64,000 nucleotides of DNA, from contig NZ_LS999839.1 of NCBI RefSeq assembly GCF_900564155.1, forward strand, positions 4,771,097 through 4,835,096. Direction: 5' to 3'. Positions 1 to 64,000 of this stretch are shown here, one piece after another. Made by a program: the position numbers and the translations under genes. Positions within the stretch are counted from its first letter, which is position 1; the number at the start of each line of letters is the position of its first letter. The notes beneath the pieces are model-generated. The model ran no database searches. It saw only the letters and a program-made list of their open reading frames with translations, and was not told the origin of the DNA. This DNA comes from Pedobacter schmidteae (GTDB lineage: Bacteria; Bacteroidota; Bacteroidia; Sphingobacteriales; Sphingobacteriaceae).

Positions 1-1205
1 ATATCATAAACGTATACCCTGTTGTTAGCTGCATAGTACATTTGCTGCAAGGTACCTGAGGCGGCAAATGTAGTTGCCTGTTCAATTTCAGGGCTGTTCT
101 GAATGCGCTGTGCAACTCCTGCCGGAACAGCCAGACTAGGCAGGAAAGAATAATAAAAGTAGCCGGTATTGTCCTTCATAATGGTATAAAACTCATTTTG
201 AACTCCTCTGTCGGCAGCAATCATTGTTTTTCCAACATTATTCAAATCATAGCTTGCACCAGCCATATTTCCAAATACATAAACTGTACGACTATTGTAA
301 GTGGTTTGCATAAAGCGCTTATTCTTATTATCATAGAAACAGGCATAAAATTTACTGCCAGAAAAATAATAAGGAAACGCTTCATAATCCAAACCGCCAA
401 AAGTTTCGGAGTACTTACCGGGGGCACCAAAATATGGAGATATGGTGGCATAAATATCTCCGTTATCAACAATATATTGATCTGTATTGATGTAATTGAT
501 GGTATAATATGGATTTGTAGGGGTAGGAATGCTATTAAACATATTTTTACCAGTAGCTGTTAAAACAAAGTCATTTGCCCTGAATCTGTATACATCCTGA
601 TTGGTAAACACATATACATCGCTCATCAATGTAATTACCCCCGAATAAACAGCCAATCCTTTTCCGCTCAGGTCAAGACCGTTGATTTCTTTAACAGGAT
701 CTTTGTAAACCTGATTGTCTTTCCTGATAAAGGAAAGTACGGCTTTTTGGTCTTTATTGCTCAATACCAGCCAGCCTTCATAAAAAGCACCATTAACCGT
801 TACTGAATAAATTTTAAAAGTTTTTATACCACTGGTTTGATCTGTAACGGTGAATCGTAAAAAATAATCGTTAGGGGGCAAAGTAATATTTGCATCCAGA
901 TCTTTGGCCGTAGAGAGTAAGACAGGCTTTTCTTTTTCCTGGGCTACACCTGAAAGCGAAACTGGGGGAACTTTAGGATAAATATGCCATTCATAAGTAT
1001 ATGGTCCGCCACCGGCTGTAGTAGTTTCTTTTAATGTGGTCACAATTTTTAAGGATTGCAACTGCTGTACACTGAACACCGAATCGGTGGTTTTAACAGT
1101 TACCCTATTCACCTCATGATATTCATAATTCCCTTTATCTTTTGAACAGGAAAAGAAAACAGTAACTAAAAGGACCGTAATCAATATGATATATTTCTGT
1201 TTCAT
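1..1205 (-). CDS. PKD-like family lipoprotein (3' end outside window)
   Basis: The minus-strand frame is open from an ATG at 1205 to the window edge, about 401 codons with no stop. The protein starts with a lipoprotein signal (VTVFFSC, Cys20), so it should be anchored in the outer membrane. It then shows an Ig/PKD-like stretch with the motif YTYEWHIYP near residue 70, followed by beta-propeller-like repeats such as GWLVLSNKD and DVYVFTNQDVYRF. This matches Bacteroidota PKD-like family lipoproteins that travel with SusC/SusD/DUF4843 operons. It follows the DUF4843 gene by 17 bases and is probably the last or next-to-last gene of locus 1. The substrate is unknown and a surface ligand-binding role is inferred. 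The C-terminus is not visible. Confidence 0.8.
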   Translation of the reverse strand, partial: MKQKYIILITVLLVTVFFSCSKDKGNYEYHEVNRVTVKTTDSVFSVQQLQSLKIVTTLKETTTAGGGPYTYEWHIYPKVPPVSLSGVAQEKEKPVLLSTAKDLDANITLPPNDYFLRFTVTDQTSGIKTFKIYSVTVNGAFYEGWLVLSNKDQKAVLSFIRKDNQVYKDPVKEINGLDLSGKGLAVYSGVITLMSDVYVFTNQDVYRFRANDFVLTATGKNMFNSIPTPTNPYYTINYINTDQYIVDNGDIYATISPYFGAPGKYSETFGGLDYEAFPYYFSGSKFYACFYDNKNKRFMQTTYNSRTVYVFGNMAGASYDLNNVGKTMIAADRGVQNEFYTIMKDNTGYFYYSFLPSLAVPAGVAQRIQNSPEIEQATTFAASGTLQQMYYAANNRVYVYD

Positions 1206-1222
1206 AATTTTATTTCTAAGTT

Positions 1223-1936
1223 TTACAATGGGAAACTCACCTCTTTACCTGTTTCATCCAGCAATGGACCGTGCAGCGCATTGTAGGCTTCCAGCGCATT
1301 TTTCAAGGTTCCGTTAAAATTGATGAAATCTGAGTAGGGAATTGTGCCACCGTTTACATCCGGTCGCAGATATGAAATCCCCAATACATCAATCATAAAC
1401 TTATATTTTACATTGCTGTAATCGCCAAAATAGTTCTGGATATACAACCAGTAATCGGGCTTGATCATTTGATTGTTAAAGTTAATTTTGTAAGATGCGT
1501 GGCCGCGTACATTGGAAAATCCAATTGGTCCCTGGCCCAGATCTTTGCTCTGCCCTACTTTTAGCACCAACCGGGCAGTTTTTGTTTTTAAGTCGGCGGT
1601 ATTGTAAATGACCACAGGGTAACGAATGGTATATTGATTGGCAGGTAACACCATTTTAGGTAATTTGTAGTGCGTTCCTTCTACCGCTGTTGTGCCTTCG
1701 GCGGGTACAACCAGCACCTCCCTTGGCTGATCGGAAAGTACCCCATTTGCCTGCATATCCACAAAAATAGTATCAGTAGTTACAATCCCCACCTGATTGG
1801 CAAAAGAGTAGTTTACACTGTCGCCATATATACTGTAAAAATAAATGCCTGTTCCGCCTTCATAGCCGTCAACTGTTTCCTTTTTACAGGCTGTAAAAGA
1901 AATGGCTATTAATAAAATAACAATTATATTTTTCAT
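1223..1936 (-). CDS. DUF4843 domain lipoprotein
   Basis: A 237-residue protein with a lipobox at Cys17 (ISFTACKKE). The body matches the DUF4843 family: an N-terminal YEGGTGIYFYS segment, a middle beta-rich region with VEGTHYKLP, and a C-terminal YNALHGPLLDETG segment. DUF4843 proteins sit next to SusC/SusD in many Bacteroidota and are probably surface ligand-binding or accessory lipoproteins, but no activity is established. It lies 16 bases after susD and 17 before the PKD-like gene, so it is cotranscribed in locus 1. It contains no enzyme motif. Confidence 0.85.
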   Translation of the reverse strand: MKNIIVILLIAISFTACKKETVDGYEGGTGIYFYSIYGDSVNYSFANQVGIVTTDTIFVDMQANGVLSDQPREVLVVPAEGTTAVEGTHYKLPKMVLPANQYTIRYPVVIYNTADLKTKTARLVLKVGQSKDLGQGPIGFSNVRGHASYKINFNNQMIKPDYWLYIQNYFGDYSNVKYKFMIDVLGISYLRPDVNGGTIPYSDFINFNGTLKNALEAYNALHGPLLDETGKEVSFPL

Positions 1937-1952
1937 AATCTACAAGATTAAA

Positions 1953-3371
1953 TTAGTTGTAACCGGTGTTAAACTCCAACTCTGAATCAGGAATCGGAAG
2001 AATATACATATCAGCATTGAGCAATGTTGTTTTAAATTGCATGCGCGGAAAATTCAGGCGTTTATAATAATAAAACAATTGGCCTTCGGCGTAAAATTCT
2101 TTCTGATATTCTTTCGTAATCTCGTCGGTCAATTTTTGAACCGTTGCGCCAGCAGGTGCCAGTTCGGCAATACCTCTGTTTTTACGGACCATATTTAGTG
2201 CCGTAATACCTAGTTCGGGCGTAGCTGCACTCTCGGCCAGGATATAATACATTTCTGACAATCGGATGAGTGGAACAGTCTGATCAAGTCTGGCAGTCGG
2301 CGCTGCTCCAGTTGGTGCAACATAGGTTTGCCAGAATTTTGATGGAAATTTTACTGTACCATCATTTTCCAGCAAATAGGTATTCCGGTAATCTGTAGAA
2401 CCTCCGTTCGCCGTCTCATAAAGGGTATTAAAGTTGGCCAAAGAACGTGTCAGATACATATTTTCCTGATTAGAGACCTTAAAGTATGCATCTGCCCAGT
2501 CTTTAAGTGTTCTTACCCTTAAAGCGAATACCTGCTCGTTTGAAAACAGGCGATCGCGCTGGTTTGCTGCGACCGAGATTTGCGAATTGGTTACAAAACT
2601 GAATTTACGTGAGTCCACAACCTTGTTTGCGGCAAGCGCGGCATTTATTTTATCTCCTTTAAATAGGTAAACACGAGCCTGCAATGCTTTAATTGCCAGG
2701 TAATTCATTTTAAAACGTCTGTTTTTATCCGTTTCCAGTATAGGATCGACCTGATCCAGCAATGCCTCTGCATCCTTCAAATCGGTTAGCACATGATCAA
2801 CAACCTGCTCAACGGTTTCGGGCACTTTTGAAAGTGCATTTAACTGGGTGCGGTATGGTATGGCTCTTTTACCGGCTCCCAAAGCATAACTTGCTCCAAA
2901 CATCCGCAACAGTTCAAAATGGAAATAAGCACGCAAACCAAGGCTTTCTCCTTTAATCAACCGGTAATTGTTTCCGGTGAAGATGGCCTTTTGGTCGTCT
3001 ATTTTTGCGGCTATGTTGTTGAGTCCGGCAATGGCTGTATAGCTTTTTAACCAAATGGCTGTGGTTATTGTCTTTACTTCAGACGATTGATAATTTAATG
3101 CAGTTGTTTCCAGAAAAACGAACCCATGGGCTCCCGGGTTGTAATTCTGCGCCAAAGCACTAACAAATCCCATGGAAAGCTTATCACCATAAAGATCTCG
3201 TTCGGCAGCAAGTGAATAAACTCCAATCAACGCCTGCTGAAAGCCGATTTCCGAACTGAACAAATCCGTTTCAGATACTGTTGATTTCGGATTGACATCC
3301 AAAAACTTTTTGCAGCCCCCACAAAATAGGGCCAGCACACACAATATATTTATAAATGTTTTCATTGTCAT
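1953..3371 (-). CDS. RagB/SusD family outer-membrane lipoprotein, locus 1
   Basis: A 472-residue SusD homologue with a lipobox at Cys20 (FCGGCKKFLDVNPKS), the usual start of SusD proteins. The TPR-like helical core includes LIKGESLGLRAYFHFELLRMFG, and the C-terminal SusD signature includes RLSEMYYILAESAA and EFYAEGQLFYYYKRL. SusD caps the extracellular face of SusC and binds the ligand. The ATGs at 3371 and 3365 are both possible starts; the second gives the more usual MKTF beginning. It follows susC by 11 bases. No linked glycoside hydrolase is visible, so the ligand of locus 1 is not predictable. Confidence 0.95.
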   Translation of the reverse strand: MTMKTFINILCVLALFCGGCKKFLDVNPKSTVSETDLFSSEIGFQQALIGVYSLAAERDLYGDKLSMGFVSALAQNYNPGAHGFVFLETTALNYQSSEVKTITTAIWLKSYTAIAGLNNIAAKIDDQKAIFTGNNYRLIKGESLGLRAYFHFELLRMFGASYALGAGKRAIPYRTQLNALSKVPETVEQVVDHVLTDLKDAEALLDQVDPILETDKNRRFKMNYLAIKALQARVYLFKGDKINAALAANKVVDSRKFSFVTNSQISVAANQRDRLFSNEQVFALRVRTLKDWADAYFKVSNQENMYLTRSLANFNTLYETANGGSTDYRNTYLLENDGTVKFPSKFWQTYVAPTGAAPTARLDQTVPLIRLSEMYYILAESAATPELGITALNMVRKNRGIAELAPAGATVQKLTDEITKEYQKEFYAEGQLFYYYKRLNFPRMQFKTTLLNADMYILPIPDSELEFNTGYN

Positions 3372-3382
3372 TATATTTTAGA

Positions 3383-6300
3383 TTAAAAGCCGGCCCTGAG
3401 AGATAAGGAAAAAGTGCGTGCAAACGGGTTGCTGATACCTCTTTCAATCTCAATTGAACTTATTCTAAACAAATCATTGGTAATAGCGGTTAGTTGCAGA
3501 CTTCTAAGTCCAATTTTCTTAACAAAGGCATACCTGTAAAAATTATATCCTAAAGAAGCTGATGTAAGGTTAACGGTGTTTTCGTCCTGCACAAATCTTG
3601 ACGTTAACCGGGTAGCTGCCTTATTTACAACAATACGGGTATAAAGTGTTTGATCGCCAGGTTGTGACCACCCCAGATCATAAGCCCTGCGATCTGCATT
3701 GTAATTTGGATCTACAGATTCTACCTTGTCAACCAGGGTTTGGTTGTACATTTGTCCACCAAAACGATAGTCAAATATCAGTCCTAAGTCAAAACCTTTA
3801 TAGCTTAAATTGGTTCCAAATGTTCCACTCCACCGGGGGTCTGTGACACCAAAAGCAATTTTATCTGCTACATTCCAATTGAAAGTTTTAGTACCGTCTT
3901 TCTTTAGAAAAACCTCCTGCCCCGAGATCGGATCAACCCCTAATGATTTCACTACGTAAAGTGTGTTGATGGACTCACCTTCCTTTAACAAAATGTTAGG
4001 CTTCCGTTGTGTAGAAGCTGCTTCTATTTTATCGTTAGCTGTTTTTAAACTGTTGGATAGTTCTTTCAAAATGTTATTGTTCCTAAAGGCGCTGGCGTTA
4101 ACAGTCCAGAAAATCCCGTTTTGAGTTTGATTGATGATTTTATAACGGGCTGCAAATTCATATCCGGTATTCTGAATTTTACCAAAATTTTCTGAGTAAG
4201 ATAAGAACCCTGTGGAAGGTGCAAGTGTAACCTGAGTAATGGTATTTTTGGTCATGGTACGATAATGATCTATACGAACATCAAGCCTTTCCTTAAAAAG
4301 TAGCATATCTAACCCAATATTGAACTTACGCACATCCTGCCAGCTCAAATCTGAGTTTCCTATTCCCATAATTGAGGCACCCAGTTCTCCATCGTAAATA
4401 TTTCCTGTACTAAAGTTGTACCGGGTTTGCGCGCTATAGGCCGGAATATTCAAAGATCCTGACGAACCGTAACTGCTTCTCAATTTCAGCCTGTTGACAT
4501 TAACATTATCTGCAAGAAATGCTTCATTGTGAATGTTCCAACCTAAGCCTGTTGACCAAAAAGTACCGTATCTTTTATCAGCACCAAACTGGGAGGAACC
4601 ATCTTTTCTGATAGAAAAATCGGCGACATAGCGGTTGTCGTAGCTATAGTTCAAATTTAAAAGTGCGCCTACTCTATTCACGGTACTTTCGTCACCATCG
4701 GGCTTACTTCCAGGCTGATATTGCGTTGCAAAAAGCAGGTTATCGAGTTTATCAAAAGCAAAGCCCTCGGTAATAATTGAATAGAATTTATTGGTATTAC
4801 TGGCAAAATTGAACCCCAGAGTAGAATAGATTAAGTTCTTTCCAAAAGATTTGTTATAGTTCACATTGGTAGAACTTTCGAATCCGAAGGAATTGTTGTT
4901 CCTGACACTGTAGCTTCCTTTGCGGGTTACATCAGTTATTTTTGCAAAACTGGAATGCTGTGCCGAAAAAAACTTATCGGTACTGCCATTTTCCTTATTC
5001 AGGCTAAAATTAGATTCGATAAATAAGTTACTTTTAATATCGTAGCGCATCTGGAAATTATTGGAGATTCCAAAAAACTGCGTTTTGTTAATAGAATTTA
5101 ACGTGGCATCGAACATTGGATTTGGTTCAACAGTTGTTCCCCTTCTTTCCAGAACAGCCAGTACATTTCCATTTGCATCAAAGGGTTTCCAGTAAGGGTT
5201 TAACTTCGCATACAGATCAAAAGAACCATAAGGAGACTCATTTGCTATATTCTGATAAAGGCGTATGGAATTCTGAAATCTGAATTTCTTAATCGTGTAA
5301 GTGATATCAAATTGTCCTGAATAATTATTTCGGTTCTGCCCTTTCATTACCCCTGATTGAAAATCGCCTGATAACTGCATACCATAGCGAATGTAGGAAT
5401 CGCCCCCTTGCAGGTACAACGAACTTCGGTTACTGTATCCTGTTTGTACGGGCTGTACCAGCCAGTCGGTATTTACACCACTGGCAACCGCAATCAACCT
5501 GTTGTTATAAAGCTCACTATATTGCGGTTCATCGCCAAATACTCCGGTGCGCTTTTCAAAATTCAGTTTATCTTTGGCATCTAAAAGGTTATAAACAGAA
5601 AGATCAGGTGTAGTTAATCTGAAATCATTGTTAAAAGTGATCTGTACTTTTCCTGGCAGCGGTGCAACAGAAGTAATAACCATAACGCCATTTGCCCCTC
5701 TTGAGCCGTAAATGGATGTTGCCGAAGCGTCTTTAAGAATGGTAATGGAATTGATCATGTTCATATCCAGATCGGCAACCCTTTGCAATGTGACCTCAAA
5801 ACCATCTAAAATAAACAGCGGTGCATTCGGATTGGCAGAAAGTTCTCCACCTAAATTAGGCATTGAGTTTGCACCTCTTAATTGTATTTCGGGCAGTTGA
5901 TTGATATTACCACCGGTAACATTGTTTGGAATAATCCTGAATGAGGGATCGAGTGCGCTGATGGCTTTAAAAATATTATTTGAACTTACCGCTTTAAGCT
6001 CGGCACCTGTAATAGATTTGACGGCACCGGTAAAATTGCCTTCCTTACGCTCAAACAAACCTGTTACTACAACAGCCTCCAGTGCCTGTTCATCCTCTTC
6101 CATCCTGATGTTGAATATTTCAAAGTTAGCCAAGGGAAGTTCCTGTGTCTTGTAACCTAAAAACCTAACTACCAAAATAGTTCCATCATTAGGAACATTG
6201 AGTACAAACCGACCTTTTGCATCGGTCTGGGTGGCTGCCTTTGTTCCCTTAACCATTACAGTAACACCCGGCAATGGAGATCCGTCTTTACGATCGGTCA

Positions 6301-6757
6301 CGACACCTTGTATCCGTCTTTCGGGAACGACAAGGCTATTGGTCCTTGCCATAATAACAATGGTTTTGTTCTGAATCTCATAGGAAAAAGGCTGATTAAA
6401 AAAACATTTTTCCAGAACATCTGATAAAGAGGCATTCCTGGCCATAATATCTACCTTTCGCGCCAGTTTAATTTGAGGAGTTGCATACACAAAGTCGTAG
6501 CCGCTTTGTTTTCTGATCTCTTTAAATACCTCTGTAAGTGAGATGTTGTTTTTAACCAGATTAATTTTCTGGGCATACCCACTGGCACTTACCTGAAGTA
6601 AACAGGAGGTTAACAGGATTACGGTTAAGTTGATTCGCATAATCAGTTTTCGTTTATCAGTATTACGGATCAGGCAAAAAACCGAATCCAAAATACGCAA
6701 TATCACTTGTGCTACACAGGACAAATGCCTGCGTTTAAATAGCGCATAAAATTTCAT
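3383..6757 (-). CDS. SusC/RagA TonB-linked outer-membrane protein with STN domain, locus 1
   Basis: An 1124-residue TonB-dependent transporter. In order it has a signal peptide around residues 40-63 ending SASGYAQK, an STN domain (about 65-135), a carboxypeptidase-regulatory-like domain (about 150-225, with GVTVMVKGTKAATQTDAKG), the plug starting at EAVVVTGLFERKEG, and a 22-strand-type barrel ending in LSLRAGF. The STN domain is the part that signals to FecR in known systems. Start codon: the ATG at 6757 gives a 39-residue extension before the signal peptide, while the Met at 6640 (IMRINLTVILL) gives a normal signal peptide; both are possible. A promoter-like box on the opposite strand overlaps the first ATG. 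It pairs with the SusD downstream. Confidence 0.95.
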   Translation of the reverse strand: MKFYALFKRRHLSCVAQVILRILDSVFCLIRNTDKRKLIMRINLTVILLTSCLLQVSASGYAQKINLVKNNISLTEVFKEIRKQSGYDFVYATPQIKLARKVDIMARNASLSDVLEKCFFNQPFSYEIQNKTIVIMARTNSLVVPERRIQGVVTDRKDGSPLPGVTVMVKGTKAATQTDAKGRFVLNVPNDGTILVVRFLGYKTQELPLANFEIFNIRMEEDEQALEAVVVTGLFERKEGNFTGAVKSITGAELKAVSSNNIFKAISALDPSFRIIPNNVTGGNINQLPEIQLRGANSMPNLGGELSANPNAPLFILDGFEVTLQRVADLDMNMINSITILKDASATSIYGSRGANGVMVITSVAPLPGKVQITFNNDFRLTTPDLSVYNLLDAKDKLNFEKRTGVFGDEPQYSELYNNRLIAVASGVNTDWLVQPVQTGYSNRSSLYLQGGDSYIRYGMQLSGDFQSGVMKGQNRNNYSGQFDITYTIKKFRFQNSIRLYQNIANESPYGSFDLYAKLNPYWKPFDANGNVLAVLERRGTTVEPNPMFDATLNSINKTQFFGISNNFQMRYDIKSNLFIESNFSLNKENGSTDKFFSAQHSSFAKITDVTRKGSYSVRNNNSFGFESSTNVNYNKSFGKNLIYSTLGFNFASNTNKFYSIITEGFAFDKLDNLLFATQYQPGSKPDGDESTVNRVGALLNLNYSYDNRYVADFSIRKDGSSQFGADKRYGTFWSTGLGWNIHNEAFLADNVNVNRLKLRSSYGSSGSLNIPAYSAQTRYNFSTGNIYDGELGASIMGIGNSDLSWQDVRKFNIGLDMLLFKERLDVRIDHYRTMTKNTITQVTLAPSTGFLSYSENFGKIQNTGYEFAARYKIINQTQNGIFWTVNASAFRNNNILKELSNSLKTANDKIEAASTQRKPNILLKEGESINTLYVVKSLGVDPISGQEVFLKKDGTKTFNWNVADKIAFGVTDPRWSGTFGTNLSYKGFDLGLIFDYRFGGQMYNQTLVDKVESVDPNYNADRRAYDLGWSQPGDQTLYTRIVVNKAATRLTSRFVQDENTVNLTSASLGYNFYRYAFVKKIGLRSLQLTAITNDLFRISSIEIERGISNPFARTFSLSLRAGF

Positions 6758-6769
6758 ACATTTGAATTT

Positions 6770-6891
6770 TAAGCCCCTGATTAAGGTTAGGGGTTTAGGT
6801 TTGGTTTTAGTTAATTATAGTGTGCGAAACATTGTTTTTAAATAAATCAGACTTTATAACCAGGGGTGGGTCCAAGCACTCCTGGTTTTTT
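6770..6891 (+). ncRNA. Predicted cis-antisense sRNA opposite susC leader, locus 1
   Basis: On the plus strand, opposite the susC start, there is a Bacteroidota -7 box TACATTTG at 6757-6764 with TTT 20 bases upstream (6734-6736). About 95 bases later a 10-bp hairpin (6858-6867 with 6878-6887, one G-U pair) is followed by a T run, a good intrinsic terminator in this direction. A second small hairpin pairs 6774-6778 with 6789-6793. The ends are estimated. The layout matches DonS-type antisense RNAs known from Bacteroides fragilis PULs. No transcript has been seen, so this is a prediction. Confidence 0.5.
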
Positions 6892-6928
6892 GTTACGTTA
6901 CGAAGTATGATTTATGGAATAAGTAAAA

Positions 6929-8122
6929 TTACTGCATAACGGTAACCCTCCTTCCTTCGATCTTAAAATGAATACCACCCGATTTTTCGAGTAACGACAA
7001 TACTTCAGAAAGCTTTTTACTTCGGTCAATTTCCGCTCCAAAGGGTACAGCAGGCACGTTCCCCTTATACACTACCTCTACATCATACCAACGTGCCAGT
7101 TTACGCATAATACTGTATATATCTTCGTCATTGAAATAAAAGCCTCCGTTTTTCCAGTCAATTGCCAGGTTAGGGTCTACATCATTAATTTGAATGCCCT
7201 GAGCTAAACGAGACTCCTGACCAGGCCTTAGGGTAACAACAGCACTTCCACTCTTCACTTTCACGCTTCCTTCGAGTAGGGTTGTTTTAGTTGTTTCTTC
7301 ATTATCATAACAATTGATGTTAAAATGCGTCCCCAGAACGGTTACCTCTTGTGCCTTTCCAGCTCCATTTGTAAATACAACGAAAGGTTTGGTCTTATCT
7401 TTTACAATCTCAAAATAAGCTTCACCTTTCAGTTCCACCTTGCGTTCGTGTGTATTAAAAATGGTTGGATATTTTAAGGAGGAACCGGCATTTAACCATA
7501 CTGTACTTCCATCCTGAAGATTGATCTGATATTGTCCGCCTGCCGGAGTGGTTATGGTATTGTAAGCAGAAGCCTTCGCATCTGACACTCCCTCTCCTGT
7601 AATCTGATAAACAATTTGTCCATCAGCAGTTTTTGTAACTACGATACCCGATTGCTTGGTTAACTCACCATTTTCTGCATCTGTTAGAGATATCTCAGTA
7701 CCATCAGCGAGTGTCAGTATAGCCTTATTTCCTCCCGGGGCTACATCATTTTGCTGTTGGCGGACCATTACCTGATCTTTTAAATTGGCCGGAACACTGT
7801 AACGGTAAATAAAAACCGAACAAATGATTAAAACCGCAGCCGCTATACTATATTTAATGTAGTTGCCTATAAGCAGAGTAGCTGGTTTCTTTACAATTTC
7901 TGTCTTCAATTCAGGTTTCAATTGTTCGTATAGTTTTAACATTTTAGCATCAAGCTCCAGTTCCTCCTGCGCATCATATTCCCGTTGCAATTCAAGAGTA
8001 ATGGCTGATTTTAGTTCAGCTTCAGTCTCTGCTTCGTTAAAAGCCTGCATCAACAGCTCAATCTCGGCCGTAGTACACCTGTCGTTTATATATTTTTTAA
8101 AAAGAACCTTTAAATGATCCAT
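6929..8122 (-). CDS. FecR family anti-sigma factor, locus 1
   Basis: A FecR-type transmembrane sigma regulator of about 397 residues when started at the ATG at 8122. It has an N-terminal cytoplasmic helical region, one membrane helix (SIAAAVLIICSVFIYRY), a periplasmic FecR domain with the marks WLNAGSSLKYP, ELKGEAYFEI and VTVLGTHFNIN, and a C-terminal DUF4974 domain (KLARWYDVEVVYKG). It should hold the locus 1 sigma factor inactive until SusC signals. The frame extends to 8173, but an ECF-promoter-like element at 8142-8173 lies inside that extension, so I prefer 8122. The sigma gene is divergent, not upstream in the same operon as in loci 2-5. Confidence 0.93.
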   Translation of the reverse strand: MDHLKVLFKKYINDRCTTAEIELLMQAFNEAETEAELKSAITLELQREYDAQEELELDAKMLKLYEQLKPELKTEIVKKPATLLIGNYIKYSIAAAVLIICSVFIYRYSVPANLKDQVMVRQQQNDVAPGGNKAILTLADGTEISLTDAENGELTKQSGIVVTKTADGQIVYQITGEGVSDAKASAYNTITTPAGGQYQINLQDGSTVWLNAGSSLKYPTIFNTHERKVELKGEAYFEIVKDKTKPFVVFTNGAGKAQEVTVLGTHFNINCYDNEETTKTTLLEGSVKVKSGSAVVTLRPGQESRLAQGIQINDVDPNLAIDWKNGGFYFNDEDIYSIMRKLARWYDVEVVYKGNVPAVPFGAEIDRSKKLSEVLSLLEKSGGIHFKIEGRRVTVMQ

Positions 8123-8141
8123 AGCTTCCGGTCGCCTTTTT

Positions 8142-8173
8142 AGAAACGTCCTATATATACCCATACGGAACAA
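8142..8173 (-). promoter_or_regulatory. ECF-promoter-like element before fecR, locus 1
   Basis: Reading the minus strand there is TTGTTCCGTATGGG, then after a short spacer GGACGTTTC, about 20 bases before the fecR ATG. The layout resembles elements in front of fecR in loci 2-5 but is the most divergent of the set. This supports the 8122 start and autogenous control by the sigma factor. Inference from position and similarity only. Confidence 0.35.
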
Positions 8174-8344
8174 AAGCTATTTACATTGAGGCAATTATCA
8201 AAATATTTACAATTATTTAATAACTAGCTAATAATCAGATAAATATTTTAAACACAAAAACTCTATTTCAAATTTTAAATGATTAATGAGAAATATTGTA
8301 TAACATCTGTATTTTAGTAACACCAAACTAAGCCCTTAGTACAA

Positions 8345-8950
8345 TTGAAGATTTTTTTAGAAGAAGAGCAACTAAAGGATTTGCTATTGCAATTAAAACA
8401 AGGTTATGAACCTGCTTTCAATAAGCTGTATCTGACCTATAGTAAAACTTTATATAAAAAGATCAATGGTATTGTAAAGGATGAATCTGTAGCTGACGAA
8501 CTGTTACAGGACTTATTTCTTAGAATTTGGGAAAAAAGAGCTGACTTAAGACCAGAATATTCCTTTACAGCGTTTTTGTATACCATTGCTAACAATCTGG
8601 TGTACGACTATTTCAGAAAGGTCTCTAAAGATAAACGACTTCATGCCCGGCTCTTGATCAATGCAGTTGATTACTACCTTCAAACTGAGGAAAACCTGAT
8701 TGGCAAAGAGACATCGGCTATCATTCAACAAGCCATTTCTAAACTATCTGATCAGCAAAGAAAAATATTCACTCTTTGTAAAATTGAAGGCAAAAGCTAC
8801 CAGCAAGCTGCTCATTTACTGGGAATTTCTGTAGCAACTGTAAACTCTCATATGGTTAATGCTATGCGTTCTATAAAAACTTACCTGTACAAAAATCAGG
8901 AAATTGGCATAGCACTTTTACTGATGTCCATACTCAGGAGCAGATCATAA
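8345..8950 (+). CDS. ECF RNA polymerase sigma-70 factor, locus 1
   Basis: A 201-residue ECF sigma factor of the Bacteroidota FecI-like group. Region 2 is visible at about residues 25-65 (DELLQDLFLRIWEKR) and region 4 at about 133-183 (LSDQQRKIFTLCKIEGKSYQQAAHLLGIS). It should direct RNA polymerase to the fecR-susC-susD promoter of locus 1. The start is TTG at 8345: there is no in-frame ATG between the upstream stop at 8318 and region 2, so a non-ATG start is needed. It is transcribed divergently from fecR with about 220 bases between, unlike the other four loci. This makes sigma and anti-sigma levels separately adjustable. Confidence 0.92.
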   Translation: MKIFLEEEQLKDLLLQLKQGYEPAFNKLYLTYSKTLYKKINGIVKDESVADELLQDLFLRIWEKRADLRPEYSFTAFLYTIANNLVYDYFRKVSKDKRLHARLLINAVDYYLQTEENLIGKETSAIIQQAISKLSDQQRKIFTLCKIEGKSYQQAAHLLGISVATVNSHMVNAMRSIKTYLYKNQEIGIALLLMSILRSRS

Positions 8951-9034
8951 AGGACAGTTCGCTTACATTTTTACCCCATTTTACAAACAAAAGAACAACT
9001 TTGACGTTGTTAAGTCAAAAAACACGCTTCACCA

Positions 9035-10408
9035 ATGAATATATCATCTATTAATCCCACAAATGGTAAAATTATCAAATCCTACAAAGAAGATACCAAC
9101 GATATTGTTAAACATAAAATAGAACAAACCCATAAAGCCTGGCTAACCTGGCATAGAACTGATTTCAAGGAGCGCTCCCGGTTATTACACAATCTGTCGG
9201 ATCAACTTTATAAAGAAAGAGATAAGCTGGCCAGCCTCATGGCATTGGAAATGGGCAAACCAATTAAAGATGGTGCAGCAGAAGTGGATAAATGCGCTTT
9301 AGTGTGCCAATATTATGCAGATTATGGCCTGGGATTTCTTAAAGATCAACTGGTGGACACCGAAGCTTCAAAAAGCTATGTCAGTTTTCAACCTTTAGGG
9401 GTGGTATTGGCTATTATGCCATGGAATTTCCCATTGTGGCAGGTATTCCGGTTTCTTGCCCCTGCCCTGATGGCAGGCAATTGTGGCTTATTAAAACACG
9501 CATCTAATGTGCCGGGCTGCGCTTTGGCTATTGAACAAATGGTAAAAGATGCCGGATTTCCGGACCACGTTTTTCAAACGTTGATGATCGGCAGTAAGGG
9601 TGTGAATGCCGTAATTGCTCATCCGCTGGTAAAAGCCGTGACTTTGACCGGCAGTACAGAAGCGGGGATGAAGGTGGCTGCCCAGGCTGGTGCATTGTTA
9701 AAAAAGACGGTATTGGAGCTTGGTGGAAGTGATGCCTATATAGTGCTGGAAGACGCAGATCTGGAACAGGCTGCAGAAATTTGTGCGAGCAGCAGATTGA
9801 TCAATAATGGTCAGAGTTGTATTTCGGCCAAGCGCTTTATCCTGGTAAAGAAAATTGAAAAGGAGTTTACCGCGCTCTTTTTACAAAAAATGAAGCAGCG
9901 AAAGCTTGGTGATCCTTTTGATATGGAAACTGACCTTGGACCAATGGCCAGGGCCGATTTGCGCAATGAACTGCACGAGCAGGTAAAAAGAAATATTGAA
10001 CAGGGTGCCAAGTGCTTACTGGGTGGAAACATTCCTGCATTTGAAGGCAATCATGCTTTTTATGAGCCCACCGTACTCAGTGGCATCAAAAAAGGAATGC
10101 CAGCTTACAGTGAAGAAATGTTTGGTCCGGTGGCAGCGATTTTGTCGGCCCGGGATACGGATCATGCTGTGGAATTGGCCAACGATACACTGTTTGGATT
10201 GGGCGCAGCTGTGTTTACTAAAAACAAATCTCTTGGGGAGGAAATTGCCAGGACAAGGTTACATGCCGGATCGTGCTTTGTTAATTCCTTAGTCAAATCT
10301 GACCCCCGCCTGCCATTTGGAGGCATCAATCAGTCGGGCTATGGGCGGGAATTGGGCATGTTTGGCATCCATGAATTTGTAAATATTAAAACTGTTTATG
10401 TCAAATAA
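9035..10408 (+). CDS. NAD(P)-dependent succinate-semialdehyde-type dehydrogenase
   Basis: A 457-residue aldehyde dehydrogenase of full length. The catalytic Cys is C262 in NNGQSCISAKR and the general base is E228 in LELGGSDAY; the cofactor-loop sequence GSTEAGMKVA is also present. Length and motifs (MPWNFPLWQVFRFLAPALMAG) fit the YneI/Sad-like succinate-semialdehyde dehydrogenase group, which oxidises succinate semialdehyde to succinate. Other aldehydes cannot be excluded. It is a single-gene unit between locus 1 and locus 2, followed directly by a strong terminator. Cytoplasmic. Confidence 0.9.
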   Translation: MNISSINPTNGKIIKSYKEDTNDIVKHKIEQTHKAWLTWHRTDFKERSRLLHNLSDQLYKERDKLASLMALEMGKPIKDGAAEVDKCALVCQYYADYGLGFLKDQLVDTEASKSYVSFQPLGVVLAIMPWNFPLWQVFRFLAPALMAGNCGLLKHASNVPGCALAIEQMVKDAGFPDHVFQTLMIGSKGVNAVIAHPLVKAVTLTGSTEAGMKVAAQAGALLKKTVLELGGSDAYIVLEDADLEQAAEICASSRLINNGQSCISAKRFILVKKIEKEFTALFLQKMKQRKLGDPFDMETDLGPMARADLRNELHEQVKRNIEQGAKCLLGGNIPAFEGNHAFYEPTVLSGIKKGMPAYSEEMFGPVAAILSARDTDHAVELANDTLFGLGAAVFTKNKSLGEEIARTRLHAGSCFVNSLVKSDPRLPFGGINQSGYGRELGMFGIHEFVNIKTVYVK

Positions 10409-10447
10409 AGCTGGCGGAGGCCCCTAATCCTCCGCCAGCTATTTTTT
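10409..10447 (+). terminator. Intrinsic terminator after aldehyde dehydrogenase
   Basis: A perfect 12-bp GC-rich stem (10409-10420 with 10429-10440), an 8-base loop, then ATTTTTT. It begins at the base after the stop codon. The other strand also runs into T-rich sequence, so it may stop locus 2 transcripts as well. Confidence 0.9.
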
Positions 10448-10478
10448 AAGATCGCGTTAATTAGCCTTTAAAAATTAC

Positions 10479-11480
10479 TTATTTTATTGCTGAAATTTCG
10501 GCAAAACCACCATAGCCTGCGCTATTGTTCAAAACAAACTTAATATACCTGCAGCTTACCGCTCCATAAAAATTGACATTGCGGTAGTCGGGATTTGTTG
10601 CAGATGAAGTGGACAATACCGCGCTGGTTGTATAAAGGCCCTGACTGGTCCACAACACATTGTCGGTACTGGTTAGCACTTCAATAGTTGTCGGATTATA
10701 AGTTGCGCCAAATGCGTAGTTGGGGGCTAGTATAAAACCTTTAACCAGATTTACGCCGGCCATGTCCAAAGTAATGTTTGTACTTCCACCCGCAGCAAAC
10801 CAGGCAGTAGTATTTTTACCATCCAGCACGTTAGCAGCTGGGTAGGAAGCGCTATATGGCGCCGAAGCGGAAACTACGGTCCATTGTGGCGTAGTTTTAT
10901 CAATCTGTGTTCCAACCGGCGGTGTTTTAACAGAAACATTAATATTGGCAAACTGACTGTTTACCCTGATAAAGACCGTACGGTGAGAATTGCTGGATTG
11001 TACCCCTTTATCATTGCTACTTACTGTTTTAACAGACAATGGCAGAATGTAATTATTAGGATTATCCAGTTTGTTTCTATTGAGCAGCGCCACCTTTATA
11101 GAATCGCCGGAAACCATATCACCTGCCTTAATGTTGAGCAATGATCCTGTAAGTTTATAATTTTCGGCAGGCAACAAGATGTAACTCGTTTTGTTATCCT
11201 TATTATACTGCGCAACCAGGGACTCATCCAATGCAACGGTTAGTGTCACATCAGCTTGAGTTTCCCTTGTCAGATAGGCTGTAAATTTGGCTAAAGAATC
11301 TCCGGTCACAGAAACAGGCGTTCTTACAAAAGTAATATCGGCTGCGTGCAGGTCGCCCCCATCTGATTTTATATAAGCCAAAAGTTCTTTTGAGTTGATG
11401 CTGTTATCTTTCTTACAAGAAAACAATCCGCATAAAAACAGTATGGCCAAAGCGGATTTATATAGGTTAATACTTTTCAT
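10479..11480 (-). CDS. DUF1735 + F5/8 type C domain lipoprotein (probable surface glycan-binding protein)
   Basis: A 333-residue lipoprotein (FLCGLFSCKKD, Cys22). The N-terminal DUF1735 domain covers about residues 45-175 (LTVALDESLVAQYNKDNKTSY, LLPAENYKLTG). The C-terminal discoidin-like F5/8C domain covers about 200-330 (YPAANVLDGKNTTAWF, RYIKFVLNNSAGYGGFAEI). DUF1735 proteins next to SusC/SusD are known or proposed surface glycan-binding proteins, BT3985 being a comparison in Bacteroides. It is the last gene of locus 2, separated from the previous gene by a 60-base gap that holds a perfect hairpin. The ligand is probably an N-glycan or related sugar by context. Confidence 0.88.
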   Translation of the reverse strand: MKSINLYKSALAILFLCGLFSCKKDNSINSKELLAYIKSDGGDLHAADITFVRTPVSVTGDSLAKFTAYLTRETQADVTLTVALDESLVAQYNKDNKTSYILLPAENYKLTGSLLNIKAGDMVSGDSIKVALLNRNKLDNPNNYILPLSVKTVSSNDKGVQSSNSHRTVFIRVNSQFANINVSVKTPPVGTQIDKTTPQWTVVSASAPYSASYPAANVLDGKNTTAWFAAGGSTNITLDMAGVNLVKGFILAPNYAFGATYNPTTIEVLTSTDNVLWTSQGLYTTSAVLSTSSATNPDYRNVNFYGAVSCRYIKFVLNNSAGYGGFAEISAIK

Positions 11481-11502
11481 TGTTTTATAGTTTGAATGGT
11501 AA

Positions 11503-11531
11503 TGGCGCCTGTATTTTGAATACAGGCGCCA
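11503..11531 (-). other. Intercistronic stem-loop between two DUF1735 genes
   Basis: A perfect 13-bp inverted repeat (11503-11515 with 11519-11531) and a 3-base loop in the 60-base gap between two minus-strand genes. No T run follows on the minus strand, so it is more likely an mRNA-stabilising or processing hairpin, or a partial attenuator, than a full terminator. Confidence 0.7.
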
Positions 11532-11540
11532 ATAATTGTT

Positions 11541-12689
11541 TTATTCGCACCTTACGTTAGGTACCCAGGTTACATTACGATTTGCCGTGGCATGGTGTCC
11601 ATGTCCGCTGACATCAGTTGCCACGTTTCCGGTACCTTCATTAAACTTCCAATAAGCCTCTAAACCCGCGCTCGCCGGATCGACACCACACATTCCATCC
11701 AGAATTTCTGTCTGAGACAGGGCCCTGGTCCACAACCGGGCTTCGCTGATCATGCCATCCAGGTATCGGCCACCTGCAGAAGTACCAATCAGGAAGCCTG
11801 TACTATAAGCACCGCCACCTAAAGGCTGAAGGATATTGATGTTGTTGCCATCGGCAATACTGGCCGCTAAAACACCATTTATATATAATCTTGTTGTAGA
11901 TACATCGTGTACCAGGGCCACGTGGTACCAGGTTCCTGTACCAAACTCCTGAGGTGCGGTTAAAGCAATTCCTCCGGCACGCTGAATTTGATTGGGTTTA
12001 ATGGTTACGTCGCCAAAGCGCAACAGGAAATGCTCTTCAATGCCCATAACCGAACTGATGAACGGAGAAGAGGACTGAAATTTATTGACAAATATTCTGG
12101 CCTCTATGGTTACCGCGCTTAAGCTGGTCAGGTTTTTTGAATTACTTTCTGAAAAATCGGGTTTAAAGGCTGTGCTGCCACTTAAACTGGCTACCGCCTG
12201 GATAACCACCGGTTTGACAACATAATAAATTGTTTTGGAAGATTCCAGAATTTTTAGCCCTCCGGTTGAATTGGTTACTGTAACTGCCATCATATAGGAA
12301 CTTCCAGGCTTGAAGTTTTTGATGGTCTTAACCCTGAACTCTATAGCGTTAGAAACGTTATTTCCTTTAGTAATGGTTACCGTACTGCCCAGCAATTCGT
12401 AGTCGCCCTCCTGAACCGGCAAATAGTTTTTTCCATGGGCCCTGTTATAAGCAGCTACCAAACCTGGATCTGCCTTGAAATCGGCAGTAACATCACTTGT
12501 TACCTGGGTTGATGAAGTAATACTTAGCCCGATTTTCGAAATGATGCCTTCCTCGGCAGTCATGATGGTTACCGGATTTACTTCTGTTCCTGTAATATAC
12601 AAAGCATCAACAGCCTCGTCCTTTTTACAGGCATTTATAAATAGCATACTGAGCATAGCAGCACACCAGAATTTATATTTTGTTTTCAT
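11541..12689 (-). CDS. DUF1735 + LamG-like domain lipoprotein (probable surface glycan-binding protein)
   Basis: A 382-residue lipoprotein (MLFINACKKDE, Cys21). The DUF1735 domain spans about residues 40-160 (DPGLVAAYNRAHGKNYLPV). A concanavalin-like LamG/Laminin_G_3 domain spans about 190-380, marked by ARIFVNKFQSSSPF, GTWYHVALVHDVSTTRLYINGV, and EARLWTRALSQTEI. This architecture is the same as the surface glycan-binding protein BT3986 of the Bacteroides high-mannose N-glycan locus. It lies 32 bases after the GH18 gene and before the second DUF1735 gene. Acidic residues after the lipobox Cys fit surface export signals known in Bacteroidota. Confidence 0.9.
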   Translation of the reverse strand: MKTKYKFWCAAMLSMLFINACKKDEAVDALYITGTEVNPVTIMTAEEGIISKIGLSITSSTQVTSDVTADFKADPGLVAAYNRAHGKNYLPVQEGDYELLGSTVTITKGNNVSNAIEFRVKTIKNFKPGSSYMMAVTVTNSTGGLKILESSKTIYYVVKPVVIQAVASLSGSTAFKPDFSESNSKNLTSLSAVTIEARIFVNKFQSSSPFISSVMGIEEHFLLRFGDVTIKPNQIQRAGGIALTAPQEFGTGTWYHVALVHDVSTTRLYINGVLAASIADGNNINILQPLGGGAYSTGFLIGTSAGGRYLDGMISEARLWTRALSQTEILDGMCGVDPASAGLEAYWKFNEGTGNVATDVSGHGHHATANRNVTWVPNVRCE

Positions 12690-12721
12690 CAGCTTATTGC
12701 TATTAAGTTTTTAATTGAATA

Positions 12722-13696
12722 TTAGTAAACCGCGGGATTCATAATTTGTATGGCCTGACGCATATATTTATACTCCGGTGTTTGCGGATATTCATATTCC
12801 ATGTGATAACTTCCACAGCCACCTTTCTTGCCCTGTGTAGGTTGCCAATAGGCCATTCCCAATAAAGAAGGAATGACACCCCGGAGATTGTCTGTATAAT
12901 TAACGCCTCCGGTTGACCAGTAGCTTTCAAAATTTTCGGTGACTACAAACTTGCCCGGAGGGATACCGTAGCTTGCGGCTGTGTTGTAGCGGCTTTGTAA
13001 ACTGGCACCCGAACCTGTTGCGTATGCCTGAGACACATAGTAGTCAATGTAATCAGCAACACCGCTGGTCATGTAACCATCTACAATCAATAGCTTGCCG
13101 GTACCTGATTTCGGGCCGAAATAAGGCGAAAATGCCTTTATCAACCGCTCTAAACCGCCCGTTCGGGCAAAAATGCTATTTCTTTCGCTTGCCTCGCCGG
13201 GTTCATAATCGATGTCCAACCCGTTCAGCTTATATTTGGCAATGGTATCGGCTACTGCTTTGGCCATGGCATCTACCCCCTCCTGCTCTGCCAATGAGGA
13301 AAAATTCTTTTTGATGAGCGCATCAAATCCGGATATAAAATTTACCTGGGTAACCCTTATTCCTTTTTGTTCCTGTGCAAATCTCATTGCCGCCATCTGT
13401 GGCGAACCTTCGGTGGGTATTCCGCCCCATAAACTTACAATATCCATGCTATCGGGCACACTTTCCCAACGTTTTCCCATGGAAGCAAATTTCCCATCGC
13501 CCCCCGAGCCACCCAGCCAGCCAAAAGCAATCTGATGTTTTGATTTTTTATAAGCCCTTAAATTGGCCAGGTATTCTTCGGTAGATACATATGGTTTTTG
13601 CAGCACTAAGGCCTCAGGCGTATTTTGTTTTTTACATGATATGCCTGCCATTGCAACCAATAATGGTAATATATAGTTGAAAATTAATCTCTTCAT
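12722..13696 (-). CDS. GH18 lipoprotein, probable endo-beta-N-acetylglucosaminidase
   Basis: A 324-residue GH18 protein with a lipoprotein signal (MAGISCKKQ, Cys21). The family signature is LNGLDIDYEPG: D161, D163 and the catalytic Glu E165 are present, while the first Asp of the usual DGxDxDxE is Asn158. Other GH18 barrel strands show as HQIAFGWLGG and YYVSQAYA. With a retained D-x-E it should be active, probably cutting the chitobiose core of N-glycans at the cell surface as the GH18 member BT3987 does. Some GH18-like proteins in such loci only bind glycan, so activity is inferred. It sits between susD and the two DUF1735 genes of locus 2. Confidence 0.88.
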   Translation of the reverse strand: MKRLIFNYILPLLVAMAGISCKKQNTPEALVLQKPYVSTEEYLANLRAYKKSKHQIAFGWLGGSGGDGKFASMGKRWESVPDSMDIVSLWGGIPTEGSPQMAAMRFAQEQKGIRVTQVNFISGFDALIKKNFSSLAEQEGVDAMAKAVADTIAKYKLNGLDIDYEPGEASERNSIFARTGGLERLIKAFSPYFGPKSGTGKLLIVDGYMTSGVADYIDYYVSQAYATGSGASLQSRYNTAASYGIPPGKFVVTENFESYWSTGGVNYTDNLRGVIPSLLGMAYWQPTQGKKGGCGSYHMEYEYPQTPEYKYMRQAIQIMNPAVY

Positions 13697-13714
13697 GTCC
13701 TAATTTTTTAGATG

Positions 13715-15361
13715 TTAAGGTTTTTTGTCCCACCACAATTTGGTACCGCCATTGTCCGGTCCACCAAGCAAACTTACCCCCTGCAAAACAGCGGCATTGT
13801 TGTTTAAATACTCATTTTGCGGGAATGGGCTACGCCTGATCTGAATATCGGTGCTGATAGCGCCATTGCTAAAGTTGTTGGGTACAGGAAATACTTTAGG
13901 GTACCGGGTACGTCTGAATTCAGACCAGGCCTCCTGTCCATCGGGATACAGAGCGATCCATTTCTGAGTGACAATTCTTTCCAGGTTTCTTTCAAAATTG
14001 TCTGTACTGTTCCATTTAATGGTTATGGTACTGAGGTTAGCATTTCCTGCTGCAACACTATTTCCATTATTTAAGGGATCTACATAAGGAGCAGGCTTAC
14101 TGGTTGCATCATTAATATAAGTGGTTGCATCACCTGCCGCAAGGTTAGTCCCTCCTATAGGCTGACTAAAAGCGGTTTTGATTCCTGTTTCATATAAATT
14201 TTGAGCAGTACCATTCATATTCCAATTTCTTAATGCACCCTCGGCCCTTAAAAAATAAGCTTCGGATGCCGTCATCCATTGTACAGGGGTTGATAAGGTT
14301 ACATTTAAAGTAGAGAATGGGTCGTACGCATGTCCGGTAAACCTACTCCCGTTTCGAATTCCATGAAAGTCGGGTGTTGAGCCTGCCGGTAAAGCCACTT
14401 TATTAAACCAGAGCCCGGCCCGCGGATCGTTATATCCTTTTAAAAAGGATTCCATGTTGGCTCCCATCCGGGTATCATTATAAGGATAGGTAATGGTGTA
14501 TAAGGGATTAATGGTTGTAGAACCATCTACCTTCAGTAAAGCATTATCGCTATTTCCTGTCATTACTCCGGCGCTAACTGCCTGCTCGGCGGCCTGTTGC
14601 GCTTTTCCGGGATTAGCGTATACAATTCGCATGGCAAGCCTCAATTTCAGGGTATTGGCAAATTTTAGCCATTGTACAAAGTCGCCTCCATAAATAAGAT
14701 CAAATTTGGCCAGCGGCTTTGCCCCCGGGTTCTTTTGCACAAAATCTGTCAGTACGCTTATCGCTGCATCCAGATCTGTAAAAAAAGAATTGTAGATTAC
14801 CTCCTGCGAATCGTATGGCGTATTGGTGCTACCAGCAACAAATTGCGTGTAAGGTAGTGGACCATACATGTCGGTAACGCGGTGCATGGCCATTACCTTT
14901 AAAATCTGGGCTAACGCGTAAGTACTTGGAGAGGATGTTTCTGATTTCTTTTTGATAAAATACCAGGGAGCCATTTCATTTTTATAGGCATTTGGAAAAG
15001 CCGCGCCATACCATGCCGGAATCATTGCATAGGTACTATTGTTGACACCATTATTGCCATAAGCATCCGATGTGCCCTGATGACCCGAATAGATATCCCC
15101 CATCAAACTATAAATCAACTGATAGGCATTTGCGTCGGCATTATCAGCATTATTGAGCACCGGCATTATTTTAGTCTCCATTTGTGTAATGAATCCCCCT
15201 ACATCGAGATTATCATACTTTAACTGCTCTTCTGTCGCATTATTTGGATTTTGATTATGCTCGATAAAATTCTTTGTGCAAGCGTTGCCTGTTACCATCA
15301 CAATGACTGATATCAGCAACAGACTTATATTTTTTCTATAATAAAGTTGAATACGGTTCAT
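13715..15361 (-). CDS. SusD/RagB-like protein of the SusD-like_2 family, locus 2
   Basis: A 548-residue lipoprotein (VTGNACTKN, Cys28) starting with the characteristic FIEHNQNPN segment of the SusD-like_2 family (PF12771). Other matches are ALAQILKVMAMHRVTDMYGPLPYTQF and TASEAYFLRAEGALRNW. It is longer than canonical SusD proteins, as usual for this subfamily. It should form the lid of the SusC channel and bind the GH18 product. It starts 10 bases after susC and precedes the GH18 gene by 18 bases. The subfamily is the one seen in GH18/DUF1735 loci, which supports the N-glycan assignment. Confidence 0.93.
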   Translation of the reverse strand: MNRIQLYYRKNISLLLISVIVMVTGNACTKNFIEHNQNPNNATEEQLKYDNLDVGGFITQMETKIMPVLNNADNADANAYQLIYSLMGDIYSGHQGTSDAYGNNGVNNSTYAMIPAWYGAAFPNAYKNEMAPWYFIKKKSETSSPSTYALAQILKVMAMHRVTDMYGPLPYTQFVAGSTNTPYDSQEVIYNSFFTDLDAAISVLTDFVQKNPGAKPLAKFDLIYGGDFVQWLKFANTLKLRLAMRIVYANPGKAQQAAEQAVSAGVMTGNSDNALLKVDGSTTINPLYTITYPYNDTRMGANMESFLKGYNDPRAGLWFNKVALPAGSTPDFHGIRNGSRFTGHAYDPFSTLNVTLSTPVQWMTASEAYFLRAEGALRNWNMNGTAQNLYETGIKTAFSQPIGGTNLAAGDATTYINDATSKPAPYVDPLNNGNSVAAGNANLSTITIKWNSTDNFERNLERIVTQKWIALYPDGQEAWSEFRRTRYPKVFPVPNNFSNGAISTDIQIRRSPFPQNEYLNNNAAVLQGVSLLGGPDNGGTKLWWDKKP

Positions 15362-15371
15362 GATTATGAGT

Positions 15372-18300
15372 TTACAGGTTAACTTTTAGACTAAGACCAA
15401 AGCTTCTGAGGCTGGGTAACATAAAATAATCTATCCCCTGGAAATAGGTTCCGGTTGAAGCAGTGCTTTCGGGATCGAATGGTGCTTTGTTGTAGAACAT
15501 AAATAGGTTTCTACCAATGGCTGAGATGGTTAAATTCTGTAATTTGTTATTAAAAATCTTTGCCGGTATCGTATAGCCAATAGAAGCCTCGCGTAAGCGC
15601 GCATTGGTAGCTTTATATACGTATTGCGACAAAACGCCCGTTCCCAATCCTACTGTTTGATAATACCGTTGTGCGTCAACTTTATTGCCATTGACAATTA
15701 CCCCACCGTTATCACGTGCATCGGCACTGGCTTTTGAGCTGCCATATCCATCCATAAGGGCCTGTGTAGCGGATACCGCCACGCCTCCCAAACGGCAGTC
15801 GACCAAAAACCCTACATTAAAATTCTTATAGCTGAAATTATTTCTGAATCCGATGAGGTATCTTGGATTGGAATTACCGGCCTTAATCAGGTTGTTGTTG
15901 TCGATTGTTAATGCCCCTGTTGTAGGATCCACCAGAATATATCCATGTGCGTCTACTGCCAGCTTATTCACATAAATATCTCCAAAAGATCCCCCCTTAT
16001 CGATGTAAGACCTATAAGAGCCAATTCCTCCCTGATCAAAGTGATCGGTATTTAATGGTGAACCGTCGACAGGATTCACTTTATTTTGTACCAGCTCAAC
16101 AATCTTATTGCGGTTTAAAGTAAAGGTAGCTGTAGCATTCCATTTTACACTTCCCAGGTTGCCATCGTAGCCCAGGGCAGCCTCAATTCCTTTGTTATTG
16201 ACCTTACCCGCATTTACCGAGAAGAAATCATAACCACTTCCATCAGGTGCTTTGTATTTAAACAATTGATTAAAGGTATTTGAATAATACAATGTGACAT
16301 CCAGGTTAATCTTGTTTTTTAAGAACCTGGCGTTGATACCTGCCTCTATAGACTTTGTCCTTTCTGGTTTTAAATCGGTAAGTGGTAAATTAGAGTTCGG
16401 ATTGATTCCGGCAGGGCCCACAGGATAAGACTCGGTAGAAAGAAACCTTGGAATGGTGTTACCTACCTCACTGTACGAACCTCTGACCTTTAAGAAAGAA
16501 ATCGCATTTTGAGGCAAGCTTACCATATCGCTAACAATAGCCGAAAGTCCTACTGAAGGATAGAAAAAGGATAGTTTATTAGTATTGGCCAATGCCGAAG
16601 ACCATTCGTTTCGAGCAGTGAGGTCGAGATATATTCTACTTTTATAGCTTAACTGAGCACTGGCATAAATGGCCTGACTCTGGTCGTAATAAGCATCCTG
16701 TAATGCGGGTACCGGCTTGGTATTGTTTAAATTGAACAGATTGGGAACTGTACTTAAGGGTGCACCATTGCCATCAACCGCATTGCCGGTAAGGTCGTAC
16801 CTGGTATTGGTAAGGCTGGCTCCCAACAATCCGATCAAGCCTATATCATTAAATGTTTTATTGGCAGTAGCTAAAAAATCGGCATAAGTTTGCTTTGTTT
16901 TTTCGTTGGCATTTAAGTAGGATCCGTTTTCAGAATTTGCAGCCAATAAAGGCAAAGTAGAAGCGTAATTTTTAATTTCGTTCAGATTCGCGGTGTTATC
17001 TAACCTTACGCGCGCAGCGACATCCAGCCAGGGCATCAATTTATATTTTAATGCAGCGCCCAGCATATAACGATCTTTATTATTGGTATTAAAATCGCGG
17101 TTTACCGTCCAGTAGGGATTTTGCATCGCTATTCCCAGATCGCCATACGGCCAAAACTGCGTTTTGAAATTCCGGTTTGGGTTAAAACGTTCGTATATCT
17201 TATATTTTTCAATATCGTCTCCTCTGGGGAAAAGATACAGAGGCACAATCGGGTTTAAATATTGCCCCTGGGAAATCATATTCTGATTTTCCATTTTAAT
17301 GTACATCATATTCAAATCAAGACTTAACTTATCGTCCAGATAGGAAGAGCTGTTATGTAAGGTTAAGTTATACCTGTTGAAGGTATTGTTGGGCACTATT
17401 CCGTTGGCGTTGACTGCTGCCGCAGAAAAATAGGTTTGATTTTTTTCTGTTCCGGTAGATAAGCTGATGCTATTGCTCACATTATTTCCTGTTCTGAAAA
17501 AATCGGCGGGATCATAATTTCCAGGCTCACTCATTTTTGCCCCCCAGCTGTCGAAAGTACCGGGGCTGGATGTGCCATAAGTATTTTGAACCTGAGGCAT
17601 CACAAAAGGGCGGTAAAAATTTGTGCTATTGGAAAAGCTGACCTGCGTTTTTGCAGCTGTTCCTTTTTTGGTAGTCACCAGAATTACACCGTTGGCCGCC
17701 TGACTTCCATAAAGCGCTGCTGAGGCTGCACCAGTTAAAACCGAAACACTTACGATGTCTTCCGGATTGATACTCGAAATACCATCGCCGCTATCGCCTC
17801 CACCGTAAACACCTTTGGGATTGGTGCTGTTTTTGGAGAAAAGATTTGGTAAGGGAATACCGTCCAATACATAAAGCGCATTATTGTTTCCCTGTACAGA
17901 TTTATCACCACGCATTACTACCCGGGTGGAGCCACCAATTCCGGAAGCACTGCTGTTGATGGTAATACCTGCCACCTTACCCGAAAGCGCATTTACAAAA
18001 CTGGCATCAGGCACTTTGGTCAGCTCGTCGGATTTAACTTCCTGCACATTGTAGGTAAGCGCCTTGGTTGATTTTTTAATACCCAGTGCTGTAACTACCA
18101 CCTGCTCCAGTACGCTACTTTCTTCCCTCAGCACAATAGTCAATTTTGTTTGTTTCCCAACTGTCAGCTCCTGCTTTATGAAACCGATAAAAGAAAATAC
18201 CAGGACATCACCTGCATCGGCTTCAATGCTGAACGTACCAGAACCATCGGTGGCAGATACTTTTCCTGTTTTTTTATTGAGTACGGATACCCCCGGAATG

Positions 18301-18731
18301 ACCACTCCTGCAGTATCCCTAACCACCCCGGTAATCTTCATCAATGCTTCAGATAGACCTTCTGTAAGCTCCGGGTTCTTTTTTACCACAATAATTACAA
18401 CGTTATCCTCTATCTTATAGGACAAAGGCTGATTTTGAAAGCAACTGTTTAATGCTTCGGCTAATGAAACATTATTTAGCCTGACCGTAACGGGCTTTGA
18501 ATTTTTAAGGCTATAACTATTGTACAGAAAAATGGTTCCCGTTTGTTTTTTGATTTTGGTTAAAATATCTGCCAGTGAAGTTTTCTGCTCATTTAATGAA
18601 ATCTGCGCTTTGCTAGCTGCGCTTACCTGCAGAAGAAACATGGTTAATATAATTATGATGATTTTCATAACCCGCATAAATTGTTTAGGAATACGACTGA
18701 AGTCAATGCCCCCGACATTACTAAATTTCAT
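15372..18731 (-). CDS. SusC/RagA TonB-linked outer-membrane protein with STN domain, locus 2
   Basis: An 1119-residue TonB-dependent transporter. It has a signal peptide (IIIIILTMFLLQVSAASKAQ), an STN domain (about residues 45-115, TSLADILTKIKKQTGTIFLYN), a carboxypeptidase-regulatory-like domain (about 130-205), a plug from VVTALGIKKSTKALTYN, and a barrel ending LRSFGLSLKVNL. The plug sequence ALGIKKSTKAL fits the group paired with SusD-like_2 proteins. The start at 18731 lies in CAAATGTATG, the same context as locus 1 and locus 5; on the other strand it reads TACATTTG. A Met at residue 22 would give a shorter signal peptide. It should import released N-glycans. Confidence 0.95.
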   Translation of the reverse strand: MKFSNVGGIDFSRIPKQFMRVMKIIIIILTMFLLQVSAASKAQISLNEQKTSLADILTKIKKQTGTIFLYNSYSLKNSKPVTVRLNNVSLAEALNSCFQNQPLSYKIEDNVVIIVVKKNPELTEGLSEALMKITGVVRDTAGVVIPGVSVLNKKTGKVSATDGSGTFSIEADAGDVLVFSFIGFIKQELTVGKQTKLTIVLREESSVLEQVVVTALGIKKSTKALTYNVQEVKSDELTKVPDASFVNALSGKVAGITINSSASGIGGSTRVVMRGDKSVQGNNNALYVLDGIPLPNLFSKNSTNPKGVYGGGDSGDGISSINPEDIVSVSVLTGAASAALYGSQAANGVILVTTKKGTAAKTQVSFSNSTNFYRPFVMPQVQNTYGTSSPGTFDSWGAKMSEPGNYDPADFFRTGNNVSNSISLSTGTEKNQTYFSAAAVNANGIVPNNTFNRYNLTLHNSSSYLDDKLSLDLNMMYIKMENQNMISQGQYLNPIVPLYLFPRGDDIEKYKIYERFNPNRNFKTQFWPYGDLGIAMQNPYWTVNRDFNTNNKDRYMLGAALKYKLMPWLDVAARVRLDNTANLNEIKNYASTLPLLAANSENGSYLNANEKTKQTYADFLATANKTFNDIGLIGLLGASLTNTRYDLTGNAVDGNGAPLSTVPNLFNLNNTKPVPALQDAYYDQSQAIYASAQLSYKSRIYLDLTARNEWSSALANTNKLSFFYPSVGLSAIVSDMVSLPQNAISFLKVRGSYSEVGNTIPRFLSTESYPVGPAGINPNSNLPLTDLKPERTKSIEAGINARFLKNKINLDVTLYYSNTFNQLFKYKAPDGSGYDFFSVNAGKVNNKGIEAALGYDGNLGSVKWNATATFTLNRNKIVELVQNKVNPVDGSPLNTDHFDQGGIGSYRSYIDKGGSFGDIYVNKLAVDAHGYILVDPTTGALTIDNNNLIKAGNSNPRYLIGFRNNFSYKNFNVGFLVDCRLGGVAVSATQALMDGYGSSKASADARDNGGVIVNGNKVDAQRYYQTVGLGTGVLSQYVYKATNARLREASIGYTIPAKIFNNKLQNLTISAIGRNLFMFYNKAPFDPESTASTGTYFQGIDYFMLPSLRSFGLSLKVNL

Positions 18732-18743
18732 ACATTTGTATTT

Positions 18744-18842
18744 AAGTTTGGTTAGTTTATTAAATTCTTAACAGCATTTTTTACGATAAGTCCAAACGAC
18801 ATGGTCAGGAGTAGGTCGAAGCACTCCTGGCTTTTTTTTTTG
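18744..18842 (+). ncRNA. Predicted cis-antisense sRNA opposite susC leader, locus 2
   Basis: A TACATTTG -7 box at 18731-18738 on the plus strand overlaps the susC start codon. A 9-bp hairpin (18804-18812 with 18823-18831, one G-T wobble) is followed by a run of ten or more T, a very good intrinsic terminator in the plus direction, just past the end of fecR. No clear -33 element is visible. The hairpin closely resembles the one in locus 1 (shared AGCACTCCTGG half). The ends are estimates; no transcript evidence. Confidence 0.5.
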
Positions 18843-18863
18843 GACTTTTACTTATAAATAAAA

Positions 18864-20003
18864 TTAGTCCATAACGATTACGCTCCTTCCTTTGATTTTA
18901 AAATGTACAGTGTTGGTTGATTCGATCATACTCAACACTTTCGAAATGGGTTTGGATCGGGAAATAGTTCCAACAAAAGCCTTATTGCTCATATCTCCTT
19001 CATAAATAACCTGTACGTCATACCAGCGGGCAATTTTTTGCATGATTTGCTCAATCGGTTCGTTCACAAATACAAATTGACCGTTCTTCCAGGCAATAAC
19101 CGACTCGGTATCAACGTCAGTGCGCAGATCAATCCTGTGCCCCAACATCACAGATTGTTGTCCGGGTTTGAGTATGCGGTTTTGGGTCCAGACACGTTTT
19201 TGATCTCTTTGGTCTACGTTTACGCTGCCTTCTATCAGGGTTGTTTTTGTGCCTTGATCATCCGGGTAGGCACTCACGTTAAAATGCGTACCTAATACCT
19301 CTATTTCCTGTTCGGCAGATACGACAAGAAAAGGATGAGCTTTATCTTTAGCTACTTCAAAATACGCTTCACCTTTAAGCTCTACCCTTCGCTCCTTTTG
19401 CGATGCAAAGGAGGCTGGGTATTTCAGACTGGTTTCGGCATTTAAAGCAACCAATGAACCATCGGGCAAGCGGACCTGATAAGTCTCGCCCCTGGCGGTA
19501 CTGAGGGTATTATAAGTTGGATTGATCTGACCATTATCAGCTGCTGATCCAATTTCGTACACCACCTGCCCATCCGCAGTTTTTGAAATGCTCACTCCGC
19601 CCTGCTTTGCCAATTCTCCGGTTGTTGCATCCGATAACCTGATTTTTTTGCCATTGGCCAAGGTAAGCGTTGCCCCCTCGGTACCAGGCACAATTTCTGA
19701 TTGGTTTACCGCTGGGGTGGATCGGTTTGTTTGTTGTTGATATAAAAACAAGCTGGCCCCTATAACAATAATTATAGCTGCGGCGGCGGCTATCCCTGGC
19801 CATAATTTATAAGTACGCGATGGTAAAATAGTACCACGGATATTATCTTCAAACTTCTGAATAGCCGTATTCAGGTCTGCAGGGGTAAGTTCCGATATTT
19901 CTTCCTCATCCAGATGATGAAACCACTTTTGCAATAGCAGTTCTTCTTCGGGGCTACACAATCCTGCTTTATATTTTTCTATTAAATGTTCAGCTTCTTT
20001 CAT
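18864..20003 (-). CDS. FecR family anti-sigma factor, locus 2
   Basis: A 379-residue FecR protein. It has an N-terminal cytoplasmic anti-sigma region (KAGLCSPEEELLLQKWFHHL), one membrane helix (AAAAIIIVIGASLFLYQ), a FecR domain (LVALNAETSLKYP, ELKGEAYFEVAKD, EIEVLGTHFNVSAYP) and a C-terminal DUF4974 domain (KIARWYDVQVIYEGD). Length is normal. It follows the sigma gene by 98 bases, in which an ECF-promoter-like element lies, so fecR-susC-susD can be transcribed separately from sigma. Expected to sequester the sigma factor at 20102-20683 and to be read by the STN domain of the locus 2 SusC. Confidence 0.93.
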   Translation of the reverse strand: MKEAEHLIEKYKAGLCSPEEELLLQKWFHHLDEEEISELTPADLNTAIQKFEDNIRGTILPSRTYKLWPGIAAAAAIIIVIGASLFLYQQQTNRSTPAVNQSEIVPGTEGATLTLANGKKIRLSDATTGELAKQGGVSISKTADGQVVYEIGSAADNGQINPTYNTLSTARGETYQVRLPDGSLVALNAETSLKYPASFASQKERRVELKGEAYFEVAKDKAHPFLVVSAEQEIEVLGTHFNVSAYPDDQGTKTTLIEGSVNVDQRDQKRVWTQNRILKPGQQSVMLGHRIDLRTDVDTESVIAWKNGQFVFVNEPIEQIMQKIARWYDVQVIYEGDMSNKAFVGTISRSKPISKVLSMIESTNTVHFKIKGRSVIVMD

Positions 20004-20036
20004 CTTATTATAAAAACCATTATGCTTTTATAATAC

Positions 20037-20070
20037 TAAGACGGCAAAGACCAGGGGGTATGGGTACAAG
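20037..20070 (-). promoter_or_regulatory. ECF-promoter-like element before fecR, locus 2
   Basis: On the minus strand: CTTGTACCCATACCCCC, a short spacer, then TTTGCCGTCTTA, ending about 34 bases before the fecR start. The pattern TGTxxCC followed by a CGTC-type -10 is shared with the elements of loci 3-5. Inferred autoregulated ECF promoter. Confidence 0.5.
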
Positions 20071-20101
20071 GATTTAAAAAAAATAATATTTTTCTAATGA
20101 T

Positions 20102-20683
20102 TTATTTATACAGCAGCAACATAGCTATCCAAACAACCAATCCTAAACGCAAGCGCAGTACTTTTAAGGCCCTTTTTATTTGTGTGGATACCGTTTGTTC
20201 CGAAATATTTAATCTGGCACCAATCTCCTTATGCGTTAATTTTTCCTTTCTACTGAGTTGGAAAATTGTCCTCATTTTAGGTGGCAGGGCTTCTATCTCT
20301 CTTTCAATTAAGGTAGATAAGTCTTTCTCTCTTACCAAAAAATCGGTATCAACTCTGGATATATCTATAAAATTTTGTAGAGACGCGATATATTTTGCTT
20401 CCACTTTTTTGTGGGCAAACAAATCAAATGCTTTATTTCGAACAGCTGTAAACAGGTAGTTTCTTAAAGAAACTGTAAGCGAAAATTCCTGGCGTTTATT
20501 CCATAAGGTAATCAAAACCTCCTGAATGATATCCTGTGATTCTTCTTTATTGTGGAGTTTTTTATGGGCATAAATGTAAAGTAAACTGTGATACCGTTCG
20601 TAAATGGCTGTGAATGCGAGACTGTCACCACCCCTTAACAAGGCTGTTAGTTCCTGATCGGTATATGTACAATAAGCAGTCAT
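20102..20683 (-). CDS. ECF RNA polymerase sigma-70 factor, locus 2
   Basis: A 193-residue ECF sigma factor. Region 2 spans about residues 22-85 (DIIQEVLITLWNKRQEF) and region 4 about 125-180 (LPPKMRTIFQLSRKEKLTHKEIGARLNISEQTV). The C-terminal tail LGLVVWIAMLLLYK is hydrophobic, a feature of many Bacteroidota FecI-like factors. It is the first gene of locus 2 and should switch on the GH18 uptake operon when FecR releases it. Confidence 0.93.
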   Translation of the reverse strand: MTAYCTYTDQELTALLRGGDSLAFTAIYERYHSLLYIYAHKKLHNKEESQDIIQEVLITLWNKRQEFSLTVSLRNYLFTAVRNKAFDLFAHKKVEAKYIASLQNFIDISRVDTDFLVREKDLSTLIEREIEALPPKMRTIFQLSRKEKLTHKEIGARLNISEQTVSTQIKRALKVLRLRLGLVVWIAMLLLYK

Positions 20684-20728
20684 TTAATTTATTGGTCAAC
20701 TAAATGTACGCTTTTTTTACGAACAGCA

Positions 20729-20760
20729 ACAGCCAGCTTAGTTTTTACTAAACTGGCTGT
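20729..20760. other. Stem-loop between SDR gene and sigma gene
   Basis: A 14-bp stem with one wobble position (20729-20742 with 20747-20760) and a TTTT loop in the 129-base gap between two minus-strand genes. No clear T run follows on the minus strand; it may be a weak terminator for the SDR gene. Function uncertain. Confidence 0.5.
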
Positions 20761-20812
20761 ACAAAAATGCATGTGATCACAAGCGGACGTATACTTTTTT
20801 GTTAAAAATCAA

Positions 20813-21553
20813 TCAGGCATTAAATCCTCCATCAATTGTCAACGCTGCACCGGTAATATACTTACCTTCATTGCTGGCCAGAAAGGTTACCAATCCTGCA
20901 ACATCATCACCTGTACCATATTCCTTTAAGGCCATGCGGCTCCTTAAAAAGTCGGCCAGATCGGTATCCGATGGGTTCATATCAGTATTTATAGGGCCGG
21001 GTTGAACCAGGTTGACCGTAATGTCTTTGGCCCCCAGATCCCTTGCCAGACCTTTGGTGAAACCACTTAATGCCGACTTGCTCATGGCATATAAGGTAGA
21101 TTGTGGCGCTATCGCATTTTCGGCCATGTTGCTACCTATAGTAATGATCCTTCCACCTTGAGGAATGTGCTGAACTGCTGCCAAAGCCGCCGCATAAACG
21201 GCACGTACATTAACAGCCATAATTTGTTCATAATCTTCCAGGGTGTGGTCTTCAAATGCCTTGCCTATATAAATACCTGCGTTATTGACCAGGATATCAA
21301 TATGTCCAAACTGGCTGATGGTCTTGTTTACTGCATTGGTCACTTCAGCCGTACTGGCACTATCGGCTTTAATGGCTATGGCCTTTCCTCCGGCTGTATT
21401 AATTTCGGCAGCAATTTTTTCGGACTGCTCTGCAGATTTTGAATAGGTCAATACTACTGTTGCGCCTTCGGCAGCTAGTCTTTTAGTAATGTCAGCACCC
21501 ATTCCGCGACCGCCACCGGTAACCAGCGCTATTTTGTTTTCTAAACGTTTCAT
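20813..21553 (-). CDS. SDR family oxidoreductase (FabG-like)
   Basis: A 246-residue classical short-chain dehydrogenase/reductase. The cofactor motif TGGGRGMG is at residues 12-19, NNAG at 90-93, the catalytic Ser at 141 and Tyr/Lys in Y155-AMS-K159. The last residues DGGFNA are typical of the family. Substrate unknown; similarity to FabG-like quinone/aldehyde reductases only. It was probably once divergent from the HxlR regulator now at 24833, a common pairing in which HxlR controls the SDR gene. An IS1595-family element has separated them by about 3.2 kb. Confidence 0.9.
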   Translation of the reverse strand: MKRLENKIALVTGGGRGMGADITKRLAAEGATVVLTYSKSAEQSEKIAAEINTAGGKAIAIKADSASTAEVTNAVNKTISQFGHIDILVNNAGIYIGKAFEDHTLEDYEQIMAVNVRAVYAAALAAVQHIPQGGRIITIGSNMAENAIAPQSTLYAMSKSALSGFTKGLARDLGAKDITVNLVQPGPINTDMNPSDTDLADFLRSRMALKEYGTGDDVAGLVTFLASNEGKYITGAALTIDGGFNA

Positions 21554-21615
21554 ATACTTTTTTTATTGTTGATGATCAAAAGTAGCGCCTTAAAGGTATA
21601 TTTGTAAGTACACAT

Positions 21616-21623
21616 TAAATTGT
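21616..21623 (+). repeat. Target-site duplication, left copy
   Basis: TAAATTGT, identical to 24801-24808, directly abutting the left end of the element. Eight bases is the usual duplication length of the IS1595 family. Confidence 0.93.
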
Positions 21624-21653
21624 GGTATTTATAGACAAAGCTAACCAACGCTA
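21624..21653 (+). repeat. Left terminal inverted repeat of IS1595-family element
   Basis: Starts GGTATTTATAGACAAA; matches the reverse complement of 24771-24800 at 24 of 30 positions. Confidence 0.9.
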
Positions 21654-21686
21654 ATTTTCATTATATTTACAATACACCACAAAATA

Positions 21687-21956
21687 ATGCCACAAGAAAA
21701 ATTAATATATGTAGAATGGATTGATAGTCAGGGTTGCACTCCTAGTTGGGTAAGATTAGATGACTATAAGCCTGAATTACCCATACATAAGAGTATTGGA
21801 TGGGTAATATATGAAGATGATAACATTTTATCTATATGTGGAAATATTGCTGATGAAACTAGTACTACCCTATATCAAGGAAATGGCATTATGACTATTC
21901 CTAAAATAGCCATAATTGCCACTAAAGAGTTAAGTAATAATTTACTTTCCCTTTGA
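21687..21956 (+). CDS. Hypothetical protein, IS passenger
   Basis: An 89-residue soluble protein that I do not recognise. It begins MPQEKLIYVEWIDSQG and has an acidic, Trp-containing, beta-rich look (SIGWVIYEDDNILSICGNI). Short proteins of this style occur in phage and mobile-element contexts, but no function can be given. It lies 34 bases inside the left end of the element, on the transposase strand, and overlaps the end of the minus-strand Lys-rich ORF by 15 bases. Probably a passenger gene. Confidence 0.65.
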   Translation: MPQEKLIYVEWIDSQGCTPSWVRLDDYKPELPIHKSIGWVIYEDDNILSICGNIADETSTTLYQGNGIMTIPKIAIIATKELSNNLLSL

Positions 21957-22088
21957 TTTCTTTTTGTCAGGTGCTTGTGTTAATGCAGAAGCTGCAACAC
22001 TTTTTTGATCTTTAGTTGAAGATTTATCTTTCAACTGTTTGGAAGCTTTTTTAGCTACACTTTTACTGGTTTTTTCGTTATTCCCCAT
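21942..22088 (-). CDS. Small Lys/Ser-rich protein, divergent from transposase
   Basis: 48 residues when started at the ATG at 22088 (MGNNEKTSKSVAKKASK...). The frame is open further upstream to 22205, but that part overlaps the transposase start. Very basic and low-complexity, ending APDKKKSKGK. It could bind DNA or RNA non-specifically. It starts 45 bases from the transposase gene in the opposite direction, so the two share a short promoter region. A second Lys-rich small ORF overlaps the transposase stop. No family recognised. Confidence 0.55.
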   Translation of the reverse strand: MGNNEKTSKSVAKKASKQLKDKSSTKDQKSVAASALTQAPDKKKSKGK

Positions 22089-22133
22089 ATTTATTGGATT
22101 ATACACTAAATATAAAAACTTAATTTTATTCCG

Positions 22134-23135
22134 ATGCCACATAATATTGAGTTCAAATCTATTCTTGATTTGATGAAAGTATTCCCTACTGAAAAAGCTT
22201 GTCATGAATATTTAGCCTATCAAAGATGGGAAGGATTAATGACTTGCCCATACGATGACTGTAAAGGTGAAGATGCTTATATCTTTAAAAATGGTATTCA
22301 AAGGAAGTGCAAATGTTGTAAACGTATTTATACTGCTAAAACAGGCACATTTATGGAAGCAAGTAAACTGTCTACAATTAAATGGATTATGGCAATGTAT
22401 TTGGTGCTACATAAAAAAGGCATTTCATCTGTACAATTAGCTAAGGACATCGGTACGTGTCAAAAGACTGCATGGCATGTATTACACAGAATAAGAGCCG
22501 CTTTTGGAAATGAAAAGGAACAGATATTAGAGGGAGAAGTGGCATCTGATGAATGTTTTGTTGGGATGAAATCAAAAAATAAGCATGCTGATAAAAAGAT
22601 AAAGTATACTCAAGGGCGTAGTTTTAAGGATAAAACTCCTGTTATGGGCATGTTGCAATTGGAGGAATACGAATTGGTATCCAGGCCACATAAAAACAAT
22701 CCTGAGAAAACAGTAATAGAAAAGGTCATTACTAAACCATCAAGGGTTATTTGTAAAGTAGTAAAGGATACTAGTGCCAAATCATTAACACCAGTTTTGA
22801 AACAGCATGTTAAATTTGGCAGTCTCTTAATTACCGATGAATGGGGTGCTTATAATGGACTAAATTGGTTTTATAACAGAGAAGTGGTAGATCATAGTAA
22901 AGGATTTTACATAAGTAAAAATGGATATACTTCAAATGCTATTGAAGGCTTTTGGAGCCATTGCAAACGCAGTATTATGGGGATTTATGTAAAACCTACA
23001 AGGAAACACATGCAAAAATACTTTAATGAGTTTGCATTTCGTTATAACTATCGTAATTTAGATGTGCAACAGCAAATAAATAACATCATTGCTAATATGA
23101 ATGTTAGATTAAAGTATAAAGACCTAGTAGCATGA
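22134..23135 (+). CDS. IS1595-family (ISXO2-like) transposase
   Basis: 333 residues. An N-terminal zinc ribbon (CPYDDC near residue 39, CKCC near 62) is followed by a helix-turn-helix-like segment (VQLAKDIGTCQKTAWHVLHRIR). The ISXO2-like catalytic domain has D139 (ASDECFVG), D235 (LLITDEWGAY) and E271 (NAIEGFWSHCKR). Reading frame and catalytic residues are intact, so the element may still be mobile. It is divergent from the 48-residue Lys-rich ORF; its stop overlaps the ATG of the 47-residue Lys-rich ORF in ATGA. Confidence 0.95.
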   Translation: MPHNIEFKSILDLMKVFPTEKACHEYLAYQRWEGLMTCPYDDCKGEDAYIFKNGIQRKCKCCKRIYTAKTGTFMEASKLSTIKWIMAMYLVLHKKGISSVQLAKDIGTCQKTAWHVLHRIRAAFGNEKEQILEGEVASDECFVGMKSKNKHADKKIKYTQGRSFKDKTPVMGMLQLEEYELVSRPHKNNPEKTVIEKVITKPSRVICKVVKDTSAKSLTPVLKQHVKFGSLLITDEWGAYNGLNWFYNREVVDHSKGFYISKNGYTSNAIEGFWSHCKRSIMGIYVKPTRKHMQKYFNEFAFRYNYRNLDVQQQINNIIANMNVRLKYKDLVA

Positions 23136-23275
23136 AAACATTAAATAAACCTACACCAAAAAAGAAAACCGCTACTAAACGCAAAAAGTCTAAAAAGGTA
23201 AAGTCCGTCAGTAGCGGCAATAAAGAACTTGATAATGCTATTAGATTAGCATTAAAATCTAAACCTAAAGAATAG
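23132..23275 (+). CDS. Small Lys-rich basic protein translationally coupled to transposase
   Basis: 47 residues (MKTLNKPTPKKKTATKRKKS...). Its ATG overlaps the transposase TGA as ATGA, which indicates translational coupling. The first half is almost all Lys/Thr/Pro/Arg, like a nucleic-acid-binding tail; the end (NKELDNAIRLALKSK) could form one amphipathic helix. It may assist the transposase in DNA binding. No family recognised, but the tight coupling argues it is a real gene. Confidence 0.6.
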   Translation: MKTLNKPTPKKKTATKRKKSKKVKSVSSGNKELDNAIRLALKSKPKE

Positions 23276-23693
23276 TTTTATTATGTGATCTTATAGCAGT
23301 CATTACTGCGAAGGAAGCGCCTATCATCATTGGGATAGCAATATCAGTATATCCGAATTTTTCAGTATAAGTAATTGTATCATCAATGCATGGTGTTGCA
23401 GTAAGAAACAGAGTATGTATTACCATAGCAATGACAGCAAAAGATACAGCACTAGTAATCCCATAAACTATTCCTAACACAATAGAAGCCGTATCTTCTT
23501 CAGGTAAATAGCGTTTAACTAAATGATAGGTTATATAATAAGAAATAGCTATCATTGCCCAATGTATAAATGTTAATTGTATAGATTTAATACTGTTAAT
23601 TCGGATTATATGTTCCAATCCATAAATAATTGCAATCCATAAGATAGCCAAGGCACCGAAAGCCAATAGGTTTAAAATAAACCCTCTTTTCAT
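23265..23693 (-). CDS. Four-helix membrane protein, IS passenger
   Basis: 142 residues with about four membrane helices: LLAFGALAILWIAIIYGL, FIHWAMIAISYYITYHLV, VLGIVYGITSAVSFAVIAMVI, and IAIPMMIGASFAVMTAI. A CIDD loop lies between helices 3 and 4. No family recognised. It overlaps the 3' end of the coupled Lys-rich ORF by 11 bases on the opposite strand. Upstream is the structured segment at 23710-23890, which could be its leader RNA or a separate RNA. Confidence 0.6.
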   Translation of the reverse strand: MKRGFILNLLAFGALAILWIAIIYGLEHIIRINSIKSIQLTFIHWAMIAISYYITYHLVKRYLPEEDTASIVLGIVYGITSAVSFAVIAMVIHTLFLTATPCIDDTITYTEKFGYTDIAIPMMIGASFAVMTAIRSHNKTIL

Positions 23694-23709
23694 TTTGTCG
23701 TAATTTGAG

Positions 23710-23890
23710 TAAAAAATAAGGCGTGGACTGCAATTCCTTCAGCTACTCAGGGTTACGACGCCCTCCACGCATAAAGATACAGCCACGCCTATACAGGCGT
23801 ACTAGATCATTTAATTGCGTGGGCTTCCGAGGTCGTAATTCGAGCAGCAATAAACGTTAGTACAATTTCTTCCTAGTGCTATACTTTAGC
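23710..23890 (-). ncRNA. Predicted structured RNA inside the IS element
   Basis: A GC-richer island in an AT-rich element. On the minus strand a TACATTTG box (23897-23904) could start a transcript near 23890. It would pass a 6-bp hairpin (23876-23881 with 23887-23892, at the very 5' end), a perfect 6-bp stem with a 4-base loop (23785-23790 with 23795-23800), and a long-range pairing of 23753-23759 with 23832-23838. It would end at a 7-bp stem (23721-23727 with 23764-23770) followed by TTATTTTTTA, a terminator-like tail. No coding frame fits. It matches no RNA family I recognise, and the boundaries are estimates. Confidence 0.5.
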
Positions 23891-23952
23891 ACCATTCAAA
23901 TGTAATAATAATACACAAACCATAAGTAACACTTATAGAAAATTAAAAGTTT

Positions 23953-24222
23953 ATGAACACTACACATTTATTATTATCCATAGTGATAGTATTACAGATT
24001 TATGTTATCTGGTTACTAAAAAGAAAAAAGAAATTTAAGTCAATAGAAAGATTTAAATATCCACTATCTTACACTAGTGAAAGTCATTCCTTTGAGGTTG
24101 ATAATGCAAAAGACAAAACCATAATTGTACATGAAGAGTCTAAGAGTGGTAAAGTCCCGATTTTACAAGAGTTTCTATCCAAGAATCAACAACCTGAGAA
24201 TAAGAAGGAGGAGGAGGAATAA
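23953..24222 (+). CDS. Single-helix membrane protein with charged tail, IS passenger
   Basis: 89 residues. An N-terminal hydrophobic helix (LLLSIVIVLQIYVIWLL) is followed by RKKKKF, giving an inside-positive anchor with a cytoplasmic tail of about 65 residues. It ends with a run of Glu (KKEEEEE). No family recognised. It is on the transposase strand in the right half of the element, after the structured intergenic segment. Confidence 0.5.
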   Translation: MNTTHLLLSIVIVLQIYVIWLLKRKKKFKSIERFKYPLSYTSESHSFEVDNAKDKTIIVHEESKSGKVPILQEFLSKNQQPENKKEEEE

Positions 24223-24317
24223 TTTTATGAATACAATAAATAAACATGAAAAAACTGATCATCCATGTAAACCCAAATATATTAGTGAAGATATCTTAAT
24301 TTCAGAAAGAATGGTTA

Positions 24318-24716
24318 CTATAAATCGGTCAAAACTGCAAAGATTTTCTTTATATTGTCGGCGTTACTCATTTTATAGATATTTACGTTCAAAAAAAATT
24401 CGGGTGAAATACGCTCTTCTAATTTTGATTGAACATTTAAAGCGGAAGTGGAGACAATATCTCTTAAAGAATCGACACTAATATCTATACTTTCTAATAG
24501 ATGCTTATGCTTAACAAGCAAACCTATTACCTCATTCCCTTTGTCATCTGTATAATGAATTTTCCAATTCAAAATTAATATTTTGAATATCGGATCTTTA
24601 TAATAGACGTCAGCTTCATATGTTAATGATATTTTTTCTTTTAGACTTAAAATAGAAGGCTGATACACAATAGGGTCAACATCAAAGCGTAATACTTTTT
24701 GCTGAAATACTTTCAT
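24318..24716 (-). CDS. Hypothetical protein, IS passenger
   Basis: 132 residues from the ATG at 24716 (MKVFQQKVLRFDVDP...); the frame is open to 24761, but the later start leaves a normal leader. The protein is soluble with alternating beta strands (ISLTYEADVYYKD, ILILNWKIHYTDD) and a C-terminal helical end. It is vaguely like SecB-fold or immunity-like proteins, which I cannot support further. It overlaps an Arg-rich open frame on the other strand (24227-24481), which looks less protein-like. It is the last gene before the right end of the element. Confidence 0.55.
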   Translation of the reverse strand: MKVFQQKVLRFDVDPIVYQPSILSLKEKISLTYEADVYYKDPIFKILILNWKIHYTDDKGNEVIGLLVKHKHLLESIDISVDSLRDIVSTSALNVQSKLEERISPEFFLNVNIYKMSNADNIKKIFAVLTDL

Positions 24717-24770
24717 AATATTTAGTTTGTTGGTACACCCTAAATATAAAAAACAAATCAATTAACTAAA

Positions 24771-24800
24771 TAGGCAAGGTTACGTTTGTCTATAAATACC
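24771..24800 (-). repeat. Right terminal inverted repeat of IS1595-family element
   Basis: The reverse complement starts GGTATTTATAGACAAA and matches the left end at 24 of 30 positions. Confidence 0.9.
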
Positions 24801-24808
24801 TAAATTGT
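24801..24808 (+). repeat. Target-site duplication, right copy
   Basis: TAAATTGT directly after the right end, identical to 21616-21623. Confidence 0.93.
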
Positions 24809-24832
24809 TAGGTACTAACAAAATAGTAAGAA

Positions 24833-25231
24833 ATGAGAAAAGACACTTCTACAAACGCTTTGAACGAAAAGCAGATCAACGAAAGTTGTGGCATGGCCTA
24901 TTCTTTATCGGTTATTGGTGGCAGGTGGAAGCCTGCAATTCTGTGCAGGCTTTTGTATGGAAAAATGCGCTACAGCGATTTAAGAAACTCCATTACCAAT
25001 ATTTCTGAACGGATGCTGGTTGCACAATTGCGCGAACTGGAGACAGACCAGGTATTAAAAAGGATTGTTTACCCGGTGGTTCCCCCACGAGTGGAATATG
25101 AGCTAACAGAATTAGGCATGACCATGAAACCCATGTTAAGGGCTATGTCTGAATGGGGAAACATGCACAGAAACAAGGTTCAGGGGAGTGAAATATCCGC
25201 AAATACCTGTTTTGTTGAAGAAGAACTATGA
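24833..25231 (+). CDS. HxlR family transcriptional regulator
   Basis: 132 residues. The HxlR winged helix is clear: ESCGMAYSLSVIGGRWKP with the conserved redox-type Cys19, the recognition region MRYSDLRNSITNISERML, and the wing VPPRVEYELTELG. Members sense thiol-reactive quinones or aldehydes through this Cys and often repress a divergent oxidoreductase. The SDR gene at 20813 would be the natural target, but the IS1595-family element now separates them. Half of a GTAC dyad remains 12 bases upstream of this gene. Confidence 0.93.
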   Translation: MRKDTSTNALNEKQINESCGMAYSLSVIGGRWKPAILCRLLYGKMRYSDLRNSITNISERMLVAQLRELETDQVLKRIVYPVVPPRVEYELTELGMTMKPMLRAMSEWGNMHRNKVQGSEISANTCFVEEEL

Positions 25232-25244
25232 TCGAAATCCTTTT

Positions 25245-26366
25245 TTAACGATAGATATCTCTCATTTTAAAGTTAAACTGTGTCATGACCTGCCTGGTCA
25301 GTTCCCGGTATAAATCGTCATAAGAAGGCCTGTTCGAATAGTTTCCCCTTATGATAGACCAATCTCTTTCGCTCAGGGCCCTCGAGTCTCCCCTGTATTT
25401 ACCAGTAAGGCTCTCCCAGGTGTATTGTGCAGGAATACGGTCGGACGCAACTATTTTTCTGGATACGGCATCTGTAATACGGTAATCCATCACTGCCCGC
25501 GAGTTGATTACGCGGCGGGTTACTGTAACTGTTGCAGAAACGGTAACGGTACTTTCGCTATTTGCCATTTTATCATTCTTTACCGGAATGCTTTTAGTAA
25601 CGGTATAAGAATAGGTATTGGTGGCCAGATTACTGAACCAGATGTTGTACATGTTGAGATCGATGAACTGGTCTACCCTCAGGTCCCTCGACTGCCTGTC
25701 ATTGATGCTATAAAACTGATAATATGATTTATTTCCTATAGAGTTAAGGTTCCACAGAATATCATCTTCAAAGAAACTTCCGTTAATGGAATAGGATCCA
25801 AAACGTTGATCGAGACGGTTTACCACCACATTGGTAATAGCAGCATCGTAAGCCTGTTGTTTTTTAGCAATCACATCTTTATAACCCGGCACATAGTTAT
25901 CAGCCATTTTCAGATAATCGTAAGCCTTCCTGGCGCTTAGGCGGTTATCTTTCTGAAGTAAAGTCAATCCTCTGTTATAAGCGGCTTCTGCGGCGTTACG
26001 GGCAGCATCCGTTAGTTCGGCACTATAATTTTTCGGCCGGAAAGTATTTAATTTTAAACCAGCATCTACGAATGCGTCATGCATTTTTTGCAAAGAAAGA
26101 TAACCATCGTAAACCACCCCAAGTTGCTCGGTTTTGCGTCCTCCCCCTACTTTTGCATTGGCAATATCCTGCTGGTACATACTGGCAGCTTCTTTATAGG
26201 CTTCCGGTAGAATCCGTGAAGCTTCCTGATTTGCGGAATTCTTTTTTAAATCATTTACGGCAGCATAAAAGGCCTTATCATATGCTCCTTTATCAAATAA
26301 TTTGCGGGTAGACTGACAGGAGAAAAGAAAGAGTGTTAACAGCAAAATGCTAAGGACAGGTTTCAT
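25245..26366 (-). CDS. TPR-like lipoprotein of unknown function
   Basis: 373 residues with a lipobox at Cys17 (LFLFSCQST). The N-terminal half is helical and TPR-like (KGAYDKAFYAAVNDLKK, AYDYLKMADNYVPGY). The C-terminal half is beta-rich with a run of Val/Thr (STVTVSATVTVTRRV), ending in RQVMTQFNFKMRDIYR. Similar lipoproteins are common and uncharacterised in Sphingobacteriaceae. It converges on the HxlR gene with 13 bases between. A periplasmic or outer-membrane role is inferred only from the signal. Confidence 0.75.
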   Translation of the reverse strand: MKPVLSILLLTLFLFSCQSTRKLFDKGAYDKAFYAAVNDLKKNSANQEASRILPEAYKEAASMYQQDIANAKVGGGRKTEQLGVVYDGYLSLQKMHDAFVDAGLKLNTFRPKNYSAELTDAARNAAEAAYNRGLTLLQKDNRLSARKAYDYLKMADNYVPGYKDVIAKKQQAYDAAITNVVVNRLDQRFGSYSINGSFFEDDILWNLNSIGNKSYYQFYSINDRQSRDLRVDQFIDLNMYNIWFSNLATNTYSYTVTKSIPVKNDKMANSESTVTVSATVTVTRRVINSRAVMDYRITDAVSRKIVASDRIPAQYTWESLTGKYRGDSRALSERDWSIIRGNYSNRPSYDDLYRELTRQVMTQFNFKMRDIYR

Positions 26367-26560
26367 CTGTATATAGTTTTAATGAAGTTACCATTTTTTT
26401 AGGTAAAAACCATGTCAAATCGCATGCATTCGGCATTCAGCCAATCGCGCCTATATTACCTGTTGCCAAAGACAAATGCCATCTGTTAAAAGAAAAAAAA
26501 TTGTGTTTTTAAATACCTGAGTAAAAACGATCAATTAAGAAACCTTAAATTGCCGATCAT

Positions 26561-26824
26561 ATGAAAAAAACTGCATTAATAATTGGCTGCATGGCTATTT
26601 TCTGTTCATCCTGTAAGGTTTTGCCTTTTACCAGGGAAAATAATTATATCTATCTACAGAAAAAAGTGGTTGTAAATAACAAATGGAAGTTGATCTGGAA
26701 AGATGATTTTAACGGATCTGTAATCGACAGTACCAAATGGAGCAAAATTCCAAAAGGGGGAAGCGACTGGAATAAGCATATGAGTAATGATACGGCATGT
26801 TATGCACAATTGAATGGAAAATAA
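26561..26824 (+). pseudogene. N-terminal remnant of a GH16 family lipoprotein
   Basis: 87 codons. After a lipoprotein signal (FCSSCKVLP, Cys18) comes WKLIWKDDFNGSVIDSTKW, the typical first strands of GH16 laminarinase/agarase-type enzymes, then a stop at NGK. The catalytic ExDxxE region, normally 80-150 residues later, is absent and does not reappear in any frame downstream. The gene is therefore a truncated GH16 fragment, not a working enzyme. Confidence 0.7.
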
Positions 26825-26923
26825 TTACATTTTTTCCATTTTGTTCGCAAAATAAGTAAGCGTTTGTCCTATATTGTGATTAACAAAAGTGAGTTGACCT
26901 ATAGCTTATGTGAATAATTTAAA

Positions 26924-27442
26924 ATGAAAAGCATGACAACATTTATTTTGATATTAACAACCCTTGCAACAGCGTTGATTGCGGGATTGTTTTATGCTTA
27001 CACCTGTTCTGTAAACCCTGGTTTGGCTAAATTATCAGATGAAGGCTATATACTGGCCATGCAATCCATTAACAGAGCCATTCTAAACCCGGTATTCTTT
27101 GCCAGCTTTATTGGCACTTTATTGTTATTACCGTTAAGTACCTGGCTACAGTACCAGTCGGGCGGCCGTTGTATTGCTTTTTACCTTTTATTTGCCGCAA
27201 CCCTTGTTTATGCTATTGGTACATTTGGAGTTACCATAACCGGGAATGTACCTTTGAATGAGGCACTCGATAAGTTTAATGTTAAATCTGCCAGTATAGA
27301 AGAAATTGCGATACAGCGGCAGCTATTTGAGATGCAGTGGAACAAGCTTAACAATATTCGCACCATCGCAAATATTGTCTCCCTGATCATGGTAATCATC
27401 GCTTGCATAAATGTGTCCAACAGTCAAAATGCAACTGGCTGA
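26924..27442 (+). CDS. DUF1772 (anthrone oxygenase family) membrane protein
   Basis: 172 residues with four membrane helices, an N-terminal FYAYTCSVNPGL motif and the middle NRAILNPVFFASFIG typical of DUF1772. Related fungal proteins are anthrone oxygenases; bacterial members are uncharacterised. Residues NVPLNEALD near position 108 match the conserved N-x-P-LN part of the family. The ATG at 26924 or 26933 could be the start. Single-gene unit after the GH16 remnant. Confidence 0.85.
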   Translation: MKSMTTFILILTTLATALIAGLFYAYTCSVNPGLAKLSDEGYILAMQSINRAILNPVFFASFIGTLLLLPLSTWLQYQSGGRCIAFYLLFAATLVYAIGTFGVTITGNVPLNEALDKFNVKSASIEEIAIQRQLFEMQWNKLNNIRTIANIVSLIMVIIACINVSNSQNATG

Positions 27443-27592
27443 GATCGTAAAATTTGATTACGAACAAATCAAACAAAAAAAGTATGGCATTTGTCAAGAT
27501 TTCATACCTCAGAACAACAAGAACTTATAAAATATAATTGACTGATAAGATTTTCTTAAATTTACTACTTTAAAAACCGGTAATTCTTTTTG

Positions 27593-28903
27593 ATGATCAA
27601 ATCTATTAGACGGCTGCATACCAAATTGATCGGCAGTATCGTTGACACACCACTCCAAGCCAGGATATTTCATGAAGTAAGTGTAATAGCTATGGTCGGT
27701 CTTCCTCTGGCATTACTGGTAAATACTTTTATAAAGGTGCCATTGGTCAATGTAGCGCTTTCGGCTACCTGGAGTATAATTGTAGCGATGTACATCAATT
27801 CCAGGTACTTTGGGAGATTGCAGCTTAGCTTCATTTTATTTAGTGTTGGCACGAGTGTGTTCATGGTATTCAATTACTTCATCAATTCAGGTATACACGG
27901 TCCCACATTAATACTTTACCTGCTCTCGCTGGTTTTTACATTGGCGGTAATGCCTACCCGGCAGTATGTATTATGGATGCTTATTAATGTGGGCATTGTT
28001 ATTGGCTTATTGCTGGTCGAATACTATAACGTCGAACTGATCAAAGTCACTTATATAAAGCGTAGTGATTTGTTTGTTGACATCGCAACGACTTATGTCT
28101 TTGTAGTTGCCTGTATAGGTGTCGTTCTATCTTATCTCATCAACAGTTATCAGCGGGAAAAGAATAATGCACTGAATGCTTCCCTGGCTTTAAAAGAAGC
28201 TAATGATTCCAAGACCAGGTTATTGTCTATTTTGTCTCATGACTTGCGTTCTCCGCTCAATTCCATTGCTATTTTCCTGGAGACACTTAATGAACATGGA
28301 TTGTCGGCAGAGGACCGTCGTTTTCTGGAAAGCAACCTACTTAACGAGACAAAAAACACACAAGTGATGTTACACAATTTATTAAACTGGACAAAATCGC
28401 AAATGGATGGTGGTATCAGCGTAAACATGGTGAACGTGAACTTATCTGAAGTCGTATCAACCTGTCTACTTGTGCAACAATCAGCAGCGGATATAAAAAA
28501 TGTTGTAATACGTGTGAATATTGATTCGTCAATTCAGCTCCGTGCCGACTTGGACATGCTGAAGCTGGTGATCAGAAATCTGATAAACAATGCGATAAAG
28601 TTTACACTACCTGAAGGAGAAATTCAGATCTACAGTTCCTATGATTTCGGCCATATCAGGTTACACATAACAGATAATGGTGTGGGCATTCCCATGACAA
28701 AGCAGAATGATCTTTTTAAGATGAATGCGGCCTCAACTTATGGGACAAATAACGAAAAAGGTGTAGGCCTGGGACTGATCTTGTGTAAAGAGTATACCGA
28801 GATGCAAAAAGGCAGGATTAGCTTCCATAGTGTACCTGGAAATGGAACAACATTCACATTGGAGTTTGCAGACGCTAATGGTCTAGCCGGTACTGATTCA
28901 TAA
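27593..28903 (+). CDS. Membrane sensor histidine kinase
   Basis: 436 residues. The N-terminal half has about six membrane helices (residues 25-190) with no recognised sensor domain. Then follow a short coiled coil, a HisKA domain with His216 in SHDLRSPLNS, and an HATPase domain with the N box (IRNLINNAIKF), G1 (DNGVGIP) and G2 (GVGLGLILCKEY). ATG at 27593; a TTG three bases earlier is also open. No response regulator gene is adjacent, so it is an orphan kinase here. It lies upstream of a Crp/Fnr gene on the same strand, 92 bases away. Confidence 0.93.
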   Translation: MIKSIRRLHTKLIGSIVDTPLQARIFHEVSVIAMVGLPLALLVNTFIKVPLVNVALSATWSIIVAMYINSRYFGRLQLSFILFSVGTSVFMVFNYFINSGIHGPTLILYLLSLVFTLAVMPTRQYVLWMLINVGIVIGLLLVEYYNVELIKVTYIKRSDLFVDIATTYVFVVACIGVVLSYLINSYQREKNNALNASLALKEANDSKTRLLSILSHDLRSPLNSIAIFLETLNEHGLSAEDRRFLESNLLNETKNTQVMLHNLLNWTKSQMDGGISVNMVNVNLSEVVSTCLLVQQSAADIKNVVIRVNIDSSIQLRADLDMLKLVIRNLINNAIKFTLPEGEIQIYSSYDFGHIRLHITDNGVGIPMTKQNDLFKMNAASTYGTNNEKGVGLGLILCKEYTEMQKGRISFHSVPGNGTTFTLEFADANGLAGTDS

Positions 28904-28995
28904 TGGAGCAATCGTTTAAACGAAAAAAGCCATCGGGCATCAAGCCCAAAACTACTAGCAATAATTGCTAACCAGATATCACAACAGTAATTGGT

Positions 28996-29562
28996 ATGAT
29001 AGAAAAACTAAAATATTTTCTTAAAAACAATACGAGCATTGCCGATAAACAAATTGACCAAATAAGTGAATGCTTCAGACCAAAGACAATAAAAAAAAAT
29101 ACCATATTACTTTCAGAGGGAGAAATTTGTAAAGAGTTATATTTTGTTCATAGCGGTTGTGTCCGGACATACTATTTAACTAAGCAGGGACATGAAAAAA
29201 CAAGGCACATTGCATTCGATAATTCCATTGTTACTTCGATTTCCAGCTTTATTTCTCAAAAGAGATCATTTGAATTTGTCGAAACACTCGAAAATTCTAA
29301 ACTGTATGCAATAAGTAATAAAGATTTTTATCAGTTGGTGTCAGATATCCCTTTATGGGGGGATTTTTACAGAATATTTTTAGAAATGGCTTATTTACAT
29401 CAAAATAAGAAGATAGAAAATCGCATAACACTTTCAGCTAAACAACGCTACGACAGGTTGATGAGTGAAGAACCAATGTTTATCCAACGACTTTCAAATA
29501 AAATCCTTGCTTCCTATCTTGACATTACACAAGAAACATTGAGCAGGCTTAAATCGAGATGA
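28996..29562 (+). CDS. Crp/Fnr family transcriptional regulator
   Basis: 188 residues. The cyclic-nucleotide-binding-like beta barrel is seen at about residues 25-115 (KKNTILLSEGEICKELYFVHSGCVRTYY). The C-terminal helix-turn-helix is short (NKILASYLDITQETLSRLKSR), ending right after the recognition helix, as is common for Bacteroidota members. No Fe-S cysteines of classical FNR are apparent. A TTGA-N6-TCAA box lies directly downstream, in front of the TPR gene, and is its most likely target. Confidence 0.92.
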   Translation: MIEKLKYFLKNNTSIADKQIDQISECFRPKTIKKNTILLSEGEICKELYFVHSGCVRTYYLTKQGHEKTRHIAFDNSIVTSISSFISQKRSFEFVETLENSKLYAISNKDFYQLVSDIPLWGDFYRIFLEMAYLHQNKKIENRITLSAKQRYDRLMSEEPMFIQRLSNKILASYLDITQETLSRLKSR

Positions 29563-29566
29563 TTTT

Positions 29567-29580
29567 TTGACCTACATCAA
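29567..29580 (+). promoter_or_regulatory. FNR/Crp-type box in front of the TPR gene
   Basis: TTGACCTACATCAA is a perfect TTGA-N6-TCAA dyad. A TAATTTTG -7 box lies at 29603-29610, so the dyad centre falls near -42 from the expected start, the class II activator position. It is probably bound by the Crp/Fnr protein encoded just upstream. Confidence 0.65.
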
Positions 29581-29636
29581 AGTATCTGGCGTTTTAGTGC
29601 TTTAATTTTGCCTGTACACATTTTAGACTAATTTAT

Positions 29637-30053
29637 ATGAATTTTGACCCAAATAACCACGTTGTTAAACTTTGTATTGAAGGTATGGACATTGAGGGCA
29701 GACCAGAAGAGGCAAGCAAACTATTTATTCAGGCTTGGAACGAAGCAACAAACGATTTTGAAAGATTTATCGCCGCTCATTATGTGGCAAGACATCAAAA
29801 GAGTATTGCGGACAAATTGAACTGGGATGAGATGGCGTTAAATTTAGCATTGAAAATAAATGATGATACGGTTAGCGGAGCTTACCCTTCACTTTATTTG
29901 AATATTGCTAAATGTTATGAAGATCTAGGCGATATTAAGAGTGCGAGTAAAAATTATCAATTAGCACTTTCGTTCACTGATAGGTTGTCTGACGATGGAT
30001 ATGGAAATATGATTAAAGGTGGTATTCTGAACGGAATTGAAAGATTAAGATAA
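29637..30053 (+). CDS. Tetratricopeptide-repeat protein, likely Crp/Fnr target
   Basis: 138 residues, soluble. The C-terminal half has a TPR pair (YPSLYLNIAKCYEDLGDIKSASKNYQLAL). The N-terminal part (ASKLFIQAWNEATNDFERFIAAHYVARHQ) is helical and conserved in small Bacteroidota TPR proteins of unknown function. Homologues are sometimes labelled rRNA adenine methyltransferase, but no methyltransferase motif is present. The FNR-type box 56 bases upstream suggests control by the neighbouring Crp/Fnr regulator. Confidence 0.8.
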   Translation: MNFDPNNHVVKLCIEGMDIEGRPEEASKLFIQAWNEATNDFERFIAAHYVARHQKSIADKLNWDEMALNLALKINDDTVSGAYPSLYLNIAKCYEDLGDIKSASKNYQLALSFTDRLSDDGYGNMIKGGILNGIERLR

Positions 30054-30091
30054 TCAACCAGGTTTTCAACAAACTCCAATCAAGAAAAATT

Positions 30092-30697
30092 ATGATTGAT
30101 AGAAACATAGTAATCAGAAATGGTATTTTACATAAAAATATAATGGCTAAGGCCGGACTTTATTCATATATATACAAAATAGTATTTTTTGAGAGAAGCG
30201 TAGCAATAATACGAACATCGCTTACATTGATATTTACATTCATATCTATGTTGGCATTCGCACAAAATCCCCGGTTGGAGAGTTTGAATAAAAAAATCCA
30301 GGATTGTATCACAATTGATATTAAAAATGTAAATGATTCAACAGCCTTTTATAGTTTGGCAATTAGAATAGAGATTAGGAAAACAAAAAACAGAACAATT
30401 GTGAATAACCTAGCTCTTAACGATAGTATTGGTAATGTACTGATTAAAAATTATGAGGGGTTGAAAAAACTGGATTATAGCTCTTTGGTTCCATTAGGTA
30501 AGAGTATTTTAATTATTCCGATTTCGGTGTTTGTAATAAACAATAAAAAGATTCACGACCATAGCATTTTGTTCAAAATGCTAGTTCCAAGAATAAATAA
30601 GCTGTTTGATTATGATCCAATTAAAAAAACAGCATTAAAAAGTTATATCTATATGAGTCCGTTACTGATTAGCATTGATAACACCGTTTATGATTAA
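30092..30697 (+). CDS. Secreted protein of unknown function
   Basis: 201 residues as an open frame. A signal peptide lies internally (ASLTLIFTFISMLAFAQN-like hydrophobic run, residues about 40-58, cleaved after AFAQ), so the true start may be a later Met such as MAKAGLY at residue 18. The mature part is Lys/Asn/Ile-rich with the segment LGKSILIIPISVFVINNKK. No family recognised. AT-rich compared with nearby genes. Confidence 0.55.
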   Translation: MIDRNIVIRNGILHKNIMAKAGLYSYIYKIVFFERSVAIIRTSLTLIFTFISMLAFAQNPRLESLNKKIQDCITIDIKNVNDSTAFYSLAIRIEIRKTKNRTIVNNLALNDSIGNVLIKNYEGLKKLDYSSLVPLGKSILIIPISVFVINNKKIHDHSILFKMLVPRINKLFDYDPIKKTALKSYIYMSPLLISIDNTVYD

Positions 30698-30759
30698 TTG
30701 GACCAACTTGAACATTAATTTAAGTGTTATCAACTAGATAACTTAATTCTATATTTTTT

Positions 30760-31047
30760 GTGATCTATTTAACAGCTGATTTGTTCTTGAAAAGATTTAT
30801 CTTCTTTATACTTTCTTTCCCGTTAATAACTGCTTATGCACAGCAGAACAATCATTATCCGAAAGAGCTTGCCGTCAATTTAAATCAAGCGGGGTATAAG
30901 GAGATTGTTAATTATCATGTCAAGTTAGCTGCTATTACAGAAAAAGCATCTGTTTATAAAATACAGGAAAATGTTTTTGCGCTTAATTTTTTAAAACGTA
31001 ATCCTCCCCTTTTATTACAAAAAACTCAACGAATCTCCGATTCTTGA
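30760..31047 (+). CDS. Small secreted protein, uncertain
   Basis: 95 codons from GTG, or about 88 from TTG at 30781, which gives a cleaner signal peptide (LKRFIFFILSFPLITAYAQQ). The mature part is about 65 residues with no recognised motif. It lacks an ATG and could be a fragment of a longer secreted protein. It follows the previous secreted protein by 62 bases on the same strand. Confidence 0.35.
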   Translation: MIYLTADLFLKRFIFFILSFPLITAYAQQNNHYPKELAVNLNQAGYKEIVNYHVKLAAITEKASVYKIQENVFALNFLKRNPPLLLQKTQRISDS

Positions 31048-31232
31048 AAACAGAAACAATGACAAATTTTAATGATTACCATCCTCTTTCATACCAATCA
31101 CCTTTCCTGCTTTTGCATTCCATTCTTCCGGCTCACAGCATCTGCTGGTAGACATTTCCGAGCGGATGACCTGCTCAAGAGAAAGTTCGAACCAGACCTG
31201 CCCTTCTGTTCGAATCCAAATAAATAAAACGA

Positions 31233-31258
31233 AAAAAGCCACCTATTGGTGGCTTTTT
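31233..31258 (-). terminator. Intrinsic terminator after tRNA-Lys
   Basis: A perfect 11-bp stem (31233-31243 with 31248-31258) with a 4-base loop directly after the encoded CCA of the minus-strand tRNA. The stem itself ends in a T run on the minus strand. Confidence 0.85.
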
Positions 31259-31333
31259 GGTGATCCCGCTGGGATTCGAACCCAGGACCACTACATTAAA
31301 AGTGTAATGCTCTACCAGCTGAGCTACGGAATC
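31258..31333 (-). tRNA. tRNA-Lys (anticodon UUU)
   Basis: A full cloverleaf on the minus strand. The 7-bp acceptor stem pairs 31327-31333 with 31262-31268. The D arm is AGCTCAGCTGGTAGAGC, the anticodon loop CTTTTAA reads UUU, and the T arm contains GGTTCGAATCC. The discriminator is A at 31261, followed by an encoded CCA (31258-31260). Confidence 0.97.
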
Positions 31334-31512
31334 ATTCCCTTTCTTAAAGGACTGCAAAGGTATAAAATTAACTGGAATTTTCATTCCAAAGAATCAGTTA
31401 ATTTCGTTAATCATTTTTTATGTATGTAAACAGTTGATTCATAGCAAAAAATAATTAGTCTAGTCCATATAAAATGTAAAGAAAATTAAATTCAAAAGTT
31501 AGAAACTAACGT

Positions 31513-32445
31513 TCAAGGCATTTCGATCACAATTTTTCCACGCACGCCATGTGCTTCAATTTCCTGATGGGCCTGCATAATCTTCTCCATAGGCAGCACT
31601 TTTTCAACAGACACCTTCAATTTTCCTTCAGCAAGCAATGATGAAATCTGCCGTAAGTCTTTCTTTGTAGGCGTCATCATAAACCATATCAACTCAATGT
31701 CCCTCTTTTTCGCATATTCAAGTGCCTTTGGGTCGTCTTTTGTGGATGAAGGTAGACAAACCACCCTACCACCTGGTTTCACACAACTAATGGTTCGGTA
31801 CAAGATCTCTCCACCCATGGTATCCATTGCGGCATCAAGCTCTCCCACCACGTCTTCAAACTTTTCATTTTTATAATCAATTGCCTGATCAACACCCAGT
31901 TGTTTTATAAAATCAATGTTCTTTTCGGAAGCAGTTCCGCTAACCGTGGCTCCGGCTATCCTGGCAAACTGCACCGCAAGATGACCAACCCCACCTGCCG
32001 CCGATTGTATCAAAACATGTTGTCCTGAACTGATCCTGAGGTGGTCATAAATGGCTTGCCAGGCAGTTAATGCAACCAAAGAAATGGCTCCTGCTTCTTC
32101 AAAAGAAGTATTTTCGGGCTTCTTGACAATAAAATCAGGATTGGCTACCGCATATTCGGCATAAGCGCCATTTGCAATTCCAAAAACAGCATCCCCTGCT
32201 TTAAATTCACGCACATTTTTACCTACCAGCTCAATTATCCCACTCACGTCTTTACCCAAAACTGCTGGCAGCTGAAGTGTTTTTGAAGAGATATGAGCGC
32301 CCGATCTGATCTTTGTGTCCACAGGATTAATTCCCGCTGTCCTTACCTTAATCAACACCTGGTCATCATTAATTACAGGTTTTGTCATTTCAACAATCTC
32401 CAGCTTATCAGCCGATCCAAACTCTTTTATTACAATTGCTTTCAT
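31513..32445 (-). CDS. NADP-dependent quinone-oxidoreductase-like MDR protein
   Basis: 310 residues of the medium-chain dehydrogenase/reductase superfamily, zinc-free quinone reductase type. The GroES-like N-terminus (AGINPVDTKIRSG, LGKDVSGIIELVG) and the nucleotide-binding motif AAGGVGHLAVQFARIAGA at about residue 148 are clear. No structural-zinc Cys cluster is seen. Cytoplasmic; probably reduces quinones or enones. It is the last gene of the minus-strand operon that begins with the ArsR regulator at 34214. Confidence 0.92.
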   Translation of the reverse strand: MKAIVIKEFGSADKLEIVEMTKPVINDDQVLIKVRTAGINPVDTKIRSGAHISSKTLQLPAVLGKDVSGIIELVGKNVREFKAGDAVFGIANGAYAEYAVANPDFIVKKPENTSFEEAGAISLVALTAWQAIYDHLRISSGQHVLIQSAAGGVGHLAVQFARIAGATVSGTASEKNIDFIKQLGVDQAIDYKNEKFEDVVGELDAAMDTMGGEILYRTISCVKPGGRVVCLPSSTKDDPKALEYAKKRDIELIWFMMTPTKKDLRQISSLLAEGKLKVSVEKVLPMEKIMQAHQEIEAHGVRGKIVIEMP

Positions 32446-32456
32446 ACTATGTATTT

Positions 32457-33023
32457 TTAAACGCGTAACGAACCACGGAACCCCCTGGCAGCATAGTAAG
32501 ATTCGGCACCGTTGTGATATATAAAAATATGTTCGTACCGGTAATCACCAAAAATAGCACCACCATGTTTTCTGATCTCAGCAGGTGTACTCAGCCAGCT
32601 TGACGTTTTGGTATCGAACTTACCAAACTGTTGCAGCTCCCGATATTGTTCTTCCGTTAAAATTTCAACGCCCATAGCCGCTGCCATGCCTAAAGCACTG
32701 TTTGCAGGTTTATGTTCTTTTCGCGACTCCAATGCATCGCCGTCATAGCACACGCTCCGGCGTCCCTTAGGGCTTTCGGCCGAACAGTCATAAAAAATAT
32801 ATTCGTCAGTTTTGTTGTCATAACCAACCACATCCGGCTCGCCTCCAGTCACTTCCATCTCATCCAATACCCACAATTTTTGGGGGCTGTCTGTCAATTT
32901 CGTTTGGATTTTAGTCCAATCCAAACCTTTATGGCGGCTCATATTTTTCTCAAAGCGTGCTTTCAGCACAGCCAATAATTCTTCTCTTTGTTCGGTCAGC
33001 AGTTCTTTTGTATGGTTTTTCAT
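32457..33023 (-). CDS. DUF4256 domain protein
   Basis: 188 residues, full length for DUF4256. Typical segments are LWVLDEMEVTGGEPDVVG, CYDGDALESRKEHKP, and AAAMGVEILTEEQYRELQ, ending in AARGFRGSLRV. No enzymatic role is established. It lies 11 bases before the quinone reductase gene and 12 after DoxX in a five-gene operon. Cytoplasmic. Confidence 0.9.
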   Translation of the reverse strand: MKNHTKELLTEQREELLAVLKARFEKNMSRHKGLDWTKIQTKLTDSPQKLWVLDEMEVTGGEPDVVGYDNKTDEYIFYDCSAESPKGRRSVCYDGDALESRKEHKPANSALGMAAAMGVEILTEEQYRELQQFGKFDTKTSSWLSTPAEIRKHGGAIFGDYRYEHIFIYHNGAESYYAARGFRGSLRV

Positions 33024-33035
33024 ATGCAGTACAAT

Positions 33036-33419
33036 TTATGGGTTAACTGAAATAATTCTTCTATCCGCAGGTCTGAAATACCAGGATACTACGGTCAGGA
33101 CAAGTAGCAATGTTGGTCCGAAAAGCTCTTTAGCTGCATCTGCCATGATCAAGTGAGACAGTATAGCTCCCGACATGGCAAAGAAGAAGCCAGCATAAGC
33201 CCATTCTTTTACTAATAGAGATTTAGGGATAAGCACAGCTATAATGCCCAAAATTTTCCAGACACCTAATATAGTCAGTAAATAGACAGGATAACCCAGA
33301 TGTGAAAAGTTTTTGACTTCCTGATCCATTTTTATCAATTGTACAATTCCGGTCGACAGCATGCCTAATGCAAGCCAAAGGGTGGCCACCCAGTAGATGA
33401 TTTTTTTACTTTTTGTCAT
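33036..33419 (-). CDS. DoxX-like family membrane protein
   Basis: 127 residues with four membrane helices: an N-terminal VATLWLALGMLSTGIVQL, a middle VYLLTILGVWKILGIIAVL, AGFFFAMSGAILSHLI, and LLLVLTVVSWYF. This is the DoxX-like (PF13564) pattern. The role is uncertain; related proteins take part in redox homeostasis. It sits between DUF4256 and AHSA1 in the operon, 6 bases after AHSA1. Confidence 0.9.
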   Translation of the reverse strand: MTKSKKIIYWVATLWLALGMLSTGIVQLIKMDQEVKNFSHLGYPVYLLTILGVWKILGIIAVLIPKSLLVKEWAYAGFFFAMSGAILSHLIMADAAKELFGPTLLLVLTVVSWYFRPADRRIISVNP

Positions 33420-33425
33420 GATATA

Positions 33426-33893
33426 TTATTTTAATTTGCTCACTATATCCTGTAACCGTTTATGCGCCATATTTAAGCCCTGGGCAAAAGGCAGAGCCAG
33501 CATCTTGTTTCTGAGCGCTACAGATCTATATACGATATGCATGGTCAGCTTGCTGGTATCGGCAGTAAGTTTTTCAAACTCCAGAAACTCCAGCTGAACA
33601 TCAAAAGGTGCATTTTCCATTTCAAATGTCCGGGTAATTTTCTGGTTTGGAACAAATTCGTGGAATACCCCATTAGCCTTAAATACCACATTTCCGTTTG
33701 CATCACTGGTTTCATATTGCCAGCTGCCATATTTTTTATTCTCCAGCTTCAAAACTTTCGTTCCCATCCATTGTTCCACAATTTCGGGCGCTGCATGCGC
33801 TTTAAAAAGCAGTTCTAATGGCAAATCAAATTCCCTTGTAATCAGTAAATCCTGTTTACCTTCCTCCGCATCGATTTTTGTTTTTTGTTCCAT
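33426..33893 (-). CDS. SRPBCC / AHSA1 domain protein
   Basis: 155 residues of the START-like AHSA1 fold. Matches are ITREFDLPLELLFKAHAAPEIVEQWMG at the start and GVFHEFVPNQKITRTFEME in the middle; the C-terminal helix is FAQGLNMAHKRLQDIVSKL. Usually a hydrophobic-ligand-binding protein. It starts 3 bases after the ArsR-type gene, a very common gene pair in Bacteroidota. Function unknown. Confidence 0.92.
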   Translation of the reverse strand: MEQKTKIDAEEGKQDLLITREFDLPLELLFKAHAAPEIVEQWMGTKVLKLENKKYGSWQYETSDANGNVVFKANGVFHEFVPNQKITRTFEMENAPFDVQLEFLEFEKLTADTSKLTMHIVYRSVALRNKMLALPFAQGLNMAHKRLQDIVSKLK

Positions 33894-33896
33894 AAA

Positions 33897-34214
33897 TTAA
33901 CCTTTGTAATTTTTCATGATATCTTCCAGTTTGTTAAACCTGTCATCCCACATTTTGCGGAATGGCTCAATAAAGTCGGCTACTTCTTTCATGTTTTTAG
34001 CATTTATGTGATAATAAATTTCCCTGCCGTTTTGTTTCTGTTCAAGCAATTCGCATTCAGTTAGAATTTGCAGGTGTTTGGAAACTGTTGGTCGTGCTGT
34101 CTCAAAATTTGAGGCTATAGCGCCGGCTGTCAGGCCTTGTGAAGCCACCAACAGCAGTATAGCCCTCCTTGTCGGGTCGGCTATGGCTTGAAATACATCT
34201 CGTCTTAAGTTCAT
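33897..34214 (-). CDS. ArsR/SmtB-type winged-helix repressor
   Basis: 105 residues. The winged helix [22 protein letters not shown]...[11 protein letters not shown] is followed by the wing [12 protein letters not shown]. Metal-binding Cys clusters of ArsR are absent, so it resembles the SdpR/YgaV-like autorepressor branch paired with AHSA1. It is the first gene of the five-gene operon (ArsR, AHSA1, DoxX, DUF4256, quinone reductase). It probably represses this operon. Confidence 0.93.
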
Positions 34215-34290
34215 TATGTAGCTATTTGACTACAAATGTAAATGAAGCCATTTAACTACGCAAATTTTTCTAAAAAAATCTGTCTACTAA

Positions 34291-34329
34291 CAAAAAGCCC
34301 GGTCCTACTTTTGCATCGGGACCGGGCTT
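34291..34329 (-). terminator. Intrinsic terminator downstream of the 34474-35130 gene
   Basis: An 11-bp perfect GC-rich stem (34295-34305 with 34319-34329) followed on the minus strand by TTTTTG. It lies between the end of the minus-strand gene at 34474 and the ArsR operon. Confidence 0.88.
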
Positions 34330-34473
34330 CAGGAAAGTCATACCTGGGGATTATCCTATAGTATCATATCCAAGATATTATTTATAAAAATCTGAAGGGA
34401 TATAAGATACCTTGTAGTTCATGCTTAATACCTTTCATTAAAATGTTAACTATAAGCTTTCCGAAATTACTAC

Positions 34474-35130
34474 TTAGCCAAGAAGATTAAACGCAACGCG
34501 CATACCACTGGCAACAGATTCCATTAACTTATCAAAAAGAATTTTTGGCTGATCGGGAGTTAAAATACCACCCGCTACCCATGAAAGCAGCAGGCCACCA
34601 AATAACAGGTACCAGTCTTTAACAGATATCTTGTTACCGTTTGCCTCCAGCCGTTTGATGTCATCTTTTATGGTATTTAATTGTTGCTCGTTAAGTGTCG
34701 AATTACTTAACAAATGTTGCTTAATTTCGGCAAGACAAAAGGTAATATTTTCCATTTCCGATGGTGTAAAATTTGTGTCACCATCTGTGTATTCTCCGTC
34801 AATTTCCTGGTAAAACTGAAATTCATCATCATCCTTCCAGGGATCACCTGACTCTTTTTCTTTTAAAACACAGTCTAGCCAGTGTCCCATTTGATGCAGG
34901 TTTGCTTCCCAGCCGCCAACATTGGCAACCTCAACAATTTTACTTTTAAGCCCCGGAGACATCTTATAGCCATCGGATGAGGTTGTAAAATAGAAAGCAG
35001 AACCTTTCCAGGCCAAGGTAAAAAAGCTATTTGTGTCGGGTGTAAATTCAAACTCCTTTGGCTTAAATCCTTTCTCCTTTATCACATTGGTAATCTCCTT
35101 TTGACGAGATTTGAGCATTATAATTTCCAT
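34474..35130 (-). CDS. Hypothetical protein with C-terminal membrane-active segment
   Basis: 218 residues from the ATG at 35130 (the frame is open to 35178). The N-terminal part is soluble (FEFTPDTNSFFTLAWKGSAFYFTTSSDGYKMSPG). A helical linker follows, then a C-terminal hydrophobic stretch (WYLLFGGLLLSWVAGGILTP) that could anchor it. This resembles uncharacterised Bacteroidota proteins in defence-like neighbourhoods, but I can name no family. Single gene with its own terminator. Confidence 0.65.
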   Translation of the reverse strand: MEIIMLKSRQKEITNVIKEKGFKPKEFEFTPDTNSFFTLAWKGSAFYFTTSSDGYKMSPGLKSKIVEVANVGGWEANLHQMGHWLDCVLKEKESGDPWKDDDEFQFYQEIDGEYTDGDTNFTPSEMENITFCLAEIKQHLLSNSTLNEQQLNTIKDDIKRLEANGNKISVKDWYLLFGGLLLSWVAGGILTPDQPKILFDKLMESVASGMRVAFNLLG

Positions 35131-35330
35131 TTTTATAGCTAATGAAATTTGATCCAGATATATCAAATATATTAACAAGTTTAAGAATCTACCACCTCTA
35201 TTTGGGTAAATTATCCCGACATGAAAAAATTGCTAAGTTTGCTCTTCTACAATCCTTTATTTGAGTCAACCAAACAATAGAAAAAAGATGAGTATATTGC
35301 CGTAGGATTAAAAACAAAGGCCAGGGTATT

Positions 35331-35687
35331 ATGAATATTGAAGAACTGCGTGACTACTGCTTAAGCAAACCGGGAACAACCGAAGGCCTTCCTTTTGGAA
35401 ACGAAACCCTGGTTTTTAGAGTTGGTGATAAGATTTTCCTGCTCATCGGCCTGGAACGGGCCAACCGGTTTAATGCCAAATGCGATCCGGAACGTGCCAT
35501 ACAATTGCGGGAGCAATATCCTGAAATTATCCCCGGCTTCCATATGAATAAAAAACACTGGAATACCATTTACATGGACGGTGGATTAAAACCCGGACTT
35601 ATTAAAGAGCTGATTGATCACTCTTACGAATTGGTGTTGGAAAGTCTCACAAAATACCAGCGCGAATTCATAAGAACTCCTTTATAA
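35331..35687 (+). CDS. MmcQ/YjbR family protein
   Basis: 118 residues, full length for the MmcQ/YjbR fold. Typical segments are LPFGNETLVFRVGDKIFLL, NAKCDPERAIQLREQYP, and MNKKHWNTIYMDGG, ending in IDHSYELVLESL. DNA binding has been suggested for the family, with CyaY-like fold; the role is unclear. A second truncated copy of its 3' coding region is recognisable at 47237-47269. Confidence 0.93.
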   Translation: MNIEELRDYCLSKPGTTEGLPFGNETLVFRVGDKIFLLIGLERANRFNAKCDPERAIQLREQYPEIIPGFHMNKKHWNTIYMDGGLKPGLIKELIDHSYELVLESLTKYQREFIRTPL

Positions 35688-35722
35688 ACCCAGGTTAAAA
35701 AATAAAGTCGTTATAAGTTGTA

Positions 35723-36031
35723 TTACACCTGCAAAGCCTCTATTTCTTCTTTTGAAAGTCCGGTATATTTAATAATCTGATCTATAGGCATGTTGTCAGC
35801 TGACATTTTTTTTGCCGTTTCAATTGCTTTGGTATGTGCGCCTTTTTCTAGACCTTGTTCTAAACCTTGCTGCAAACCCTGCTGCACGCCCAATTGCTCG
35901 CTCTTTTCACGAATATACTGATCGTGACTATAATTGTCCCGTTTTCTTTTAAGCTCCCGCTGGTATGCATTCATATCTTCCGGTTTTAGATTACTAACCT
36001 CTGCTACTGGTATCTGATGAAAGCCAGGCAC
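35723..36031 (-). pseudogene. C-terminal fragment of an Rpn-family (PDDEXK_2) nuclease
   Basis: About 102 codons from a GTG. It matches only the tail of Rpn/PD-(D/E)XK transposase-like proteins: VAEVSNLKPEDMNAYQREL, a QG/EQG-rich repeat (VQQGLQQGLEQGLEKG) and the end GLSKEEIEAL. The catalytic N-terminal two thirds are missing, and the frame meets a stop just upstream. It abuts a second, differently oriented Rpn-like fragment. Confidence 0.75.
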
Positions 36032-36631
36032 AATGTATCCATTACAGCTCTGGCTATTTTAACCGGAAGCAACAAAAGCTTCAGGCCGGGACCCTATGTG
36101 GAAGAATATTTAGGCACCAGACTTACCTATGAATATAATGTATACAAAATAATGGACCAGCGGGAAGATGAGTTAAAGGCCAATCCAAATCCTTTTGCCC
36201 TTGTTATCCTGGTTGCCTTATCAGCAATCAAACAAAAAAGAGTAAATGACCGGGAGCTGAAAGCCATCAAGCATGAGCTGAACCACGAGCTGCTGAAAAA
36301 GAAGCTGGACAGCAGTAAACATAAAAGTATTGTCAATTTTATTAAGTATTATGTAAATTTTGAAAACCCTAAAATGATGATTACATTTGATAAAGAACTG
36401 GAGAAACTATCCGGAAGAACAACAACTATGGGAACGGAAGAGTACTTATTACAAAAAAGAACTGCTGAAGGGGAAGCAAAGGGAGAAGCCAGGGGCAAAG
36501 CCTTGGGTATAGCCGAAGGCCGTCATGAGGAAGCTCTTGAAATTGCTGCTGAACTCAAAAAAGAGGGTTTGTCCATCGACTTTATCGTGAGAACAACAAA
36601 ACTTTCTATCAAAGAGGTTCAGGCATTGTAG
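36017..36631 (+). pseudogene. C-terminal part of a second Rpn/transposase-like protein
   Basis: 204 codons matching the middle and C-terminal part of Rpn-like putative transposases: ALAILTGSNKSFRPGPYVEEYLGT, FALVILVALSAIKQKR, and the tail LSIKEVQAL. The nuclease part with the PD-(D/E)XK residues, about 100 residues, is missing at the N-terminus. It points away from the minus-strand fragment; the two meet at about 36026. Looks like a deletion or inversion junction. Confidence 0.7.
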
Positions 36632-36643
36632 CGCCAGTTTTCG

Positions 36644-37279
36644 TTACAAATCAGTCTCCTCCTTACCCCTTTTCAGATATTCCGCATACGTGCGCAACGC
36701 CATGCCGATATGTGTAGCAACACAGCCATGCGATGCTACCCGCATAAACAAAACATTTTCGGCTTTAAACTGCTTTATCCGTAACCATGCCGGCTGAGTT
36801 AAAAGCCAGTTGCGGTGACGGTAATACCCCTCATTCTCTATTCCGATGTGTTGTAGCTGCAGGGCCAACTCCGGATAACGTGCCATTAAACCGGTCAGAT
36901 CAGTATAACCGATAGACAATACCCTGCCGGGCTCCAGCACTTCGATATAATCGGTAAGCGGTTGCTGATGCAGCAGGCTTGGGCCCGATACTATAAACTC
37001 CTGTTTTTTCCAGATGCGGCTACCCCATTTACATTTTTTAACCGGGCAATAATGGTAAGCATGTACCATGGCGTCGATGGCAAACCAGAGCTGGCCCTCT
37101 TCATGCGGGCCCGGTGTTTCCAATACCTGGTACTTTACTGTGGACTGCAGTTTACAAACCCAACATAAGGCAGCAAGCAGTTCGTTGCGGTTTTGGGTTA
37201 CCAGATTAAAAGCCGGTATCAGGTACCGCGCTATCAGTTCATTTTTATTTTCTATCATGATTGCGTTAATTGAGTGCAT
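36644..37279 (-). CDS. Crp/Fnr-like regulator, divergent
   Basis: 211 residues with the layout of Bacteroidota Crp/Fnr paralogues: a cNMP-binding-like barrel (LWFAIDAMVHAYHYCP, SGPSLLHQQPLTDYIEVLEPGRVLSIGY) and a C-terminal HTH-like end (VATHIGMALRTYAEYLKRG). The C-terminal helix-turn-helix is poorly conserved. Possibly a derepressed or degenerate member. It has no convincing partner gene. Confidence 0.6.
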   Translation of the reverse strand: MHSINAIMIENKNELIARYLIPAFNLVTQNRNELLAALCWVCKLQSTVKYQVLETPGPHEEGQLWFAIDAMVHAYHYCPVKKCKWGSRIWKKQEFIVSGPSLLHQQPLTDYIEVLEPGRVLSIGYTDLTGLMARYPELALQLQHIGIENEGYYRHRNWLLTQPAWLRIKQFKAENVLFMRVASHGCVATHIGMALRTYAEYLKRGKEETDL

Positions 37280-37665
37280 TAAATGATCGTGTTAATTAAG
37301 CATGGCCACAGGATGTTCATCCCCCCTATCCCTGTGTAACCCGGGCTTTTACACCCGTTTATTTTCTGTTTGTATATATTGTATTTTATATGTTTTATCA
37401 TTTTTTTGCCATGTTGAACCCTTAAAAAACGGAAGTGCCCCGCAGCAGCCTCCGTTTTTACTTACCTAAATTCAACAACGAGCGCTAAATCTTTCAAAAG
37501 CATACAACAAGATATAAGTAGGAAAATGAGTTGTTTTGCGCTACTTTAAAATGTTTTGCCATCTATCAGCATTGCTACTACTCCTGTTCGGATTTTTCCG
37601 AACCAGAGACGAACAAATCCCGAAGCAGATAGCAGTGAATGATGTCCTATCTAATCACCCCGATT
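37280..37665. other. 386-base gap with no convincing gene
   Basis: Mostly AT-rich with some C-rich runs. A plus-strand open frame (37536-37799) starts with a hydrophobic run but is antisense to the next gene and has no recognisable content, so I do not call it. I see no clear terminator or RNA. Confidence 0.5.
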
Positions 37666-37995
37666 TCAGCCCTTCATTTTTTCATCAGCCAGCAATTCCA
37701 TATGAAACTTATACAGCTTTTCCAGTGCTACTTTCAAAAACTCCAGCTGCAGCCTTTTCCCCTGATCGGATTGTGACATTTCCCGCTCTATTCGGGTAAT
37801 GAGCTGGTAAAGGGTCAGTTTGCGTTGCTTCAGGTATGCCGGGGCTTCCTGGGGATGTAATGCGGTAAAACGTTCCGCCTCTTCCCGCAGCTGCCGGCAG
37901 CAGTCCAGCACATACAAATCGTCGGGCTCTACCCCGTAAGTACCATTGCGGATACTTTCCAGGATCTCTTCAATTACATCAAATTCTGTAGTCAT
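37666..37995 (-). CDS. Small acidic helical protein
   Basis: About 109 residues from the ATG at 37995 (the frame is open to 38022, overlapping the next gene by 17 bases). It is soluble and helical (DVIEEILESIRNGTYGVEPDDLYVLDCCRQLREEAERF). Unknown family. It lies directly downstream of the 74-residue winged-helix protein and is probably cotranscribed. Confidence 0.6.
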   Translation of the reverse strand: MTTEFDVIEEILESIRNGTYGVEPDDLYVLDCCRQLREEAERFTALHPQEAPAYLKQRKLTLYQLITRIEREMSQSDQGKRLQLEFLKVALEKLYKFHMELLADEKMKG

Positions 37996-38005
37996 ATCAT
38001 TGGGT

Positions 38006-38230
38006 TTAGTTAACATGATCATTAAAAGGCTTTGTTTTCACAAAGCTGAGTTTCCCCTTCGCTTCAATCCATTTCAGGGTAATGTATCCCTGGTCATGCA
38101 GGTGCTGTAAAATTTCCATCGCCTCTTTTTCTTTCAGACCCATTGCCGACATAAATTCCTGAGTAATGAAGGAATCCTTGTTTTTGATAAAGGTCCAGAC
38201 CCGGGTAGTTATTTTAATATTTTCTTTCAT
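38006..38230 (-). CDS. Small winged-helix-like protein
   Basis: 74 residues. It reads like a winged-helix: an N-terminal helical pair (SFITQEFMSAMGLKEKEAMEILQHLHDQ), then a wing (GYITLKWIEAKGKLSFVKT). Such small proteins may be regulators. It starts about 100 bases after the TlpA gene of locus 3 on the same strand. Unknown family. Confidence 0.6.
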   Translation of the reverse strand: MKENIKITTRVWTFIKNKDSFITQEFMSAMGLKEKEAMEILQHLHDQGYITLKWIEAKGKLSFVKTKPFNDHVN

Positions 38231-38261
38231 ATTCGATTGCGATTAATTTATTTTGTTGAAG

Positions 38262-38290
38262 CGGGAGGCTGTAACCACACATACCTCCCG
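38262..38290. other. Stem-loop after the locus 3 TlpA gene
   Basis: A 7-bp GC-rich stem (38262-38268 with 38284-38290) and a 15-base loop in the 99-base gap. Possible weak terminator for locus 3 on the minus strand; no clear T run. Confidence 0.35.
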
Positions 38291-38329
38291 ATCAACGGTT
38301 TTGGATGAGAGAGCATTAACTTAAAGAAG

Positions 38330-39697
38330 CTATTTACCAGACAATCCAGCTGATTTCGGACTTCCGGTTTTTGGATTTTTTGTTAAAATAATCATTTCGA
38401 TAAGCTTTTCTTTTTCTACCAATTGCAGGTCGTATTTCCTTAGTTCATTATTGACTTCGCTAACGTTAGTTAAATTAGCATTGATATCCATATCAACATA
38501 AAATCTATAATTGGTCTCATCTTCTATGGGCAAAATGCCTTTCTTAGTATAAAATCCCTGTAACTTCGAAACAAATGCATCAAGTGGCATCTTTCGTATC
38601 TTGATGTAAGATTCACTATGCTCATCCAGACTCTTAGTCGATTTTGATCGGAGCTTATCTTGTGCTGAAGTTCTTACAAGGCTTAAGATTTTTTGTCTTC
38701 GTTTTTCGATTCGTCCATGTATACCTTCTTTAGCATTAAAAAATCTGTTTAATTCCTGCTGCATTACCTCAAATTTATCGTCCCTGGTAAATGCCGTATC
38801 TGGCACCAACACTTCATAAGTATACATGTTTTGTGTATCAATCTTTTCCCATTCAGATTGAAGAGATTCCGGATAGATTCCTACTCTAACGGAATCTATC
38901 CTACTATTGAAGCCGTCTAGAATCACCCTATTATTATTCATAAATTGCATCCTAAATTTTCCAAATGCAATTTTATATAAAAGTGCAACAGAATGATTAG
39001 TACATCGTATCCAACCTGAATGTTGCGTTGATTCAGTAGCAACACCTGGCAAAAACTTAGTCACTACGGAATGGTACATCATTTCGTTATTCTTAATAAT
39101 AGGGTTATAAGAAAAGAATGGAATATTATAGTTTAGATTCAAATAATCCTTTTCGTCATCCTTAACTTTCAATGAAAGTTGTTCACGATTGACCAGCTTT
39201 GTTATATTTTCAACAGTCAGTTGTTTTTCGTCAGTTATCGCCCGTATTATGCCTTGCGAATCAATCCATACAAAATGTGGTATAACCGTATGTTTAAAAG
39301 TTCTCTTACTTGCAGTGTCTTCAACAGCGGTAAGAATTGGTCTTAGTTTATTATTTTGTTGAAATTTTTCCAAAGTTTTTTGTGCGTAATCTTTTTTGTC
39401 CATTGTGGTAGAGATAACAAAAAGCTTATCTGCAAACACCTTTTTTAAGGAATCAAGTCTAATAAATGAATGAACACATGGGCCGCACCAAGGAGCCCAA
39501 AAATCTATAATTACTGCTGTGCCTCTATAGTCAGACAGTCTTATTTGCTTTTGATCTGTATTAATAAGCTTATTAAAAGTCAAATCAGGTGCAATATCTC
39601 CAATTTGGTAGTTTTTTTGTTCTTTTGGCGCTTGCGCCATTAAATTGAAACTGCATACCAATGCCAGTAACAATAACATGATTGTTTTGTGTGTCAT
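38330..39697 (-). CDS. TlpA family thiol-disulfide protein with long C-terminal domain, locus 3
   Basis: 455 residues with a signal peptide (LLLALVCSFNLMAQA). The thioredoxin-like domain is at about residues 30-175, with the CxxC motif WAPWCGPC. After it comes a C-terminal domain of about 270 residues of the type often fused to TlpA in Bacteroidota. It should act in the periplasm as a disulfide reductase or oxidase, or as a stress thiol protein. It follows susD of locus 3 by 38 bases. Confidence 0.9.
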   Translation of the reverse strand: MTHKTIMLLLLALVCSFNLMAQAPKEQKNYQIGDIAPDLTFNKLINTDQKQIRLSDYRGTAVIIDFWAPWCGPCVHSFIRLDSLKKVFADKLFVISTTMDKKDYAQKTLEKFQQNNKLRPILTAVEDTASKRTFKHTVIPHFVWIDSQGIIRAITDEKQLTVENITKLVNREQLSLKVKDDEKDYLNLNYNIPFFSYNPIIKNNEMMYHSVVTKFLPGVATESTQHSGWIRCTNHSVALLYKIAFGKFRMQFMNNNRVILDGFNSRIDSVRVGIYPESLQSEWEKIDTQNMYTYEVLVPDTAFTRDDKFEVMQQELNRFFNAKEGIHGRIEKRRQKILSLVRTSAQDKLRSKSTKSLDEHSESYIKIRKMPLDAFVSKLQGFYTKKGILPIEDETNYRFYVDMDINANLTNVSEVNNELRKYDLQLVEKEKLIEMIILTKNPKTGSPKSAGLSGK

Positions 39698-39735
39698 TTT
39701 TTTATATTTAATTGTGTGATTTACTCTAAAAGCTT

Positions 39736-41128
39736 TTATCGTTCATTCTGTTCTATATGGCTATAGAGAATTTCTTCATTAGGTATTGGATAAACATATC
39801 TCTTATCATTTGGTGGAAGAGTATAATTAATACCTTTTATCTTTCTGGTCTGCGTTATGATGTTTTTTCCTTCTCTATTAAGCCTTCTAATATCTAGCCA
39901 TCTTGTCCCTTTGAAACAAAGTTCCTTCCGTCTTTCGGTTAAGATAATTAATAGTGCTTGATCTTTGTCATTAGCCTTTAATGGCTCATATGCTATTGTC
40001 TTATCCCATCTTGATTTCTTGAGAGTATTTATTAATTCCATAGCTTGAGATATGTTTCCTTTTCTGGCGTAGCATTCTGCAGCGGTCAAATAAAGTTCGC
40101 TATTGCAGAAACCATTGAAAAAAAAAAACCCCCATATCTCCAAAACCACCTACATAAACCAACCTCCCATTTAGTTCGAAAAAAAAGATTGATTTCCGCA
40201 AATCACCCATTTCGTAAGAATTATATAAATCTGAACTAACGCTACCTAGTCCAAAAGGCTCGGGCAAAAGAGTCTCATACTGAGCACGGGCAAAAAGTAT
40301 TACTTCCTGATCATACTTGTCAAAAGTAAATCTGTAATTAGAAGGATCAAAAACAGAAAGCGCATTAAAATCATTTAATAAGCTGTGGCTTTTTAAGCAA
40401 TCTGTAGAGTATTTTAAAGCGTTTTCAAAGTCACCCATATACAAATAAACTCTAGAAAGCAAAGCCAATGCGGCGGATTTCGTCGGCCTTGTCTTGTATT
40501 GGGCTTGGCTAGGTAGTAATTCAATAGCCTCTTGCAAGTCCTGTAATACCCTATTGAATGTTTCTTTTAAGGAAGCTCGTTTAGCTGGAATATTTATATT
40601 GGATACTAAACGTAAGACAACTCCTAAATCATGAGATGCCGTTTCTGCATTGTAGGGCTTTGAAAAAGTAGATGCCAAGCCAAAAAAGGACATTCCTCTA
40701 AAAAACAGAGCGCTTCCCTTTATTTGGTTGGTAAGTTCCGAAGAGCGATTTTGTTGGCTTACTTTTTCTAAAACGAGGTTCATATTGAAAATCCTATTGT
40801 AGGCCACTTGCCAGTCAACGTCCCCTTGTCCAGCATAAAAATCTTTTGCATTTGACCAAGTATATATGTTTTGATCTCGGTTTGGTAGTACCGAAAAGTA
40901 ATCATCATCGACATAATAATCGTCAGATGCCAGCTCTCCCAATGTAGGGTATTCAATATTTGATACGTCATTATCGAGCAGAGCTAGTAAGTCGGAAGGT
41001 GTCTCAGGAACTACCAAATCCTGTTTTGGCTTCGCCTCCAGCCATTCTTTTTTACAAGAACTAATAAAGATTGAAAGGGCAATTATCAATCCTAGGATAA
41101 TTATTAAATTATTAAATTTCGATTTCAT
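39736..41128 (-). pseudogene. RagB/SusD family lipoprotein with a frameshift, locus 3
   Basis: The coding sequence is split. The first part (40100-41128) has the lipobox ISSCKKEW (Cys25) and the SusD core (ALFFRGMSFFGLASTFSKP). The second part (39736-40149) has the C-terminal SusD signature (ELYLTAAECYARKGN, CFKGTRWLDIRRLN). They meet in a run of 11 T after GGGGG on the minus strand (40118-40133); removing one T joins VGGFGDMG to FFFNGFCNSELYL in one frame. About 463 residues when repaired. Either a phase-variable slippery tract, a programmed shift, a recent mutation, or a sequencing error. Confidence 0.85.
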
Positions 41129-41132
41129 AATA

Positions 41133-44100
41133 TTAAAGGCTGATGTTAACTCCTATGGAAAATGTTTTAGATGTTCGGTAACCTAATTCATTTTCCGGGT
41201 CAATATTTAGGTTGTTTGCACTCCATAGCATGCCCAGATTATTTGCGTAAAAATAGAGAGAGGCAGCTTTGGCAATTTTATTTCGTATAATTCTTTTAAG
41301 ATCATATGAAAGTCTTACATCTTGTAATTGAATATTGTCGCCTCTTTCAACAAGAGCAGCGGACTGTTCGTAAAAGTTATCCCTTAATGGTGACGCAGGA
41401 AAAATCATTGAAGGAATATTTGTTGTCAGTTCATCGCCCGGTTTTTTCCATCTTTTCGAAAAATCATTGTTTTGCTTCCCGTTATTGTACAATGCACTAT
41501 AGGAAATAGAAGTTCGTTTAAAGTAATAACCAAACTTATAAACTACATTGAAAGACAAGTCAAATCCTTTAAAAGAGATTGAATTTCTAAGTGAACCAAA
41601 AATCTGTGGACTTGCTGATCCATTGTACATATATCCTTCTTGTGGATTAGCTGATGCTTTACTAATGATAGCGTCATAGTCCTTGCTTTTCTTGCCATCA
41701 AGATAGCCTATGGGGTCGCCATTGGTTGGATCGAGACCTGCCCAGCGATAACTATATATGGAATTAATTGGATTCCCTTCTATTTGTTGAGCAATCACTT
41801 CATTCTTTGTTATGCGATCGGTATTATAGTTCAACAAAATGTCCGCTACATACCTAAAGTTCTTGTCACCGGCTATTGCTCTAAGCGTTACGTCTATCCC
41901 TTTGCCTTTGATAGAAGAATAATTACCCTGAGTATACGGGAACCCAGTACTAATAGGCAAATATTTAATTCCTATAATATCAAGGCCTTTTTTGTAATAA
42001 TATTCAATACTGCCGGAAATTGTATTATTTAATATTCCAAAATCTATTCCTAAATTTAGCATTCTGATTCTTTCCCATCTATATTCAGGATTCCCTGGAG
42101 TTGTTACATTAGCGTATGGAATATTATTTATGTTGCCATTGTTTAGATAAATGGCGGTGGGGAATGCCGTTGTAGAAGTACTAAAATTTCCGTTAAAGCC
42201 ATATGTGGCTCTAAATTGCATCCGATTTAACCAACTTACATTGAAGAGTTTTTCTTTATCAATATCCCATTTTACCCCTGTCGACCAAAGCGGGACCCCC
42301 TTTTGATTTGCCTTTACTCCAAATAAATTGGACTCATCCTTTCTTAAACTAACGGAAAGATAATATCTATCTAGAAAAGCATAAGTGGTATTAAAAAAAT
42401 AAGATCTTTTCCTGCTTAAAGTTATGGGCAAAATTTTTCCGTCACTAATAGAACCTATACCATTAGGATATAATGCATACGGTATATCATGATTAACAGA
42501 CTTTTGAGAACCGACTTGAGAATCGTATCCATAAGCGATAGTACTAAAACCGTCTGTTTTTATTTCATTTGCTTCAAACCCAACAATAGAGGAGATTGAG
42601 TTATTTTCCCAAGAATTGAAATAATTCAATTGAACTCTTCCACTTTGAGCTGTTTGATTACTGATGCTCTTACTGTATATTGCTCCCAAAGGAATATTTC
42701 TTTTAGAAACGGCACCGGAAATTATTGACGAATATTTATTTATTAGATCTCTAACATCAAATGCATCCTGGCTTTGAAAAATTTTTAATTCACTTGAAGA
42801 TTTTTCTCCTTGATAATTTACGTTTAAGCTAAAGCGATTTAGGAAAGAATACGAAATTCCAGTCGCAAATCTGTTCAAAATAGTACTATTCTTAATATCT
42901 TTCAATTGTAATTCATCGAGCGGGGTGTAAGTCCAATCCAACAAACCCGATACAGGAGGATTTTGCGAAAAAGAATTTCTAAAATTTCTTAAAACCTTCA
43001 AAGGAGTTCCATTTTCATCTGCGAGTTGAACGTATGGGTAAACTGTTTGATATCGGCCGCCTGTTGCTTCGATTTTTGTAACGCCATTGGGAGTTGCCTC
43101 AGTATTTGAATAAGTATTACTGACTGATATCTCAAGATCTTTAATAGGAGAAAAGTTAAATTGTCCGGTAAAAGAGAGTCTTGCATTATTATTTCTTGTC
43201 AAATTTTCAGCGGTTCTGTCATACCCACCAGAAACATAATAATTTGCCTTATCGGTCCCACCTCTTAAATTTAATGCATATTGCTGCCATACACTTTTGC
43301 GATAGAAGTATTTAGAGTATTGGTCGCGAATATCGTTATGTCGTAACTCATTTATTAACCTAGCGGAATCAGCTGGTGTGATTAAATTTCGGGAGCGTTT
43401 GTCTAAAATCTCAACAACTGGAGACAAAGGAGGAAAGCTAAAGGTATTTGCAAGATCCCCTTTATAGAAATCCTTACTAAAAAGGAAGATTTCCATATCT
43501 ATATAATCAGATGAATTAATAAATTCTCTACTTGTTTTCAGCCTAGGCTTTTCGCCAAATGTGACGCTGCTGTTAAAGTCAATCTGTAAATTTTGATTAT
43601 ACCTCCCTTTTTTTGTTTTAAGTACAATTACGCCGTTACCTGAAGACGCTCCCCATATGCTTGCAGCAGCTGCGTCTTTCAAAATTGTTACAGATTCAAA
43701 ATCATTTGGGTTTAGTGTATTTACGTTTCCATAAAATGGAAAATTGTCTACAACAATTAATGGCTGACTACTCAAATTCATAGTACTTCTTCCTCTAACG
43801 CTTATCCCTAAGGCGTTGCCCGTAGATTTATCGAACATCATTCCAGATGCAACCCCTTTCAAACGACTAATGATATCAGATGTAACATTTCTATTTAGCA
43901 ATTCGTTGTCTACTTGAACAAACGATCCCGTTGCCCTTTCTTTTGGGATATCCTGATATCCGGTACTTACTACCTCTACGTTCTCCAGCTGCACCTGTTT
44001 GGTACGCACATTTACATTCAGTTCTTTCTTTCCGTTTATTTTTACTTCATAAGTTTCAATGGCAATCCCGCTAAACACCAGCGTAGCTTTCTCATCTACA

Positions 44101-44624
44101 TTATTTAAAACGAATTCCCCTTTGGCATTCGTTGTTGTGCCTCTGTTTGTTCCTTTAACTGCAACAGTTATTCCTTCCAGCGCCTCGCCCCTTTCATTGC
44201 GTACCACGCCACGAATGTCAATAGCAGCCCAGCGCTCAGCCAGGCCTTCCAGAAAGGAAGACTCCTTCTCCCTGATCATTACCGTTTTACTATCTATCGT
44301 AAAAGCCAATGGCTGTTCTTTAAAAATCTGCACTAAGGCCGCTTCAATAGGCAGTTCATTAACATTTATGGTTACCGGTTTCGAATTTTTAATTTGTTTA
44401 TCGGTGTATATGAAATCAAAGCCGGTTTGCCTGCGCAGTTCATTCAGCACAGTTTCCAGTTCGGCCTTCGACTGGTTTAAAGTAATTTTTTGTGCAAGGC
44501 CAGCCGCGCTAACCTGCATCAGGCATGCTATTAATATGACGGTGGTTAATCGCATAATCAGCAAAATTTTATGGTATAGCCGTTTAGGCATACCAGGTTG
44601 TTGGTTAATATTGTAAATTAGCAT
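41133..44624 (-). CDS. SusC/RagA TonB-linked outer-membrane protein with STN domain, locus 3
   Basis: 1163 residues. A signal peptide (VILIACLMQVSAAGLAQK) is preceded by a 24-residue extension if the 44624 ATG is used. Then follow an STN domain (about residues 48-120, AELETVLNELRRQTGFDFIYT), a carboxypeptidase-regulatory-like domain (about 135-215), a plug from VEVVSTGYQDIPKERATGSF, and a barrel ending SIGVNISL. The plug belongs to the STGYQxIxKxRATGSF group often found with TlpA-type partners. It directly precedes the frameshifted SusD (4-base gap). Confidence 0.95.
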   Translation of the reverse strand: MLIYNINQQPGMPKRLYHKILLIMRLTTVILIACLMQVSAAGLAQKITLNQSKAELETVLNELRRQTGFDFIYTDKQIKNSKPVTINVNELPIEAALVQIFKEQPLAFTIDSKTVMIREKESSFLEGLAERWAAIDIRGVVRNERGEALEGITVAVKGTNRGTTTNAKGEFVLNNVDEKATLVFSGIAIETYEVKINGKKELNVNVRTKQVQLENVEVVSTGYQDIPKERATGSFVQVDNELLNRNVTSDIISRLKGVASGMMFDKSTGNALGISVRGRSTMNLSSQPLIVVDNFPFYGNVNTLNPNDFESVTILKDAAAASIWGASSGNGVIVLKTKKGRYNQNLQIDFNSSVTFGEKPRLKTSREFINSSDYIDMEIFLFSKDFYKGDLANTFSFPPLSPVVEILDKRSRNLITPADSARLINELRHNDIRDQYSKYFYRKSVWQQYALNLRGGTDKANYYVSGGYDRTAENLTRNNNARLSFTGQFNFSPIKDLEISVSNTYSNTEATPNGVTKIEATGGRYQTVYPYVQLADENGTPLKVLRNFRNSFSQNPPVSGLLDWTYTPLDELQLKDIKNSTILNRFATGISYSFLNRFSLNVNYQGEKSSSELKIFQSQDAFDVRDLINKYSSIISGAVSKRNIPLGAIYSKSISNQTAQSGRVQLNYFNSWENNSISSIVGFEANEIKTDGFSTIAYGYDSQVGSQKSVNHDIPYALYPNGIGSISDGKILPITLSRKRSYFFNTTYAFLDRYYLSVSLRKDESNLFGVKANQKGVPLWSTGVKWDIDKEKLFNVSWLNRMQFRATYGFNGNFSTSTTAFPTAIYLNNGNINNIPYANVTTPGNPEYRWERIRMLNLGIDFGILNNTISGSIEYYYKKGLDIIGIKYLPISTGFPYTQGNYSSIKGKGIDVTLRAIAGDKNFRYVADILLNYNTDRITKNEVIAQQIEGNPINSIYSYRWAGLDPTNGDPIGYLDGKKSKDYDAIISKASANPQEGYMYNGSASPQIFGSLRNSISFKGFDLSFNVVYKFGYYFKRTSISYSALYNNGKQNNDFSKRWKKPGDELTTNIPSMIFPASPLRDNFYEQSAALVERGDNIQLQDVRLSYDLKRIIRNKIAKAASLYFYANNLGMLWSANNLNIDPENELGYRTSKTFSIGVNISL

Positions 44625-44637
44625 TCGGTTTGGTTTT

Positions 44638-44762
44638 GTAGCAGTGGCCTCCGGTCGTCGAAAATCTAAGGCTTACTGCGGTTAAAACAGTTCAATTAAT
44701 TTTGGCTGTCGCCAAACTGCAACCAGATCTAACTTAGGTCTGGTTGTTTTGTTTTATATCTT
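44638..44762 (+). ncRNA. Predicted cis-antisense sRNA opposite susC leader, locus 3
   Basis: Opposite the susC start: TTG at 44601-44603, then 21 bases, then TCGGTTTG at 44625-44632 (one mismatch to TAnnTTTG). A 6-bp hairpin (44701-44706 with 44711-44716) is followed by a 10-bp terminator hairpin (44721-44730 with 44736-44745, one wobble) with GTTTTGTTTT after it. Predicted length about 125 bases. Same geometry as loci 1, 2 and 5. Confidence 0.45.
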
Positions 44763-44851
44763 TCCCTTTTTTAAAGCAGCGTTTTTATCTTTCCTCCATA
44801 TTTTAGTTTAATTTTGTTGCTTCTCTTATATTTATACATAGGGATGTTTAC

Positions 44852-46042
44852 TTATGGATATACATATATTTTCCTTCCTTCTATTTTAAAATGGGCACTC
44901 CCCGTTGATTCCAGCATCCGCAGCACTTTTGATACGCTGTCAAAGCGCGAAACGGAACCTCTGAATTTAGCATCGGGTATTGCCCCAGGGTATATAACTT
45001 CTACGTTGTACCATCGCGCCACCATGCGCATAACGTCTTGTATAGGTTGGTTGGCAAATATAAATTTGTTGTTTTTCCAGGCTACAGCAAGGCTGGCGTC
45101 TACTGGTTTTACGGTTATTTCCTCCTTGCCGGTTAAAACAGCCTCTTGGTTGGGTTTCAGGATTACTGCATCAGGAGATCGCCCCTTGCTTCGCTGGCCC
45201 CGGGATGACGGGGCGCTGAGGCTAAATGGTATTACCTTCACGCTTCCTTCCAGGAGCGTAGTTTTTACACTATTTTCATCGCTGTAACTGTTGATGTTAA
45301 AATGGGTACCCAATACTTCTACCCTTTGCCCCTTGCTTTCTACAATAAAGGGTTTGGCTTTGTTTTTAGCCACCTCAAAATAGGCTTCGCCTTCCAGCAA
45401 TATTTTTCGTTCTACTCCAATAAATTGTAAAGGAAATGAAATTTTTGAAGCTGCATTCAGCCAGACTTTTGTTCCATCGGGCAGGGTAAAGGTGTAGGTT
45501 CCCCCGCGCGGCGTAGCGGCAACTATAGGTTTGGTGGTACCATCCGGGACATCTTTGGCTGCGTCCGGGATCACAGTAGTGCCATCGTTATATTTTAAAT
45601 CATCGTTTACAATTACTCCGGTTTTAACATCACTCAGGGTGACGGTTTTACCGTTGGCAAGGGTAAGTGTTGCCCTGTTGCCACCGGGCGCAATGTCATT
45701 GGCATAGTTCGGGAGATTTCGGGTTGCGTTGCTTCCCCCCGCATAACGGGCATTGTAAAACCATACACCCAAAACAATTGCAGCTACTGCAGCAGCTGCA
45801 AGCACAACTCTTTTAACAATGGTAAAACGTTTGATTTTGCCTTTGCGGATTTCGGCAATAACTTTTAGCAGCCCCTCTTTTTTGAGCTCATAAAGCTGCG
45901 CTGTTTCCAGGTCGTCAACATAGGGGCTATTTAGTGCTGCTTTGGCATACAGACGTTCCAGTTGCGCACGCTCTCCGGCCGTTGCTTTACCTGCCAGGTA
46001 AGCGTCTATTAAATGTTCGATGCGCTGTTTTGAGTGTTCCAT
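44852..46042 (-). CDS. FecR family anti-sigma factor, locus 3
   Basis: 396 residues. It has an N-terminal anti-sigma region, one membrane helix (VVLAAAAVAAIVLGVWFY), a FecR domain (VWLNAASKISFPLQF, LEGEAYFEVAKN, RVEVLGTHFNINSY) and a DUF4974 C-terminus (MVARWYNVEVIYPG). Unlike its relatives it has an insertion of about 22 residues (IPFSLSAPSSRGQRSKGR) between TTLLEGSVKV and ILKPNQ, encoded by a GC-rich repeat-like segment at 45174-45214. The insertion keeps the frame. Otherwise a normal family member, 99 bases after the sigma gene. Confidence 0.92.
   Translation of the reverse strand: MEHSKQRIEHLIDAYLAGKATAGERAQLERLYAKAALNSPYVDDLETAQLYELKKEGLLKVIAEIRKGKIKRFTIVKRVVLAAAAVAAIVLGVWFYNARYAGGSNATRNLPNYANDIAPGGNRATLTLANGKTVTLSDVKTGVIVNDDLKYNDGTTVIPDAAKDVPDGTTKPIVAATPRGGTYTFTLPDGTKVWLNAASKISFPLQFIGVERKILLEGEAYFEVAKNKAKPFIVESKGQRVEVLGTHFNINSYSDENSVKTTLLEGSVKVIPFSLSAPSSRGQRSKGRSPDAVILKPNQEAVLTGKEEITVKPVDASLAVAWKNNKFIFANQPIQDVMRMVARWYNVEVIYPGAIPDAKFRGSVSRFDSVSKVLRMLESTGSAHFKIEGRKIYVYP
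45174..45214 (-). repeat. Palindromic dispersed-repeat-like insert within fecR
   Basis: About 41 bases of GC-rich sequence containing, on the minus strand, CCGTCATCCCGGGGC and CAGCGAAGCAAGGGGCGAT. This resembles the widespread GTCATCCCGAGCGAAGCGAGGGATC-type intergenic repeat. The ends pair as GCCCC (45181-45185) and GGGGC (45210-45214). It adds codons to fecR without a frameshift. Confidence 0.55.
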
Positions 46043-46059
46043 AATCGTTCAACTATATA

Positions 46060-46118
46060 CAAGACACCTGACAGCAAGCCCGGTGACATTTTTGTTAAAA
46101 TAATTTTAACACCGGGCT
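46060..46118 (-). promoter_or_regulatory. ECF-promoter-like element with overlapping hairpin before fecR, locus 3
   Basis: On the minus strand: TGTCACCGGGC, a spacer and CAGGTGTCTTG (46060-46088), like the loci 2, 4 and 5 elements. Its -35 half lies in the 3' arm of a hairpin (46077-46085 with 46110-46118, inner pairing 46094-46100 with 46104-46110) that may end the sigma transcript. Confidence 0.5.
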
Positions 46119-46141
46119 AACAATAATAAAATAACGCTTGG

Positions 46142-46738
46142 TTAAGGCTGCTGGTGCATTAAACCGACCAGCACAACTGACAGACCCGAGTATTTCCCCA
46201 GCTTTAACCTCAGCACTTTCATAGATCGCGAAATTTGCTGTTTTACAGCATCCTCAGAAATGCCCAGTTTAGCTGCAATTTCTTTATTGCTCAAAAAATC
46301 CTTTCTGCTCATTTCAAATGCCAGCTTCATTTTAGGCGGCAGCAAGGCAATCTCCTGATCAATTAAGATCATCAGTTCCCGCTCATTGATGGCTTCCAGT
46401 GTAGTATTTTCCGACTCGTCCATCTGCGCCACAATAAGATCAATAAAATCGTGGTTTACCTTTTTATTGCGGATCTGGTTTAAGATTCTGTTCCTGGCAG
46501 CTTTATAGAGGTAACCCCTTAAATTCGTCCTGATATCCAGCTTTCCGGCCTTGTCCCAGAAAGCGACAAATAAATCCTGAACCAGGTCTTTAGACTCATC
46601 TACATCGCCCAGCACCTTCTTCGAATGCTGGAACAACATATCCCAGTGCCGGTTATATACCTCTGCAAAAGCAAGCTCGTCCCGCTGTCCAAGCAATAGC
46701 ATAAGTTCCTGGTCAGTATATGAACTGTAAACACTCAT
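46142..46738 (-). CDS. ECF RNA polymerase sigma-70 factor, locus 3
   Basis: 198 residues. Region 2 spans about residues 22-90 (DLVQDLFVAFWDKAGKL) and region 4 about 128-180 (LPPKMKLAFEMSRKDFLSNKEIAAKLGISEDAV). It is a FecI-like Bacteroidota ECF factor, first gene of locus 3, with fecR downstream. Expected to drive fecR-susC-susD-tlpA of this locus. Confidence 0.93.
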   Translation of the reverse strand: MSVYSSYTDQELMLLLGQRDELAFAEVYNRHWDMLFQHSKKVLGDVDESKDLVQDLFVAFWDKAGKLDIRTNLRGYLYKAARNRILNQIRNKKVNHDFIDLIVAQMDESENTTLEAINERELMILIDQEIALLPPKMKLAFEMSRKDFLSNKEIAAKLGISEDAVKQQISRSMKVLRLKLGKYSGLSVVLVGLMHQQP

Positions 46739-46919
46739 ATTTGTAAATACCCCTATTAAATATACCGAAATTTTTTCTGCAAGTCTATATATTTTTTAGC
46801 AAAAAAACACAAGAGTGTATTTATAACACCTTGTGTTTTAGCTAAAAATACAGCTGTATCGCCAACAAAAGCGGTATTTTTATTAGAAAATATTTTTCGC
46901 GCTTTACTTTTCTTAAAAA

Positions 46920-47186
46920 TTATTTAATCAATCTTGCGTCTACTTCTAATTTATCAACTGATAAAATTTTAATATAGTCATGATACTTTGGAAATAACGG
47001 ATTCAACAAATAATTATATTCCAGGGTATTAATTGCTGATCGGACTTTAACACCAATAAAATTCTGGTCTGCCATTAATTTATCTCCGATCGATTTGTTT
47101 TCTAAGTTGTCTATTACCCGCCAATCTTTAGGATAACTCTGATCTGGAAGTGTATAAATTAGTGTTTTCTTCATCTCAATTGTCAT
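46920..47186 (-). pseudogene. C-terminal remnant of a RES-domain toxin (NAD+ phosphorylase)
   Basis: About 88 codons matching only the end of RES-domain proteins: KDWRVIDN, SAINTLEYNYLLNP, KILSVDKLEVDARL. The N-terminal part with the conserved Arg/Glu catalytic residues is missing. No Xre-type antitoxin gene is nearby. Immediately upstream is a stretch resembling a truncated MmcQ/YjbR 3' end, so the toxin-antitoxin unit was probably cut by a rearrangement. Confidence 0.7.
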
Positions 47187-47229
47187 TATATAAATTATAA
47201 AAAACATAACACCATTTACAGGAATGGCA

Positions 47230-47285
47230 AATAAAAACCCGGACTTATAAACGAGCTGATTGATCATACTCCTTATAAGTCCGGG
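47230..47285 (-). terminator. Intrinsic terminator of locus 4
   Basis: A perfect 12-bp stem (47238-47249 with 47274-47285), a 24-base loop, then TTTTTATT on the minus strand, ten bases after the TlpA stop codon. One arm is the mmcQ-like fragment. Confidence 0.85.
47237..47269 (+). pseudogene. MmcQ/YjbR 3'-end fragment
   Basis: Reads KPGLINELIDHT in the plus direction and matches 28 of 31 bases of the intact mmcQ-like gene at 35591-35621. It now forms one arm and the loop of the locus 4 terminator hairpin. Confidence 0.6.
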
Positions 47286-47295
47286 ATGGAGATTG

Positions 47296-48396
47296 CTATT
47301 TATGGCTTAAAACCTCTGAAAGCTTTTTGTCCAGGTCATCGCCATGCAATTGAGTAGCGATGATATAGCCATTTTGATCTATCAGGTAATTTTGAGGAAC
47401 TGCCCGAACAGCATAAAGCATGGCCGCCTCATTTTTTAAATACTTCAAATCGGATAAATTGGTCCAGGTAAGCCCGTCGTTTGCTATCGCCTTTAGCCAG
47501 GCCTCCTTACTGTGATCTAAGGAAACACCTATTAAGGTAAAACCCTTGTCCTTATATTTCTGGTAGGCCTTTACGATATTGGGATTGTCTTTGCGACATG
47601 GCCCACACCAGGAAGCCCAAAAATCCAACAGTACATATTGCCCCTTAAAATCCGAAAGGCGTATAGCCCTCCCCGACACATCAGCTTGAGTAAAGTCCGG
47701 TGCAAGCGTACCTATTTTAATTGCTTTGGTTGCCTCTATCTGACTTTTAAGTGCTTTGCCTTCTTTACTTTCTTTTAACGAAGCATCCAATTGGTTAAAC
47801 AAGGGCTCAATCCGGGCTGTATTCAACGTTCCGGAACTCATAAAGTTTAAAGCAAACAGGCTGAAATAAGAGCGCGGATGGGCAACAATGTATGCTTCAT
47901 ACTTATCCTGCAGCTGCCCGGAAATAACGCTTCGTTTTTCCTGCAACATTTTTTGCCCGGCCTGGTCTTTGGTTAATCTTTCTGCCCTGGCCAGTTTCTG
48001 CATCTCATCCAACCCTACAAAACGCCTGAAAACGTCGAATTCTTTGTTGAGATTGCCGCTTATGATCCTGGCATTTGCTACAGAATCCTCACTTTCGATT
48101 TTAAACAATCCGGGTTCCAAAAAGCAACTTTTGCTATCAAAAACCACACTTTTGTCGGACTTGCTGTGCTCCAGCCTTAATGTGGCCAGGTCGAAATCGT
48201 TGAAACCAACCTGGAACTTAAACCTACCCTGCTGCAGGTAAGTGGAATCGCGGACCATAGTACCATTAACACTATAGCTGAAGATTATTTTTTGTCCCGT
48301 ACCCTTCCCTATTCTTCCCTCAATTGTTCCTTTGTATTGGGCTGCGCCCAATAGAGGCAGACATAAAAAGGCTATACCTACAAATCTTTTATACAT
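47296..48396 (-). CDS. TlpA family protein with DUF4369 domain, locus 4
   Basis: 366 residues from the ATG at 48396 (MYKRFVGIAFLCLPLLGAAQ signal peptide); the frame extends to 48429, overlapping susD. An N-terminal DUF4369 domain (about residues 20-110) and a helical middle lead to a C-terminal thioredoxin domain with WASWCGPC and a cis-Pro loop (AVPQNYLI). Periplasmic thiol protein, common next to SusC/SusD. It follows susD by 16 bases and ends just before the terminator. Confidence 0.92.
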   Translation of the reverse strand: MYKRFVGIAFLCLPLLGAAQYKGTIEGRIGKGTGQKIIFSYSVNGTMVRDSTYLQQGRFKFQVGFNDFDLATLRLEHSKSDKSVVFDSKSCFLEPGLFKIESEDSVANARIISGNLNKEFDVFRRFVGLDEMQKLARAERLTKDQAGQKMLQEKRSVISGQLQDKYEAYIVAHPRSYFSLFALNFMSSGTLNTARIEPLFNQLDASLKESKEGKALKSQIEATKAIKIGTLAPDFTQADVSGRAIRLSDFKGQYVLLDFWASWCGPCRKDNPNIVKAYQKYKDKGFTLIGVSLDHSKEAWLKAIANDGLTWTNLSDLKYLKNEAAMLYAVRAVPQNYLIDQNGYIIATQLHGDDLDKKLSEVLSHK

Positions 48397-48412
48397 CGTA
48401 TGTTTTTTTAGA

Positions 48413-49753
48413 TTAATCATACCCCTCATTTTGACTCAGGTTGGTATTCATTTTCCGCTCTCTGCTCGGTATCGGATACAATGCATCGGTATCTTCCCAA
48501 AATCCTGGTTTTAGCGCGCCTATAACTGTACCAACAAGATGCGTGCGTTTAAGATCTAACCAGCGGTGGCTCCACTCGGCAAAATACTCCATACGACGTT
48601 CGTTGGCAATCAATGTAAGGGCCTCTTCTTTTGTGTTCATCACTATCTCTTTGGTTTTTGCACGCTTTCTGATTTTGTTTACATCTGCAGCTGCACCATC
48701 CAGATTATCCAGATATGCCCTGGCCTCGGCACGGATCAAATACTGCTCTGAAATGCGCATGGCTACATCATATTCATTTCCAATTCCGCTCCTGACTTTG
48801 TATTTGTAGGAAAATGGTTGTCCTGCCGAGGTGCCAATCCAGGCGGTTTTCCTCGCGTCATCAGCAGCAAATAAACTTAACAACGAAGGATGTATAGCCA
48901 AGCTAGGCACACTTCCAGGACCGGGAATGGCATTTAAGCCAACTGTGGTATAGCCGGCATGTGATACATCAAACGCAAAAATAGCATCGGTACCCCGCTT
49001 CACAAAAACGGCATTTAAATCTTCCGACAAGATGTATACCCCGGTTTGCTGGATAACAGATGTAGCCAGCTTTTCGGCCTCCGCATATTTGCCCAGATAC
49101 AGGTTTACCCTGGCCAGCAATGCCGTTGCCGCCCATTTATTGGCCCTTACACGATCTGAATTGCCGGGATAGGCCGGTAGCAATAATGTGGCAGACTTTT
49201 CCAGGTCGGCTGTAATCTGGCTGTAAACGGCATTGGATGCGGTACGCGGCAAAAGCTCATTTTTCTTTAAATCGGTACTGGTAATCAATGGCACATCGCC
49301 ATATAAATTGACCAGGTAAAAGTAGTACAGGCCTCTTAAAAATAGGGCTTCCCCTATCGATTGGTTCTTAATGGCATCAGTCAATGTAGCCGATTTAGGA
49401 ACACCTTCTATGATGTCATTTGTCCGGTAAATACCGGTATACAGATCTGACCAGATGGTACCTACGGTAGATTCGTTAGAAAGCAGACTGTTGTTTTTAT
49501 AGGGATCGTAACTGATCACATTGGCAGTCAGGTCATCGGCCAGCAGGCCATTGTATAACGACAACATACCTAAAGGTATAGAATTGCCCGAATTGTACAT
49601 ACCTGCAATAGCAGCCTGCAAACTGGCTTCGTCCTGGAAAATTACAGATGTTTCGACAGCGTTTTTCGGGTCGCCCACGTCGAGCCATTTCTCGCAACTG
49701 GTAAATGCTATGGAAGTGGCAAATAAAGCGGTAAATATGATGGATTGTTTCAT
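48413..49753 (-). CDS. RagB/SusD family outer-membrane lipoprotein, locus 4
   Basis: 446 residues with a lipobox at Cys20 (IAFTSCEKWLDVGDPKN). The SusD core (ALFLRGLYYFYLVNLYGDVP) and the C-terminal signature (ISEQYLIRAEARAYLDN, RMEYFAEWSHRWLDLKR) are complete. It pairs with the SusC 11 bases upstream. The ligand is not deducible. Confidence 0.95.
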   Translation of the reverse strand: MKQSIIFTALFATSIAFTSCEKWLDVGDPKNAVETSVIFQDEASLQAAIAGMYNSGNSIPLGMLSLYNGLLADDLTANVISYDPYKNNSLLSNESTVGTIWSDLYTGIYRTNDIIEGVPKSATLTDAIKNQSIGEALFLRGLYYFYLVNLYGDVPLITSTDLKKNELLPRTASNAVYSQITADLEKSATLLLPAYPGNSDRVRANKWAATALLARVNLYLGKYAEAEKLATSVIQQTGVYILSEDLNAVFVKRGTDAIFAFDVSHAGYTTVGLNAIPGPGSVPSLAIHPSLLSLFAADDARKTAWIGTSAGQPFSYKYKVRSGIGNEYDVAMRISEQYLIRAEARAYLDNLDGAAADVNKIRKRAKTKEIVMNTKEEALTLIANERRMEYFAEWSHRWLDLKRTHLVGTVIGALKPGFWEDTDALYPIPSRERKMNTNLSQNEGYD

Positions 49754-49764
49754 GATAAAATCGA

Positions 49765-52700
49765 TTATAAAGTGATTTGAAGTCCGAGTGTATAGATGCT
49801 TAATGGTGGTACTGACAGTCCCTCGGTTTCAGGATCGAAACCCAGATAGTTGCTGATGGTCCATAAATTCTGTCCCCGGAAGTACAGGCTCAGGTTTTTC
49901 AGTCCCAAAGGTTTTACTACTTTAGGGTCGAACTGATAGGCCAGCGCCACATTTTTGAGCCTGATAAACGAAGCATCGCCAAATACAGCATCAGAGTTTT
50001 TGTACCTGTTAAATGCGGTAGCCGCAGTTCCGGCCCTTAATGTGGTATACCTGAATGGCTTGTTCAATACATCGGCCACTAAATTGTTGGCATTTCCGGG
50101 TATCACCGAGCTTCCTTCGTAATAAATATTGTAGCCATCTTTCTTCACAAATGAGAACAGAAAGTCGAGGCTAAAGCGCTTGTAGCTGAAAGTATTGTTT
50201 ACACCCCCATAAAATTTAGGATCGGTATTTCCCGAAACAATAAAATCGCCCTCGCCGGTAGTGGAAAATGACCCTGGAGAGATGCTGCCATTTCCGTCAA
50301 CATCCTGAAACTTGGCAATACCATCTTCGAAACCCAGGAAACGATAATTTTGTGCAACCGACAACGATTGTCCAACCACATAGGTATCGGCCAATACCGA
50401 GCTCGCCAAATCGGGATAGCTCAGCAACCTGTTTTGTGCTGCGGTAAAATTGACCGAGGTACTCCATGAAAAATCAGGTTTACTGATGTTTTTGGTTTGG
50501 ATACCGAACTCCCAGCCTTTGTTTTGCACCAAAGCAGGCAGATTGGCCAGGTAAGAGTTGAAACCGGTTTGGGAAGATACCGGAATATCGATTAACAAAT
50601 TGTCGGAACGATTGCGGTACCATGCAGCAGTAAAGGAAATCCTGTCTTTCAGGAAGTTTAAGTCCAGGGCAAACTCCATCTTCCTGGTCACCTCCCAGCG
50701 ATAATCTTTATTGGGAAGCGTCATAGGGATTAAAGAGGCTACGCCATTGTAGTTGCCCGTGAAAATGCTGGAGGCATAGGTAGCCAGGTAGGCATAATCC
50801 TGATTGGGATCGTTACCTACGGTTCCGTAGCTTCCTCTGAGTTTTGCGAAGTTGATCCAGGAGAAGTTGTCCTTCATAAACTTTTCTTCGCCAAAAATCC
50901 ATGCGGCGCCAACACTACCAAAGTTTCCGAATTTATTACCCGGTCCGAAGCGTGACGAACCATCGCGACGGGCGTTTACATTTACAATATATTTGCTGTC
51001 GAGTATATAATTTAAGCGCGTAAAACCCGACAGATAACGACTTTGTACGTTGCCACTACCCGAGAACTGACTGATGACCGAACCTAAATTTTTGTACAGC
51101 GCATCGCTGGTAAACGAGCCGATCATAAACAAGGGCTGTACAGACTGCGTATTTAAATAGGTGCTACCGACAAGGGCCTCAAAACGCCCTGAGCCAATGT
51201 TCCGTTTATAGGTCAACTGAGGCTCGACCGAGAAATTCTGATTGTTGTTGTTGTTGTAAGATAGCTGCCCATTGACCGTGGTATTTGGATTGCGCGAAAT
51301 GCGGGTTATTGCCCTGAAATTTTCATTGCTGATCCTGTTGAAGCCCAGTTCGGTTTTGAACTCGAGGCCGGGTATAATGATGTACCGCAGGCTACTGTTG
51401 ACCAATACATTATCGGTAGTAGACTCCATTGGCCCCTTTAATGCTGCCGCCGGGTTCGAATAGCTATTGTGCCAGTAGAAAGTGCCATCCTGGTTATGAA
51501 GTGGTAAGTTTGGAGGAAGCGCGTAGGAATAGCTCAGATTTGCAGAGGGAAGGTTGTTCACATTTTTGGTATATCCTCCAGACAGGTTGACAAAAAACCT
51601 GGCATTGGCCGACTGTGTTTGCATATTAAAGCGTATGGTGCTTTTATTGTCCCTGAAACTATAAGGCAGGATAGAATTCTGGCCTCTATGGTTAAAACTT
51701 ATCAGATATTGAGATTGTTCTGATCCACCCGAAACACTTACGGTTCCGTCTACCATGCCCGACATGTTGCCATACAGGTAATCGACAAAATCTGTTTCTC
51801 CATCGCCAAAACTCATTAAATCTGGTGCGTTTGCTACTGTCGGGGTGATCTTATCGTTGGCAAAAGCCTGCCTGCGTATGGCCAGATAATCGTCCTTGCC
51901 CAGCATTTTTACCCTGTTGGCAATCTGGCTAACGCCTGAATAAATATGGGCATTTACTTTCATTGCACCGGCTTTGCCACGCTTGGTGGTGATGATAACC
52001 ACACCATTTGCCGCCCTGGAACCATATATGGCGGTGGCGTCGGCATCTTTCAGGATGTCGATACTTTCGATATCACTTGTGGGGATATTGTCGAATGGAC
52101 TGAAACCGCCGCCAACTATTCCATTGGCCACCTGATTGCCGGAAGTTTGCTCGGTAGGAGTTGAAGTAAAGGGAACACCATCCACAATATAAAGCGGGTT
52201 TTGCCCTGCATTGATGGTATTTTTACCCCTGATTTCTACATTGACCTTACTACCCGCTATTCCAGCCCCTTCGCTGATATAAACTCCTGCTACCCTGCCC
52301 GAAAGTGCTGCCAGGGGGTTGGATATGGGTTGTTTTTCCAGATCTTCCGACCGGATGCTGGCTACAGACCCGGTAGTGAGTCGTTTTGACGTTTTTCCAT
52401 ATCCGATAATCTGTACTGCATCTAAAGGATTGCTGGCTATTTCAAGGGTAATGTTGCCAAGCTGAGGACTGCAGTCTACCTCTTTGCTTTGATAGCCCAG
52501 GTAACTGATAATGAGTGTGCTGTTTTTGTCGACATTTTTGAGCACAAAATATCCTTTGATATCGGTTATTGCCGATTTTCCATGATGTTTGACCGTGATG
52601 TTTGCACCTGGCAGGGGCTCTCCCTGTTGTCCCAATACCCGGCCTTCCACATCGGTGATGTCCTGTGCAGATGAGCCCCCGCGAACCGGGGCAGCTTTGC

Positions 52701-53058
52701 TATTCTTTTTGATGGAAATACCATCCTTTGTGATCTGGTAGCTCAACGGCAATTTATCGAATACAGCCTTCAAAGCTTCCTTTAATTCTACATTTTGGAG
52801 ATTGACCGATACGCGATAATTATCCTGTAAAGTCCTATTGTCATAAAAAACATCAACGCCACTTTGTTTTCTGATCTCGTTAAGAACGGTGACCAATGGT
52901 ACATCTTTCACCTTTAAGGCAATGCGTTGTGCAAATGCCCCGGTGTGTACCAGCAGCAGTCCCAAAATTAAAAGTGTACCGATGAAACGGGTACGTAGTG
53001 TTGCCTGGCGAAAGCGGTTTCGAAGCTTCTGCCGTTCAAATTTGTTAAAATAATTCAT
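49765..53058 (-). CDS. SusC/RagA TonB-linked outer-membrane protein with STN domain, locus 4
   Basis: 1097 residues. It has a signal peptide (FIGTLLILGLLLVHTGAFAQ), an STN domain (about residues 48-115, VPLVTVLNEIRKQSGVDVFYD), a carboxypeptidase-regulatory-like domain (about 138-210), a plug from VQIIGYGKTSKRLTTGSVA, and a barrel ending LSIYTLGLQITL. It lies 65 bases downstream of fecR. Unlike loci 1, 2, 3 and 5, no clear antisense promoter or terminator is found opposite its start. Confidence 0.95.
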   Translation of the reverse strand: MNYFNKFERQKLRNRFRQATLRTRFIGTLLILGLLLVHTGAFAQRIALKVKDVPLVTVLNEIRKQSGVDVFYDNRTLQDNYRVSVNLQNVELKEALKAVFDKLPLSYQITKDGISIKKNSKAAPVRGGSSAQDITDVEGRVLGQQGEPLPGANITVKHHGKSAITDIKGYFVLKNVDKNSTLIISYLGYQSKEVDCSPQLGNITLEIASNPLDAVQIIGYGKTSKRLTTGSVASIRSEDLEKQPISNPLAALSGRVAGVYISEGAGIAGSKVNVEIRGKNTINAGQNPLYIVDGVPFTSTPTEQTSGNQVANGIVGGGFSPFDNIPTSDIESIDILKDADATAIYGSRAANGVVIITTKRGKAGAMKVNAHIYSGVSQIANRVKMLGKDDYLAIRRQAFANDKITPTVANAPDLMSFGDGETDFVDYLYGNMSGMVDGTVSVSGGSEQSQYLISFNHRGQNSILPYSFRDNKSTIRFNMQTQSANARFFVNLSGGYTKNVNNLPSANLSYSYALPPNLPLHNQDGTFYWHNSYSNPAAALKGPMESTTDNVLVNSSLRYIIIPGLEFKTELGFNRISNENFRAITRISRNPNTTVNGQLSYNNNNNQNFSVEPQLTYKRNIGSGRFEALVGSTYLNTQSVQPLFMIGSFTSDALYKNLGSVISQFSGSGNVQSRYLSGFTRLNYILDSKYIVNVNARRDGSSRFGPGNKFGNFGSVGAAWIFGEEKFMKDNFSWINFAKLRGSYGTVGNDPNQDYAYLATYASSIFTGNYNGVASLIPMTLPNKDYRWEVTRKMEFALDLNFLKDRISFTAAWYRNRSDNLLIDIPVSSQTGFNSYLANLPALVQNKGWEFGIQTKNISKPDFSWSTSVNFTAAQNRLLSYPDLASSVLADTYVVGQSLSVAQNYRFLGFEDGIAKFQDVDGNGSISPGSFSTTGEGDFIVSGNTDPKFYGGVNNTFSYKRFSLDFLFSFVKKDGYNIYYEGSSVIPGNANNLVADVLNKPFRYTTLRAGTAATAFNRYKNSDAVFGDASFIRLKNVALAYQFDPKVVKPLGLKNLSLYFRGQNLWTISNYLGFDPETEGLSVPPLSIYTLGLQITL

Positions 53059-53123
53059 TCTTAGTTGGTAATTTATAGATGGGTTTAGTGTTATTTTTTG
53101 TTTACTTACAAGACGGTAAGAAA

Positions 53124-54344
53124 TTAATATGGAGTAACATATACTTTCCTTCCTTCAACTTTAAACCGAACCATGTTTACAGATTCAATAAAATCCAGAA
53201 CAGAGGAAAGGTTTTTCTTTCTTGAAATCCAGCCACCAGCCTGCAGATCTTTGGGAAGAGATTTATCGTATATCATTTCCACGTTATACCATCTTTCAAT
53301 TTTTCTGAGCGCGGTCCGGAAATCAACATTTTTAAAAGAAAAATCTCCTTCTTTCCAATCGGTTACATTGTCTGTATTGGTCAGTTTAATCTGCAGGTTC
53401 CCGGATGTATTCTGTGCCTGTTGACCGGGTTTCAAAATCTCCTGCCGGGCTGAGGTATTTAAGCGGATAGAGCCTTCGAGAAGAGTGGTTGCGATATAGG
53501 GTTCATTTTCGTAAGCATTGATATTGAAGTGCGTGCCCAGGACTTCAACCTCCTGCCCGCCAGACCTTACTATAAAAGGATGCCGGTGATCTCTGGAAAT
53601 TTCAAAATAAGCTTCGCCTTTTAAATTGACCACCCGTCGGCCATCTTCAATTAAACTGGTCATGTATTTAAGTTCAGAAGCTGCATTGAGCCAAACTCTG
53701 GACCCATCGGGAAGGGAAATGGAATACATCTGCCCATTGGATGTTGCCAGGGTATTGACCTGGTTTTCTTTCGCAGTTTTTGAATCCATGTGATATATCA
53801 GTTCGCCATCGCTTCCTTTTTCAATCTTCACCCCCGCCTGTCTGGCAATCTCGCCATTGCTTACTTCCTGCAGATGTATGGTTTTGCCATCGGCAAGTGT
53901 TAATGTAGCCCCATTATGGCCAGCGGGAACATCCCGGGCAACAAGATCTTTATGATTTGCCGCCGGGAACCGGTTTTTGAAAAAGGCAAAAGTTAAGCAA
54001 GACAATACCACAACAATACTTGCCGCAATGGACAATTGGCGCCAGCCCACACGCCTGGAGATGGTTTTCAAAGGCAATACATGGTCTGTTTCCCTCGTTT
54101 CCTGGCCGGCTTCTTTGAAAATAAATCCAAGAATTTTGTTTTGTTTCTCTTCTTCGAGCAGGTATGAGGATAGTGGATGTTCAGTCGCATCAGGGATCAG
54201 ACTTTTTACTTCATAGGCAAACATAGGGTCGTTAACGTATCCCCACAGCTCCTGTTTTTCCCTATCTTCAATATCTTGCTCAAAGTAAAGCACCATCAAC
54301 TCTTTTAGCCTGGCAGTTGATTTTCTATTTCCATTCGGATCCAT
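53124..54344 (-). CDS. FecR family anti-sigma factor, locus 4
   Basis: 406 residues: an N-terminal anti-sigma region, one membrane helix (LSIAASIVVVLSCLTFAFF), a FecR domain (RVWLNAASELKYM, NLKGEAYFEISRD, EVEVLGTHFNINAY) and a DUF4974 C-terminus (KIERWYNVEMIYDK). It follows its sigma gene by 113 bases, a gap that contains an ECF-promoter-like element. Confidence 0.93.
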   Translation of the reverse strand: MDPNGNRKSTARLKELMVLYFEQDIEDREKQELWGYVNDPMFAYEVKSLIPDATEHPLSSYLLEEEKQNKILGFIFKEAGQETRETDHVLPLKTISRRVGWRQLSIAASIVVVLSCLTFAFFKNRFPAANHKDLVARDVPAGHNGATLTLADGKTIHLQEVSNGEIARQAGVKIEKGSDGELIYHMDSKTAKENQVNTLATSNGQMYSISLPDGSRVWLNAASELKYMTSLIEDGRRVVNLKGEAYFEISRDHRHPFIVRSGGQEVEVLGTHFNINAYENEPYIATTLLEGSIRLNTSARQEILKPGQQAQNTSGNLQIKLTNTDNVTDWKEGDFSFKNVDFRTALRKIERWYNVEMIYDKSLPKDLQAGGWISRKKNLSSVLDFIESVNMVRFKVEGRKVYVTPY

Positions 54345-54377
54345 ATGCGCGCTTTGTATTGTCCATTTATTAGTATT

Positions 54378-54407
54378 GACACAAAGCTCAAACTAAATGG
54401 GGATACA
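54378..54407 (-). promoter_or_regulatory. ECF-promoter-like element before fecR, locus 4
   Basis: On the minus strand: TGTATCCCCATTT, a spacer and CTTTGTGTC, ending 33 bases before the fecR start. Similar in layout to the loci 2, 3 and 5 elements. Confidence 0.5.
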
Positions 54408-54457
54408 GAATTGCATTTTTTTTAAAAAAAAGTAAATTTTATATAAAAAATGCTTTG

Positions 54458-55042
54458 CTAAGCAAATAGGATAGCAAAAAGAAGGGTATAGACAATCCCT
54501 CTGGCCCTGAAATGGCTACGGATTTTTTTGATGGCCTCTTTCATATGCGAATGCACAGTTTCATAAGATATTTTCATTTGGAGGGCCGCTTCCTGATACT
54601 TCAAGCCCTGTACATGGCACAACTCATAAGCAATACGTTGCTGAGGCGTAAGCAAACCAAGTGCCTGTTCCAAAATAACTGAAGCTTCTTTAAGGTCGAC
54701 CATCTCGTCAGTGGTATGTGCTATTTCTTTGTTCTCTATACGATCCATCGATTTTGCATCCTGAGCCAACTGACGAAGTATGTTAAAGGAGTGGTTTCTT
54801 ACGATCCGGTTCAGATAAGCACCAAAATTTTCAACTTCATCCAGTTTTTCCCGTTTTTGCCAGATCTTGAAAAATATATCCTGAACAAGCTCCTCGGCCC
54901 AATAATCAGAATGTGTTAGTCGCCGGCCAGCGCTGTAAACATAGTGATTGTATTTTTTGAACAGCAATGTAAAGGCATGCCGATCACCTGCCGCTATATC
55001 TAGCAGCAACTGTTTTTCTTCATCGGATACATTGTGGGCCAT
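54458..55042 (-). CDS. ECF RNA polymerase sigma-70 factor, locus 4
   Basis: 194 residues. Region 2 spans about residues 20-90 (WAEELVQDIFFKIWQKREKL) and region 4 about 125-178 (LTPQQRIAYELCHVQGLKYQEAALQMKISYETV). The C-terminal tail is hydrophobic. It is divergent from the locus 5 sigma gene across 268 bases (55043-55310), where no other gene is seen. Confidence 0.93.
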   Translation of the reverse strand: MAHNVSDEEKQLLLDIAAGDRHAFTLLFKKYNHYVYSAGRRLTHSDYWAEELVQDIFFKIWQKREKLDEVENFGAYLNRIVRNHSFNILRQLAQDAKSMDRIENKEIAHTTDEMVDLKEASVILEQALGLLTPQQRIAYELCHVQGLKYQEAALQMKISYETVHSHMKEAIKKIRSHFRARGIVYTLLFAILFA

Positions 55043-55310
55043 ATAATCTGGCCCTAAAACTACGAAAAATCTTTCTTTTCAAATCTTTTAATATATACCT
55101 GGCCCTTTGGTATAGTCTGTTTCGGTACACTGTCCATTTTCGACCGTAGTGGTCAATAGCAGCTGCCAGGTCCCCTTTAGCTGAACCAACGGCTTCTCGT
55201 TTTTAGCAGAATTGCATGATAAAAAATAATATTATATTTTTACAATATAAATAAATGTACAATAAATTATCTTAGTTTAGAGGGCTGAAATCAACTGGCA
55301 CTGAGAAGAT

Positions 55311-55841
55311 ATGTCTTCCGAGATTGATAAAAGTTTATTCGTAAAGAACTACAAAGCATTATGCTATTTCGCCTGGGAAATGGTCAATGATACCGATCTT
55401 GCTGAAGATTTGGTTCAGGATGCTTATGTGAGTTTTTTTAAGCACAGACAATCTATTTCCAATGATGAGCAGGCCATCAAATCCTTCCTCTATTCGGCTA
55501 TACGCAATGCAGTTTATAATCTGAACCGTAAATCAAAAACGATACAAAAATATTTTCAGCGACAGGATTTTTCGGACATTGATGAAATCGATTACGAACA
55601 CATGGTGATCAGAGCGGAGTTCATGTCTAAAGTACATCTGATTGTAGCAGAACTTCCTGAGGCCTCCCGGAAAATTTTTAAATTAAGTTATTTAGACGGG
55701 CTCTCTAATCAGGAAATATCAGATCAGCTGTCTTTATCTGTCAATACGATAAAAACTCAAAAACAGAGGGCTTTACGTGTTTTAAAACAAAAAATACGTC
55801 CCGAGTTATATGTGGTTTTTGCCATGTTATTTTTTCGTTAA
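55311..55841 (+). CDS. ECF RNA polymerase sigma-70 factor, locus 5
   Basis: 176 residues. Region 2 spans about residues 12-75 (DLAEDLVQDAYVSFFKHRQSI) and region 4 about 118-165 (LPEASRKIFKLSYLDGLSNQEISDQLSLSVNTI). It is the first gene of locus 5, read divergently from the locus 4 sigma gene. A promoter-like 35-base motif follows it and recurs before fecR. Confidence 0.93.
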   Translation: MSSEIDKSLFVKNYKALCYFAWEMVNDTDLAEDLVQDAYVSFFKHRQSISNDEQAIKSFLYSAIRNAVYNLNRKSKTIQKYFQRQDFSDIDEIDYEHMVIRAEFMSKVHLIVAELPEASRKIFKLSYLDGLSNQEISDQLSLSVNTIKTQKQRALRVLKQKIRPELYVVFAMLFFR

Positions 55842-55854
55842 AATTTAGTTAACT

Positions 55855-55889
55855 AATTGTCACCCGTTTTTGTGGTTTAGGTTTCTTAT
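55855..55889 (+). promoter_or_regulatory. ECF-promoter-like repeat before thioredoxin-like gene, locus 5
   Basis: A 35-base element AATTGTCACC...GGTTTCTTAT, 29 of 35 bases identical to 57215-57249. TGTCACC as -35 and GGTTTC as -10 fit the loci 2-4 ECF elements. It lies just after the sigma gene and before the thioredoxin-like gene. Confidence 0.6.
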
Positions 55890-55964
55890 ACAGCAATATG
55901 GTCCTGAACATTGAAGTGCAGGATGCTAAGTGTGTACTTAAGATCATCTGGATTGAAGAATTTT

Positions 55965-57194
55965 ATGAATAACAGAAACTGGAAAACCCTTTTATTAGGG
56001 TTTTGTATAATTGTATGTGGATTTGAAAGCAAATCTCAGGGAATTAATTTTCAACATAACCTGGAGGAAGCCATCAGGCAAGCAAAAAAGGAGAAAAAAA
56101 TGATTTTTGTAGATTTTTATACTTCCTGGTGTGCACCTTGTAAAGTAATGTCTAATGAAATTTTCACTAAAAAAGAAGTTGGTGATTTTTATAATCAAAT
56201 GCTTGTTAACGTTAAGATTCAATGCGATGACAAAGGATATGGTGTAGCGTTAGGTAAGCATTACAATATACACGCTTATCCTACTTTAATGTTTTTGGAT
56301 ACAGCAGGCAATACTGTTCATTCCTTTGCTGGTGGATTAGATGCACAGGGCTTTATTCAATTGGGTAAAACAGCTTTGGATCCCCGTAAAAATCAGATGG
56401 TATTGGTCAAAGAATGGGATTCTGGCAATCGGACACAAGCCTTTATGACTAAATATTTCAAGACACTGGTTCAATCCTATCGGTCAGATAAGGCGAAATA
56501 TGATTTTGAAAAATACTTTACATCACTTTCCCGGAAAGAGCGGGCTTCAACCAATACGTTTGAACTGATGCAGATAGTTAAGAGCGCACCGTTTTCCGCT
56601 CCATTCGAGTATATGGAGATGAATAAAAAGGATTATTATGAGCAATTGGGAAAGAAAAAGATAGACAGTACAATTGCGACCTCCTATCTCTGGTACTTTA
56701 AAAATTTGCAGGCTTCCGGGTTTAGCAATAAGGATCTCAGTGAGTTCAAAAATAAAATGGAGCTATTTAAGCGCAAAAAATATCCTTTCTATGATGAGTA
56801 TGCTGCTTTTTACCAGGTTTTTGATTCCTATGACGCTCAAGGTAAGGATGATATTAAACTCTACATAGATAGAGGTAATGATTTTCTGAAAAAATATGGG
56901 ATGAATAATGATGCCTATACTATTTCTCTGACTCATATACTGGGAAATTTGACCTCTGGTAAAGATAAGGGCGCCGCAGGTATAACGTGGATGGAGTTGT
57001 TACTTAAACGCAACCAGGATCCAAAATATTTAAGCACCTATTTTTATATCTTATGGCGTAATTCGCGCTGGGATCAGGCACTTGAAGTAGGTGAGCAGAT
57101 CAGAGAAAACCAAATCAAAGCTAATCGCCCTACTACAGATATTGATAAGCAGATTAAAATGGTTAGTGATCAAAAATCAAAGTATGTTAATTAA
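55965..57194 (+). CDS. Thioredoxin-like (Thioredoxin_7) periplasmic protein, locus 5
   Basis: 409 residues from the ATG at 55965 (MNNRNW...; the frame is open from 55911). A signal peptide (LLLGFCIIVCGFESKSQG) leads to a thioredoxin-fold domain at about residues 30-140 with YTSWCAPCK, followed by a helical C-terminal domain of about 260 residues. It probably acts in the periplasm as a thiol reductase. Its position between the sigma gene and fecR, under its own copy of the ECF-promoter-like element, is unusual: in the other loci thiol proteins come last. Confidence 0.9.
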   Translation: MNNRNWKTLLLGFCIIVCGFESKSQGINFQHNLEEAIRQAKKEKKMIFVDFYTSWCAPCKVMSNEIFTKKEVGDFYNQMLVNVKIQCDDKGYGVALGKHYNIHAYPTLMFLDTAGNTVHSFAGGLDAQGFIQLGKTALDPRKNQMVLVKEWDSGNRTQAFMTKYFKTLVQSYRSDKAKYDFEKYFTSLSRKERASTNTFELMQIVKSAPFSAPFEYMEMNKKDYYEQLGKKKIDSTIATSYLWYFKNLQASGFSNKDLSEFKNKMELFKRKKYPFYDEYAAFYQVFDSYDAQGKDDIKLYIDRGNDFLKKYGMNNDAYTISLTHILGNLTSGKDKGAAGITWMELLLKRNQDPKYLSTYFYILWRNSRWDQALEVGEQIRENQIKANRPTTDIDKQIKMVSDQKSKYVN

Positions 57195-57214
57195 TTATTT
57201 AAAAAAAATTAAAT

Positions 57215-57249
57215 AATTGTCACCTCATTTTGAAGTTTCGGTTTCTTAT
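57215..57249 (+). promoter_or_regulatory. ECF-promoter-like repeat before fecR, locus 5
   Basis: The second copy of the 35-base element, 29 of 35 identical to 55855-55889, ending 9 bases before the fecR ATG. The spacing suggests a very short leader. Confidence 0.6.
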
Positions 57250-57258
57250 GTTTAGTTT

Positions 57259-58407
57259 ATGAAGAATAACGCAGTTAATATAGCTAAGTTGATTATCAAG
57301 AAGTTTCATGGTAGTCTTACAGAGGATGAAGATAATGTCCTTTCCAAATGGCGTGAAGGCGATTTACGAAATAAGTCTTTTTTAGAAGATTTAGAGAAAA
57401 AGTCAGCTGAAGGAATTGATACATCAATCTTTAATAAATTCGATGAAGCGGCAGCCTGGGAATCGGTGCTTAAAAAACAACAAAGAAGGGCTACATTATT
57501 CATGTGGAGGTCAATAGCTGCAGTACTCGCAGTCCTGGTGTCCATAACAATATATTTTGTGACCTATCACTTTGATAGTGGTTCTGAGCGAATTGTTAGT
57601 AGTAAAGATGCTAAATACAAAAATGACGTGTTACCTGCAATTTTGGGTGCGAAAGTAATTCGTGCCGATGGATCGGAGATCAAAGTAGCGGATAATATTC
57701 TTTTTTCTGTTGATGGTCATATGAGCAATTCATCTGCTGAAACTATTAATAACGAAGAAGAATTACTGACTAAACTAAATACGCTTGTAGTACCTGCCGC
57801 AAACTATATCAATTTAACGCTGGCAGACGGGACAAAAGTATGGGTTAATGCGAATAGCCGATTGAATTTCCCATCAAAATTTGTAGGAAATGAAAGACGT
57901 GTGGTGTTAGAAGGTGAGGCTTATTTTGAGGTGGCTAAAGATGCTGAACGACCATTTTATGTAGAAAGTAAAGGTGCTGAAATTAAAGTGTTAGGTACAC
58001 ACTTCAATGTAATGGCCTATTCCAATCAATTGACAACTACTCTGGTAGAGGGTAGTGTAAAAATTTCTAAAGGGAGTAAATCGATGATGTTACTTCCGGG
58101 AGAGCGGGCAGATATAGACGGTTCATTGATTGATATAAAACGAGCTGATTTTCAAAAAGAACTGGCCTGGAAAAATAATACATTTTATTTCAAAGGCGAT
58201 AATATAGTAAAGATCGCTCAGCAATTACAATCCTGGTATGGTTTGGAAGTTTCATTTTCAAATGATATTTCATTAATACAAACCTATACCGGGGAAATCC
58301 GTAGAGATGCTAATCTTTCGGAGGTGTTGAATATGCTGGAATTTGTAAGTGATTTAGAATTTAAAATAGATCAAAATAAGTTGTTAATCTCTAAACGAAA
58401 AATATGA
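57259..58407 (+). CDS. FecR family anti-sigma factor, locus 5
   Basis: 382 residues: an N-terminal anti-sigma region, one membrane helix (SIAAVLAVLVSITIYFV), a FecR domain (KVWVNANSRLNFPSKF, LEGEAYFEVAKD, EIKVLGTHFNVMAY) and a DUF4974 C-terminus (QLQSWYGLEVSFSND). A copy of the ECF-promoter-like motif is directly upstream. Confidence 0.93.
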   Translation: MKNNAVNIAKLIIKKFHGSLTEDEDNVLSKWREGDLRNKSFLEDLEKKSAEGIDTSIFNKFDEAAAWESVLKKQQRRATLFMWRSIAAVLAVLVSITIYFVTYHFDSGSERIVSSKDAKYKNDVLPAILGAKVIRADGSEIKVADNILFSVDGHMSNSSAETINNEEELLTKLNTLVVPAANYINLTLADGTKVWVNANSRLNFPSKFVGNERRVVLEGEAYFEVAKDAERPFYVESKGAEIKVLGTHFNVMAYSNQLTTTLVEGSVKISKGSKSMMLLPGERADIDGSLIDIKRADFQKELAWKNNTFYFKGDNIVKIAQQLQSWYGLEVSFSNDISLIQTYTGEIRRDANLSEVLNMLEFVSDLEFKIDQNKLLISKRKI

Positions 58408-58444
58408 CATAAAGTTACCTGACTAAACCGCCTATAACGCTCAG

Positions 58445-58523
58445 AAATAAGACAGAGGTGTGGCTGCACCCCTGTCAAGATTATTAAGCTAACTGAAGAA
58501 TTAAACAATTTACATTAACTCAA
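58445..58523 (-). ncRNA. Predicted cis-antisense sRNA opposite susC leader, locus 5
   Basis: On the minus strand TACATTTG (58529-58536) overlaps the susC ATG, with TTT 20 bases upstream as in locus 1. A hairpin at 58451-58476 (5 and 4 bp around one mismatch) is followed by TTATTT. Predicted length about 80 bases. The terminator is weaker than in loci 1-3. Same geometry although the locus is in the other orientation. Confidence 0.42.
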
Positions 58524-58535
58524 TTACTCAAATGT

Positions 58536-61500
58536 ATGAATAACTTATCATTTGGTAAAGGGCCTGGTACGCGTATGTGCCTGCCTTTTCCAATAATTTT
58601 CCGGATTATGAAAATAACAACAGCTTTAATGTTGATTTTTATGACCTGTGCATATGGTAGTGGAAAAGCACAAAAAGTATCACTTTCCCTTCGTAATGCC
58701 AAGTTAGAGGAAGCTTTTAAAGAAATCAGCAAGCAAACCAGGTACAAGTTTTTGTACAATGATGCCTTGTTGAAAAATGTAGGACCAATTACCCTGAATG
58801 TTGAAAATGAGGGGCTGTTACAAGTGATGTCAAAATTATTATCTAACCGCAATATGGTGTATAAGATTATTGACCAGACCATTAGTATAAGCGCAGGTGG
58901 AACATCCGGGGAGGTGGTACAGGAACCCGTTAAAGGTATCGTAAAGGATGAAGACGGCCCTCTGGTAGGGGCCTCTGTTGTGGTAAAGGGCACAACCATT
59001 ACCACCAGTACCAACTCCAAAGGTGAGTTTAGTATCAATGCGCCTGCAAATGCCACCTTAATAGTACGTTTTGTTGGTTATAAACAAAAAGAAGTTGCGG
59101 TTGCAAATAAGAAAAATATTACGATTCAACTGGAGATGGACAATCAAACCTTAAATGCGGTGAATGTAGTGTCTACCGGTTATCAGAATATTGATAGAAA
59201 GTTGTTTACCGGTGCCGCCACTAAGGTAAAAGCCAGCGATGTAGCGCGTGCAGGTGTTCCTGATATTTCGAGAATGTTAGAAGGTCAGGTAGCGGGTGTT
59301 TCCATTCAAAACGTTTCGGGTACATTTGGTGCAGCACCAAAGATACGAGTACGTGGGGCTACTTCTATTTCCGGAGATAATAAACCACTATGGGTCATCG
59401 ATGGAATTGTACTTGAGGATATTGTTAACATTTCCAATGAAGCACTTTCTACGGGAGATCCAAATACACTGATCGGTTCTTCGGTGGCGGGATTAAATCC
59501 AGACGATATCGAGAGTTTCAATATCTTGAAAGATGCGGCAGCTACAGCTATGTACGGTGCACGTGCCATGAATGGTGTTATTATTGTGACGACCAAAAAA
59601 GGAAGAAATACTGAGGGTGCACCACAGCTCAACTACAGCACTACGATGAGTGTTTACAGCAAACCCAGGTATGAGCAGTTTAATATGATGAACTCCGGAC
59701 AGCAGATGAATGTGCTATTGGAGATGGAGCGAAAAGGATACCTTGCTCATGCAGCCTCTAAAAATTCAAAAGATGGCGGAGTCTTTAATAAGATGTATGA
59801 TCAGATGTATATATATAATCCGATCGATGATTCCTTCGCCTTACGTAATGATGTTGCCAGCAGACAGCAATTCTTAAAGCGTTATGCCGATGCCAACACA
59901 GATTGGTTTGACGTGTTATTTAAAAATTCCCTGATGCAGGAGCACTCGCTGAGCTATTCATCGGGTAACTCCAAATCCCAAACCTATGCTTCAACCAGCT
60001 TTACCAATGATGGTGGGCAGACCGTTGGTGATCGGGTAAAACGCTTTACAGCAAACTTACGCACGAGCTTCAAATTGAGCGAAAAATTCTCTGGCGAGCT
60101 GTTGTTCAATGGCTCTATTCGCGATCAGCGTACCCCAGGTACATTGACCAGAGGCGCAAACACATCGACCGGCGGATTCTCCAGAAACTTCGATATCAAT
60201 CCTTATTCTTATGCGATGAATACCAGTCGTTTGATGACTCCTTATAATGAGGATGGATCTTTAGAGTATTTCAGGCGTAATTTTGCCCCATTCAATATCC
60301 TGAATGAGCTGGAGAATAATTATATCGAACTGGGATTAAATGAACTTAAGGTACAGGCCGGTTTTAAATATAAAATACTTCCACAATTGACCTACTCTGC
60401 TGATGGTTCTTATCGTTATGCCTCCACTATGAGGAAGCACTATGTAAAGGAAAATTCCAATATGGTACTGGCTTATCAGGCACACGGTAATGATCCATTT
60501 ATTATGGAAAACAATCCATTCTTATTCAGAGATCCTAACTTACCAACAGCAGCGTTGCCATTTGTGACACTACCTGATGGAGGCTTCTATAATGTCAATA
60601 GCGATAATCTAAAGAGTTACTATGTCCGTAATAATTTAGAGTATGATGTAAAATTTAACGAAAAACATCGTCTGAATTTATTTGGATCGATTGAGCTACG
60701 TTCGACTGACAGGCAATACGACAATTTTGATGGTGTAGGCTATCAATATACTAACGCGGGCCTTGTACACCCCGACTACAAATACTTTCAAGATGCGATG
60801 TACCAAAATCGACCATACTACGGAATGGGCTATTCGAAGGATCGCTTTGCTGCCATGATGTTCCGCGGTGCATATGCCTTTGCAGATAAATACAGTTTCA
60901 ATTTCACTACCCGTATAGATCGGTCGAATATGCTGGGCAAAACTACAGCCAAAAGTAAGGCACTAGGCTGGTTGCCAACCTGGAATGTTTCAGCCGCATG
61001 GGATATCGACCAGGAAAAATTCTTTAAACAAGACAATTGGTTAATAGGCGGTGCCCGTATCCGCGGTACCTACGGTTTGGTAGCCAACTTAGGAAATGCC
61101 CGGAACAAATCTGTTTTATACTTTAATGGCATCACCATGAGACCGATTGAAGCCGATAAAGAACAGTACGTCAATATCGCGTCCCTGGAAAATGCTGACC
61201 TAACCTGGGAAAAACTATACGAAGGCAATATCGGGGCGGATCTTGCCATGTTTAACAGGAAAATTGATGTCACCCTGGATTATTACAGACGCGACATTTT
61301 CGATTTGATAGGACCTATAACTACATCTGGTTTAGGTGGTCAGGTAATCAAGACCGCAAACTATGCAACCATGTCGGGACAGGGCTTTGAAGCTACTATA
61401 GCGGGATATCCAATCAAAAAAGGAGACTTCAGGTGGCGTTCTTCGTTCAATTTCGGATTGAATAAAAACAAAATCACGAAATTAGAAATTAACCCGGTCA

Positions 61501-62219
61501 TCAATGACCTGGTACGTGCTGAAGGAGGCCCGCTGGAAGGCTATTCCCAACGCGGTTTATTCTCCGTTCAATTTGACGGGTTAAATCCGGAATATGGTTA
61601 TCCTACATTTATTTCCGAAACAGGCGAACACAATGCACTACGCCTTGATTTCCAGAGTACAAAAAAAGATTTCTTAAAATACCACGGACCGGTAGATCCG
61701 ACGTTCACAGGAGGTTTTTATAACCAATGGGCCTATAAAAACTTCTCTTTATCTGCATTGCTCACCTTTAGTGCAGGAAACTATGTGCGTTTGGCCCCTG
61801 TTTTTGGATCAGAAATGAGCGATGACATCGGTATGAACAAAGAGTGGTTGAATAGATGGATGGTACCTGGTGATGAAAAATATACCAATATACCAGCAAC
61901 CATCGATCCACTGGTTGCTTTCTATCAGATGCCAACTAACCCGGGGTATCCATATAGTGCTTACAACCTGTCTGATGTGCGTGTAGCAAAAGGAGATTTT
62001 ATCCGTCTGAAAAATATCACCCTTGGTTACAGTTTACCTAAATCTATAACAGAACGATTAAAAATGCGAAATATAGATATAGCCATTGTGGGTAATAATA
62101 TTGCCTTATTGTATGCTGATAAGAAGTTAAATGGAGCTGATCCAGAATTCTTTGGTAGTGGAGGGGTAGCTTTGCCGGTGCCAAGACAGTTTACATTTTC
62201 CCTAAAAGCTGGTTTTTAA
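58536..62219 (+). CDS. SusC/RagA TonB-linked outer-membrane protein with STN domain, locus 5
   Basis: 1227 residues. It has a signal peptide (ITTALMLIFMTCAYGSGKAQ), an STN domain (about residues 50-120, AKLEEAFKEISKQTRYKFLYN), a carboxypeptidase-regulatory-like domain (about 132-205), a plug from VNVVSTGYQNIDRKLFTGA, and a barrel ending RQFTFSLKAGF. The STGYQNIDRKLFTGA plug type goes with HExxH lipoproteins, which matches the last gene of the window. A Met at residue 26 (IMKITTAL) would give a shorter start. Confidence 0.95.
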   Translation: MNNLSFGKGPGTRMCLPFPIIFRIMKITTALMLIFMTCAYGSGKAQKVSLSLRNAKLEEAFKEISKQTRYKFLYNDALLKNVGPITLNVENEGLLQVMSKLLSNRNMVYKIIDQTISISAGGTSGEVVQEPVKGIVKDEDGPLVGASVVVKGTTITTSTNSKGEFSINAPANATLIVRFVGYKQKEVAVANKKNITIQLEMDNQTLNAVNVVSTGYQNIDRKLFTGAATKVKASDVARAGVPDISRMLEGQVAGVSIQNVSGTFGAAPKIRVRGATSISGDNKPLWVIDGIVLEDIVNISNEALSTGDPNTLIGSSVAGLNPDDIESFNILKDAAATAMYGARAMNGVIIVTTKKGRNTEGAPQLNYSTTMSVYSKPRYEQFNMMNSGQQMNVLLEMERKGYLAHAASKNSKDGGVFNKMYDQMYIYNPIDDSFALRNDVASRQQFLKRYADANTDWFDVLFKNSLMQEHSLSYSSGNSKSQTYASTSFTNDGGQTVGDRVKRFTANLRTSFKLSEKFSGELLFNGSIRDQRTPGTLTRGANTSTGGFSRNFDINPYSYAMNTSRLMTPYNEDGSLEYFRRNFAPFNILNELENNYIELGLNELKVQAGFKYKILPQLTYSADGSYRYASTMRKHYVKENSNMVLAYQAHGNDPFIMENNPFLFRDPNLPTAALPFVTLPDGGFYNVNSDNLKSYYVRNNLEYDVKFNEKHRLNLFGSIELRSTDRQYDNFDGVGYQYTNAGLVHPDYKYFQDAMYQNRPYYGMGYSKDRFAAMMFRGAYAFADKYSFNFTTRIDRSNMLGKTTAKSKALGWLPTWNVSAAWDIDQEKFFKQDNWLIGGARIRGTYGLVANLGNARNKSVLYFNGITMRPIEADKEQYVNIASLENADLTWEKLYEGNIGADLAMFNRKIDVTLDYYRRDIFDLIGPITTSGLGGQVIKTANYATMSGQGFEATIAGYPIKKGDFRWRSSFNFGLNKNKITKLEINPVINDLVRAEGGPLEGYSQRGLFSVQFDGLNPEYGYPTFISETGEHNALRLDFQSTKKDFLKYHGPVDPTFTGGFYNQWAYKNFSLSALLTFSAGNYVRLAPVFGSEMSDDIGMNKEWLNRWMVPGDEKYTNIPATIDPLVAFYQMPTNPGYPYSAYNLSDVRVAKGDFIRLKNITLGYSLPKSITERLKMRNIDIAIVGNNIALLYADKKLNGADPEFFGSGGVALPVPRQFTFSLKAGF

Positions 62220-62237
62220 CGATTAAAATGCGATCTA

Positions 62238-63692
62238 ATGAATACAAGAACACTATATAGAATATTGGGACTCTCCTTCTTTGCACTGATGACACAAAGC
62301 TGTGAGAAATACTTTCAGGTCAATCCGGATATGCGTACTGAAATGGATTCGGCGGACAAGGTAGGGCAACTACTGGTTACGGCCTACCCTTCTACGGATT
62401 ACCTTCTATTTGCAGAGACTGCTTCAGATAATGCTACAGATAAAGGGCCGGGAGCTTATGCAACCAATGATGTGGCACGAGGTAGTTATTATTGGGAGGA
62501 ACTAACGCGTGCAGACGACGCCTATTCTCCAAGTACATATTGGTTGGATATGTATAAAGTCATTGCAGCCGCGAATCATGCTATTGAAGCGGTAGATGAC
62601 AACCATTTTGGCATTAAAGGACAACAGTACAAAGGCGAAGCATTGATCTGTCGTGCCTATGCACACCATATGCTGGTTTCCCTATTTTCTAAGGCTTATC
62701 AGATTGGGGGAGATAATTCTTCTTATGGGATCCCCTATATAACTTTACCCGAAAAGAATGCCATTCAGGACTACGAACGAGGTACTGTAGCATCGGTATA
62801 CGAAAACATCGAAAAGGATCTGGTGGAAGGCATGAAGTTGATTAAAGGTGTAACATTCAAATCTTCTAAATTCCATTTCAATGAGCAGGCAGTTAATGCC
62901 TTTGCAGCTCGCTTTTACCTTTTTAAAGGAGATTATGATAAAGTGATTCAATACAGTTCCGCTATTTTTCCAGAAAATAACTTTAAGCAGAATATTCGTC
63001 CTGTGGCGGGTGCCTGGAAAGCTATAGGAAATCCTAACCAGCAATTTGGTAGTGCCGCAGGAACTTACAATCTGTTGTTGGCTAATGTATTTACCAGGTT
63101 TGCTTACTCTTCTGGTGCAAATCGCTACGGAGGGGGTAAACTGTTTACTACCATGATTACTGAAAAAAATGTAACTGGAAAAGGGTTCTTCCAATACCTG
63201 ACATCAACCGGTGGTGATGCTGAAAAACCTAACCTTAACAAATATCCGGAATATCGTGCAGACGGAAATTATTACACCGTACAGGTATTGTTTTCGGCCG
63301 ATGAAGCCTTGATGAACAGAGCTGAGGCCTATATCCAAAAGGGACAGTATGACTTAGCATTGAAAGATCTAAACGATTTTGCAGCGGTACGCATTGATGC
63401 TTATGATGTGACACAACACACTATAACCCAACAAAAAGTACTGGATTTCTATAACACCACAGATATCAAAGAGGGCCTAATCAAAACTGTATTAGATTTT
63501 AGACAAAAAGCTTTTGCACACGAAGGCTTACGATGGTTTGATATCAATCGCTATGGTATTGAGATTGCGCATAAGCATTATGATAGCAATATGGTAGAGA
63601 CCACGGATATACTAAAAAAAGATGATTTGAGACGTGTTTTCCAATTACCGGAAAGGAGCTCCTTATCTGGCCTACCAAAGAATCCAAGATAA
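62238..63692 (+). CDS. RagB/SusD family outer-membrane lipoprotein, locus 5
   Basis: 484 residues with a lipobox at Cys22 (ALMTQSCEKYFQVNPDM). The SusD core (GEALICRAYAHHMLVSLFSKAYQ) and the C-terminal signature (ADEALMNRAEAYIQKGQYD, FAHEGLRWFDINRYG) are complete. It follows susC by 18 bases and precedes the metallohydrolase lipoprotein by 29. Confidence 0.94.
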   Translation: MNTRTLYRILGLSFFALMTQSCEKYFQVNPDMRTEMDSADKVGQLLVTAYPSTDYLLFAETASDNATDKGPGAYATNDVARGSYYWEELTRADDAYSPSTYWLDMYKVIAAANHAIEAVDDNHFGIKGQQYKGEALICRAYAHHMLVSLFSKAYQIGGDNSSYGIPYITLPEKNAIQDYERGTVASVYENIEKDLVEGMKLIKGVTFKSSKFHFNEQAVNAFAARFYLFKGDYDKVIQYSSAIFPENNFKQNIRPVAGAWKAIGNPNQQFGSAAGTYNLLLANVFTRFAYSSGANRYGGGKLFTTMITEKNVTGKGFFQYLTSTGGDAEKPNLNKYPEYRADGNYYTVQVLFSADEALMNRAEAYIQKGQYDLALKDLNDFAAVRIDAYDVTQHTITQQKVLDFYNTTDIKEGLIKTVLDFRQKAFAHEGLRWFDINRYGIEIAHKHYDSNMVETTDILKKDDLRRVFQLPERSSLSGLPKNPR

Positions 63693-63721
63693 AAATCAAC
63701 GAAAGCAATAAACATATATAT

Positions 63722-64000
63722 ATGATTATGAAAAAATATTATTTACCACTGGTTCTATCGCTTGTAGTTAGTTTAGTAAGCTGTAGAAAAGCTGAAAAAA
63801 TTGATTTTCAATTCAATAAAGATTTGGACTATATCCCTACTGAATTAGACCAATGGTTAGCGGGGCAATTCACCAATCCTTACAACATGGAAATTGTCTA
63901 TCGATTTGACCGATACAAAATGGGCGAATTAAAACAGAATTTATCCCCTGCAAAGGAAGAGAAAGTAAGGGAACAAATGGAGATGGTTAGGAATGGATTT
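63722..64000 (+). CDS. Substrate-import-associated zinc metallohydrolase lipoprotein (5' part)
   Basis: 93 codons visible, open to the window end. A lipobox at Cys21 (VVSLVSCRKAEK, ATG at 63722 or 63728) is followed by TELDQWLAGQFTNPYNMEIVYRFDRYKMG and NLSPAKEEKV. This is the N-terminal signature of the SusC/SusD-linked HExxH lipoproteins (TIGR04549 type). The HExxH site lies further on, outside the window. It would point to a peptide or protein substrate for locus 5. Confidence 0.85.
   Translation, partial: MIMKKYYLPLVLSLVVSLVSCRKAEKIDFQFNKDLDYIPTELDQWLAGQFTNPYNMEIVYRFDRYKMGELKQNLSPAKEEKVREQMEMVRNGF

Follow-up and report, generated by a model that had tools for sequence, protein, structure and literature searches.

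The stretch from 21624 to 24800 of the window (the whole 64,000 nt of DNA that was analyzed) is a complete IS1595-family transposon carrying passengers in a Pedobacter-like chromosome, and the main feature of interest within it is a structured segment immediately upstream of a gene for a 142-aa membrane protein. The comparative evidence tips somewhat in favor of this segment being a bistable, cis-acting attenuator of a new RNA family that controls the membrane passenger, and as judged from the sequences the leader probably switches its cargo gene on and off. The features of the element are listed in Table 1.

The terminal repeats, GGTATTTATAGACAAAGCTAACCAACGCTA (21624-21653) and the reverse complement of the right end, GGTATTTATAGACAAACGTAACCTTGCCTA (24771-24800), are identical at 24 of 30 positions, with all of the outer 16 matching. 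They open with GG and are flanked by an 8-bp target duplication, as is characteristic of IS1595 elements, and no rival pair of ends starting with GG was found in the 15-kb stretch scanned around the transposase. In all 14 related loci fetched from the same genus, the SDR and HxlR genes are adjacent and about 90–100 bp apart. The spacers inspected, those of six of these loci, read like ...CACTAAATTGT(C/T)AGGTACTAACAAAA..., with a single target copy (altered by one base in some) and without the element; these uninterrupted sites show that the element was inserted. A second copy was not found in the home genome. The ends, the duplication, the intact transposase and the empty sites thus agree with the preliminary description, which had proposed a complete, passenger-carrying IS1595 element.

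The transposase matched both the Pfam profile DDE_Tnp_IS1595 (PF12762; E = 1e-37, 129.9 bits, cut-off 27) and the NCBIfam profile transpos_IS1595 (NF033547; E = 2.6e-50, 171.3 bits, cut-off 75), while the match to the N-terminal zinc-ribbon profile PF12760 (E = 0.0012, 19.2 bits) fell under the cut-off of 25.4. The two small basic ORFs said to flank it were found again, at 48 aa on the minus strand and 47 aa on the plus strand. The 47-aa protein carries a motif, SSGNKxLDxAI, that about nine elements of one clade keep just 3' of the transposase gene, and it is a probable transposition accessory. The 89-aa ORF nearest the left end had neither a Pfam or NCBIfam match nor a relative in the fetched loci. 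Most of the delimited transposase relatives are elements of 2.4–7 kb with similar ends and 8-bp duplications, carrying several unrecognized passengers that are unrelated to one another, so that the passenger set, initially considered unusual, is of the usual kind. Tens of other genomes contain ends of this kind, again as units and with differing 8-bp duplications, which bears out their description as a unit, and two elements with IS1595-type ends that lack a transposase were also found. Known passenger transposons of the family, e.g., MTnSag1 and tISCpe8 (Siguier et al. 2009, cited in PMC5704250), carry resistance or mobilization cargo. The present element shares with this type an IS1595 DDE transposase, terminal inverted repeats, target direct repeats and extra genes inside, but differs in that its cargo consists of several orphan small ORFs and an RNA-led gene.

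Table 1. Coordinates of the transposon, its ORFs and the parts of the RNA leader (positions in the window).
Feature	Position	Strand	Basis or remark
8-bp target duplication TAAATTGT, left copy	21616..21623	.	single copy in relatives' empty sites
Left terminal inverted repeat	21624..21653	+	starts GGTATTTATAGACAAA...
ORF, 89 aa, orphan passenger	21687..21956	+	no Pfam or NCBIfam match
ORF, 48 aa, basic	21942..22088	-	relatives (..AGSALTQ / AGSVLSQ..) in three other elements
IS1595-family transposase, 333 aa, intact	22134..23135	+	Pfam PF12762, NF033547
ORF, 47 aa, basic	23132..23275	+	overlaps transposase stop (ATGA)
ORF, 142 aa, membrane protein, passenger behind RNA leader	23265..23693	-	
Candidate Bacteroidota -7 promoter box TACATTTG for leader (inferred)	23897..23904	-	
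Conserved structured RNA leader, ~180 nt	23694..23871	-	RNA runs 23871 down to 23694
Segment A GCTGCTCGAATTACGAC, upstream partner of A*	23832..23848	-	covariation and complementarity test
Segment B CCACGCA	23816..23822	-	covariation; partner B' 23765-23771
Segment C ACGCC, rival of D' for D	23796..23800	-	nearly invariant, little covariation
Segment D GGCGTGGCTG	23780..23789	-	covariation
Segment B' TGCGTGG	23765..23771	-	pairs with B
Segment A* GTCGTAA-CCCT-GAGTAGC, 7-mer in GGG/CCC hairpin loop	23742..23759	-	covariation and complementarity
Segment D' CAGTCCACGCC, D partner	23720..23730	-	covariation
U-run TTATTTTTT, terminator-like	23711..23719	-	immediately 3' of D'
Segment A' TACTCAAATTACGAC	23697..23711	-	ends 3 nt before ATG 23693-23691
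ORF, 89 aa, orphan	23953..24222	+	one predicted transmembrane segment
ORF, 84 aa, basic, orphan, coding status uncertain	24227..24481	+	opposite-strand overlap with 132-aa ORF
ORF, 132 aa, orphan	24318..24716	-	
Right terminal inverted repeat	24771..24800	-	matched to left end
8-bp target duplication TAAATTGT, right copy	24801..24808	.	perfect vs left copy

The structured segment had been described as intergenic. Its structure is upheld (on either strand the fold is better than that of shuffled sequences, z ~ -3.1), and it is a conserved minus-strand RNA leader of the 142-aa passenger that also occurs outside IS1595 elements. A sample of 400 genomes from the family contained 58 copies, spread over 43 of them, in IS1595 elements, in transposase-less elements with IS1595-type ends and in the vicinity of tyrosine integrases, with different transposase lineages and in either orientation relative to the transposase gene. 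The 3' end of the leader lies at the ATG of a cargo gene in every copy of the first set. The genes behind the leaders are mostly unrelated, and most of their products are secreted or membrane proteins. A hydrophobic N-terminus was seen in 39 of 43 downstream proteins, though most of these are unrelated. Pfam matches were limited to two UDG-like proteins and one TPR, SH3, lipocalin-like and DUF4359-like, with none for the rest, and profiles of defense genes gave nothing convincing among the led proteins. DNA similarity searches of plasmid and phage collections returned no match; a copy is present on two IMG/VR contigs.

Alternative pairing is indicated by a 7-nt loop (A*) with two complementary segments, one upstream (A) and one adjacent to the start codon (A'). 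The three covary, and about a dozen types of loop are represented. For some 20 distinct loops, the mean match was 6.3 nt for A*-A (permutation maximum 4.6) and 4.9 nt for A*-A' (permutation maximum 4.3). When scored on an alignment not fitted to these helices, A:A* was 92.5% paired, and 9 of its 10 pairs had changes in both partners (the shuffled mean was 72%, shuffle statistics for the leader helices being inflated by related sequences), A*:A' was 78.4% paired, counting rows that lack A', also with 9 of 10, and B:B' was 85.6% paired with 6 of 7. The D:D' helix, already part of the model, was 95.6% paired (9/10 changed on both sides), and at one of its positions 45 of 64 sequences have a G-U pair where others have G-C or A-U, an exchange that points to pairing of RNA rather than DNA. 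Segment C is almost invariant, so covariation gives C:D weak support. In the window, the last helix strand (A') stops 3 nt short of the ATG that opens the 142-aa passenger gene; among the copies, A' ends 0–6 nt before the ATG (mode 3–4), and the 10 nt after D' contain a mean of 7.5 U compared to 3.0 per 10 nt over whole leaders.

These features can be accommodated in a model with two states, in which C and D' compete for D, with the U-run afterwards. In state I, A:A*, B:B' and C:D would be paired, leaving A' and the ATG free and preventing the terminator-like D:D' helix, so that the gene would be ON. In state II, D:D' would form ahead of the U-run and transcription would stop, while in any read-through RNA A* would pair with A', 0–6 nt upstream of the start codon, and thereby block initiation, turning the gene OFF. 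We infer that the leader functions in the cell as an RNA, that it alternates between these states and that state I is the ON state; the balance would be set by a signal, whether metabolite, protein, RNA or folding kinetics. Predicted energies favor state I in most copies, the pseudoknot of state II being unscored by the energy model. Control of translation would not be universal, since about a dozen copies lack A', mostly ahead of a conserved gene of ~400 aa. Alternatively, the helices may belong to a single static pseudoknotted fold in place of two states.

Other explanations were weighed against the cis-acting switch. It is unlikely that the leader acts mainly in trans, with a stop at the U-run freeing an RNA of ~160 nt that would use its A* loop to silence A' sites of matching sequence in copy control or exclusion between elements, the 7-mers serving as specificity codes. 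The U-run after D:D', the dozen loop codes and the copies that have neither A' nor a good downstream ORF would suit such a role, as would the differing codes in 14 of 15 same-genome copy pairs, but this difference is a trend that is not significant (1 match observed vs 2.7 expected, P = 0.22); a genus-wide search added no multi-copy genomes. Moreover, a trans-target search for AATTACGACA..ATG in the home genome returned the element's own site only, and in most copies A' is on the same transcript, making cis pairing simpler. More doubtful still is a DNA site for docking or recombination that exchanges cargo genes just before the ATG, in the manner of integron cassette sites. While unrelated genes do stand behind the same leader, even where related elements carry it at one shared location, and a few leaders are in tandem (L057, L137), no common recombinase lies beside the leader (IS1595 elements share only the DDE transposase), a conserved far boundary after the cargo genes was not seen, and a role as RNA is indicated by the G-U pairing, the fixed ATG spacing, the U-run and the promoter boxes upstream. 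Equally doubtful is a non-switching hairpin or terminator retained merely because elements copy each other; strong conservation in the closest group (82–88% DNA identity) would fit, but the most divergent copies hold A:A* and A*:A' by two-sided changes that involve three segments simultaneously, a pattern for which copying is not a sufficient explanation. Least probable is ribosome-mediated attenuation, in which a ribosome translating a 9-codon ORF (ATGCGTGGAGGGCGTCGTAACCCTGAGTAG, spanning B' and A* in the window group; MRGGRRNPE or near in about ten of 43 leaders) would melt A*, because other leaders keep the RNA helices despite single-base insertions or the lack of an ATG, and the frame is broken even in close relatives.

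No Rfam 15 family reached its gathering score in the window element or in 20-odd leader loci, and a description of such a leader was not found in the openly accessible literature; the newness of the leader refers to these comparisons, and the 'Transposase-resistance' motif (PMC2864571) has no Rfam model. Pedo-repair RNA (RF01715; PMC2864571), described from Pedobacter and of about 210 nt, comes from the same bacterial group as the leader but was rejected as its identity, with no RF01715 match at the window or the leaders. One real-looking Pedo-repair homologue (L196) lies elsewhere than the leader and has no meaningful match to the leader model.

To the extent that covariation and position reveal them, the leader has the architecture expected of a riboswitch, namely a conserved 5' leader with alternative structures and an expression platform. 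In common with riboswitches and attenuators, it has helices that exclude each other, a U-run that follows a GC-rich helix and a start region that would be sequestered; unlike these, the leader has no known aptamer or Rfam match, the genes it would regulate share no function or homology, and it has an exchangeable 7-mer, repeated twice around its complement, that varies between copies. Alternative pairing, attenuation and compensated loop variation also occur in pT181-type plasmid copy control, where the competitor is a separate antisense RNA. The leader resembles these RNAs in its alternative pairing, proposed attenuation and compensated loop changes, but holds both partners on one transcript, and no replication gene is involved.

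If the attenuator model is correct, a ready-made RNA switch is common to transposons and integrative elements and places unrelated cargo under one control; this would be a new structured RNA family and would account for the way in which small transposons regulate cargo with no regulator gene of their own. The leader would then offer a clean, covarying three-strand system for studies of bistable RNA folding and a handle to find and group uncharacterized cargo genes. A bolder proposal, speculative and rather improbable, is a new class of sensing RNA forming a portable cargo-expression module of Bacteroidota mobile elements, in which the conserved core would sense a common signal and drive the three-copy 7-mer switch, the 7-mers diversifying against interference between co-resident copies. 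In relatives, a relaxed TAnnTTnG box is clustered 14–18 nt upstream of the leader start, and the promoter-box candidate in the window lies farther upstream than this.

The home genome of the window (6.2 Mb, one contig) carries a single copy of the element by genome search, and its ends, duplication and transposase (Tnp) were confirmed as given in the preliminary description, with both Pfam and NCBIfam placing the transposase in the IS1595 family. SDR and HxlR, the genes flanking the element, adjoin each other in all 14 same-genus loci compared, and the target sequence is single-copy in all six SDR-HxlR spacers read from these loci, some with one base changed, so the element boundaries and the insertion event are secure.

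Transposase searches returned 15 loci in GTDB contigs, and matches of all strengths in 126 of the 301 genomes of the family. For most of 55 loci around the better matches, automatic detection gave both ends with an 8-bp duplication; the others may have been missed by the search or may be decayed copies. The delimited relatives span 2.4–7 kb, have ends mostly of the GGTAAC/GGCAA type and usually AT-rich duplications, and carry mutually unrelated ORFs; hence the passenger set, initially described as unusual, is not so within this IS1595 group, of which unknown passengers are typical. The one accessory common to related elements is the 47-aa basic ORF, relatives of which (motif SSG(N/D)KxxDxAI) are found just downstream of Tnp in about nine of them. 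It is likely to be a translationally coupled transposition accessory. Relatives of the 48-aa basic protein (KTS..VA..AS..L....AGSALTQ) occur in three other elements (L062, L073 and L076).

Features of the element and its leader
Feature	Position	Strand	Remark
IS1595-family element	21624-24800		
48-aa basic protein	21942-22088	-	
47-aa basic ORF	23132-23275	+	starts inside transposase stop (ATGA)
Leader	23694-23871	-	ends just before ATG of 142-aa membrane passenger
9-codon ORF ATGCGTGGAGGGCGTCGTAACCCTGAGTAG	23744-23773	-	spans B' and A*; closest leaders only

A profile search with 23680-23952 recovered the same structured segment at 13 further loci, sharing the transposase's strand in some and opposite to it in others, and in the confident copies its 3' end (in the minus-strand reading of the window) is always at the ATG of an ORF, these ORFs being mutually unrelated. 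A covariance model built from an alignment of 15 copies of this leader detected one copy in the home genome, 58 spread over 43 of the 400 genomes of the family, and a small number in further families of the class. No Rfam family matched the leader, Pedo-repair was rejected as a different RNA, and no description of such a leader was found in the literature searched. It appears to be a new RNA family among cis-regulatory leaders, a known kind, and has an unusual three-copy design and an unusual distribution on mobile cargo.

The three segments concerned are A (upstream), A* (a loop) and A' (before the ATG, ending 0–6 nt from it, most often 3–4). The A* 7-mer differs among copies (GTCGTAA, GTGGTAA, GTGAGAA, GTGGTGT, GTGGTAT, GTCGTTA, TTGGCGA, TTCGTAC, GTTGGAA and others), and A and A' vary together with it. 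Over distinct loops, the longest complementary match to A* averaged 6.3 nt on the upstream side and 4.9 nt on the downstream side, whereas 500 permutations reached at most 4.6 and 4.3. When scored on an alignment built without these pairs, A:A* was 92.5% paired (slid versions ≤50%), A*:A' 78.4% and B:B' 85.6%, with both sides changed in nearly all pairs. D:D' was 95.6% paired, this helix having been part of the covariance model, and the 10 nt that follow D' contain 7.5 U on average; C:D is nearly invariant and thus says little by covariation. Loop 7-mers differed in 14 of 15 co-resident leader pairs (genomes G309, G261, G282, G392, G324, G390 and G213; G360 has the matching pair), an excess that is not significant.

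Since A:A* and A*:A' are mutually exclusive, and C:D and D:D' likewise, two states are predicted. In state I, whose nested helices are at or near the predicted energy minimum in most copies, the start region would be free, while in state II a terminator-like helix would form and the start region would be hidden. Our reading, in which direction, switching and signal are all inferred, is that state I would be ON and state II OFF. A leader subtype that precedes a conserved ~400-aa gene (L152-L162) retains A:A* and the U-run while lacking A', so it may be controlled by termination only. The product of that gene (MAQERFYY...) matched nothing in Pfam or NCBIfam in the copies scanned, and at most of these loci the stretch also contains ORFs resembling integrases and relaxases.

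The box TAnnTTnG, a relaxed form of the Bacteroidota -7 promoter consensus, is enriched just upstream of the leader (15 of 43 confident copies versus 0–7 in control windows), mostly 14–18 nt before its start.

A confident leader is present in 14 of 53 transposase-selected loci, and an IS1595 transposase lies within 7 kb in 21 of about 57 leader-selected loci. Two more leaders lie in elements that lack a transposase but have perfect duplications and ends of the IS1595 type (L128, L133). At 15 loci the fetched stretch includes a tyrosine-integrase-like ORF (family assigned from the sequence), and some copies (L127, L137, L138, L140) are surrounded by ordinary chromosomal genes, no mobile element being recognised there. 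Tandem pairs, one member usually degenerate and without A', were seen at L057:8681-9095, L137:6324-6712, L135:7707-8175 and L143:7200-8238. In two IMG/VR contigs classed as viral (L163, L164) the leader lacks both A' and a good ORF behind it, and L057:6359-6410 (+) gave a type-P1 twister ribozyme match below threshold (49.5 bits, E 5e-8; gathering 67.2).

The proteins encoded behind the leader have a hydrophobic N-terminus in 39 of 43 cases and a lipobox-like motif in about ten of the 43; DUF4359-like, UDG-like and small lipoprotein families recur, and no common function was found among them. By eye, the second ORFs that follow often resemble one another in their opening pattern, LxILxxxGIGxxxDI (L118, L048, L049, L056, L057, L003, L133, L137), perhaps a recurring second cargo family.
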